Below, one piece after another: positions 1 to 33,265 of a stretch of 33,265 nucleotides of DNA. Both the position numbers and the translations under genes were made by a program. The notes under the pieces are model-generated. The model was given only the letters and a program-made list of their open reading frames with translations, was not told where the DNA came from and searched no databases. Position 1 is the first letter of the stretch. Every line of letters starts with the position of its first letter. Origin of the DNA: Acidobacteriota bacterium (GTDB lineage: Bacteria > Acidobacteriota > B3-B38 > Guanabaribacteriales > JAGGZT01); assembly GCA_021161905.1 (NCBI GenBank), contig JAGGZT010000057.1:1-33265 (forward strand). The letters are read 5' to 3'.

Positions 1-2
1 TA

Positions 3-314
3 TCCTATCAGTTAGCCCATGATTTAGTGACCTCGTTCGAGGGGGTGATAAAGAAGACGGGGACGAGTTTTGAGGCGAAGTATTTGCTGAACCTGACCCC
101 TCTCTTTCTTGATGAGGGGGGTGTGGAACTTCCCTCGAGGCTCGACTTGAAGCTGGTTCAGGATATTCCCCTGTCTGGGGAGGGGAGATGGCAGTTCTTC
201 CTCGTGCTCAATAACCTGCTCAATAACCAAACCCCCTGCTTCTTCACCCTCGATAGGATCATCCCCTGGGGAAAACCGAGAAGAATAAAGGGTGGGTTTC
301 AGTGGGTATTTTAG
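3..314 (+). CDS. C-terminal end of a probable TonB-dependent outer-membrane receptor (5' truncated)
   Basis: The frame is open from the left window edge to a TAG stop at 312-314, so this is the 3' end of a longer gene; the GTG at 27 is not needed as a start. About 103 residues are visible. They alternate polar and hydrophobic residues, contain a Leu-Asn-Asn-Leu segment followed by Pro-Trp-Gly-Lys-Pro-Arg, and end Gly-Gly-Phe-Gln-Trp-Val-Phe. That pattern, with a terminal Phe, is what the last strands of TonB-dependent receptor barrels look like and is the signal read by the BAM machinery. The role would be energised uptake of a siderophore, vitamin or glycan across the outer membrane. The histidine kinase gene begins only 9 bases after the stop, suggesting co-transcription. 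The family call rests on the C-terminus alone; another outer-membrane barrel is possible. Confidence 0.55.
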   Translation, partial: SYQLAHDLVTSFEGVIKKTGTSFEAKYLLNLTPLFLDEGGVELPSRLDLKLVQDIPLSGEGRWQFFLVLNNLLNNQTPCFFTLDRIIPWGKPRRIKGGFQWVF

Positions 315-323
315 GTAGACAAG

Positions 324-3300
324 ATGGGATCGAGTAAAGGGACAAGAAAAATAAGCTCCATCGGAATAAAGAGAGGAGGTATACTTTTCATTACCCTTCT
401 TCTCTTTGTTTTAGGGATAGTGAGCATCTACAACCGAATGACCTACCGTGAACCGACCGATGGTGCTTCTTGGATATTTGGAGAAGAGACCACTCCCACC
501 CTTGAAGTACACCAAGGAAGCCCTGCCTTCAAAGCTGGTCTCAGAACCGGGGACAAGCTCCTTGCGGTAAAGGGAACGATCAAAGAAAAAGGAGGAACAA
601 AGAAAGAGGTTTTCTTCAGTTCCTCACTTCCCGATAGGATCAACTACACCTTCATTAAGGAAAGGGGAAAACCGGTGATACTCGCCGAAAAACTTCCCCG
701 TCCCGAGGACGCGAGGAAGATACTCTTCCAATTCAAGCCCGGCGATAAGGTGGAATACACCGTTTTAAGGAAAGGAAGGCTGATTCGGGCGAAGCTCACC
801 CTGGGGGGGATACCTCTTACCAACAATAACGCCTTCTTATATCTCTCATTCGTAGGGATATCGTTCTTCGTTGTTGGGATCTCTGTCTTCCTGAGGCGGG
901 GACCAGCCGTTCCTGGGAGCTACCACTTCTTCCTCCTATCGCTCCTTTTCTTCATTCTGTTCACCTATTCACCGACCATCTATTCTGGATGGTTGGACAA
1001 AACGATCTATTGGCTGGATGAGAGCTCTCGGCTATTTCTGCCCCCTCTTCTCCTCCACTTCTTCCTCCTCTTTCCCCAGAAACGACTCCCTTCAGAAAGA
1101 AGGAGGAGGCTTCTTCCCTTGCTCTACGCCCCAGCAATCTCTCTCTTCTTGAGCCATCTCATCCTGATGAATTTCAATCGACTCTCTAAAGGTGAATTGG
1201 TCCGGCTCAATCGCCAAATGATGGTCCTCTCCCGAGTAGAGCTGGTTCATCTTGCTCTTTTCTTCGGACTTTCCATAATTGTCCTCCTTAAAACCTTCCG
1301 CATTGCCAAGGACTTCGTGGTGAAGAAACAGGCGAAGTGGATGCTCTCCGGCATCACCGTTGGGTTTACCCCCTTCATCCTCATCTATATTCCCTCCTTC
1401 CTCCTCAACCGAGCCAGTGAGCTTGTCACCTTCTTCTCCATTATTCCTCTGGCGATCATTCCTATCTCCTTTGCTTATGCTATCATCCGCTATCGGCTTA
1501 TGGATATCGAGGTGCTCCTCAAGCGGGGGATGGTATTCGGCCTTGCCATCGGATCGGTGATGGGTCTTTATCTCCTTCTTATAAGCCTTTTCTCCCGCAT
1601 ATTCACTGGGGTGGAGCCGGAGATCCTCTCTCTCATTACCTTCCTTACCACCCTGTTGGTAGCTATCCTGTTCGCTCCACTGAAGAGGGGGATCGAGCAC
1701 TATCTCGATCGGCTATGGTACCGGGAGAAGTACGATATCAGGGCTACCCTAAGGGAGTTCACCTACGAACTGAGCTCTGAGGTAGACCTTGAGAGACTGC
1801 TCTTCCGGCTAAAAAGCAGGATCGCTGGACTCCTCGAGGTATCGTCGGTGGCGATCTTCTTAAACGATGGGGAACGATTTTCTGAGGTTCATCCTGAGGG
1901 AAAACAGGAACCTATCGTTCTCAGCAAGGAGTTCTCCCATTATCTCTCCCGAACCCTCATCGGAAGAGATTACATCCTTTTCCCTGAGCTCTCGGACGAC
2001 GCGAGGTATCTGGCTGATGAGAGGAAATTAGCGGAGGAGGAGCTCCTCTACCTCGTACCCCTGACCACCAAGGGAGAGCTAATAGGAATGATCGCTTTAG
2101 GAAGGAAGGAACGAAATGACCTCTTGAGTTCAGAAGACCTTCAGCTTCTTTCCCTTATAACTACGCCGGCAGCGATGGGCATAGAGAACGCCCTCCTCTA
2201 TCAAAACTTAAGACAGAAGATAAAGGAACTTTCTCAACTCAAGGAGTACCATGAGAATATCGTGGAAAGCGTGAACGCTGGCGTTCTGGTCATCGACCCC
2301 GAAGGAGAGATAGTGAGTTGGAACCGGAAGCTGAGCGAGATATATGGGCTTAGCCGTAAGGAGGTAATGGGAAAGAAGATAACCGAGATATTCCCTAAGG
2401 AGTTCCTCTCTCAAATATCTGGTTTTCTCGGCAAGAACGGATGGCGCTCTCGAGAGATAACCAACCTCTATAAACTCCGCCTCCCTACCCCAAAGGGAGA
2501 GGAGCGAACGGTGAGTGTTTCGGTAGCGCCACTTCTGAGCAAGGAACGAGATATATACGGAAAAGTTTTGATCATTGACGATATCACTGAGAGAGTGACA
2601 CTGGAAGAACAACTGGCTCAATCGGAAAGACTCGCCTCTCTCGGCTTCCTGGCAGCAAGCGTTGCCCATGAGGTCAACACCCCTCTCACCGGTATTGCCA
2701 GCTATACCCAGATGTTGCTCCGTAAACTCCCACCGGATGACCCCAACACCGAGCTACTAAAGAAGATGGAAAAACAGGCATTTCGCGCCTCACAGATAGT
2801 GAACAATCTCCTCAATTTCACTCGGAGGAAGGAGCCATCGTTCCGCCCCGTGGATGTAAACCGGGTAATAACCGATACCCTATCCCTGCTTGACCATCAA
2901 TTAAGAAACGCGAACATAAAGCTAAAGTTGGCTCTCAAAGAGGACATCCCTCCAACCTATGGTGACGAGGGGAAACTGCAACAGCTTTTCTTAAACCTCC
3001 TAATAAATGCCAAGGAGGCAATGCCCCGGGGAGGAGAATTGGGGATAAGTACCAACAATGTCAACTCTTCGATCATAGTCAACATCAGAGACACTGGTAT
3101 GGGGATACCTGAGGAGAACCTGAATCGGATATACAAACCCTTCTTCACTACCAAGGAGAAGAAGGGAACGGGGCTTGGGCTCACCGTTTGCTATGGCATT
3201 GTTCAGGAACATCTTGGTTCGATCTCAGTGAAAAGCGCGCCTGGAAAGGGAACCAACTTCAGTATAAAATTGCCGATTTACCGGAGGAGAAATGAACAGG

Positions 3301-3326
3301 AAGGAGAAAATATTAATCGTAGATGA
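324..3326 (+). CDS. Membrane sensor histidine kinase (PDZ-like, multi-TM, GAF, PAS, HisKA, HATPase)
   Basis: This 1000-residue two-component sensor starts at ATG 324. A first membrane helix (about 19-37) is followed by an extracytoplasmic PDZ-like region (about 55-165, with the motif GSPAFKAGLRTGDKLLAVKG). A bundle of six to eight membrane helices follows (about 169-450). The cytoplasmic part holds a GAF domain (about 475-630), a PAS domain (about 640-765), a HisKA domain with phospho-acceptor His782 in HEVNTPL, and a HATPase domain with the N box at Asn895, then DTGMGIPEE and GTGLGL. The layout (TM, PDZ-like loop, TM bundle) resembles ComP-type sensors. All kinase motifs look intact. The 3' end overlaps the NtrC-type regulator by 35 bases, so the two are an obvious cognate pair. 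The ligand is unknown; a signal sensed at the membrane or periplasm is inferred. Confidence 0.92.
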   Translation: MGSSKGTRKISSIGIKRGGILFITLLLFVLGIVSIYNRMTYREPTDGASWIFGEETTPTLEVHQGSPAFKAGLRTGDKLLAVKGTIKEKGGTKKEVFFSSSLPDRINYTFIKERGKPVILAEKLPRPEDARKILFQFKPGDKVEYTVLRKGRLIRAKLTLGGIPLTNNNAFLYLSFVGISFFVVGISVFLRRGPAVPGSYHFFLLSLLFFILFTYSPTIYSGWLDKTIYWLDESSRLFLPPLLLHFFLLFPQKRLPSERRRRLLPLLYAPAISLFLSHLILMNFNRLSKGELVRLNRQMMVLSRVELVHLALFFGLSIIVLLKTFRIAKDFVVKKQAKWMLSGITVGFTPFILIYIPSFLLNRASELVTFFSIIPLAIIPISFAYAIIRYRLMDIEVLLKRGMVFGLAIGSVMGLYLLLISLFSRIFTGVEPEILSLITFLTTLLVAILFAPLKRGIEHYLDRLWYREKYDIRATLREFTYELSSEVDLERLLFRLKSRIAGLLEVSSVAIFLNDGERFSEVHPEGKQEPIVLSKEFSHYLSRTLIGRDYILFPELSDDARYLADERKLAEEELLYLVPLTTKGELIGMIALGRKERNDLLSSEDLQLLSLITTPAAMGIENALLYQNLRQKIKELSQLKEYHENIVESVNAGVLVIDPEGEIVSWNRKLSEIYGLSRKEVMGKKITEIFPKEFLSQISGFLGKNGWRSREITNLYKLRLPTPKGEERTVSVSVAPLLSKERDIYGKVLIIDDITERVTLEEQLAQSERLASLGFLAASVAHEVNTPLTGIASYTQMLLRKLPPDDPNTELLKKMEKQAFRASQIVNNLLNFTRRKEPSFRPVDVNRVITDTLSLLDHQLRNANIKLKLALKEDIPPTYGDEGKLQQLFLNLLINAKEAMPRGGELGISTNNVNSSIIVNIRDTGMGIPEENLNRIYKPFFTTKEKKGTGLGLTVCYGIVQEHLGSISVKSAPGKGTNFSIKLPIYRRRNEQEGENINRR

Positions 3327-4677
3327 CGAGCCGGATATGCAGGAAGTATTGGAGACCCTCCTCAAGTCGGAGGGTTATTTAATAGACACCGCCTCCTCCG
3401 GCAAGGAGGCGCTTTCCAAGCTATCTGAGGAGATCTACGACCTGGTCATCCTGGATGTGATGATGCCGGAGATGGACGGGATCGAGACCCTAACCAAGAT
3501 AAAAGAGGAGGACCCAGAACAGGTAGTAATAATGATCACCGCCTACGCCTCGGTAGAGAACGCCATCGCTGCGATGAGGAAGGGGGCGTTCGATTATATA
3601 ACGAGGCCCTTCCGCAACGAGGAGATCATCCTCACGATAAAGCGGGCGCTCGAACAGAAGAGACTTACCGAGGAAAATCGTGCCCTCCGCCGACTGCTTC
3701 GAGAAAAATATAGCTTCCATAATATCATCGGTAAGAACAAAAAGATGCTCAAGGTATTTCGCCTAATCGAGCAGGCAGCGCCATCGAAAAGCACTATCCT
3801 CATCCAAGGAGAAAGCGGTACGGGAAAGGAGTTGGTCGCGGTTGCCATCCATCAGCTCAGCCCCCGGGCGAACAAGCGGTTTGTGGTGGTCAATTCGGGG
3901 AATGTTCCCCCAGACCTCCTCGAGAGCAACCTTTTTGGCCATGTTAAAGGAGCATTCACCGGCGCAGTAACCGCCAAGAAAGGACTGTTTGAGGTGGCTA
4001 ATGGGGGAAGCATCTTCTTCGACGAGATAGGGACGATAAGCCTTGAGACACAGGCGAAATTACTCCGGGTGATCCAGGAGAAGGAGTTTATGCGTCTCGG
4101 CGGGGTGGAGACGATAAAGGTTGATGTCAGGATCATTGCTGCTACCAATGTGGACCTGAAGAAGGCAGTGGAAAAGGGCGAATTCAGAGAGGACCTCTAC
4201 TACCGAATAAATGTTATCACCATAGAGCTACCTCCACTCAGGGAAAGGAAGGACGATATACCGCTTCTCGTGCGTCACTTCATCGATAAATACTCCAAGG
4301 AGAACAATAAAGAACCTTGCGAGATAACCGAGCGAGCGCTTGAATGCCTAATCAACTACAATTGGCCAGGGAATGTGCGGGAGTTGGAGAATGTAATCGA
4401 ACGGGCGGTAGTGCTCAACACAAAGGAGAGAATAGATATCAACCTCCTTCCGCACTACATCGTACACCCCAAGATCGAGGTGCCCATCCCCATAGATATA
4501 CCACCGGAAGGGATATCCTTCAGGGAGGTGGTGGACGAGTTCAAGAAGACCCTCATAGTGAAATCCCTCCAGATGGCGGGAGGGGTGCAGAAGAAAGCAG
4601 CCGATCTCCTAAAACTCAAGCCAACCACCCTGAGCGAGATGATAAAACGCTATGGGATAACGAACGAGGAAAGCTGA
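3292..4677 (+). CDS. NtrC-family sigma-54-dependent response regulator
   Basis: This 461-residue activator has the full NtrC layout. The N-terminal receiver domain has acidic pocket Asp11-Asp12, phospho-acceptor Asp55 in LVILDVMMPEMDG, and the conserved Thr and Lys further on. The AAA+ domain has Walker A GESGTGKE near residue 173, the sigma-54 contact loop GAFTGA at about 220-225 and Walker B FFDEIG near 243. A Fis-type helix-turn-helix at about 425-461 reads AADLLKLKPTTLSEMIKRYG. An intact GAFTGA loop implies that it opens RpoN promoters and that the genome encodes RpoN. It is translated in overlap with the sensor kinase upstream, which presumably phosphorylates Asp55. Its target promoters cannot be identified with confidence in the window. 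Confidence 0.96.
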   Translation: MNRKEKILIVDDEPDMQEVLETLLKSEGYLIDTASSGKEALSKLSEEIYDLVILDVMMPEMDGIETLTKIKEEDPEQVVIMITAYASVENAIAAMRKGAFDYITRPFRNEEIILTIKRALEQKRLTEENRALRRLLREKYSFHNIIGKNKKMLKVFRLIEQAAPSKSTILIQGESGTGKELVAVAIHQLSPRANKRFVVVNSGNVPPDLLESNLFGHVKGAFTGAVTAKKGLFEVANGGSIFFDEIGTISLETQAKLLRVIQEKEFMRLGGVETIKVDVRIIAATNVDLKKAVEKGEFREDLYYRINVITIELPPLRERKDDIPLLVRHFIDKYSKENNKEPCEITERALECLINYNWPGNVRELENVIERAVVLNTKERIDINLLPHYIVHPKIEVPIPIDIPPEGISFREVVDEFKKTLIVKSLQMAGGVQKKAADLLKLKPTTLSEMIKRYGITNEES

Positions 4678-4685
4678 GATTATTA

Positions 4686-5438
4686 TCAGAGGATAGGAAC
4701 AACCATCCCATCTTCAGCCAATATCACCTCACGGGAGAATTCCCTCTTAACCTCTCTTAGAATGGGGGAGCGATCGACAACGGGATAAAAGTGGGTAAGA
4801 AGCAGTACCTTAGCAGAAGCCTCACGGGCTATTCTACCGGCAAGGGTTGGGGTTAGATGACCTGGTTCCTTCTTTCCTTCAGGGAAGGAGCATTCAAGGA
4901 CAAGGAGATCGGCTTCTTTAGCTAAACTTACTATCTCCTCACAATAATCGGTATCCCCGGAGTAGACCAGGCTTTTTCCCCTTTTATCGGTAAACCGGTA
5001 GGCAAGGCTTGAATCGGAATGGAGAACCGGACTTATCTTAAGACTGAAGTTATCAAAGGAGAGCTCTCCCCGCTCTGCCTCGATCAGCCTAATACCTACC
5101 CCTTTGGGGACGATCAATTCCTTATATATCTCTCTCAGCCCCTGCCACAACTCGGGAAGCCCAGGAGGACCGATAACAGTAAGGGTAGGAATGGAGAAAA
5201 CACCGGTCCTGAGAGCGAAGAGAAGGGGCACCAGGTCAGCGATGTGGTCGGGATGGAAATGAGAATAGATGAGAAACCGCAGGGAGGCAAGAGGAAGGCC
5301 GAGTCTCCCTAACATCCGGAGGCTTCCCGAGCCAGTGTCGATCAATATCAACTCCTCTTCCACTATCAGGGCAAGCCCGGGAGAGCCCCTTCTCGGAGAA
5401 GGAAGAGCACATCCGGAGCCAAGGATATAAAGCTTCAT
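4686..5438 (-). CDS. Metallo-beta-lactamase-fold hydrolase, RNase Z-like
   Basis: This 250-residue protein of the metallo-beta-lactamase superfamily starts LYILGSGCALPSPRRGSPGL, as RNase Z-like and related phosphodiesterases do. The metal ligands are present: His60-x-His62-x-Asp64-His65 in SHFHPDH, a histidine in VLHSDSS near 139, the Asp in YSGDTDY near 161, and later His residues in GHLTP and LTHFYP. It has no signal peptide and should be cytosolic. Possible activities are tRNA 3' processing, cyclic-nucleotide phosphodiesterase or a general phosphodiesterase. The typical RNase Z exosite arm is not obvious, so I do not call it rnz. It runs convergently to the regulator with only 8 bases between stops and divergently from the ispH fusion. 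Confidence 0.88.
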   Translation of the reverse strand: MKLYILGSGCALPSPRRGSPGLALIVEEELILIDTGSGSLRMLGRLGLPLASLRFLIYSHFHPDHIADLVPLLFALRTGVFSIPTLTVIGPPGLPELWQGLREIYKELIVPKGVGIRLIEAERGELSFDNFSLKISPVLHSDSSLAYRFTDKRGKSLVYSGDTDYCEEIVSLAKEADLLVLECSFPEGKKEPGHLTPTLAGRIAREASAKVLLLTHFYPVVDRSPILREVKREFSREVILAEDGMVVPIL

Positions 5439-5448
5439 CTCAACCTCA

Positions 5449-5478
5449 TTGACAACCCACCCAATTTCATATTATCAT
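5449..5478 (+). promoter_or_regulatory. Candidate sigma-70 promoter of the ispH-ubiA fusion gene
   Basis: A perfect -35 hexamer TTGACA lies at 5449-5454. Two overlapping -10 candidates follow: TATTAT at 5470-5475 (15-base spacer) and TATCAT at 5473-5478 (18-base spacer). The gene starts at 5508 after a GGGGGA-type ribosome binding site. This is the only intergenic space between the divergent hydrolase and ispH genes. Neither spacer is the ideal 17, so which -10 is used is open. Confidence 0.5.
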
Positions 5479-5507
5479 CCTTTCCAACTGAGGAAAAGGG
5501 GGAATCG

Positions 5508-7259
5508 ATGGCAAAGTGGCGACTTATATTGGCAAAGAAGGGCGGCTTCTGTATGGGGGTGAAGCGAGCGGTGGATATCGTTCTCGCAGAGGCAGAGAGA
5601 GCAGATGGGGTAATCTATACCGATGGACCCCTCATCCACAATCCCCAGGCGGTAGAGGTACTCAAAGCAAAGAGGGTATATCCCCTCTCAGACCTTGCCC
5701 AGGCAAAGGGGAAAAGGGTGATCATTAGAACCCATGGCATCAGCCCAAGGAGAAGAAAGAAGCTGGAAGAGCTCGGGGCAAACATCTGCGACGCCACCTG
5801 CCCTCGCGTCTCTCGGATACATAAGATAATAAGGGAGCATGCCGAGAAGGGATGCACCGTAGTAATCATTGGGGATAAGGGACACCCCGAGGTAGCTGGG
5901 CTCCTCGGCTCTGCCAGAGGGAGGGGAGTAGTGGTGGAAGAGGAAGCCGATTTCGCCTCCCTTCCCAATAAGGGGGAAACGAAACTCTGTATCGTCGCCC
6001 AAAGTACCCAGAGTAGGGAACGCTTCCACCACTTGGTTAAAAAAATAAAGGAGCGGTATCCAGACGCCGAGATATTCGACACCCTCTGCAACTCCACTGC
6101 CGAGAGACAGGAAGAGGTCCGTAAAATTGCGGGTGAGGCTGATGTGGTAATTGTGGTTGGGGGGAGGAACTCCGCTAATACCAAACGACTGTTCGAGATA
6201 GTAAAGGAGGAAGGAAAGCCCGCTTACCTCGTGGAGACGGAAGAGGAGATAACTGAGGCTATGGTTACTCCTTTTTCCGCGATAGGTATTGCTGCTGGAG
6301 CCTCTACCCCCAAATGGATGATCGAACGGGTGGTGAACCGAGTGCGGGAGATAAAGCTGAGGCAACTTTCTCCTCTCCTTGCTGCCTTTCTCTTCTTCCT
6401 TCGCTTCCTCACCAAGGGGAACCTTTACACCGCCATCGGAGTCTTCTTCCTCACCTATGGAAGCGCCCGCCTCTTAGGGATCGAACCATCATTCACCTCT
6501 ACAGCTATCGCTTCCCTCTACATTCTCTCGATCCATCTTCTCAACTACTATACCGATCCTGAGGGGTTAAGGCTTCTGGGACAGATATCGGAGGCGAGCT
6601 ATTACATCCGTTATCGCACCCCCCTCCTTGCCACCGCCCTCATCTCCGCCTTATCCTCGCTTGTCCTCGCCCTTACCAAGGGGGGGCTCACCTTCCTTCT
6701 CCTTCTTGCTGCCATCTTCCTTGGCATCCTTTACGGAATAAGAATCCTCCCCCCTTCGATAAGCCGTATCCTCAAATTTGGAAGGTTGAAGGACATCCCT
6801 ACCTCTAAGGATATCTTCGCCTCCCTTGGTTGGGGAACGGTGGTGGTCCTCCTTCCAGTGATCGGAAGTAGGAATAAACTCTTCTCGCCCGCCCTTTTGT
6901 TCACCTTCCTCTATGTGGCGCTCCTTGCCGCCATTCGTTCCATTATGTTTGACATAAAAAACATCCGGGCGGACAGGATCACTGGAAGGGAAACCATACC
7001 CTCCACCATCGGGGAGAAGAAGACCAAATCGCTGCTTATCTTCCTGCTCCTACTCGCCAGCTTGGACCTTCTCCTCTACTTTGCCCTCTTTGGAAATTTC
7101 CTCGCTCTCGTTCTTCTAATCCCGTTAGGATATGCCTCCCTTTACCTATTCCTCCATCAGAGAGGGCTCCTCCGACGGGATATAGTCTTCTCCCTGGTAG
7201 TTGATGGTAAGTTCTACCTGGTGGGGATACTTGCCTATCTACTGGGCGGGGGAAGCTAA
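5508..7259 (+). CDS. ispH: IspH (HMBPP reductase) fused to a UbiA-like membrane prenyltransferase domain
   Basis: Residues 1-285 are a complete 4-hydroxy-3-methylbut-2-enyl diphosphate reductase, the last MEP-pathway enzyme, making IPP and DMAPP with a 4Fe-4S cluster. The cluster cysteines are Cys15 (GGFCMGV), Cys98 (DATCP) and Cys194 (TLCNST). His44, His76, His126, Glu128 and Thr167 are the expected substrate residues. Residues from about 290 to 583 are about eight hydrophobic helices unlike IspH. They carry a UbiA-like first motif Asn346-x3-Asp350 and a second motif DIKNIRADR with Asp482 and Asp489, followed by Gly-Arg-Glu-Thr-Ile-Pro, as in UbiA enzymes. Both motifs are slightly degenerate: the third acid of motif 1 is missing and Asn485 stands where Asp is usual. 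The frame is unbroken from 5508 to 7259. The prenyl acceptor is unknown. It overlaps the convergent methyltransferase by 3 bases. Confidence 0.93.
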   Translation: MAKWRLILAKKGGFCMGVKRAVDIVLAEAERADGVIYTDGPLIHNPQAVEVLKAKRVYPLSDLAQAKGKRVIIRTHGISPRRRKKLEELGANICDATCPRVSRIHKIIREHAEKGCTVVIIGDKGHPEVAGLLGSARGRGVVVEEEADFASLPNKGETKLCIVAQSTQSRERFHHLVKKIKERYPDAEIFDTLCNSTAERQEEVRKIAGEADVVIVVGGRNSANTKRLFEIVKEEGKPAYLVETEEEITEAMVTPFSAIGIAAGASTPKWMIERVVNRVREIKLRQLSPLLAAFLFFLRFLTKGNLYTAIGVFFLTYGSARLLGIEPSFTSTAIASLYILSIHLLNYYTDPEGLRLLGQISEASYYIRYRTPLLATALISALSSLVLALTKGGLTFLLLLAAIFLGILYGIRILPPSISRILKFGRLKDIPTSKDIFASLGWGTVVVLLPVIGSRNKLFSPALLFTFLYVALLAAIRSIMFDIKNIRADRITGRETIPSTIGEKKTKSLLIFLLLLASLDLLLYFALFGNFLALVLLIPLGYASLYLFLHQRGLLRRDIVFSLVVDGKFYLVGILAYLLGGGS

Positions 7260-8044
7260 AGCTTCTTCCGTAAGGTGAGGATCATCCGCCAGGAATCCTC
7301 CGAGTTGTCCAGAGGCTGCTCTTCTCGAAAGGCACCGTTTGCCGCCACCAGCTCGAAGGATCCCTCGAATTCGAGGAAAAGGTTAAACTCCTGAAACAGA
7401 ATCACCCTCACCTCTTGCTCCTCCTCGAATACCTTCTTCACCTCTCCTTCAGTAACCTCAAACCTAACCTTGTTCCGCCTTATCTGAGTAATGGGATCGG
7501 TTGCCTCCGGCTGATAATCAAAGGAGCACTCCACCGTAATATCCCCTCGCGATTCCATCCATTCCTGGGCAACCGAGGCGGAGAGATCGGAGAAATCTCG
7601 AGGATGATGAAGTTCAATGAGATAGATGCCCCCAGGAGAAAGAGCCTCAGCAACCCTTCTAAGATGGGCAACGATGTCATCGTTATCGGTGAGATAGTTG
7701 AAGGTGGTAAGCATATTTATCGCCATCCCATAGCTTCCTCGAGGGGTGAAGTTCCGCATATCATCTACCCAGAGGAGGGGAGAAAGACCTATCTCTTTGC
7801 ATTTCTTGGTGCTGAAGTCGATCATCTCTGGAGAGAGATCGAACCCGTGCATCGTATATCCCCTTCGTCCAAGCTCCACAATATGCATCCCCGAGCCACA
7901 AGCTATATCGAGGATGAGGCGATTCTCGGTCTTCGCCTGCTTTTCCAACATCAACTCGATGAAATCACATTCAAGAGGTATATCCCGATATTGGAAGGCA
8001 ATATCATAATAGAGAGGAAAATGGTATATATTTAGGAACTTCAT
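7256..8044 (-). CDS. Class I SAM-dependent methyltransferase
   Basis: This 262-residue Rossmann-fold methyltransferase has motif I LDIACGSGMHIVELGRRGY (Asp46, Gly50, Gly52), an acidic residue for the ribose in GFDLSPEMIDF (Asp69), and a motif around WVDDMRNF that would bind the adenine. The C-terminal half (about 130-262) is strand-rich with no substrate-specific signature I recognise. It is cytosolic. The substrate could be a small molecule or a quinone-like compound; nothing in the sequence decides this. The stop overlaps the 3' end of the convergent ispH fusion. It has its own promoter and is divergent from queA. Confidence 0.88.
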   Translation of the reverse strand: MKFLNIYHFPLYYDIAFQYRDIPLECDFIELMLEKQAKTENRLILDIACGSGMHIVELGRRGYTMHGFDLSPEMIDFSTKKCKEIGLSPLLWVDDMRNFTPRGSYGMAINMLTTFNYLTDNDDIVAHLRRVAEALSPGGIYLIELHHPRDFSDLSASVAQEWMESRGDITVECSFDYQPEATDPITQIRRNKVRFEVTEGEVKKVFEEEQEVRVILFQEFNLFLEFEGSFELVAANGAFREEQPLDNSEDSWRMILTLRKKL

Positions 8045-8067
8045 TTTCTTTTAGCAGCGAACTCCAT

Positions 8068-8095
8068 TTTATAATGAGGAAGAAGTCACTGTCAA
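8068..8095 (-). promoter_or_regulatory. Sigma-70 promoter of the methyltransferase gene
   Basis: Read on the minus strand there is a perfect -35 TTGACA (8090-8095) and TATAAA as -10 (8068-8073), with a 16-base spacer. The start codon at 8044 is 24 bases beyond. On the plus strand the same A/T-rich patch reads TATAAT (8070-8075), which might serve queA, but no matching -35 is present there. Confidence 0.6.
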
Positions 8096-8107
8096 CCACT
8101 CGTTGAC
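8091..8107. repeat. Perfect inverted repeat GTCAAC-N5-GTTGAC between methyltransferase and queA
   Basis: GTCAAC (8091-8096), a 5-base spacer, and GTTGAC (8102-8107) form a perfect 6-5-6 dyad in the divergent intergenic region. The left arm covers most of the methyltransferase -35 box. It could be a protein binding site that governs both genes, or simply two facing TTGACA-like -35 boxes. Confidence 0.45.
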
Positions 8108-8151
8108 AAAAAAGACCGGCTATGTTAGGCTTCCCTTTCAAGGAAAGAACT

Positions 8152-9183
8152 ATGAGGATCGAGGAGTTCGACTACCACCTCCCCCGGGAATTGATCGCCC
8201 AATTCCCCCTTGCGGAGCGGGATCGCTCCCGGATGCTCGTCCTCTCCCGGGAAAAGGGGGAAATAATCCACTCTTACTTTTACCATCTCCCTTCATTCCT
8301 TCGTGCCGGGGATCTCACCGTAGTCAATGACACTCGGGTCATCCCAGCACGGCTCATTGGAAGGAGGCGGAAAACAGGAAGCAAGGTGGAACTCCTTCTT
8401 TTGAGGGAAAAAGAGAGAAACCAGTGGATAGTCTTGGGGAAACCGGGCAAGAGGCTTAAACCGGGGGACGAAATTGTCTTCGGTGAGGGGGAGTTGATCG
8501 CCAAGGTGGTAGCCTCAGGGGAAAGGGGAGAGCGGGAGGTGATCTTCTCCTATTCCGGCGATCTCTACTCAATAATAGAGAAAATAGGACACACCCCACT
8601 TCCCCCTTATATCAAACGGGACGATCTCCCCGAGGATAGGGAACGGTACCAAACATTGTTCGCCTCCTCTCCCGGAGCGGTAGCTGCTCCTACCGCCGGT
8701 CTTCACTTCACAAAAGGAGTGGTGAATAAACTGATTGAAATGGGGGTGGAACTCGCCTCCATAACCCTCCATATCGGTCCCGGTACCTTCCGCCCCCTCA
8801 CCGAGGAGGAGACGAAAAAGGGAGAACTCCCTCCTGAGTATTACCGAATATCACCTGAGACGGCAGAGAAGGTGAAGCGAGCACTTTCTCAAGGACGGAG
8901 GGTAATCGCTGTCGGCACCTCCACCGTGCGCACCCTGGAAGGGGTATTCAAAGAAAGAGGAGAAATTGTTCCTTCTTCAGGATGGTGTTCCCTCTTTATC
9001 CGCCCCGGGTTCCGCTTTGAAGTGATCTCGGGACTCCTCACCAACTTCCATATGCCGAGGTCGAGTCTCTTACTCCTTGTCGCTGCCTTTGCTGGAGGCG
9101 AACTGACGAAAAAAGCATATGAGGAAGCGGTAGCCAACAAATACCGCTTCCTCAGCTATGGCGATTGTATGCTAATCCTTTAA
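8152..9183 (+). CDS. queA: QueA, SAM:tRNA ribosyltransferase-isomerase
   Basis: QueA moves the ribosyl group of SAM onto preQ1 at tRNA position 34, giving epoxyqueuosine. The protein begins MRIEEFDYHLPRELIAQFPL and contains the family blocks RDRSRMLVL, VVNDTRVIPARL, APTAGLHFT, LHIGPGTFRP, GTSTVRTLE and the C-terminal YRFLSYGDCMLI. An upstream in-frame ATG at 8122 would add ten residues that the family does not have. The ATG at 8152 fits the family N-terminus and is preceded by AAGGAAAG, so it was chosen, giving 343 residues. The gene stands alone, with only 4 bases separating its stop from the convergent lipoprotein gene. Confidence 0.95.
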   Translation: MRIEEFDYHLPRELIAQFPLAERDRSRMLVLSREKGEIIHSYFYHLPSFLRAGDLTVVNDTRVIPARLIGRRRKTGSKVELLLLREKERNQWIVLGKPGKRLKPGDEIVFGEGELIAKVVASGERGEREVIFSYSGDLYSIIEKIGHTPLPPYIKRDDLPEDRERYQTLFASSPGAVAAPTAGLHFTKGVVNKLIEMGVELASITLHIGPGTFRPLTEEETKKGELPPEYYRISPETAEKVKRALSQGRRVIAVGTSTVRTLEGVFKERGEIVPSSGWCSLFIRPGFRFEVISGLLTNFHMPRSSLLLLVAAFAGGELTKKAYEEAVANKYRFLSYGDCMLIL

Positions 9184-9187
9184 AACC

Positions 9188-9607
9188 CTACTCGAGCCAG
9201 ATCAGCACCCGGTCCTTCCCATCCATTACCTTTATCAGGAGACAAGGAGGAAGATCCTCGAGTTCGTTGAGATCTATCTGGGAAAGCTGAGAGCGTACCT
9301 CAGGACCAAGATCGCCAAACTCCTCCCCCAAATCGAGCCCCTGCTCAGAAAGGCTCTTGAGAAGGGCAAGAGGGAGGGAAAACTGAACCAACTCTTCAGA
9401 GCTACCGTCATAGACGATCATCCTCATTACACTCGCCCTGCTCTCCGGGGTGATCTCCTTAACCAGCGAGGCGGTCCTCTGCTCTGCTCGGCTAAAGTAT
9501 TTCTCCGCTTCTGCCGGGGAAACCTTGGTAACGAAACAACCGGGAAGGAAAAGTAATGTAATTACAATGAACGAAGATACGAGGGAAAAACCTAAGCCTT
9601 TCCTCAT
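9188..9607 (-). CDS. Small predicted lipoprotein of unknown function
   Basis: This 139-residue protein has an N-terminal Met-Arg-Lys, a hydrophobic stretch and lipobox LPGC with Cys24, so it is probably lipidated and anchored at the envelope. The mature part is acidic, mostly helical in appearance, and ends in hydrophobic KVMDGKDRVLIWLE. I recognise no family. A TTG at 9622 would extend it by five residues, but the GGAGGAGA ribosome binding site lies inside that extension and points to ATG 9605-9607. It is the last gene of the minus-strand block, after yacL, and converges on queA. Confidence 0.7.
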   Translation of the reverse strand: MRKGLGFSLVSSFIVITLLFLPGCFVTKVSPAEAEKYFSRAEQRTASLVKEITPESRASVMRMIVYDGSSEELVQFSLPLALLKSLSEQGLDLGEEFGDLGPEVRSQLSQIDLNELEDLPPCLLIKVMDGKDRVLIWLE

Positions 9608-9679
9608 CTTATTCTCCTCCAATCGTTTTCATAAATATAAACGATGAGGAAGGAGGAAAGGTTTATCGCAGGTTATTGG

Positions 9680-10663
9680 CTATTGGCTATCGCATCTGCC
9701 AAAGATCATCTTCCCTGCAGGCGTCTGAATCACGCTGGTCACCACTATATCCACCGTCTTACCGATGTGTTTCTTCCCGTTATCCACCACTACCATAGTC
9801 CCATCATCGAGGTAAGCCACCCCCTGATTCGGTTCTTTACCTTCCTTCAGGATAAAGACCCGCATCGCCTCGCCAGGAAGAACCACCGGTTTCAAGGCGT
9901 TTGCCAATTCGTTTATATTGAGGACCTTCACCCCGCGGAGTTGAGCGATTTTGTTCAGGTTGAAATCATTGGTGATGATCTTCGCTCTCAGCTGGTGGCT
10001 CAATTCGATGAGCTTCTGATCAACCTCCCTGATATCGGGGAAATCCATCTCATAGAACTGAAGGCTCACCCCGGACATCTTCTTCAATCTCTGAAGGACA
10101 TCAAGTCCCCTTCTTCCCCGGTTCCGTTTCAGGGTGTCCGAGGAATCCGCTATCTGCTGGAGCTCGCGAAGGACAAATTGGGGTACGACCAAAATTCCCT
10201 CAATAAAACCGGTCTGGCAGACATCGGCAATACGCCCATCGATGATAACGCTGGTATCCAATATCTTGAACCGGCGTTCATGATCTCTGCTCTTCCATAT
10301 CGCCTTGATATCATCTATATTGAACCACTCCCCTTTCTTAGCCCCCACCATCAGCCCCACATAGCCCAATATGATGAGGAGGAAGATATGGAGGACAGAA
10401 CGGGTCAAGTCGGAAAAGGGAACCCGATCCACCAAAACACCAAGGAAATAAGCGAGAGAAAGACCGATGACCAGACCGATAAGGGAAAAGGCGATCACCT
10501 TGAACGGGGTACGACGGATCTTAACATCGAGGGCAACCGCCCCACCTCCCATCGCTATCCCAATTAAAACCCCTATCTTCTCATTGAGCCCAAAGGGGGC
10601 GAAAAAATATCCCACCGCCCCACAGAGGAGAATAAAAACAACCCTGAATATGATGCCACCCAT
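9680..10663 (-). CDS. yacL: YacL-family membrane PIN/TRAM domain protein
   Basis: Four hydrophobic segments in about the first 110 residues anchor the protein in the inner membrane. A PIN nuclease domain follows (about 133-250) with acidic residues in KILDTSVIIDGR (Asp136, Asp142), a central acidic residue after RGRRG, and TNDFNLNKIA. A C-terminal TRAM domain (about 258-320) carries YLDDGTMVVVDNG and a GKTVDIVVTSV segment. PIN/TRAM proteins are predicted RNases; the physiological substrate of YacL is not established. The length of 327 residues is slightly below the usual 350-365. The start ATG has GAGG eight bases upstream. It lies downstream of radA, the order also seen in Firmicutes, but has its own promoter in the 83-base gap. 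Confidence 0.92.
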   Translation of the reverse strand: MGGIIFRVVFILLCGAVGYFFAPFGLNEKIGVLIGIAMGGGAVALDVKIRRTPFKVIAFSLIGLVIGLSLAYFLGVLVDRVPFSDLTRSVLHIFLLIILGYVGLMVGAKKGEWFNIDDIKAIWKSRDHERRFKILDTSVIIDGRIADVCQTGFIEGILVVPQFVLRELQQIADSSDTLKRNRGRRGLDVLQRLKKMSGVSLQFYEMDFPDIREVDQKLIELSHQLRAKIITNDFNLNKIAQLRGVKVLNINELANALKPVVLPGEAMRVFILKEGKEPNQGVAYLDDGTMVVVDNGKKHIGKTVDIVVTSVIQTPAGKMIFGRCDSQ

Positions 10664-10711
10664 CTTCTTATCCTCAAGAAATTACCTCTCCAAAAAAAGC
10701 TTAACTTTGTA

Positions 10712-10740
10712 ATCATATATTAATCTTTCAAAATTTACAA
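10712..10740 (-). promoter_or_regulatory. Sigma-70 promoter of yacL
   Basis: On the minus strand -35 TTGTAA (10735-10740), a 17-base A/T-rich spacer and -10 TATGAT (10712-10717) lie in the gap between the radA stop and the yacL start. The predicted leader is about 40 bases. This would allow yacL and the lipoprotein gene to be expressed apart from radA. Confidence 0.6.
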
Positions 10741-10746
10741 GCCAAA

Positions 10747-12102
10747 TTAAAAGAGAAGCGAAATAGCTTGTGAAAGGGTGGAAACCCCGGTTAATTCTAA
10801 ATCGAGCTTGGACAATCCCTCCTTAGCAGAGGGAAGGTTAACCTGGGGGAGGACCACCCGGGAGAAACCAAGGGAGGCTATCTCCTTCAACCGGCGCGAT
10901 GCCTGAGCTACCCCTCTTACCTCGCCGGTCAACCCCACCTCACCAAAACAGACGAGATCAGGAGGAAGAGGTTTATTCTTCACACTCGAGGAAAGGGCTA
11001 AGGCGACGGCGAGGTCGGCTGCCGGTTCTGTCACCATCACCCCGCCTACCACATTTATGTAGATGTCGTTTGCCAATATCCGAAAGCCCATCCTCTTCTC
11101 GAGGACAGCGAGAATGAGGAAAACCCTACTGGGATCAAGTCCGACAACCATCCTCCTCGGGTTGGTGAAGACTGCCGCTGAAACAAGTGCCTGAACCTCG
11201 ACCAGAAGGGGACGTGAGCCCTCTATTGAGCAAAGAATAGTGGAACCAGAGACATCGGGTTTCCGTCCAGAAAGGAAGAACTCCGAAGGCTTGGGGACAG
11301 GGATAAGCCCCCGTTCCCCCATCTCGAAGATACCAAGCTCGTTGGTGGGTCCAAACCTGTTCTTCACCGCCCGGAGGAGGCGGTGGGCATAGTATCTCTC
11401 CCCTTCAAAGTAAAGGACCGTATCCACAATGTGTTCCAGTGCCTTCGGTCCCGCTATCGTCCCTTCCTTGGTTATATGACCAATAAGAAAGATGGAAATG
11501 CCCCGCTCCTTACTCAGGAGGAGAAACCTATTCGCCGCCTCACGGATCTGGCTCACCGTGCCCGGCGGTGAATCGAAGCGAAGGGAGAATATCGTCTGGA
11601 TGGAATCGATAACAACCATCCTCGGAGATAGCCGTTCTATCTCCTCCAATATCCGCTCCAAACAGGTCTCGGCAAAAAAATATAAATCACCGGGAGAGAG
11701 GGAGAGCCTTTCCCCTCTAAGCTTCACCTGCTTCTCCGATTCTTCACCCGAAACATAAAGGACTGGCGGAGAGATCCGGGACATCCTTTCCGCCACTTCA
11801 AGCATCAGGGTGGATTTCCCAATCCCGGGCTCTCCACCAATGAGGATCAAAGAACCAGGAACCAGCCCCCCACCAAGGACCCGATCGAACTCGCTTATCT
11901 CGGTTTTTATCCACTGCTCCCTCTCATCCACTATCTCCGAATACCGTTTTGGCTCACCCCCTTTAACCAAGGGAATAGGCTCTCTCCGCTCCTCAGCCAC
12001 CTCTTCGAGGAAGCTATTCCACTCCCCGCATTCAGGGCATCTCCCAAGCCACTTTGGGGAGCGGTAGCCACAGCCCTGACAGATGAAGACCGTTTTTGCC
12101 AA
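10747..12102 (-). CDS. radA: RadA, DNA repair ATPase
   Basis: RadA is a RecA-like hexameric ATPase that drives branch migration during recombinational repair. The 451 residues show the N-terminal four-cysteine zinc finger (Cys8, Cys11, Cys22, Cys25), Walker A GGEPGIGKST (about 89-98), Walker B MVVIDSIQT, the RadA-specific KNRFG motif near 246, and a C-terminal Lon-protease-like domain. The start appears to be TTG at 12100-12102, with AGGGGAAGA directly upstream and no ATG in the open frame that would keep the zinc finger. It starts only 8 bases after mlaD ends, so it probably reads through from the mla genes. Confidence 0.97.
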   Translation of the reverse strand: MAKTVFICQGCGYRSPKWLGRCPECGEWNSFLEEVAEERREPIPLVKGGEPKRYSEIVDEREQWIKTEISEFDRVLGGGLVPGSLILIGGEPGIGKSTLMLEVAERMSRISPPVLYVSGEESEKQVKLRGERLSLSPGDLYFFAETCLERILEEIERLSPRMVVIDSIQTIFSLRFDSPPGTVSQIREAANRFLLLSKERGISIFLIGHITKEGTIAGPKALEHIVDTVLYFEGERYYAHRLLRAVKNRFGPTNELGIFEMGERGLIPVPKPSEFFLSGRKPDVSGSTILCSIEGSRPLLVEVQALVSAAVFTNPRRMVVGLDPSRVFLILAVLEKRMGFRILANDIYINVVGGVMVTEPAADLAVALALSSSVKNKPLPPDLVCFGEVGLTGEVRGVAQASRRLKEIASLGFSRVVLPQVNLPSAKEGLSKLDLELTGVSTLSQAISLLF

Positions 12103-12110
12103 TCTTCCCC

Positions 12111-13517
12111 TCAGAACTTCACCCCAGCACCGAAGAAGAACTGACGGTAATCCTTGACCCAGAAATCGTCATACCCGCCGGCTAAGAAGAAGCGACGGGT
12201 AGGGAAAAACCTGGTGGTGAACCTCAGATGTGGTCCCTCATTCCTTAAGAGATCAAAGCTATCGAAGCTGAGAAGAACCCTCCCCCCAAGGGAGAGGTCG
12301 GTTCCCACTCCTATCTCCGACTCGATCAGCCCACCGCGGAGGGAAAAGGGACCAAACCTCCTACCAGCTAAAACGGAAAAGGAGAAACCTCGCTCCCTCT
12401 TTGTCCGCTCGATGGTGGTGGTAGTACTACCATCACCGCTTACGGTGTTCACCCATTCGGTGGAATGGTATCTCTTTCCTATCTCGTCATCGACCAACTC
12501 CAGCCGGACAAAGCCCTTAGCCGAACCCAACTCCAAGGTGAAGTAGTTCCTTAAACCATCATCATTGGCGAAATATAGACTACTCACTCCAAAGGAAAGG
12601 TTCACCTTTTCCATCCCGGCAAGGGTGCCCCTCACCCTCCTTATCACCTCATGGGTATCGGAGATAGTATCCTTCACCTTCTGTTTGGTATCCTCTCCCA
12701 TCAAAAGCTCTCCTACAGTTCCCTCACCTTGGTTTATCTTCTTAAGAAGTTCATCCAAGGTGGCAATAAGGGAATCGAGCCGGGCGGAGAGCTTCTTCAT
12801 ATTCTCCACACTCTCTTGAATCTCGCTTCGGTTTTCCTCAACCGCATTCTTGAGCTCAAAGGTGAACTCCCGGAGATTAACCACTATCTCCGGTATCTGC
12901 TCCCTGAGATCGGAAGATATCATCTGGGCGTTATCAAACATCTGATCCACCTTGGGCTTATTGGTGGTGGAGAGCTCCCTTGCCAGTCTATTCAGATGAT
13001 CGAAGGTCTCGAGGAAACTCTGCCACTTCTTCTTACTTTCCTCAGAGGCGATCAACCCCCTAATATGCCCCACCGTTTCCCCTACATCAGCAGCTATCGA
13101 ATTGAGCACCGATACGATCTGATCCATCGAGGTTGGAGGCTCACCATAGATCATATCCCCATCGTTGAGATAGGGAGCATTTATGGGACCAGAGGTAATC
13201 TCTACATACTTCTCGCCGAGAAGCCCTATGGTACCCACCGCCGCTCTTGCCCCCCGGTGGATCTTCACATTCTGCTTGACGAACAGGGTCACCTCTACCC
13301 CTCGATCCGTGAGGTTCATCTTCTCCACCTCACCTATCCGATACCCAGCCAACCTCACCTCAGCACCTTCTATTAAACCGGCAACCATAGGGAACACCGT
13401 TCGCAGATGATAGCCCTTCTTCCTCATCCAGGGTAATTCCCCCGAGCGGACGAGAAGGTAAGCCAAGATAACCAAAGCCAATACTACAAAGACCCCTACT
13501 TTTAATTCTCTCTTCAT
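12111..13517 (-). CDS. mlaD: MlaD-family MCE protein with a beta-barrel-like C-terminal extension
   Basis: This is the periplasmic MCE subunit of a phospholipid/lipid transporter. A single N-terminal helix (about 8-23) is followed by the MCE domain (about 35-125, with LIEGAEVRLAGYRIGEVEKM and VGTIGLLGEKYVEI). A long helical region of about 165 residues, which would form the central tunnel in LetB- and PqiB-like assemblies, comes next. From about residue 300 to 468 the sequence becomes strand-rich with many Phe, Tyr and Gly and ends FFFGAGVKF with a terminal Phe. E. coli MlaD has only about 180 residues. The extension looks like an outer-membrane barrel (inference), so the protein might span the periplasm. 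The mlaE-mlaF-mlaD order is normal; mlaC and mlaB are not in the window. Confidence 0.9.
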   Translation of the reverse strand: MKRELKVGVFVVLALVILAYLLVRSGELPWMRKKGYHLRTVFPMVAGLIEGAEVRLAGYRIGEVEKMNLTDRGVEVTLFVKQNVKIHRGARAAVGTIGLLGEKYVEITSGPINAPYLNDGDMIYGEPPTSMDQIVSVLNSIAADVGETVGHIRGLIASEESKKKWQSFLETFDHLNRLARELSTTNKPKVDQMFDNAQMISSDLREQIPEIVVNLREFTFELKNAVEENRSEIQESVENMKKLSARLDSLIATLDELLKKINQGEGTVGELLMGEDTKQKVKDTISDTHEVIRRVRGTLAGMEKVNLSFGVSSLYFANDDGLRNYFTLELGSAKGFVRLELVDDEIGKRYHSTEWVNTVSGDGSTTTTIERTKRERGFSFSVLAGRRFGPFSLRGGLIESEIGVGTDLSLGGRVLLSFDSFDLLRNEGPHLRFTTRFFPTRRFFLAGGYDDFWVKDYRQFFFGAGVKF

Positions 13518-13535
13518 CCTTCTCTCCCTAAATAA

Positions 13536-14285
13536 TTACTCCAAGGTGGGGATTGGTCCCTCTGCTCGCCCATTAATGAACTGTTGAACCACCGGATTAG
13601 CTGAATTCCTTATCTCCTCGGGAGTCCCCTCCTCTATTATCCTACCACCGTAGAGCATCGCTATCCTATCCGCTATTTTATAGGCGCTTACCATATCGTG
13701 GGTGATAGCTACAGAGGTGACTTTAAGCTTGTTCTTAAGATCAACAATCAAGTTGTTAATCACATCCGCCATTATGGGATCAAGCCCGGTGGTCGGCTCA
13801 TCGTAGAGGATTATCTTCGGTTTCATCGCGATCGCCCGGGCGAGCCCCACCCTTTTCTTCATACCTCCGGAAAGCTCCAAGGGGTAAAGTTCCTCCACAT
13901 TGGACAAACCCACCATCTTCAAGCATTCCCCAACTCTATCCTTTATCTCTTCCTCGGTCATATTGGTGTGATGGCGTAAACCAAAGGCAACATTCTCGAA
14001 AACATTGAGGGAATCAAAGAGCGCTGCCCCCTGAAAGAGCATCCCGAACTTCTTCCGCACCTCGTTCAACTCCTTCTCTTTCATATTATCTATCCTCACC
14101 CCGTCTACATAGACCTCCCCTCGGTCGGGCTTCAATAACCCAATGATGTGCTTGATCAAAACCGTTTTCCCGGAACCACTTCTACCGATTACCACCACCG
14201 ACTCCCCTTCAGCTACCTCAAGATTCACCCCACAAAGGACACAATTACCCCCAAAGGACTTATGGATATCAACGAGCTTTATCAC
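13536..14285 (-). CDS. mlaF: MlaF, ATP-binding subunit of MCE lipid transporter
   Basis: This cytosolic ABC ATPase powers the MlaE permease. Visible motifs are Walker A GRSGSGKT (34-41), Q-loop MLFQGAALFDSL, signature LSGGMKKR near 139, Walker B IILYDEPTTGLDP and the switch His in AITHDM. The FQGAALFDSLNVFENVAF segment and the post-signature sequence are typical of the MlaF/Ttg2A subgroup. The start is GTG at 14283-14285. It lies 12 bases after mlaE ends and 18 bases before mlaD, so the three are co-transcribed. Confidence 0.96.
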   Translation of the reverse strand: MIKLVDIHKSFGGNCVLCGVNLEVAEGESVVVIGRSGSGKTVLIKHIIGLLKPDRGEVYVDGVRIDNMKEKELNEVRKKFGMLFQGAALFDSLNVFENVAFGLRHHTNMTEEEIKDRVGECLKMVGLSNVEELYPLELSGGMKKRVGLARAIAMKPKIILYDEPTTGLDPIMADVINNLIVDLKNKLKVTSVAITHDMVSAYKIADRIAMLYGGRIIEEGTPEEIRNSANPVVQQFINGRAEGPIPTLE

Positions 14286-14297
14286 TTCCTCACCCCG

Positions 14298-15044
14298 CTA
14301 AAATAGTATCTTCCCTAAGAAGAAGTCCAAAATGAGGATGGATAGGGAGGCGAAAACGACCGAGCGATTAGTAGCCCTCCCTACCCCTTCAGCGCCACCC
14401 TCGGAATAAAACCCACAGTAACAGGCGATGATAGTGAGCGACATCCCGAAGACACCCGCTTTGATCAATCCATTGGTGATATCGGAGATGTGGAGCATAG
14501 TAAAGGTATTTTGAATATAGACGGTAGGGTTCGTCCCGAAAAGATACACGCTAACTAAGTAACCGCCCAATATCCCCAAAGCATCGGTGTAGATGGTGAG
14601 TATAGGAAGCATAACGAGACCAGCAAGAAACCGGGGCACGATAAGGTATTTAACCGGATTGGTCGCCATAGTGGTTAGAGCGTCTATCTGCTCAGTAACC
14701 CGCATCGTCCCTATCTCAGCTGCCATCGCCGAACCCGCCCGTCCCGCCACCATCAGGGCGGTAAGCACCGGTCCCAACTCCCTGGTAACCGAGAGAGCAA
14801 CCACTCCCCCAAGGATACTCTCCGCCCCGAACCGCTGAAAACTGGTGTAGGTCTGAAGAGCAAGGATCATTCCGGTAAAGGTCCCCGTGATGCTCACCAC
14901 CATCATCGAATTTATACCTACCTCCTCCATTTGGGCGAATATAAGCCGTCCATAAAGGGGGGGGCGGAATATCCAGCCAATGGTATCAATGAGGAGAAGG
15001 AACAACCTCCCCATCTCCTCAAAGAAGTTGGTGATCCCTTTCAT
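14298..15044 (-). CDS. mlaE: MlaE-family permease
   Basis: This 248-residue permease has an N-terminal amphipathic interfacial helix followed by about five membrane helices. Diagnostic MlaE sequences are present: the elbow GRLIFAQMEEVGINSMMVV, TRELGPVLTALMVAGRAGSA, ELGTMRV-like EIGTMRVTEQIDAL, and the C-terminal GFYSEGGAEGVGRATNRSVV. It forms the membrane channel of the MCE transporter with MlaF. The direction of lipid flow cannot be read from sequence. It starts 6 bases after dnaB ends. Confidence 0.96.
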   Translation of the reverse strand: MKGITNFFEEMGRLFLLLIDTIGWIFRPPLYGRLIFAQMEEVGINSMMVVSITGTFTGMILALQTYTSFQRFGAESILGGVVALSVTRELGPVLTALMVAGRAGSAMAAEIGTMRVTEQIDALTTMATNPVKYLIVPRFLAGLVMLPILTIYTDALGILGGYLVSVYLFGTNPTVYIQNTFTMLHISDITNGLIKAGVFGMSLTIIACYCGFYSEGGAEGVGRATNRSVVFASLSILILDFFLGKILF

Positions 15045-15050
15045 CAGACT

Positions 15051-16391
15051 TTACTCTTCTGTCCTCAATTCAAGGTTGTCAAACCGGGTATACTTCTCCT
15101 GAAAAGCCAACTTGAAGCTGTCGGTAGGACCGTTCCTCTGCTTGGCGATGATTATCTCCGCTATCCCCTGGTTCTCCGGGGTAGGATGATACTTCTCCTC
15201 CCGGTGGATCAGGAGGACGAGATCGGCATCTTGCTCTATCGCTCCTGACTCCCTTAGATCGGAGAGCTGTGGCCTTCTCCCTCTCTTTTCCGGATCCCGA
15301 CTTAGCTGGGATACCGCAATTACCGGGATAGAAAGCTCCTTGGCAAGCCCCTTAAGCGCCCGGGAGATGGCAGATATCTCCTGATTTTTGTTCTCAAACC
15401 TGCCCGGCATTCGGAGAAGCTGGAGATAGTCGATGATGAGCAGATCCACCCCCCGTTCATGCATCAACTTCCTCGCTCTCGCTCTTAGCTCAACCATTGA
15501 GAGCCCAGCGCTGTCATCGATGAAGATATCGCACTCAGCCAGCCGACCTAAAGCGAGGGAGAGCTTATTCCATTCCTTGGCTGAGATGTAGCCGGTGCGA
15601 AGTCGGTGAGAATCCACCCGGGCGAGGGAACAAAGCATCCTGGTCACTAACTGCTCCTTGGACATCTCGAGACTGAAAATAGCTACCTTATGACCACCAG
15701 AGAGCGCCAGATGCTGAGCGATATTGAGGCAGAAGCTGGTCTTCCCCACCGAGGGTCGGGAAGCGATGATGACCAGTTCTCCGCGTTGAAACCCCGAAGT
15801 AAGCTCATTGAGCCGGAGAAAGGGAGTAGGAAGACCAGTTATCAGCTCCTTCTTTTCGTATAGCTTCTCGAGATGTCTAAAGGTCTCCTTCACCACCTCC
15901 TTGATACCCACAAAGCCACCCCCCATCTTCCCCTCGGCGATCCTGAAGATGGCTTGCTCTGCCTCGCTTATGATCTGATCCAGCTCCTCCTCTTGAGCAT
16001 AACACTTCTCCACCGTTTGGAAAGAGGAGGAGATAAGCTCCCTTAGAAGGGCTTTTTCCTTTACTATGCGGGCGTAGTGGCTGATGTTGCTGGAACGGGG
16101 AACTCCGTCAACCAGGGAGGCAAGATAGGCAGGACCGCCTATCCGATCCAACTCTCCTGCATCCTTCAGCTCTTCGGTGAGGGTAACGAGATCAATGGCT
16201 CGTTTCTTCTCCCAAAGCTCCGCCATTTTGGCGAAGATCCGACGATGTGCTTCTCGATAGAAATCATCAACGCGCAATACCTCCGCCGCTTCATTGAACA
16301 GGGTTTCATCAATCAGGATCGCCCCCAACACCGAACGCTCCGCCTCTATACTATGGGGTAGGACCCTGTTCAAATGAAGCTCAGGGTTCAT
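15051..16391 (-). CDS. dnaB: DnaB replicative DNA helicase
   Basis: This is the hexameric helicase that unwinds DNA at the replication fork. Its 446 residues comprise the N-terminal helical primase/loader-interacting domain (about 5-105), a linker helix, and a RecA-like C-terminal domain with Walker A SRPSVGKT (211-218), a Walker B ending LLIIDYLQLL, and the arginine-finger region near QRNGPTD. No intein or insertion is seen. It sits downstream of rplI with a 58-base gap and just upstream of mlaE. The gap contains AAGGAGAGGGAG as ribosome binding site. Confidence 0.97.
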   Translation of the reverse strand: MNPELHLNRVLPHSIEAERSVLGAILIDETLFNEAAEVLRVDDFYREAHRRIFAKMAELWEKKRAIDLVTLTEELKDAGELDRIGGPAYLASLVDGVPRSSNISHYARIVKEKALLRELISSSFQTVEKCYAQEEELDQIISEAEQAIFRIAEGKMGGGFVGIKEVVKETFRHLEKLYEKKELITGLPTPFLRLNELTSGFQRGELVIIASRPSVGKTSFCLNIAQHLALSGGHKVAIFSLEMSKEQLVTRMLCSLARVDSHRLRTGYISAKEWNKLSLALGRLAECDIFIDDSAGLSMVELRARARKLMHERGVDLLIIDYLQLLRMPGRFENKNQEISAISRALKGLAKELSIPVIAVSQLSRDPEKRGRRPQLSDLRESGAIEQDADLVLLIHREEKYHPTPENQGIAEIIIAKQRNGPTDSFKLAFQEKYTRFDNLELRTEE

Positions 16392-16449
16392 CTCCCTCTC
16401 CTTGGTAGGATAGCGTTTTTATAAACCAGATATAAACTTTGAGAAAACC

Positions 16450-16914
16450 TTAACCCTCCTTCTCCTCTACCCCTTGAGGAACTACCTCGATCTCGATCTT
16501 CTCCTCTACCTCGGTATGAAGCTTTACCCGCACCTGGTAGGTACCAACCTTCTTTATCGGTTCGTCAATCACGATCTTCCGTCGATCAAGCTCGATCCCC
16601 TTCTCCTTCAGAGCCTCCGCTATCTCCATCGAGGTAATGGAACCAAATAGGGTTCCTTCTTCACCAGCTTTTTTAACCAAGCTGAGCTTCATTCCGGAGA
16701 GCTTTTTCGCCAGCTCCTCTGCCTTGCCCTTCTCTCTACCTGCCTTACGCTCCACTCGCTTCCGCTCCTCCTCTATCTTCCTCAGGTTCGCCTCGGTGGC
16801 GGGTATCGCTAATCCCTTCGGGATAAGGTAATTTCGGGCGTATCCATCGGCTACCTCAATAGTCTCCCATCTCTCCCCAAGGGAGGAAACCCTACTCAAC
16901 AGTATCACCTTCAT
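16450..16914 (-). CDS. rplI: Ribosomal protein bL9
   Basis: This 154-residue large-subunit protein has the N-terminal rRNA-binding domain with the classic pattern VADGYARNYLIPKGLA, a long connecting helix rich in Lys and Glu, and the C-terminal domain containing GTLFGSITSMEIAEALKEKG. Its length is normal for bL9. It follows rpsR by 45 bases, in the standard rpsF-rpsR-rplI order. Confidence 0.98.
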   Translation of the reverse strand: MKVILLSRVSSLGERWETIEVADGYARNYLIPKGLAIPATEANLRKIEEERKRVERKAGREKGKAEELAKKLSGMKLSLVKKAGEEGTLFGSITSMEIAEALKEKGIELDRRKIVIDEPIKKVGTYQVRVKLHTEVEEKIEIEVVPQGVEEKEG

Positions 16915-16959
16915 CTTACTTCCCTCATTAGGTTATCTCCACTCCCTTACTTTAAAGGA

Positions 16960-17220
16960 TCAATCGGCAACATAGGGGAGAAGGGCAAGCTGTCTTGCCC
17001 TTTTTATCGCCTTCGACAACTGCCTCTGATGCTTGGCACAAACTCCGGATATCCTCCGGGGAAGAATCTTTGCCCGTTCCGGAATGTAGGGGAGCAATGC
17101 CTTTACATCCTTATAATCGATATAATCTACCCCTTCTATACAAAAACGACATACCTTTCTTCTACGGAAGAGATACCTTCTTATAAATCTCTCCTTTTTC
17201 TTCTTCTCCTTAAGAGACAT
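16960..17220 (-). CDS. rpsR: Ribosomal protein bS18
   Basis: This 86-residue small-subunit protein has the family core [38 protein letters not shown] and [15 protein letters not shown]. Its start overlaps the end of rpsF by 11 bases, implying translational coupling with its assembly partner S6. The ribosome binding site AAGGAGGAGA lies inside rpsF. Confidence 0.98.
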
Positions 17221-17638
17221 CTTTCTCCTCCTTTTCCTTCTCCGTCTCCGCCTTCTCTAATTCAGCAGGAGAAGCGGGGATTTCCTCCTTCTCCTCTACC
17301 CCCTTCTCCCCAGCAAGGAGTTTCGCTAACAGTTTTTTCTTCTTTATCCGCACCGTGAGATAACGGAGGACCTCCTCCTTCAGCTTGAGCTGCCTCTCTA
17401 CCTTTCGGTCCACTCCGGGATCAGCCTGATAGAGGATGTAGACATAATATCCCTTCTCAAACTTCTTTATCGGATAAGCGAGGTCTCGCTCACCCCACTT
17501 TTCAACCTTCATTATCTCCCCATCCTCCCGCTCGATCAACAGGAGGATCTCCTCTATGAGGCCCTTCCTCTCCTCGTCGGAAAGGGTGGGAGCAATAATA
17601 AAGGTCGTTTCATAAACAGCCTTTTTCAACTCTTCCAT
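17210..17638 (-). CDS. rpsF: Ribosomal protein bS6 with an acidic C-terminal tail
   Basis: This is small-subunit protein S6, which binds 16S rRNA as a heterodimer with S18. The family core is present ([47 protein letters not shown]-like [14 protein letters not shown]). The last 35 or so residues form a Glu/Lys-rich tail. Two ATG codons are adjacent; the GGAGG site is 2 bases from the first (17641) and 5 bases from the second (17638), so the second was chosen. The leader contains a stable hairpin that may be an autoregulatory site. Confidence 0.97.
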
Positions 17639-17662
17639 CATTACCTCCTTTCGGCTTAAATA

Positions 17663-17686
17663 GCCCCTTCCTCATCGGGGAGGGGC
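17663..17686 (-). promoter_or_regulatory. Hairpin in the rpsF leader, possible S6:S18 autoregulatory element
   Basis: A nine-pair G/C-rich stem (GCCCCTCCCC paired with GGAAGGGGC on the minus strand, small GATGA-type loop) sits between the stop of the pyrophosphatase-like gene and rpsF, ending about 20 bases before the ribosome binding site. No T-run follows, so it is a poor terminator. Leaders of rpsF in many bacteria carry a structure bound by the S6:S18 complex, with conserved CCG and G-rich segments. The CCCCG in this apical region is compatible, but I could not verify the consensus. Confidence 0.4.
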
Positions 17687-17700
17687 AAGGAGTTTCTTAT

Positions 17701-19395
17701 TTAAAAGAAAGAACCATACCTCGCAACGAGCATCACAACAAACAAAGTAAAAAGAGCGGTAAGCTTCATCAAATTAAGCACCGCCGGCGCTGCCACCCGA
17801 GCAAGGGGAGAACCAACGATGGCTCCGTCCGTCGCCCCCTTGAGAGAAAACTCATCCTTCTTTTCCCCTTCAGCTACCGCCTTAGCCGCCTGCTCCCAGG
17901 CTCCTCCTGAAGCGAACATCATCAGGGCGATGAGAATACCAGAAGCAAAGAGGCCAAAAAGCATCCCCCCAAGCGCACCCCTACCGAGAAGAAACCCGAC
18001 CAAGGGTGGAAAGATAAGGGCGAAAACAACGGGAATAAGCGCCCTTCTTCCGGCATAGGAGGCAAGGGAAGAAACCTTAAGGGCTTTTCCCGCCTCATCA
18101 CGGCGGGCAAGTCTGCTCACCCCGGAAAGGACCGAGGAGACAAAGAAAAAGCTTAAGGCACCACCAGCAAATAGCCCCACCACCACCTTGGCGCTTATCA
18201 CGCTTACCGCCACCATCTGGGCGATCACCGGGTAGGCGAAAATGAGGGAGAGAACAGCTAATGAAGAGGAAAGGAAAAACCACCCCCAGCTGCCTCTGCC
18301 TCGAGGCAGACTATCCTCCACCGCCTCGACAAGCGAGATGAAAGAGAGCGAAGGGGCAAGCAGGGAAAGGGAAAGAGCGGAAAGAGCGATCCCGAAAGAG
18401 CCAGCAAGGCGATAGGAGAGATAGCCGAGAAGAGAAAGGAGCAAGATGGGATAGAAGGTGCTTCCTAAGCCCAAGGCGAACCCAGTTATGATATTGGTGG
18501 CGGAGCCGGTCCTGCTTGACTCAACAAGCTTACCAACGCTCCTTCCTCCAGTGTAGTAACGAGCAATAAAGAAGGAAATCACTCCAAAAAGAATAGCAAC
18601 GAGGAGCACCAGAAAATAACTCCGGGAAAGGGAGAGATAACGACAGAGGAAGAAACCGCCGATGAGGAAGAGAAGGGGGGAGACCAAAATGTTCACTAAC
18701 ACCTTTCTTCGGGAGATATAGGAAAGGATAAACCCCACCACTCCGCTTCCTACCCCAAGGAGAACAAGTGAGAGGAGAAACGGAAGGAGAGAGCCTCTCG
18801 CCGGCTCTGCCAGAAGAAGAAGATAGGAAGCGGCAAAGGAAGCAAACAAGGCTTCAAACGGTTCCACCACCGTAGAGAAAGCCGATCCCCTTCGGGAAAT
18901 AGAGGGGGAAAAGCCCCCGGCAAGCCTCGCCCCTTCGCTAAGAATGCCCTTTCCTATCCGGAAAAAGGAGAAAAGGAGCACCAGAGAAAGAGCCAAGACA
19001 AAAAGGAGTACCCCCTTCCCCCCAGAAAATAAGCGGAAGGTGAGAAATAGGAAAAGGAGGGAGAGGAATCCACCAACCAAAGCCAAGAAATACCCCTCCT
19101 CCACCTTATAGAGGATCCCTCTTTCCCCTATAAACAAGAAAAGTACTGCCAAAAGAACGCCTAAAAGGAAACCGAAAATCGGGGTAGCCCCTTTAGCTAA
19201 GAAGATGACGAAAGCCACTACCAGAGCAACGGGGATAGAGATGAAAAACGCCCACTTCCCCCCATTTAGAGAAGCATCAATGAAATAAGCCTCCTCCTTG
19301 ATCCTCTCTCTATCCCTCAATCTAAAATAGAGGATGATCGAGGATATGAAACCCACGATACCCGATATGAGACCGATAAGGATTAAGTTAGGCAT
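17701..19395 (-). CDS. Degenerate membrane pyrophosphatase (HppA-like) probably without catalytic activity
   Basis: This 564-residue protein with about 14-16 membrane helices aligns along its length with H+/Na+-translocating membrane pyrophosphatases, which normally have 660-800 residues. Family landmarks are GFLLGVLLAVLFLFIGE, RIGKGIL (near 142), YYTGGRSVGKLVESSRTG and SATNIITGFALGLGSTFYP (near 279-315), PPLVGFLLG, and ASGGAWEQAAKAV (near 493). The catalytic parts are missing. After GKGIL the Lys/Asp-rich KAADVGADLVGK and DNVGDNVGD segments are replaced by a shorter non-acidic stretch. The DAYGP...DNAGG block is lost. The final GDTVGDPFKDT is replaced by GAIVGSPLARVA. Pyrophosphate and metal binding should therefore be impossible. 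Overlap with pth is 8 bases, with a strong AAAGGAGGAAGAG site. The frame is clean, so it is a conserved coding gene, not a pseudogene. Its role is unknown. Confidence 0.85.
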   Translation of the reverse strand: MPNLILIGLISGIVGFISSIILYFRLRDRERIKEEAYFIDASLNGGKWAFFISIPVALVVAFVIFLAKGATPIFGFLLGVLLAVLFLFIGERGILYKVEEGYFLALVGGFLSLLFLFLTFRLFSGGKGVLLFVLALSLVLLFSFFRIGKGILSEGARLAGGFSPSISRRGSAFSTVVEPFEALFASFAASYLLLLAEPARGSLLPFLLSLVLLGVGSGVVGFILSYISRRKVLVNILVSPLLFLIGGFFLCRYLSLSRSYFLVLLVAILFGVISFFIARYYTGGRSVGKLVESSRTGSATNIITGFALGLGSTFYPILLLSLLGYLSYRLAGSFGIALSALSLSLLAPSLSFISLVEAVEDSLPRGRGSWGWFFLSSSLAVLSLIFAYPVIAQMVAVSVISAKVVVGLFAGGALSFFFVSSVLSGVSRLARRDEAGKALKVSSLASYAGRRALIPVVFALIFPPLVGFLLGRGALGGMLFGLFASGILIALMMFASGGAWEQAAKAVAEGEKKDEFSLKGATDGAIVGSPLARVAAPAVLNLMKLTALFTLFVVMLVARYGSFF

Positions 19396-19975
19396 CTCTT
19401 CCTCCTTTATCTCTGCGATTGAAGATACTCATCGCTTTTGCCACCCCACAGGAGATAATGAGCTCCACTGCCTCCTTCACTTTGGGCAAAGCCTGCTCCA
19501 CCAGCGACAGCTCCTCTGGGGCGAAAGGTGATAAGACGAAGGAAGAAAGGTCCTCCCCCTTTATCCTCCTTCCCCTAAGACCGAGACGAATCCGGGTGAA
19601 ATCCTCTGTTCCTATCTCCTCAATAACCGAGAGAACTCCCTTATGCCCTCCTGCACCACCATTTACCTTAATCCTTACCCTACCGAGCTCTATATCGACA
19701 TCATCGTGGAGGACAATAAGATCTTCCGTGGAAATCGGGTAGTCAGCAAGGACATCCGCCACCGCCCGACCACTCAGGTTCATAAAGGTAACCGGCTTAA
19801 CCAACACTACCTCCTCCCCTTCCATTCTCGTCTCAGCAGCTAAATAAAAACCCCTATCTTCAGCAATCCTCACCCCGAGGATATCTGCCAGATAATCAAG
19901 AGCGATAAAACCAAAATTATGCCTTGTCCCCTGGTAAAAAACCCCAGGGTTGCCTAATCCCACTACCGCCTTCAA
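19388..19975 (-). CDS. pth: Peptidyl-tRNA hydrolase
   Basis: Pth releases tRNA from peptidyl-tRNA dropped by stalled ribosomes. The 195-residue protein has the catalytic set Asn9 (GLGNPG), His19 (GTRHNFGF), Asn66 (FMNLSG), Asp91 (VLHDDVD) and His111 (GGAGGHKG). The start is TTG at 19973-19975 preceded by AAGGAAAGAGAGG; it begins exactly at the family N-terminus. It lies 21 bases downstream of rplY and overlaps the pyrophosphatase-like gene by 8 bases. Confidence 0.97.
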   Translation of the reverse strand: MKAVVGLGNPGVFYQGTRHNFGFIALDYLADILGVRIAEDRGFYLAAETRMEGEEVVLVKPVTFMNLSGRAVADVLADYPISTEDLIVLHDDVDIELGRVRIKVNGGAGGHKGVLSVIEEIGTEDFTRIRLGLRGRRIKGEDLSSFVLSPFAPEELSLVEQALPKVKEAVELIISCGVAKAMSIFNRRDKGGRDA

Positions 19976-19996
19976 CCTCTCTTTCCTTAGCCAAGA

Positions 19997-20671
19997 TCAT
20001 TCCTTCTCCCCCTCTTCTTCTTTCTCCTCTACCTTCTCCTCTACTTCCTTCTTCTCCTCTTCCACCGCCTCCTCAGCCTCCTCGGTCACCTCAACGGCTT
20101 CCGCTGCCACCTTAGCCGGAGCTCCAATGTGAACTACAGTGAGGGTTGGATCGCTTACTATCTCCACCTTCTCTGGAGGAGTTATATCAGAGATGTGGAG
20201 CGAGTCTCCCGTCCTCAGCTCGGTAATATCGAGCTCTATATGGTCAGGTATATCCCCAGGAAGGCATTCTATTTCCACCTCGCGGAGCAAGAACTCAACG
20301 ATTCCGCCTTCTTCTTTTACCCCTTTTGCCTCGCCGGTAAGGACAATGGGAATATGGACCCGGATCCTCTTCGTCATTGAGATGCGGAGGAAATCAACAT
20401 GAGCCAAGGTATCCCTTATGGGATCGACCTGATAGTCCTTTATGATTACCTTCTCCTCCTTTTTCTTTCCGATCTTCAACCGAAGAATGGTAGACTCCCC
20501 CTTTCCCGATCTTATGAGCGGAAGCACCGGCTTGGGATCGATGGCGATCGGTATGGGTTTTTTATTCTCACCATAGATGATTGCTGGTATCCGCCCGTTC
20601 CTTCTCAATCTCCGGGCAACATTCTTTCCCAGCTCTTTTCTCTCCTCAGCGGTAATCAATTTCTCTTCCAT
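19997..20671 (-). CDS. rplY: Ribosomal protein bL25, long CTC form
   Basis: This 224-residue 5S-rRNA-binding protein has the L25 domain (about 1-95, with RRNGRIPAIIYGENKKPIPI and DTLAHVDFLRI) followed by the TL5/CTC C-terminal beta domain (about 100-185, with LPGDIPDHIELDITELRTGDS). The end is a Glu/Lys-rich low-complexity tail of about 40 residues. It lies 12 bases after prs and 21 bases before pth, an order conserved in many bacteria. Confidence 0.97.
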   Translation of the reverse strand: MEEKLITAEERKELGKNVARRLRRNGRIPAIIYGENKKPIPIAIDPKPVLPLIRSGKGESTILRLKIGKKKEEKVIIKDYQVDPIRDTLAHVDFLRISMTKRIRVHIPIVLTGEAKGVKEEGGIVEFLLREVEIECLPGDIPDHIELDITELRTGDSLHISDITPPEKVEIVSDPTLTVVHIGAPAKVAAEAVEVTEEAEEAVEEEKKEVEEKVEEKEEEGEKE

Positions 20672-20683
20672 CTTCTCTCCTCT

Positions 20684-21625
20684 CTAAACGAATAATGAAC
20701 TCACCGAATCCCCCCTATGGATCCTCCTTATCGCCTCCCCGAGTAAGGGGGCTACCGAGAGTTGAACGATCTTACCCGACGCTCTCGCCTTCTCAGAAAG
20801 GGGTATCGAATTGGTCACCACCACCTCGACTATCTCCGAGCTCTCCAGCCTATCAAGTGCCGGTCCGGAGAATACTGGATGGGTGCCATAGGCGTAAACC
20901 GCTTTTGCCCCGTTCTCCAGAAGGGCTTTCGCTGTTTTCACCATAGTACCAGCGGTATCTATCATATCATCTATTATGAACGCATTTTTACCCTCGACCT
21001 CTCCAATGATATGTAGTACCTCTGCTTGGTTTGCTCCCACCCGCCTCTTATCCGCTATAGCCAAACTTACATTAAGCCTCTTGGCAAAAGCCCTTGCTCG
21101 CTCTACCCCGCCAGCATCCGGAGAAACAAGCACCAAGGGCGAAAGCCCCTTTTTCTTGATGTAATCTATTGCCACCGGGGTAGAAAAGAGATGGTCAACC
21201 GGAATGTCGAAGAAGCCCTGGATCTGGGGGGCATGAAGATCAAGAGCAAGGATACGGTTAGCCCCCGCTGCCGAAAGAAGATCCGCCACCAACTTGGCAC
21301 TAATCGGCACCCGGGGCTTGTCCTTCCTATCCTGTCTCGCATAACCGTAATAGGGGATGACCGCGGTTATCCTCCCCGCTGATGCCCGGGAAAAGGCATC
21401 GAGCATAACCAGAAGCTCCATAAGATTATGGTTCACCGGGGGGCAGGTGGGTTGAATGATGAAGACATCCTTCCCCCGTACATTCTCCATTATCTGACAA
21501 TATATCTCCCCATCACTAAAGGTGGAAAGATGGAGCTCCCCTATAGGTATCCCCAAATAATCGCATATCGCCTTTGATAACTCAGGATTGGCGTTTCCAG
21601 AAAAGACCTTAAGCTCACCGTCCAC
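20684..21625 (-). CDS. prs: Ribose-phosphate pyrophosphokinase (PRPP synthase)
   Basis: Prs makes PRPP from ribose 5-phosphate and ATP for nucleotide, histidine and tryptophan synthesis. Its 313 residues show the N-terminal [13 protein letters not shown], the flexible-loop [52 protein letters not shown] and the PRPP-binding loop [11 protein letters not shown]. The start is GTG at 21623-21625, preceded by GGGAGG at good spacing. It lies 30 bases downstream of tRNA-Gln, so the two may share a transcript. Confidence 0.97.
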
Positions 21626-21655
21626 CGTAAACCTCCCTGTAAATCACCACATAAA

Positions 21656-21729
21656 TGGCTGGGGCGGGAGGATTCGAACCTCCGCACCGGGTTCCAAAGA
21701 CCCGTGTCCTGCCACTAGACGACGCCCCA
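21656..21729 (-). tRNA. tRNA-Gln (anticodon UUG)
   Basis: The minus strand folds as a complete tRNA. The acceptor stem TGGGGCG pairs with CGCCCCA, the anticodon stem-loop CGGGT-CTTTGGA-ACCCG gives anticodon TTG (Gln), and the T arm is GGAGG-TTCGAAT-CCTCC. The discriminator base is G and the CCA end is encoded (21656-21658). The position between ispE and prs is common in several phyla. Confidence 0.96.
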
Positions 21730-21753
21730 GCGGATACAATATGATCCCTTTTA

Positions 21754-21759
21754 ATTATA
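21754..21759 (-). promoter_or_regulatory. Candidate -10 box for tRNA-Gln and prs
   Basis: The A/T-rich 73-base gap between the ispE stop and the tRNA contains a perfect minus-strand TATAAT. No convincing -35 is found 16-18 bases upstream (GGTGAA is the best). It would start transcription about 18 bases before the mature tRNA. Confidence 0.35.
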
Positions 21760-21802
21760 ATCCAAAAATTGATAAATTCACCACAAACCTTAACTCCGAA
21801 AA

Positions 21803-22687
21803 TCACTTCCAATCCTTAAACATACGCTTCACATACTCATCACGCAAAAGAGGCGTCGTTAGAAAAACACGCATCCTCTCTTTAAAAAAAGCCACCGCCT
21901 CTACCGCCTCCTTCCGTTCCGAAAAAAGACCAAAAAGGGAAGGACCACTTCCCGACATCAACGCCCCCTTTGCCCCCTTCCTCCTAAGTTCCTCCTTTAA
22001 GGAAGAAAGCTCGGGGAAACTCTTTTCTACCACCCTCTCCAAATCGTTAAAGAGCAAAATCTCTTTCTTCCCCTCACCGAGAAGAAGCCCATTCATATTA
22101 ATTTCTTTCCTCTTCCTTGTCAACAGCTTATCGTACTCATTGTACGCCCAAGCAGTACTAATTTCAAAATCCGGGGAAAGAAGAACAATATAAGGAAAAG
22201 GAAGGGAAAATTCCAAAGGACGAAGCTCGTCCCCTCTGCCAGACCCCAAAACCGCTCCCCCCATCAGGAAAAAAGGGGCATCCGCCCCGAGAAGACGAGC
22301 AAGGGGAAACAATTCCTCCTTCGATAACCCTACATCGAAAAGCCTGTTCATCCCAAGGAGAACCGTAGCTGCGTTACTACTTCCCCCAGCCAAACCGGCG
22401 GCAAGAGGGATCCTTTTTTTGATCTCTATCCGTACCCCCAACCTGATCCCCACCCTGTCCAAAAAGAGCTTTGCCGCCTTCACCGCCAAATTCCGCTCAT
22501 CGACAGGAAGACGGGGTTCGTTTGAGGAGAACTCTATCCCTTCCTGCCTCCTCTCTATCGTGATTAGATCACAAAGGGAGATGGTCTGATAAAGGGTTCT
22601 TATCTCGTGGTAACCATCATCCCTTTTCTCGCCCACCTTTAAAAAGAGATTTATTTTAGCAAATGAGCAAAGTTCTATCCTTTTCAT
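21803..22687 (-). CDS. ispE: IspE, 4-diphosphocytidyl-2-C-methyl-D-erythritol kinase
   Basis: IspE phosphorylates CDP-ME in the MEP isoprenoid pathway. This 294-residue GHMP kinase has substrate motif FAKINLFLKVGEKRDDGYHE, the glycine-rich ATP loop PLAAGLAGGSSNAATVL with the catalytic Asp before RVGIRL-type sequence region (GADAPFFLMGG), and the third motif KGALMSGSGPSLFG. Its start overlaps the LolB-like gene by four bases (ATGA), indicating coupling. With the ispH fusion and the polyprenyl synthase it is one of three isoprenoid genes in the window. Confidence 0.97.
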   Translation of the reverse strand: MKRIELCSFAKINLFLKVGEKRDDGYHEIRTLYQTISLCDLITIERRQEGIEFSSNEPRLPVDERNLAVKAAKLFLDRVGIRLGVRIEIKKRIPLAAGLAGGSSNAATVLLGMNRLFDVGLSKEELFPLARLLGADAPFFLMGGAVLGSGRGDELRPLEFSLPFPYIVLLSPDFEISTAWAYNEYDKLLTRKRKEINMNGLLLGEGKKEILLFNDLERVVEKSFPELSSLKEELRRKGAKGALMSGSGPSLFGLFSERKEAVEAVAFFKERMRVFLTTPLLRDEYVKRMFKDWK

Positions 22688-23526
22688 TCGCCCTCCCTAA
22701 AAAGAAGGGGGGTCTCACCCTTGATATGGGATAGAGGAATAAAGGTAACATCGGAAGGGAAAACGAAGGAAAAAGCATCTCCCTTAAGGAAAGAAGGATT
22801 AATGGTGATATCCTTAGCCCTCAATCTTAGGTTCAGCCCTTCATCGGGTAGTTCTATCTCGATGAGCTTTGGGAAAAGACGGAAGCCAACATTGAAGAAA
22901 GAACGATAAGAGACCGAAACCACCTTTCCCCTTTTCTCCATTTCAAGTGCTGAAAATGATGGGATGCGAGGATCAATAAAAACAGCCCCTTTGCCATCCG
23001 AAGAAGAAAGCCTAACCTCAATAAGACCCTTCCCCTCGTCGAAACGGGGTGAGGAAAACCGATATCCAGCATCAGGAACAAGAGCACCAAGAACGACCGC
23101 CACCACTTCGGAGGGGGAAAGATTTACCCCAATGAGGCGGAAGAGCGTCTCTGAAGTAGCGGGAGCGGTTACAACCTTTTTGTCCTTTATATAGTAGAGA
23201 TAGACCTTATCCTTATTCATCAAGAAAAGAAGGGAGGTTCCCCCAAATGGTCCTCCAAGCTCAAGCCGGAGCAAAGAATCCCTCTTTGCGAGAAGCGTCC
23301 CCTCCGCTTTGTGCCTTTTTCCCCTCACATTTAAGAGAAAGGTAAACCGCCCACCAAGAGAGTGAACCTCAGCCACCTTCTCCTGCACCTCCCTCACGAA
23401 GGAGGAGGGATTGCTCCTCGCCCGTCGGTAAAGCTCAGGAGAGAGCCGTGGCTTGGGGGCACAAGAGAAAAGAGAGAAAACAAGAAGAGAAAGAAAGAAT
23501 ACTCGGAGGAGTAAACCCTTTTTCAT
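22684..23526 (-). CDS. LolB-like outer-membrane lipoprotein
   Basis: This 280-residue lipoprotein has a signal peptide and lipobox SLFSC with Cys22. The mature protein starts with a helix and then alternates strands in the style of LolB/LolA half-barrels (for example GGRFTFLLNVRGKRHKAEGTLLAKRD and RLELGGPFGGTSLLFLMNKDKVYLYY). It resembles the DUF4292/LolB-like group. In gamma-proteobacteria lolB lies directly before ispE, and here too it overlaps ispE by four bases. A role in receiving or inserting lipoproteins at the outer membrane is therefore inferred. Sequence identity to true LolB is not obvious. It overlaps the upstream TPR gene by four bases as well. Confidence 0.7.
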   Translation of the reverse strand: MKKGLLLRVFFLSLLVFSLFSCAPKPRLSPELYRRARSNPSSFVREVQEKVAEVHSLGGRFTFLLNVRGKRHKAEGTLLAKRDSLLRLELGGPFGGTSLLFLMNKDKVYLYYIKDKKVVTAPATSETLFRLIGVNLSPSEVVAVVLGALVPDAGYRFSSPRFDEGKGLIEVRLSSSDGKGAVFIDPRIPSFSALEMEKRGKVVSVSYRSFFNVGFRLFPKLIEIELPDEGLNLRLRAKDITINPSFLKGDAFSFVFPSDVTFIPLSHIKGETPLLFREGE

Positions 23527-25469
23527 CTCTTCCTCTTGAGGAGCCTTTCTACCTTCTTTATTTTTTTCTTAAGCCTCTTCTCGTCCTCCACCTTAAGGGA
23601 AAGCGCTTTTTTGTAATTGGAAAGGGCATCCTGGTACCGTTTAAGTCTTAAGTAGAGATCGCCCAGGTGCTCCTTTATCTCCCCAGAGGTGGGCTCTTTC
23701 CGTGATGCTGCCTCAAGATATTTTTTGGCGAGCTCGATCTTCCTCTGTCTAAAGTAAGCCCAGCCCAAACTATCGAGATAGGAACCGTTAGCGGGCTCGA
23801 TAGCAAGAGCCCGCTTTATGTAGGATATCGCCTCCCTTAGCCTTATTCCTCTATCAGCGAGCATATATCCAAGATAATTTAGGGCGGAATCGTTTTCCGG
23901 ATTGAGCCTGATCGCTTTCAAAAGAACCCTTTCCGCTAAGACAAACTTCCCGCTCCGCTCATACAAAGCACCAAGAAGGAAATAGAGTCTATCACTTTTG
24001 GGAAATCGTCTAAGGGATGCTCGTACCACTGGGACCCCCTTCCGATATCTCTTCCCTTCAAGATAAAGAGTGGCTAAAGTAGTATGATAGCGTAACTCAT
24101 CAGGAAAATGTTCGATCAAAGACTTTACAATAGCCACCCCTTCATCGAACCTACCATCTCTCACTAAGAGGTTCGCCTTGAGGATCAAGGTGTCGGGATT
24201 TGCCTCCTTCTTGAGCTTCTCCTCGATCAAGGAGAATGCCTTCTCCTTCTCCCCGGCTTCGAAATGGCTTAAAACGATAAAGGGGAAAAGATGAGGAAGC
24301 ATCTTCGAATTTTCCTTTTCCGCCGAGGAGAAAGCAGACAGCGCCTCCTTGTACCGTCCTGACCGATAATAAAGAAGTCCAAGATTGGCATAAAGAACCC
24401 CTCTGTTCTCTGCAAGGAGGGAATTTTCTCCTTCCTTAGCCTTGGCTAAAAGCTTGCTATATACCTTTATCGCACGGTCGTACTCATTTATGCTACTGAG
24501 AAAACGAGCGTAGGAGAAAAGAAGCTCTTCATCCTCCGGAGCATAGGTAAGCGCTCGGTTGAAAAGCTCTTCCGCTTTTGAAAAATCCTTTAGTTGACAA
24601 AAACACTCCGCTTCAAGGCGAAGGGCGGTTATATCATTCGGATCCTTGGAGAGCGCCTTCTCCAAAAGAGATATCGCCTCTTTGGCTTTTCCCAACTTAA
24701 GATAGGAGAAGCCAAGTCCTCGAAGAAATTCGGGCTCATCGGGCTGAAGTTTTAGTGCTCGCTCATAGGTTTCGGCTAAGCCCTGATAGTTCCGATGATA
24801 ACGGTAGAGATTGATGAGGGTAACCAGAGGCCGGAGATCGAGAGGGGCTATCTCCACCGCTTTTTTAAGGCTCTCCTCCGCTTTGGCGAAGTCTTCGAGC
24901 TGGATGTAATCCTGGGCGAGAAGGAGAAAACCCTCCTCTGAGCGAGGCTCGAATTCAATATGATGAAGGAGAGCGGAGATAGACCGGTTAAACTCCTTTT
25001 TCAAGAAATAGAGCCTGCCAAGGAGAAGATAAAGCTCTCCATCCTCCGCTTTAAGTGATCTTGCCCGCTCTAAATAACGGACGGCAAGGTCGATCGTCTC
25101 CTTCCCCCCAGGCTCACCAAGAGCGAGTTGATAGTATATCTCCCCCAGCATTCGAGCGCTACTGCCGGAATTGGGATCTATTCTAAGCGCCTGATTAAGC
25201 GAATCTATCGCCTTTCCCACCTTACCCCGATAAAAATAAAGAGCAGCCATAGCTTCATAGATGGGAATAGCTGTTTTATCGATGGCGAGCGCTCGCTGGT
25301 ATTCGGAAAGAGCCTTATCCCCTTCCCCTTCGAGCTCATAGAGCTTGCCCATCATAAAATGATAATAAGCCTCTCCCTTTATCTTGGTGGGAAGACGGCC
25401 TTCCTGCCAAGGAAAAAGAGAACCTGCGAAGAGAAGAATGGCAAAGAAAACTGTACTTACCCGTCTCAT
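23523..25469 (-). CDS. Secreted protein with many TPR repeats
   Basis: A signal peptide (about residues 1-22, hydrophobic FFAILLFAGSLF, no lipobox) precedes a tandem array of roughly 14-16 tetratricopeptide repeats to residue 625 or so. The repeat pattern is A-x-x-x-Y-x-x-A-L-x-x-D/E-P, for example YHFMMGKLYELEGEGDKALS and SYLDSLGWAYFRQRKIELA. The end is very basic (KKKIKKVERLLKRKR). The protein is most likely a periplasmic scaffold. Its neighbours are an alkaline-phosphatase-fold membrane protein and a LolB-like lipoprotein. ATG 25467-25469 has AAGGGGAG eight bases upstream. No function is assigned. Confidence 0.87.
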   Translation of the reverse strand: MRRVSTVFFAILLFAGSLFPWQEGRLPTKIKGEAYYHFMMGKLYELEGEGDKALSEYQRALAIDKTAIPIYEAMAALYFYRGKVGKAIDSLNQALRIDPNSGSSARMLGEIYYQLALGEPGGKETIDLAVRYLERARSLKAEDGELYLLLGRLYFLKKEFNRSISALLHHIEFEPRSEEGFLLLAQDYIQLEDFAKAEESLKKAVEIAPLDLRPLVTLINLYRYHRNYQGLAETYERALKLQPDEPEFLRGLGFSYLKLGKAKEAISLLEKALSKDPNDITALRLEAECFCQLKDFSKAEELFNRALTYAPEDEELLFSYARFLSSINEYDRAIKVYSKLLAKAKEGENSLLAENRGVLYANLGLLYYRSGRYKEALSAFSSAEKENSKMLPHLFPFIVLSHFEAGEKEKAFSLIEEKLKKEANPDTLILKANLLVRDGRFDEGVAIVKSLIEHFPDELRYHTTLATLYLEGKRYRKGVPVVRASLRRFPKSDRLYFLLGALYERSGKFVLAERVLLKAIRLNPENDSALNYLGYMLADRGIRLREAISYIKRALAIEPANGSYLDSLGWAYFRQRKIELAKKYLEAASRKEPTSGEIKEHLGDLYLRLKRYQDALSNYKKALSLKVEDEKRLKKKIKKVERLLKRKR

Positions 25470-25521
25470 TCCATAAACTCCCCTTCGATTATCTCAAAAA
25501 GAGAGGAAAGGTTCAATCGAC

Positions 25522-27453
25522 TTATCTTATGTAGCCTAAGGCACGGAGCCGTTCTATCATCTCCCGGTCAAACCGGGAACGGGCGGAGATGACTTTTTCT
25601 GGGCTTCTGGTGCCAAAGCTTCTCACCCACCTTAAGGGAAGCTCGGATAGGAAGCGGGGAGCTATAACTTCTTTAAGCACCCTCCCCTTCATTTCCTCGC
25701 TAACCGGGAAGCCAAGGAGGTAAAGGAGGGTGGGGGCGATATCGAACTCAGTGGCAGGCATTGCTCTTACTCCCTTTTTGACAACTGGTCCCTTGATCAG
25801 AAGAGCCCCCCGTCCCGATGAAAAAAGAGGAACAATGCGTCCAGGGTCGGCAACAATGACCACGATGACATCTGGAGGAAGAACGGAAACCATCTGACCA
25901 ATCTCGTCATCGAGAAAACGGTAATAAGCCTCGATCAAGGAAATCCTTTCGGCAAAGGTGGACAAATCACCACTCCCTCTGGAGAACACCACTCCCCGCA
26001 CAATATCAAGCCCAGGGAGGTAAAGGGCGAAGAAAAGAGGTTTCTCCTCTTGATAAAGCCTTGCCCCGACCGAAAGATAATAGCGATCTTCCCTCATTGC
26101 TTCCAAAACCACCGTTCGCTCCTTCCCGGAGAGGAAGAAAAGGGGAAATAAGCGAGTAAAGTCCTTACCCTCCTCATAAAAAAGTCTCTTAAGCTTGGGG
26201 AAAAGCTCCGCTGGAAATACCTCCTCCTCAAACCCTCCGCCAATCTTAAACTTAGGATAGGTTCTATCGGAGACGATAAAACCGGTGATGGGATAAGCGG
26301 GCCAAGAAGCCCACCAGTTGACCACTCCTACTGGGAGCTTTTTTTCTCCTATAATATCCCAGATCGCCTTCGTCTTCCTCATCCAAGCGGACACCGGCTC
26401 CTCAGCAGTCAACTTCACCCCGGGAAGAAGAGAATTTAACAGGGTATAAAGTTCCGGGAGCCCGATACCCCGTTGGAACGAGGTGCTAAGACCGGCGATC
26501 CTCTTCGCCCGAAACTCCCTTATCCCATGAGCCGATGGAGACATACCGGTAGAGATGGTGGTCCAGACCAGGGGAGGAATGCGTTCAGGAAAGGGAATAA
26601 GAGGAACCAATGAGCCCTCGTTCAAAAGGCGGGCAAAATTGGGGAGCTTCCCTTGTTTGATCAGCAACCGGAGATATCCTTCCTCCATCCCGTCTATGCC
26701 AATAACCGCCACCCGGTTCTTGGTAGGGATGATATTGAACTCCTCCCCTTTAGTGAAGGAAAGGGAGCGTTCACGAGATGTCAAGAACAGATACCCAAAG
26801 AAGAAAGCCGAAGCTAAAACCAAAACAACGAGATAACGGTAAAGGGTTCTACGCTCTCTTCCCTCAGGGGAGAGGGAGCTTTCCATCCGCCTGAGAACCG
26901 CCACACCGAGAAAGGAGACAAAACGCCCTAAGGCAAAACTAAAGAGGAGAATAAGCCCGAACACGAGGAGGACGAGGGGAAAAGACCTCATCCCGCCCAA
27001 AAAATACCCCCCCTCCCAGCGGAACCAAAGGGTAAGATAGATAAAGGAAAAGATGGAGAAAAAGAACCCCAACCGCCGGGGAATAATGAGAGGGTGAGCG
27101 AGCCTGCCTCGAAGGAGGAGGTAAAAACCAGCCACCAACAAACCGCCGAGGAATTCAAACAGGGCAAAGAGGATAAAGAATGAGACGACGAAATAGAAAG
27201 CAAGGACGAAGATATCTCGGGGATGAGAAAGAAGCTCTGGGTTGACGATCAGACTGAGTCCTGCCATCAACAAACCGATAATAAACCCTCCGATCGCAGC
27301 AACCCGTAGGCTTATCTTTAGATTGAATAAAATAAAGGAGGTCTTCGAGGTCAGGTCCTTGACAAAGTAGCGCTCAATCGGAGAATCGAGATACCCAAGC
27401 GAGCGGAGGAAGCCTCGGAGATCCTTCCCTTCTTTACCCCTTTTCCCCTCCAA
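25522..27453 (-). CDS. Membrane protein with a degenerate alkaline-phosphatase-superfamily domain
   Basis: The first 240 residues or so hold about six membrane helices. From about 250 on, the sequence follows type I phosphodiesterase/alkaline-phosphatase-fold proteins: AVIGIDGMEEG (Asp254), WTTISTGMSPSAHGIREF (near 297), NWWASWPAYPITGFIVSDR, and a late DIAPTLLYLLGFPVSEEMKG. Key catalytic positions have changed. The usual D-x-x-x-H is DIVRG (Asp483 kept, His lost), the usual SDHG is ADPG (Asp536 kept, His replaced by Pro537), the last metal His is absent before GALLIKGP, and Pro stands where the Ser/Thr nucleophile is expected before LVW. Activity is doubtful. The motif LRxLGY occurs near both termini. 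The start is a TTG with AAGGAGGGG upstream. It lies between HD-GYP and TPR genes. Confidence 0.85.
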   Translation of the reverse strand: MEGKRGKEGKDLRGFLRSLGYLDSPIERYFVKDLTSKTSFILFNLKISLRVAAIGGFIIGLLMAGLSLIVNPELLSHPRDIFVLAFYFVVSFFILFALFEFLGGLLVAGFYLLLRGRLAHPLIIPRRLGFFFSIFSFIYLTLWFRWEGGYFLGGMRSFPLVLLVFGLILLFSFALGRFVSFLGVAVLRRMESSLSPEGRERRTLYRYLVVLVLASAFFFGYLFLTSRERSLSFTKGEEFNIIPTKNRVAVIGIDGMEEGYLRLLIKQGKLPNFARLLNEGSLVPLIPFPERIPPLVWTTISTGMSPSAHGIREFRAKRIAGLSTSFQRGIGLPELYTLLNSLLPGVKLTAEEPVSAWMRKTKAIWDIIGEKKLPVGVVNWWASWPAYPITGFIVSDRTYPKFKIGGGFEEEVFPAELFPKLKRLFYEEGKDFTRLFPLFFLSGKERTVVLEAMREDRYYLSVGARLYQEEKPLFFALYLPGLDIVRGVVFSRGSGDLSTFAERISLIEAYYRFLDDEIGQMVSVLPPDVIVVIVADPGRIVPLFSSGRGALLIKGPVVKKGVRAMPATEFDIAPTLLYLLGFPVSEEMKGRVLKEVIAPRFLSELPLRWVRSFGTRSPEKVISARSRFDREMIERLRALGYIR

Positions 27454-27477
27454 GAAGAAAAACCCCTCCTTCCTCTC

Positions 27478-28791
27478 TTATTCTACAACTATCCCTGGCT
27501 GTTCCTCAAGGATAGAGAGGAAGGCGTTGACGATGTGAGGATCGAACTGGGTACCCGCATTGAGCTTGAGCTCCCTCTTCGCTACCTCAACCCCCTTATA
27601 GCTATAGGAATCCTTATTGGCGATGGCGTCGAATACTTCAGCAACGGCAATTATCCGAGAACCACGAGGGATTTGTACCCCTTTGAGTCCATCAGGATAG
27701 CCACTCCCATCGTAGCGCTCATGGTGATGTCTGATGAGAGGGGCGGTTTTCTTGAATAGAATGATCGGCGAAACCATCTTTTCCCCCACCACCGGATGCT
27801 CTTTTACCTTCTCCCTATCAACCACTGGCACTCGCGGGATCCTCATCATCCCGATATCGTGAAGAAGAGCGGCAAAGTAGATCAACTTTCTCTCCTCATC
27901 GCCTAAATTCAGCTTCCTGGCGATCAGAGTGGAATATTTGGCTACATTGCGCAGATGGTTCCGCCAACTAACTGCCTGCTCCGAAGCGGTTACGATAAGC
28001 TCGGTGCCATAAGTAAAGTAGTTTTGTTGTGCTTCGTAAAGCTCAGCGTTCTTTATCGATATCGCCGCTTGCCCTGCCAAGCTTTCAAGCATCTCCAGAT
28101 CATCAGGGGCAAACTTCCCCTCCTCTTTATTGAGAAGCTCTATCACCCCAATAACCTTTCCCTGAAAGAGAATGGGGGCAGCGATAGCAGAACGGGTCTT
28201 AAATCCGGTTATCTCGTCGAAACTGGGATCGAACCTGGTATCGGTGGTCACATCGTTCACTATCAGGGGCTCTCCATGAAGCCCCACCCAACCAGCGATC
28301 CCCTGTCCCAATCGAAGGGCAAGCCCTTGGATCCTCTTCCCCTCTTCACCAGTTGCCACCTTGAAGAGCAGGTTTTCGCCCTCAGGATCAAGGAAGAAGA
28401 TAGTACCCGCCTCGGCACCTACAATGGCAGTAGCTGCCCGCACGATCCGCTCGAGCACCACATCTAAATGATAGGCAAGGGCTAAGGACTGGGAGACGGA
28501 AAGAAGCGCCGATACCCGAGTGGCATAATCGGAAAGTCGCGAGATAGCCCCTCTTATATCTCTAAGGAGAATGATATACCCCAATACCGAAAGGAAGGTA
28601 AGAAGAACCGCCGCCGCCGGGATGCCAATATATATCATACCCCGTTCCTCAGGTGGGAGGGCGGGATATACATAAGCCACCACCACATAGGCGAGCCCAG
28701 CCAAAGGAAGGACGGAGATCAGAAAATAGATGAGCTTGAATCGATATTCCGGACTATATCCGGAAATAGAAAGACCACCCCTTTTCCCCAT
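27478..28791 (-). CDS. Membrane GAF and HD-GYP domain protein, putative cyclic-di-GMP phosphodiesterase
   Basis: This 437-residue protein has two N-terminal membrane helices (about 18-40 and 52-76), a GAF domain (about 100-245, with GIAGWVGLHGEPLIVNDVTT and IGVIELLNKE), and a C-terminal HD-GYP domain (about 270-425). The catalytic HD pair is His311-Asp312 in ALLHDIGMMRIP, followed by HPVVGEKM, HHHERYDGSGYPDGLKG (near 353-369), and the RIIAVAEVFDAI segment. All signature residues look present, so hydrolysis of c-di-GMP or a related cyclic dinucleotide is expected; actual substrate is inferred. It is the first gene of a minus-strand operon with its own promoter and ends 24 bases before the alkaline-phosphatase-fold gene. 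Confidence 0.94.
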   Translation of the reverse strand: MGKRGGLSISGYSPEYRFKLIYFLISVLPLAGLAYVVVAYVYPALPPEERGMIYIGIPAAAVLLTFLSVLGYIILLRDIRGAISRLSDYATRVSALLSVSQSLALAYHLDVVLERIVRAATAIVGAEAGTIFFLDPEGENLLFKVATGEEGKRIQGLALRLGQGIAGWVGLHGEPLIVNDVTTDTRFDPSFDEITGFKTRSAIAAPILFQGKVIGVIELLNKEEGKFAPDDLEMLESLAGQAAISIKNAELYEAQQNYFTYGTELIVTASEQAVSWRNHLRNVAKYSTLIARKLNLGDEERKLIYFAALLHDIGMMRIPRVPVVDREKVKEHPVVGEKMVSPIILFKKTAPLIRHHHERYDGSGYPDGLKGVQIPRGSRIIAVAEVFDAIANKDSYSYKGVEVAKRELKLNAGTQFDPHIVNAFLSILEEQPGIVVE

Positions 28792-28806
28792 CAGTTTCTC
28801 CCTAAG

Positions 28807-28821
28807 ATAAACTAAGTTTAT
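28807..28821. promoter_or_regulatory. Perfect 7-1-7 palindrome at the HD-GYP transcription start
   Basis: ATAAACT-A-AGTTTAT is a perfect 15-base dyad located just downstream of, and touching, the -10 box of the HD-GYP promoter. Its centre (28814) falls about where transcription should begin. This is the classic position for a repressor operator. I do not recognise the consensus. Confidence 0.5.
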
Positions 28822-28848
28822 TATATATCAAATAGAGCAAAAATTCAA
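28820..28848 (-). promoter_or_regulatory. Sigma-70 promoter of the HD-GYP operon
   Basis: Minus-strand -35 TTGAAT (28843-28848), 17-base spacer and consensus -10 TATAAT (28820-28825). The start codon is at 28791 with a GGGAG ribosome binding site. It is the best promoter in the window and likely drives HD-GYP, the phosphatase-fold protein, TPR, LolB-like and ispE genes. Confidence 0.7.
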
Positions 28849-28855
28849 GAAAGTT

Positions 28856-28878
28856 CTTTGATTTCGGAGGTATCAAAG
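28856..28878 (-). terminator. Weak hairpin terminator candidate after the polyprenyl synthase gene
   Basis: CTTTGAT (28856-28862) and ATCAAAG (28872-28878) form a 7-pair stem with a 9-base loop, directly after the TAG stop at 28880. On the minus strand it is followed by AACTTTCTT, only a broken T-run, and the stem is A/T-rich. It may separate the synthase from the HD-GYP promoter. Confidence 0.4.
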
Positions 28879-28879
28879 C

Positions 28880-29764
28880 CTATCGCTGGCGGGATTCTAT
28901 ATAACGGGCAAGGTCAAGAAGAACCTCTGCCTTTTTGCCGAAAAAGGAAAGGGCGGTTACCGCTGCCTCAATAAGCTCATGGACTATCTTCCTCGCCTCA
29001 GAAAGCCCGCAGTAGGAAACAAAGGTGAGCTTCCCCTTATCCTTTCTCAGATCCTTTCCCACCTCTCCTTCCTCCCCTACAACATCGAGAATATCATCGG
29101 TTATCTGAAAGGCGAGGCCAAGGTTCTTGGCATAGGCGGAACAGGCGGAAAGCTCCACCGCATTTGCCCCAGAAAGAACCGCTCCTGCCTCAGCAGCAAA
29201 GATGAACAGGGAACCGGTCTTATGGCTATGGATGTACTCCAGGGTGGTAAGATCGAGCTCCTCCTCGTTCACCTTGAGATCGACCACCTGTCCCCCAATT
29301 ATCCCCTTGGTGCTTATCGCCTGAGATAGCCTCTTCCCCAGCTCAATGATGAGCTTTCCCCTCACCTTGGCGAGTTCCTTCATCCGGAATATGATGTAGT
29401 AAGCCTGGTTCAAGAGAGCTATCGCCGCTAAAATAGCTATATCCTCACCAAATATAAGGTGGGCGGTGGGCTTCCCCCGGCGGGTCCTGGCGTCATCCAT
29501 CGAGGGAAGATCATCGAGGATAAGGGAACAGGTGTGGATCATCTCGATGGCACAGGCTACGGGGATCACCCTCTCCAGCTCCCCCCCGAGCATCTCCGCC
29601 ACCGCCAAGGAAAGGATAGGGCGAAGTCTCTTCCCAGGAAGGAAGAGGGTATAACGCATCGCCTCATGGATCACCGGGGGATACTCCTCCTCCTTGGGAA
29701 GAAGGGTAGTCAATCTCCTCTCTATCAGTCTCTTTTTCTCCTCGAGGTAGTCCTTCAAATCCAT
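28880..29764 (-). CDS. ispA: Polyprenyl (farnesyl/geranylgeranyl) diphosphate synthase
   Basis: This trans-prenyltransferase condenses IPP with allylic diphosphates. Visible signatures are GKRLRP, the first aspartate-rich motif LILDDLPSMDD (Asp84, Asp85, Asp90) with the two-residue insertion of bacterial FPP synthases, ARTRRGKPTAH, the HKTGSL and GGQVVDL blocks, and the second motif FQITDDILD. The residues just before the first motif are Thr-Cys-Ser, with no bulky aromatic stopper, so the product could be C15 or C20. A GTG at 29791 would extend the protein by nine residues. ATG 29762-29764, giving MDLKDYLEEKKRLIE, matches the family N-terminus and was chosen (294 residues). It is divergent from fur. 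Confidence 0.92.
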   Translation of the reverse strand: MDLKDYLEEKKRLIERRLTTLLPKEEEYPPVIHEAMRYTLFLPGKRLRPILSLAVAEMLGGELERVIPVACAIEMIHTCSLILDDLPSMDDARTRRGKPTAHLIFGEDIAILAAIALLNQAYYIIFRMKELAKVRGKLIIELGKRLSQAISTKGIIGGQVVDLKVNEEELDLTTLEYIHSHKTGSLFIFAAEAGAVLSGANAVELSACSAYAKNLGLAFQITDDILDVVGEEGEVGKDLRKDKGKLTFVSYCGLSEARKIVHELIEAAVTALSFFGKKAEVLLDLARYIESRQR

Positions 29765-29826
29765 TTCTTCTAAAGAATAACACAGATCCACGCTCTCCTC
29801 AATTGTGATACCTTTTAAAATAATGG

Positions 29827-29855
29827 TTGATTTTCTCTCCTCACCAATTTAGAAT
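29827..29855 (+). promoter_or_regulatory. Sigma-70 promoter of the fur-feoB operon
   Basis: -35 TTGATT (29827-29832), a 17-base spacer, and -10 TAGAAT (29850-29855) precede fur, whose ATG is at 29885 with a GGAG ribosome binding site. The Fur-box-like dyad begins on the last base of the -10. Confidence 0.6.
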
Positions 29856-29869
29856 GAGATTGAGTCTCA
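29855..29869. promoter_or_regulatory. Fur-box-like 7-1-7 operator
   Basis: TGAGATT-G-AGTCTCA is a 7-1-7 dyad with one mismatch, close to the classic TGATAAT-N-ATTATCA Fur box. Shifted by four bases it also contains a perfect 6-1-6 dyad, ATTGAG-T-CTCAAT (29859-29871). It overlaps the -10 and expected start of the fur promoter, so iron-dependent autorepression of the fur-feo operon is the simple reading. The divergent polyprenyl synthase could also be affected. Confidence 0.6.
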
Positions 29870-29884
29870 ATTTGACGGAGAGAG

Positions 29885-30337
29885 ATGGTGAGAAAAGAAG
29901 AGAAAGAAGAATGCCAAAAGATGTTCAGAAATTTCCTAGCCGCAAGGGGTCTAAAGATAACCCGGGAGAGGGAGAGGATCCTTTGTCAAGTGATGGAGAA
30001 AGAGGGCCACTTCCAGGTGGAAGAGCTCGCCATCGAGATGAGAGCAAAAAAGAACCCGGTCTCCCGGGCTACTATTTACCGAACACTGGAGCTCCTTACC
30101 GAAGCGGGGATACTGCGGAAAATAATTGCTGAGGGGGGAGCACAGTTCGAACTTGGCTACGGGAAGGGTTATCATGGGCATCTCATCTGCCTCTCTTGCG
30201 GCAGGATAATAGAATTCTCTCTGGAAGAACTCTCAAAGCTGGAAGAAAAAGTGGTAAAGAAAAACAGGTTCTTACCGAAAAGCAGAAACCTACTCATCTT
30301 CGGATATTGCCAAACTTGCCAGAGGAAAGGTCGGTAA
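29885..30337 (+). CDS. fur: Fur-family metal-responsive regulator
   Basis: This 150-residue repressor has an N-terminal winged helix (ITRERERILCQVMEKEGHFQVEEL and recognition region VSRATIYRTLELLTEAGIL) and a C-terminal metal-binding dimerisation domain with HGHLICLSCGRIIEF and a second CxxC pair, GYCQTC, which together form the structural zinc site. The linkage to feoB and the Fur-box-like site in its own promoter favour an iron-sensing Fur over PerR or Zur, though sequence alone does not prove it. The stop TAA overlaps the feoB start as TAATG. Confidence 0.93.
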   Translation: MVRKEEKEECQKMFRNFLAARGLKITRERERILCQVMEKEGHFQVEELAIEMRAKKNPVSRATIYRTLELLTEAGILRKIIAEGGAQFELGYGKGYHGHLICLSCGRIIEFSLEELSKLEEKVVKKNRFLPKSRNLLIFGYCQTCQRKGR

Positions 30338-32295
30338 TGCACAGGAGAAGAAGAGGGGAAAAAGGAAGGAGGCTCATCCTGGTGGGAAACCCCAATGTGG
30401 GGAAGAGTGTCATCTTTTCCCATTTCACTGGAAGGTATGCCACCGTCTCCAACTACCCAGGCACTACCGTGGAGATATGCTCGGGGGAGATGAGGCTTAG
30501 GGGTGAGGATTACTCGGTTATCGATACCCCTGGGGTTAACAGCCTCATCCCCTCTTCTGAGGACGAACGGGTGACTCGAGATCTCCTATTGGCTGAAGGG
30601 AGGAAGGCAAGGATCATCCAGGTAGCTGACGCCAAAAACCTGAGGCGAGCTTTATTTCTATCGCTTCAGCTCGCCGAGATGGGGCTCTCCTTCATCCTCG
30701 ACCTCAATATGGAGGATGAAGCCAATGCTCGTGGGGTAAAGATCGACCGGGATAAGCTTGCTCGGATACTGGGGGTCCCCATAATAACCACTATTGCCCC
30801 AAGAGGAAAGGGAGTGGTCAAGTTAAAGGAACAGATAGGCAAAGAAAGCAAACCCAAGATCACCTTCCGTTATAGCCCCCTGATCGAAGAGGGGATAAGG
30901 AGAATAACCGCCATTCTCCCTTCCCTCCCTATATCCCGCAGGGCACTTGCCCTGATGATCCTCGCTGGGGACAGAAGCCTCATTCCCTTTCTCAGGCGTT
31001 ACCTGCCTCCGACTACTATCGCTAAACTGGAACGAATAAGATTCAACCTCCAAAACCATTTCCCTGCCCCCCTCCATGTGGTCATCAATCGGGAACGCCT
31101 TCTCTTCGTCGATAGGATAATAGACCAGGTGTTGATAAAAGAAAAAAGGAAGGAGCCATCCACCTTTCTAAAAAGGTTGGAAGACCTCTCAATGCGTCCC
31201 TTCCCCGGCATCCCCATCTTAGTGGGGGTTTTATTCCTTGTTTATGAGTTTGTAGGGGTTTTAGGAGCAGGCATTGTCGCCGATTTTATGGAGAAAACCT
31301 TATTTGGCAGTTGGATAAACCCTGCCTTAGCATCGTTCATATCGAAGCTAACCAGCAACAAATTCGTCTATGGAATGCTGGTGGGAAAATATGGGATGCT
31401 CACTATGGCACTTACCTACGCCTTTGGGGTAATTCTTCCCGTTATCACCTTCTTTTTCCTCACCTTCGCCATTCTTGAGGATTCAGGATATCTCCCTCGG
31501 ATGGCGGTGATGAGCAACCGGGTATTTCGCTGGATGGGGCTGAACGGCAAGGCGGTCCTTCCTCTGATCCTGGGGCTCGGCTGTGATACGATGGCGACCA
31601 TAACTGCTCGCACCCTCGATACAAAAAGAGAGAGGATAATCGTCACCTTCCTCCTTGCTCTGGGGATACCCTGTTCCGCTCAGCTTGGAGTAATAATGGC
31701 GCTCATTGCCCCGCTTCCTCCCTCTATATTCCTCATCTGGTTTTTCGTCGTCCTTTTAGTGATCTTCACCGCCGGCTTTTTAGCCAACAAGCTACTTCCA
31801 GGGGAACCATCCGATTTCATAATGGAACTTCCCCCGATGAGGGTCCCCTTTTTGAGAAATATAGGGGTAAAGACTTTCGCTCGGATCGAGTGGTACCTGA
31901 AGGAGGTGGTTCCCATCTTCATCATCGCCACCTTCTTCCTTTTCATTCTCGATCAACTAAAGATCCTTCCCGTTATCGAGCGGATCGCCACCCCGCTTAC
32001 CGTGAGCTGGCTTCATCTCCCCCCAGAGACGGCAAAGGCGTTCATTATGGGCTTCTTCAGGCGCGATTACGGAGCAGCGGGACTTTTTTCTCTCGCTTCA
32101 GAGGGGCTCTTATCAAACCGCCAGATCCTGGTAAGCATCATCACCATAACCCTATTTGTCCCTTGTATTGCCAACTTCCTCATCATCATCAAAGAACGGG
32201 GGATAAAGACCGCTCTCGCTGTGCTTGGATTGGTGATCCCCATCGCCTTCCTCGTTGGAGGAGTGGTGGAAAGGATACTCTCCATCTTAGGGTAA
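30337..32295 (+). CDS. feoB: FeoB ferrous iron transporter
   Basis: FeoB takes up Fe(II) across the inner membrane. The N-terminal G domain shows G1 GNPNVGKS (17-24), G2 YPGTTVE (Thr43-Thr44), G3 DTPG (63-66) and G4 NMED (124-127). A helical GDI-like region and a membrane part with two gate repeats follow. The gates read GLGCDTMATITARTL and GFFRRDYGAAGLF, a subfamily variant of the usual GFGCNVPAI and GxxxxE motifs. The open frame extends upstream to 30196, but that part lies inside fur. The ATG at 30337 overlaps the fur stop and puts G1 at the normal position, giving 652 residues. Co-transcription with fur and the DtxR/FeoA gene supports iron transport. Confidence 0.96.
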   Translation: MHRRRRGEKGRRLILVGNPNVGKSVIFSHFTGRYATVSNYPGTTVEICSGEMRLRGEDYSVIDTPGVNSLIPSSEDERVTRDLLLAEGRKARIIQVADAKNLRRALFLSLQLAEMGLSFILDLNMEDEANARGVKIDRDKLARILGVPIITTIAPRGKGVVKLKEQIGKESKPKITFRYSPLIEEGIRRITAILPSLPISRRALALMILAGDRSLIPFLRRYLPPTTIAKLERIRFNLQNHFPAPLHVVINRERLLFVDRIIDQVLIKEKRKEPSTFLKRLEDLSMRPFPGIPILVGVLFLVYEFVGVLGAGIVADFMEKTLFGSWINPALASFISKLTSNKFVYGMLVGKYGMLTMALTYAFGVILPVITFFFLTFAILEDSGYLPRMAVMSNRVFRWMGLNGKAVLPLILGLGCDTMATITARTLDTKRERIIVTFLLALGIPCSAQLGVIMALIAPLPPSIFLIWFFVVLLVIFTAGFLANKLLPGEPSDFIMELPPMRVPFLRNIGVKTFARIEWYLKEVVPIFIIATFFLFILDQLKILPVIERIATPLTVSWLHLPPETAKAFIMGFFRRDYGAAGLFSLASEGLLSNRQILVSIITITLFVPCIANFLIIIKERGIKTALAVLGLVIPIAFLVGGVVERILSILG

Positions 32296-32299
32296 TGTT

Positions 32300-32497
32300 A
32301 TGAGCGATAAAGACAAGAAGTTGATTAGATGCCCCCTTTGTGGATATCGGTTCAAACCGGAAGAGACGGGCTGTTCCTCCTGTCCCTTTGCTGGGAAATG
32401 CAAGCTTATCCTCTGTCCTAACTGCGGATATCACTTCCCTTTGGGCTCAAAACTTGCTAAGCTTTTCAGAATTAAGGAGAAGAATGAAAATGACTGA
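32300..32497 (+). CDS. Small seven-cysteine protein of the feo operon
   Basis: This 65-residue soluble protein contains two CPxCGY knuckles (Cys11-Cys14 and Cys39-Cys42) around a central CxxC-x5-C cluster (Cys25, Cys28, Cys34). The outer knuckles look like a zinc ribbon or rubredoxin-like metal site. The middle cysteines could bind another metal or an iron-sulfur cluster. It starts four bases after feoB and overlaps the DtxR/FeoA gene by eight bases, so a role in iron handling or FeoB function is inferred from context only. It is not the membrane-anchored FeoB-associated Cys-rich protein family, which has a transmembrane helix. The ribosome binding site is weak. Confidence 0.8.
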   Translation: MSDKDKKLIRCPLCGYRFKPEETGCSSCPFAGKCKLILCPNCGYHFPLGSKLAKLFRIKEKNEND

Positions 32498-33173
32498 TCA
32501 GGAATTGGATGAGCTCCTCGAAGCTATCTGGACCATCGAGGAGGAGGAAAAGGAAGTATCTCCGACCAATCTTAAGAAAACGGTTCATCATCTGAAGGAC
32601 CTGAATGCTCTTATCCTCAACGCGGAAAGGGAAGGATTGATAGAGAAGGAGGGGTCGGTGATAGCGCTCACTAAAAAGGGAAGAAAAAGAGCGGAAAACA
32701 TCATAAGAAGACATAGACTGGCGGAAAGGCTCCTCGCTGACGCCTTCGCCTTACCCAACAAAACGGTGGAAAGCACCGCCTGTGAATTCGAGCACATCCT
32801 CACTCCTGAGGTAACCGATAGCATCTGCACCTTCTTAGGTCATCCAAGAACCTGTCCCCATGGAAAACCGATACCCCCTGGAAGATGTTGCAAGCGGTTC
32901 GAGTTGACGGTGAAATCAATAGTACTACCCCTATCCGAACTCGATCCTGGGGGAGAAGGGAAGGTTCTCTTTATCGGCACCAAGGTACCCGCGAGGCTGG
33001 AAAGATTATCGGTATTGGGGCTCGTCCCTGGCTCCCTCATCCGCCTCCGTCAGAAGAAGCCCTCGGTGGTGGTGGAAATAGGAGAAACAACCATCGCTCT
33101 CGATGAAGGGATAGCCAGGGAGATCTATGTGAAAAGGGTTAAGGAGGAAGAAAGTGAGGAGAAACAAACTTGA
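32490..33173 (+). CDS. DtxR-type iron-dependent repressor with C-terminal FeoA/SH3-like domain
   Basis: The 227 residues comprise an N-terminal winged helix (about 1-65), a dimerisation and metal-binding domain (about 70-138), and a FeoA/SH3-like domain (about 143-218, SELDPGGEGKVLFIG and LSVLGLVPGSLIRL). Metal ligands typical of DtxR are visible: His75-x3-Glu79, Cys98-x2-Glu101-His102 in ACEFEHIL, and the family motif CPHGKPIP; Cys at position 98 favours iron over manganese. No free-standing feoA is seen, so the C-terminal domain may also serve as FeoA for the adjacent FeoB (inference). The open frame extends upstream to 32340 inside the cysteine-rich gene. AAGGAGA at 32474-32480 is nine bases before ATG 32490, which was chosen over ATG 32484. 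Confidence 0.92.
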   Translation: MTDQELDELLEAIWTIEEEEKEVSPTNLKKTVHHLKDLNALILNAEREGLIEKEGSVIALTKKGRKRAENIIRRHRLAERLLADAFALPNKTVESTACEFEHILTPEVTDSICTFLGHPRTCPHGKPIPPGRCCKRFELTVKSIVLPLSELDPGGEGKVLFIGTKVPARLERLSVLGLVPGSLIRLRQKKPSVVVEIGETTIALDEGIAREIYVKRVKEEESEEKQT

Positions 33174-33265
33174 GAAACCCCTATCCTTCGCCATCATAAC
33201 TCTCCTTATCGCACTTACCTTCCCTTCCTGCAAAAACAAGCCGATTGAGCTCTCGAAGACGGAGA
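33154..33265 (+). CDS. N-terminus of a predicted lipoprotein (3' truncated by window edge)
   Basis: A GTG at 33154 with AAGGAGG six bases upstream opens a frame to the window end. The 37 visible residues show a basic start, a hydrophobic stretch (LSFAIITLLIALTF) and Pro-Ser-Cys-Lys as a lipobox-like site at about residue 26. It overlaps the DtxR/FeoA gene by 20 bases and so belongs to the iron operon. Its function cannot be told from the fragment. Confidence 0.7.
   Translation, partial: MRRNKLEKPLSFAIITLLIALTFPSCKNKPIELSKTE

Follow-up and report, generated by a model that had tools for sequence, protein, structure and literature searches.

What does a UbiA-like membrane domain do when it is carried on the same chain as IspH, the enzyme of the last MEP step, and does it still transfer prenyl groups? 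The question is raised by a gene in a 33,265-nucleotide stretch of an Acidobacteriota genome (contig JAGGZT010000057.1, below called the window), in which positions 5508-7259 (+) form one open frame of 583 amino acids without internal stop. The initial annotation read this single frame as a complete IspH followed by a UbiA-like membrane half, and our analysis bears it out: C15, C98 and C194 are all present, and both Pfam families are matched in one protein, PF02401 over residues 7-279 with 305 bits and PF01040 over residues 374-557 with 51 bits, above its cut-off of 34.2. The features on which the discussion relies are the following.

5490..5504, +, purine-rich, ribosome-binding-like stretch preceding the ATG start (by eye)
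5508..7259, +, ispH::ubiA fusion gene, 583 aa, ATG start, single frame, stop codon within the end coordinate, kept in relatives
5526..6344, +, IspH (LytB) domain, residues 7-279 (PF02401, TIGR00216)
5550..5552, +, Cys15, presumed first [4Fe-4S] ligand (sequence; a pattern search recovers its motif in 116 of 118 fused frames)
5799..5801, +, Cys98, presumed second [4Fe-4S] ligand (conserved in 87 of 87)
6087..6089, +, Cys194, presumed third [4Fe-4S] ligand (conserved in 87 of 87)
6357..7256, +, UbiA-fold membrane half, residues 284-583 (PF01040, predicted structure)
6543..6569, +, degraded first aspartate motif, N346 to L354, canonical form NxxxDxxxD (profile alignment)
6732..6734, +, Tyr409, probable counterpart of AfUbiA Y139 from its position at the end of TM4 (110 of 118)
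6807..6809, +, Lys434 in a P-x-S-K patch, putative diphosphate contact (109 of 118)
6951..6974, +, second aspartate motif, D482 to D489, with Asn instead of Asp at 485 (alignment)

A frameshift or stop at 6360-6400 would split the gene; we looked for one and found the frame open throughout. A frame, assembly or sequencing fault at the junction is ruled out, since the same fusion is conserved in relatives: it recurs in 6 of 59 other genomes and in all 80 loci kept from a contig profile search (the best 80 of 581). Altogether, 7 of 60 genomes close to the window, its own counted, have a match that runs along both halves, and in 46 others the match covers the IspH half or a part of it. Each of the 80 loci is one frame, 507 residues or longer, that contains both halves; among them are records named Nitrospirae, Nitrospinae, Candidatus Brocadia, Scalindua and Jettenia (anammox Planctomycetota), Desulfobacterales, Syntrophaceae, a Chitinivibrionales and others. 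A single-sequence scan of the genome contigs matched 87 stretches, none of which was confirmed. As a kind, the IspH-UbiA fusion is already published, and the window is a new member from another phylum. Rao et al. 2015 (PMC4746011) named 47 such fusions, primarily from Desulfobacterales and, in the passages that treat them, 'all' in sulfate reducers, which overturns the earlier remark that no such case is known to have been described. In the same passages the function of the UbiA half is called unknown, and the half is thought to be active because of its two DXXXD motifs. Judged from listings, the literature on the fusion beyond Rao et al. gave nothing further on point, and in a search for UbiA pseudoenzymes no paper came up.

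How regularly the membrane half travels with IspH was assessed with a UbiA-half profile at 1e-10, scoring at most seven candidates per genome. Of 297 genomes searched in each case, 36 in the window's phylum and 116 in the phylum to which a Desulfobacca record belongs contain a match. Only 8 of the 155 matches (counted by hand over both phylum searches) lie in frames shorter than 500 aa; four of these are at or near a contig end, and the four left are G226, G334:C6, G390 and the fragment G063:C132. IspH was confirmed in eight weak matches of at least 525 aa, and the fusion of most other matches is judged by frame length only. Close relatives of the UbiA half thus appear almost always fused to IspH. 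In a tree of the IspH halves, with 56 fused and 21 unfused rows left after thinning, all fused halves, also those of Desulfobacterales, fall to one side of a branch with SH-aLRT 88 (not starred) and the unfused ones, all from the window's phylum, on the other. Since the unfused IspHs compared are those of a single phylum, the tree fits one fusion origin followed by wide spread and does not prove it.

The IspH half is very likely a working enzyme. TIGR00216 (ispH_lytB, NCBIfam) matches with 286 bits against a cut-off of 187.85, and Cys15, Cys98 and Cys194 are present, which we take from family knowledge to be the ligands of the [4Fe-4S] cluster. Because the start codons of the 87 aligned rows were set by rule, leaving some rows without their first residues, C15 was checked separately in 118 fused frames, and the two frames with variants of its motif still retain the Cys. 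Since no protein but the fusion matches PF02401 in the genome, which is rated 100% complete and has both IspG and DXR, the N-terminal half is very probably the cell's working HMBPP reductase, converting HMBPP to IPP and DMAPP.

The other half has, by prediction, a UbiA fold. AlphaFold2 models the whole fusion with a mean pLDDT of 91.4 (input alignment of 40 fusions), and the C-terminal half alone with 92.9 and nine long helices. With the predicted structure, Foldseek places structures of IspH first and those of UbiA next (4od5, E 5.6e-5), and VIA-align matches A. pernix UbiA (4od4) with Z 20.9 and rmsd 3.0 over 259 aligned residues, the best soluble prenyl synthase being well below at Z 15.7. 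A C-terminal half with a fold unlike UbiA, which would have spoken against the initial annotation, is ruled out by these two matches. At the level of sequence, no specific UbiA equivalog of NCBIfam comes near its own cut-off for this half, and a PDB sequence search with it gave no true match, only two chance ones.

It is in the metal site that the window protein departs from active UbiA enzymes. By profile alignment, N346 and D350 are the equivalents of AfUbiA N68 and D72, and D489 that of D202, with N485 at the position of D198 and L354 at that of D76. The altered residues pointed out earlier, Asn485 for Asp and one missing acid, are therefore real, and the doubt attached to them, whether the membrane half has a different substrate or is only an anchor, was the right question. 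In the passages of PMC4106721 that deal with these sites, AfUbiA N68, D72, D198 and D202 bind two Mg2+, without direct binding by D76; GPP binding is abolished when N68 or D72 is changed, and changes at all four equivalents in EcMenA kill or nearly kill function. The window protein thus retains three of the four direct Mg2+ ligands (N346, D350, D489), and matches neither the first motif NDxxDxxxD of active enzymes (N346, D350, L354) nor the second, DxxxD (N485xxxD489).

The same departure is seen across the family. We compared 118 fusions, comprising the window, 6 from nearby genomes, the best 80 of 581 and two further sets of 23 and 8, with rows of identical IspH domains left out; in the eight weakest members the residue positions depend on the alignment. 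The strict NxxxDxxxD is present in 1 of the 118, and a looser form of motif 1 in 13. Among 24 unfused UbiAs, most of which come from genomes that also have a fusion, the looser form is present in 23, the remaining one being without its N-terminal part; in a strict count the motif is found in 15 of 23 unfused UbiAs (one of the 15 doubtful). The looser pattern is the fair comparison, because MenA- and CtaB-type proteins use motif variants. Site by site, N346 is retained in 89 fusions, Asp350 in 50, Asp354 in 16, Asp485 in 85 and Asp489 in 115; all four direct ligands are kept together in 16 and all five sites in none. The erosion is to be weighed down at 354, the counterpart of AfUbiA D76, which PMC4106721, where it treats this residue, describes as without direct Mg2+ binding. 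Along the tree of the IspH half (56 fused rows), at least 11 changes occur at Asp350 and at least 9 at Asp485. What speaks against a dead domain is that Y409, P431, S433, K434, R477, D489, G493 and E495 are each kept in 103 to 117 of the 118; among the polar ones, Y409 is found in 110, K434 in 109, R477 in 103, D489 in 115 and E495 in 109.

These counts bear on the reading of Rao et al., of the Rosetta-stone type, that the UbiA half is an active prenyltransferase, fed DMAPP by IspH or downstream prenyl diphosphates and acting on some acceptor. The 16 fusions with all four ligands argue for it, as do the motif-2 DxxxD retained in 84 of 118 and the near invariance of Y409, K434 and D489; the 16 are also the reason why the extreme statement that all members are dead enzymes is in part rejected. 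The five Nitrospirota/Nitrospinota members nearest the window's order (L036, L037, L054, L064, L065) retain all four ligands, while two members of that order itself (G001, G002) have lost the Asp at both 485 and 489, so the window stands between an intact and an eroded state. With three ligands in the window and four in its nearest group, activity is possible for this branch. Gene clusters in Syntrophales add to this side, with neighbours that we take, naming them from reading the sequences, to be ispA-, dxs- and tlyA-like. Against it, the full first motif is absent in 117 of 118, the site changes repeatedly on the tree, and several fused members retain next to nothing of it. We regard an active enzyme as rather unlikely, and classical prenyl transfer by the UbiA half as doubtful.

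If no transfer takes place, the half could be a mere anchor or spacer that holds IspH near an electron donor or prenyl synthases. The fusion indeed persists in L150, L151 and L154-L156, where nearly the whole site is gone, with the IspH half fully conserved, and membrane tethering is the sole property common to all fusions. However, K434, R477, D489 and E495 are among the most conserved residues of the half and would be needless for a bare anchor, which makes this reading improbable. In L155 and L156 the membrane half lacks nearly every residue of a UbiA site, the near-universal Tyr included. Two unfused UbiA-like proteins, L147 3369-4283 (-) and L153 3538-4788 (-), show by eye a degraded motif 1 and a DxxDxxxD-like motif 2.

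The explanation that we prefer, with about an even chance of being right, is that the protein is an HMBPP reductase on a nine-helix UbiA-fold tether, in which the prenyl-diphosphate pocket is retained and the metal site eroded, and which most likely binds prenyl diphosphates or passes them on instead of carrying out ordinary Mg2+-dependent transfer. Provided that IspH is active and lies on the cytoplasmic side as supposed, IPP and DMAPP would be produced at the membrane's inner face, where the UbiA half would tether the enzyme. The pocket, with N346, D350, Y409, K434 and D489, would still accept prenyl diphosphates, and the half would most likely bind them or pass them on, with transfer weak or absent; as the metal site is eroded, this would be likelier than classical Mg2+-dependent transfer. 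In most fusions the pocket is retained and ordinary transfer probably lost. So strong a conservation of pocket residues would, however, suit an enzyme of unusual substrate as well.

Besides the fusion, the genome has three separate UbiA proteins, one of them MenA-like (L003, scoring below curated cut-offs) and one similar to decaprenyl-phosphate phosphoribosyltransferase. Given the separate MenA-like protein and the other UbiAs, the cell can probably make menaquinone without the fusion, and the UbiA half is unlikely to be the genome's menaquinone prenyltransferase. A partner gene common to all fusion neighbourhoods was sought and none was found; neighbours vary by group, and include what we take to be DUF3842-like genes in Desulfobacterales and a DUF502-like gene in anammox bacteria.

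In the window, a PAS/GAF histidine kinase followed by an NtrC-type sigma-54 response regulator (324-4677, +) is directly upstream of the fusion, and a metallo-beta-lactamase-fold hydrolase (4686-5438, -) adjoins it, with a similar neighbour, by sight only, in G001 and G002. Consecutive MlaD-, ABC- and MlaE-type lipid transport genes are present at 12111-15044 (-). A GHMP kinase (21806-22687, -), perhaps IspE of the same pathway as a guess of ours, is located beside a tRNA (21659-21729) and a ribose-phosphate pyrophosphokinase. In addition, a divergent membrane pyrophosphatase of 564 aa (17701-19395, -) is matched by PF03030 in two stretches with 128 bits; by eye it has SRTGSATN and lacks the GDTxGDP-type motif of working enzymes. 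A full canonical membrane pyrophosphatase is found elsewhere in the genome (862 bits), and similar divergent ones, in frames of 642-644 aa at 30-31% identity, in G001 and G003. The divergent protein is possibly an inactive paralogue.

The family-wide erosion of the motifs is what this study adds to the published kind, and it bears on the function of the membrane half. Most fusions are without an intact prenyltransferase metal site, yet close relatives of the half almost never occur without IspH, which changes the question to be asked. Should the membrane half prove to sense prenyl diphosphates or hand them on, the MEP pathway of sulfate reducers, anammox bacteria and other groups would have a direct control point there.

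Among known systems, the closest are the fusions of Rao et al. (PMC4746011), which in the passages devoted to them share the order of IspH and UbiA-like half, the predicted membrane location and a separate UbiA or MenA in the organism. Unlike in that account, as far as those passages go, the fusions here are also found in records named Nitrospirota, Nitrospinota and anammox Planctomycetota, and nearly all of the fusions compared have an eroded motif 1. The IspH-RPS1 fusions of clostridia are alike in having an N-terminal IspH with a C-terminal partner in anaerobes, but that partner, an S1 protein, binds RNA and is no membrane domain. With ApUbiA (4od5) and AfUbiA (4tq3/4tq4) the window protein shares the fold, the nine helices and the motifs at the ends of TM2 and TM6, and differs in its incomplete motif 1 and the Asn for one motif-2 Asp. 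The last comparison is with human UBIAD1, which is described, in the relevant parts of PMC9579336 and PMC9314443, as sensing GGPP while bound to HMG-CoA reductase. By analogy, the UbiA half might be a built-in prenyl-diphosphate sensor that adjusts IspH; the eroded metal site with a conserved pocket, on the same chain as the pathway's last step, would suit it, as would the UBIAD1 precedent, but that precedent works via protein degradation and not by a fused domain, and we give the sensor only a slim chance. A similarly long shot is the broader proposal that IspH-UbiA is a widespread class in which a prenyltransferase was turned into a tethered sensor or acceptor pocket, its ligands lost repeatedly and its pocket kept, so that downstream products would tune the last MEP step at the membrane, as a one-chain bacterial counterpart of UBIAD1-HMG-CoA reductase. 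The likeness is one of arrangement only, a UbiA-fold protein attached to an isoprenoid-precursor enzyme, whereas the eukaryotic pair consists of separate chains, is regulated by sterols and involves another enzyme.

Follow-up and report, generated by a model that had tools for sequence, protein, structure and literature searches.

The window, that is the whole stretch of 33,265 nucleotides analysed here, belongs to an Acidobacteriota genome assembly of 2.09 Mb (72 contigs, completeness 100%) and encodes a membrane protein with the fold of alkaline phosphatase. The question raised by this locus is whether the protein is still an enzyme and, if not, what it does at the membrane. Homology alone would file such proteins as alkaline phosphatase family enzymes, which would mislead pathway reconstruction in Acidobacteriota. 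A sequence-only reading had proposed that the protein has lost all three metal-binding histidines and is a pseudoenzyme which, attached to membrane helices, serves for binding or scaffolding.

Fold and active site of the 643-residue protein

The gene (25522..27453, minus strand) begins with TTG, from which residues are numbered here. Its product matched the PF01663 profile with 62.4 bits (gathering score cut-off 23) over residues 248-538. An AF2 model calculated from an alignment of 12 rows had a mean pLDDT of 76.9 overall and a pTM of 0.76, with the C-terminal alpha/beta domain mostly confident, and the top PDB matches of this model in Foldseek were NPP/ENPP enzymes (E 3.5e-7, probability 1.00). 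Searches of Pfam and NCBIfam yielded PF01663 and a weak PhnA match and nothing else. The profile score and the Foldseek matches confirm the alkaline-phosphatase fold.

For the comparison of active sites, 44 rows of the pseudoenzyme family, mostly from Acidobacteriota, were aligned with 22 related rows with an intact site. The relatives were drawn from genomes of the same phylum, named genome contigs and further fetched loci; contigs were scanned with a query of three rows, a family alignment being too diverse. Asp254 (IGIDGM; 26692..26694, minus strand), a retained metal aspartate, is present in all 44 pseudoenzymes and all 22 intact-site relatives. The position of the catalytic nucleophile is occupied by Pro293 (IPPLVW; 26575..26577, minus strand) in the window protein, as the sequence-only reading had noticed, and by P (35 rows), T (4), A (3) or L (2) in the family, as opposed to S or T in 22/22 intact-site relatives; the four members that still carry T are L080, L104, L105 and L106. 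The former DxxxH motif reads D483-IVR-G487 (25993..26007, minus strand) and is part of the signature YLPGLD. Residue 483 is D in 42 of the 44 pseudoenzymes, whereas a histidine at 487 is found in six of them and in 22/22 intact-site relatives. The former SDHG motif reads A535-D-P-G-R539 (25837..25851, minus strand), with position 537 occupied by His in none and by Pro in 38 of the 44 pseudoenzymes, as opposed to His in all 22 relatives; Arg539 is kept in 35/44. The final-His segment of the window protein is shortened and has no histidine. Alignment with intact-site homologues thus bears out the loss of all three metal histidines (DIVRG, ADPG, final His absent). The accompanying claim that the metal aspartates remain holds for the window protein (D254, D483, D536) and not for the family as a whole, in which D536 is found in only 25/44.

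No His or Cys was conserved in at least 80% of the 44 pseudoenzymes except H309, which belongs to a TG..P..HG motif common to pseudoenzymes and intact-site relatives. Since there is no new conserved His or Cys, conservation in the 44 rows does not support a two-metal site and nucleophile rebuilt from other residues. What is conserved at the ruined site are the replacement signatures YLPGLD and DPGR. The pattern of losses lies far outside what chance would give, being found in over 40 homologues and in none of the 22 relatives whose site is intact. At the level of sequence, the 643-residue protein and its relatives are shown to be pseudoenzymes with a dead site, which may retain weak metal binding through the conserved D254 and D483 and, in the window protein, also D536.

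Membrane layout and history of the family

Five transmembrane helices are predicted from the secondary structure of the AF2 model between residues 40 and 228 (26770..27336, minus strand), namely at 40-70, 78-114, 123-151, 158-190 and 200-228, instead of the about six suggested earlier. In 44 relatives, the loop charges were +1.5 for the N-terminal tail, +2.3 for loop 2-3 and +3.1 for loop 4-5, the other loops having +0.7 and +0.1. These charges obey the positive-inside rule for a protein whose N-terminus is predicted in the cytosol and whose domain is predicted on the periplasmic side.

The most conserved segments of the family (44 rows) are LR..GYL-type motifs at both ends of the protein. The N-terminal motif, R13 to L22 (LRxxGYL; 27388..27417, minus strand), is predicted to be cytosolic; L16, G20, Y21 and L22 are conserved in 100% and R13 in 95% of the 44 pseudoenzymes. 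The C-terminal motif LRALGY (residues 636-641; 25531..25548, minus strand) contains L639, G640 and Y641, each 100% conserved. The N-terminal motif was not found in the intact-site relatives. It occurs in pseudoenzymes from synthase-bearing genomes and is absent from two dead-site proteins, L073 from Eisenbacteria and L065 from a Thermomicrobiales bin, both of whose genomes are missing the partner synthase described below.

In a quick maximum-likelihood tree calculated without the active-site columns, for which the root was not inferred and many inner branches are open, a branch with an SH-aLRT support of 99% separated the intact-site proteins and two SGFG-type rows (L014, L015) from all remaining pseudoenzymes. 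This separation is compatible with a single loss of the active site. One subclade keeps the DxxxH histidine and has lost the others (DIAQH in L070, L092, L098, L099 and L100; also L134). In the deep members L120 and L121 even D483 is lost, and the pairing with the synthase is kept. Values of dN/dS were 0.13, 0.15, 0.18 and 0.29 for close pairs and 0.42-0.46 for more distant pairs, which shows a gene that is maintained; decay or a one-off loss was rejected on these values and on the family-wide pattern. Clade-wide loss, purifying selection and new signatures fit the binding or scaffolding role that had been proposed for the window protein.

A second group of transmembrane proteins of the alkaline phosphatase superfamily (L014, L015, L123, L124, L125) was also observed, in which SGFG or SGYG replaces SDHG and DxxxH is kept; in these proteins the site was probably lost separately and in part.

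A paired prenyl diphosphate synthase

Regarding gene neighbourhood, a PF00348 synthase was found upstream on the same strand within 6 kb at 35/46 pseudoenzyme loci versus 0/14 other loci, counting loci whose available upstream sequence reached 1.2 kb or more; the 'SGFG-type' label used in this count also took in some SDHGFG proteins, which are intact-site. The distance from the synthase stop to the pseudoenzyme start was mostly -4 to +22 nt, with many ATGA or GTGA overlaps. Among the fetched loci the synthase was the sole widely recurring neighbour, the remaining ones (UvrC, STAS, MetH, SecA and others) varying from locus to locus. In the window, the synthase gene (28880..29791, minus strand) is separated from the pseudoenzyme by one gene encoding a GAF-HD_GYP-type protein (27478..28791, minus strand; Pfam HD_5 and GAF), of which no relative was found in the other fetched loci. 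About 4 kb lie between synthase and pseudoenzyme at L076 and L087. At L076 (8836-12587), two sulfatase-type proteins, one of them with clear TPRs, are encoded between the two, with overlapping gene ends.

The synthase is of the short-chain (FPP/GGPP) type and was assigned to a partner subfamily by PF00348, the FPPsyn model NF045485, linkage and co-occurrence. With NF045485 (cut-off 275) it scored 294.2 bits, and L063 (261.5) and L086 (257.2) fell below the cut-off; with the CrtE equivalog NF045685 it scored 291.3 and did not reach the cut-off of 460. Both Asp-rich motifs are intact in the window synthase (DDLPSMD, DDILD), and the signature of the paired synthases reads LILDDLPSMDDA...KTGALF, the shared elements being SL[IV]LDDLP[SC]MDDA..RRG and KTG[AS]LF. 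The paired synthases are probably active enzymes, because both Asp-rich motifs are kept. Their signature resembles CrtE-type GGPP synthases. Besides the paired synthase, the source genome carries two further PF00348 genes, one of a long-chain type (L114) and one for a canonical IspA (L115; HDDLPAMDNDD, NF045485 score 386 bits). At least three PF00348 matches were present in 21 of the 22 pair-bearing genomes examined, and two matches in the remaining one. Carotenoid synthesis was rejected as what the paired synthase generally serves: genes for phytoene/squalene synthase were present in 17/22 pair-bearing genomes but not found in the source genome or in G014.

Carriers of the synthase were found among 396 Acidobacteriota genomes with a profile of 16 paired synthases, which left a score gap near 345 bits and 51 genomes above it. 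Pseudoenzyme carriers numbered 46, and both gene types occurred in 45 genomes (Fisher p 1.7e-51, a value which ignores shared ancestry and depends on a 345-bit threshold set after the gap was seen and on carrier lists compiled by hand). In eight of the 45 genomes the two genes are on different contigs (G027, G030, G042, G065, G066, G229, G253, G285), and none of the synthases of these eight was among the 16 sequences of the search model. G340 carries the pseudoenzyme and not the partner synthase, and the same-order genomes G001-G003 have neither. Around Glassbacteria, outside the phylum, the pseudoenzyme family was found in 5/200 genomes, with a synthase directly upstream in four. At the level of gene order and gene content, the pairing shows a shared pathway or shared regulation and not physical contact.

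Downstream of the pseudoenzyme lie genes for a TPR protein, a DUF4292 protein and IspE (21803-25469, minus strand) with 4-nt overlaps. Neither these downstream genes and Prs nor the gene of the HD-GYP protein were accepted as conserved partners, the other loci being without them; IspE-Prs-L25 is regarded here as an ordinary housekeeping cluster. Further observations in the window are adjoining MlaD, ABC ATPase and MlaE genes (12111-15044), a lipid-transport set on the same, minus strand as the pseudoenzyme; a 564-residue ORF (17701-19395, minus strand) with a partial match to H+-pyrophosphatase (PF03030; best stretch 442-552), which may be divergent; and a single 583-residue ORF (5508-7259, plus strand) in which IspH (LytB) is fused to a UbiA prenyltransferase, a kind of fusion already described (PMC4746011). 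Regarding the intact-site relatives, a link to polyprenyl-phosphate glycosyltransferases was considered and dropped: an ORF beside L072 matches PMT_2 below cut-off, and no glycosyltransferase match was obtained for the extension at the N-terminus of L071.

Proposed role and comparison with known systems

The near-constant pairing with a gene for isoprenoid precursors suggests that the protein acts in their synthesis as a helper or sensor and not as an enzyme, a role not recognised so far. The reading preferred here, to which we assign a probability of roughly 0.55, is that the protein, without being catalytic, binds, senses or scaffolds at the membrane in the manner of YejM and works with the paired synthase in isoprenoid lipid synthesis. 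The periplasmic pocket, remodelled around YLPGLD and DPGR, would bind a phosphorylated lipid head group; the ligand could plausibly be a polyprenyl phosphate or diphosphate or a lipid made from one, that is, an isoprenoid or another phosphorylated lipid. The cytosolic LRxxGYL segment may dock the synthase or a regulator. From these two proposed activities it would follow that the pseudoenzyme scaffolds or feedback-regulates the production of isoprenoid lipid at the membrane, by analogy with YejM/PbgA/LapC, which senses LPS and controls LpxC. A more specific version is offered tentatively: an undescribed two-gene module of Acidobacteriota and Glassbacteria, in which a third synthase is joined by a transmembrane pseudoenzyme that would sense periplasmic isoprenoid lipid and control or localise the cytosolic synthase.

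The protein might instead be a structural subunit for flipping, export or assembly of an isoprenoid-derived envelope lipid, the dead domain being a periplasmic platform and not a sensor. The predicted five-helix and periplasmic layout and the pairing with an extra prenyl synthase would suit such a subunit, as would the Mla-type set (MlaD/ABC/MlaE) and IspE near it on the same strand in the source genome; however, neither these Mla genes nor IspE are conserved with the pair, and the protein showed neither a motif nor a fold of transporters. This role is considered unlikely. Somewhat less probable still is continued catalysis, as a phosphotransferase or pyrophosphatase that would need one metal or none and would turn over the polyprenyl diphosphates of the paired synthase through D254, D483 and Arg539 in a rebuilt site. 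These three residues are conserved (44/44, 42/44 and 35/44), a diphosphate-making partner suits a pyrophosphatase, and YejM, which is without the canonical histidines, was reported as a weak Mg-dependent phosphatase (PMC7576196), but Pro stands in 35/44 where a nucleophile would be needed, no new His or Cys is conserved, D536 is variable, and L120 and L121 are still paired without D483. That the pair merely preserves an ancestral gene order around a decaying or neutral gene is very improbable, for although order can persist by descent and both families are old and mostly of one phylum, dN/dS is 0.13-0.46, new signatures are conserved, stop/start overlaps recur in divergent contexts (UvrC, STAS and MetH neighbours) and co-occurrence extends to the eight genomes with unlinked genes.

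A non-catalytic binder, sensor or scaffold paired with the synthase can be set beside several known proteins. Regarding the partner, IspA (FPP synthase) and CrtE (GGPP synthase) are likewise PF00348 proteins with both Asp-rich motifs, whereas the partner is a third, distinct copy beside the canonical IspA with a signature of its own. Regarding the pseudoenzyme, the fold and the order of motifs are common to the PF01663 nucleotide pyrophosphatases/phosphodiesterases (ENPP, Xac NPP), in contrast to which the three metal histidines and the Ser/Thr nucleophile are gone and five N-terminal transmembrane helices have been gained. The closest intact-site relatives are five-helix PF01663 proteins of Acidobacteriota (such as L064, L128 and L130) with the same predicted architecture; these keep the S nucleophile, DxxSH, SDHG and the final His, but have neither the LRxxGYL N-terminal motif nor a paired synthase. 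In open-licence literature, no description of the family or of the synthase-pseudoenzyme pair was found, and searches for a pseudoenzyme of the alkaline phosphatase superfamily gave no relevant paper.

The nearest functional parallel is YejM/PbgA/LapC of Enterobacteria, which combines five transmembrane helices with a periplasmic alkaline-phosphatase-superfamily domain of altered site and controls a lipid pathway (PMC9356133, PMC7576196). The pseudoenzyme has the same predicted combination of five helices and periplasmic domain. By its sequence the family is nevertheless not a member of YejM: Thr302 and His468 are retained in YejM, a protein of the sulfatase/LtaS/EptA branch, whereas the pseudoenzyme belongs to the PF01663 branch and is mostly without either, and YejM was absent from its PDB sequence matches and from its best 50 Foldseek matches. 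Next to YejM, the family offers another lineage of membrane proteins of the alkaline phosphatase superfamily that have been retained with an altered catalytic site. A dead enzyme kept across a whole clade together with an additional prenyl synthase points to a step or a point of control in the isoprenoid lipid metabolism of bacteria that has gone unrecognised. Since an altered-site membrane protein of the superfamily is already known in YejM, the new element is the coupling to isoprenoid synthesis, the pseudoenzyme being paired with a prenyl synthase where YejM is paired with LapB/LpxC.
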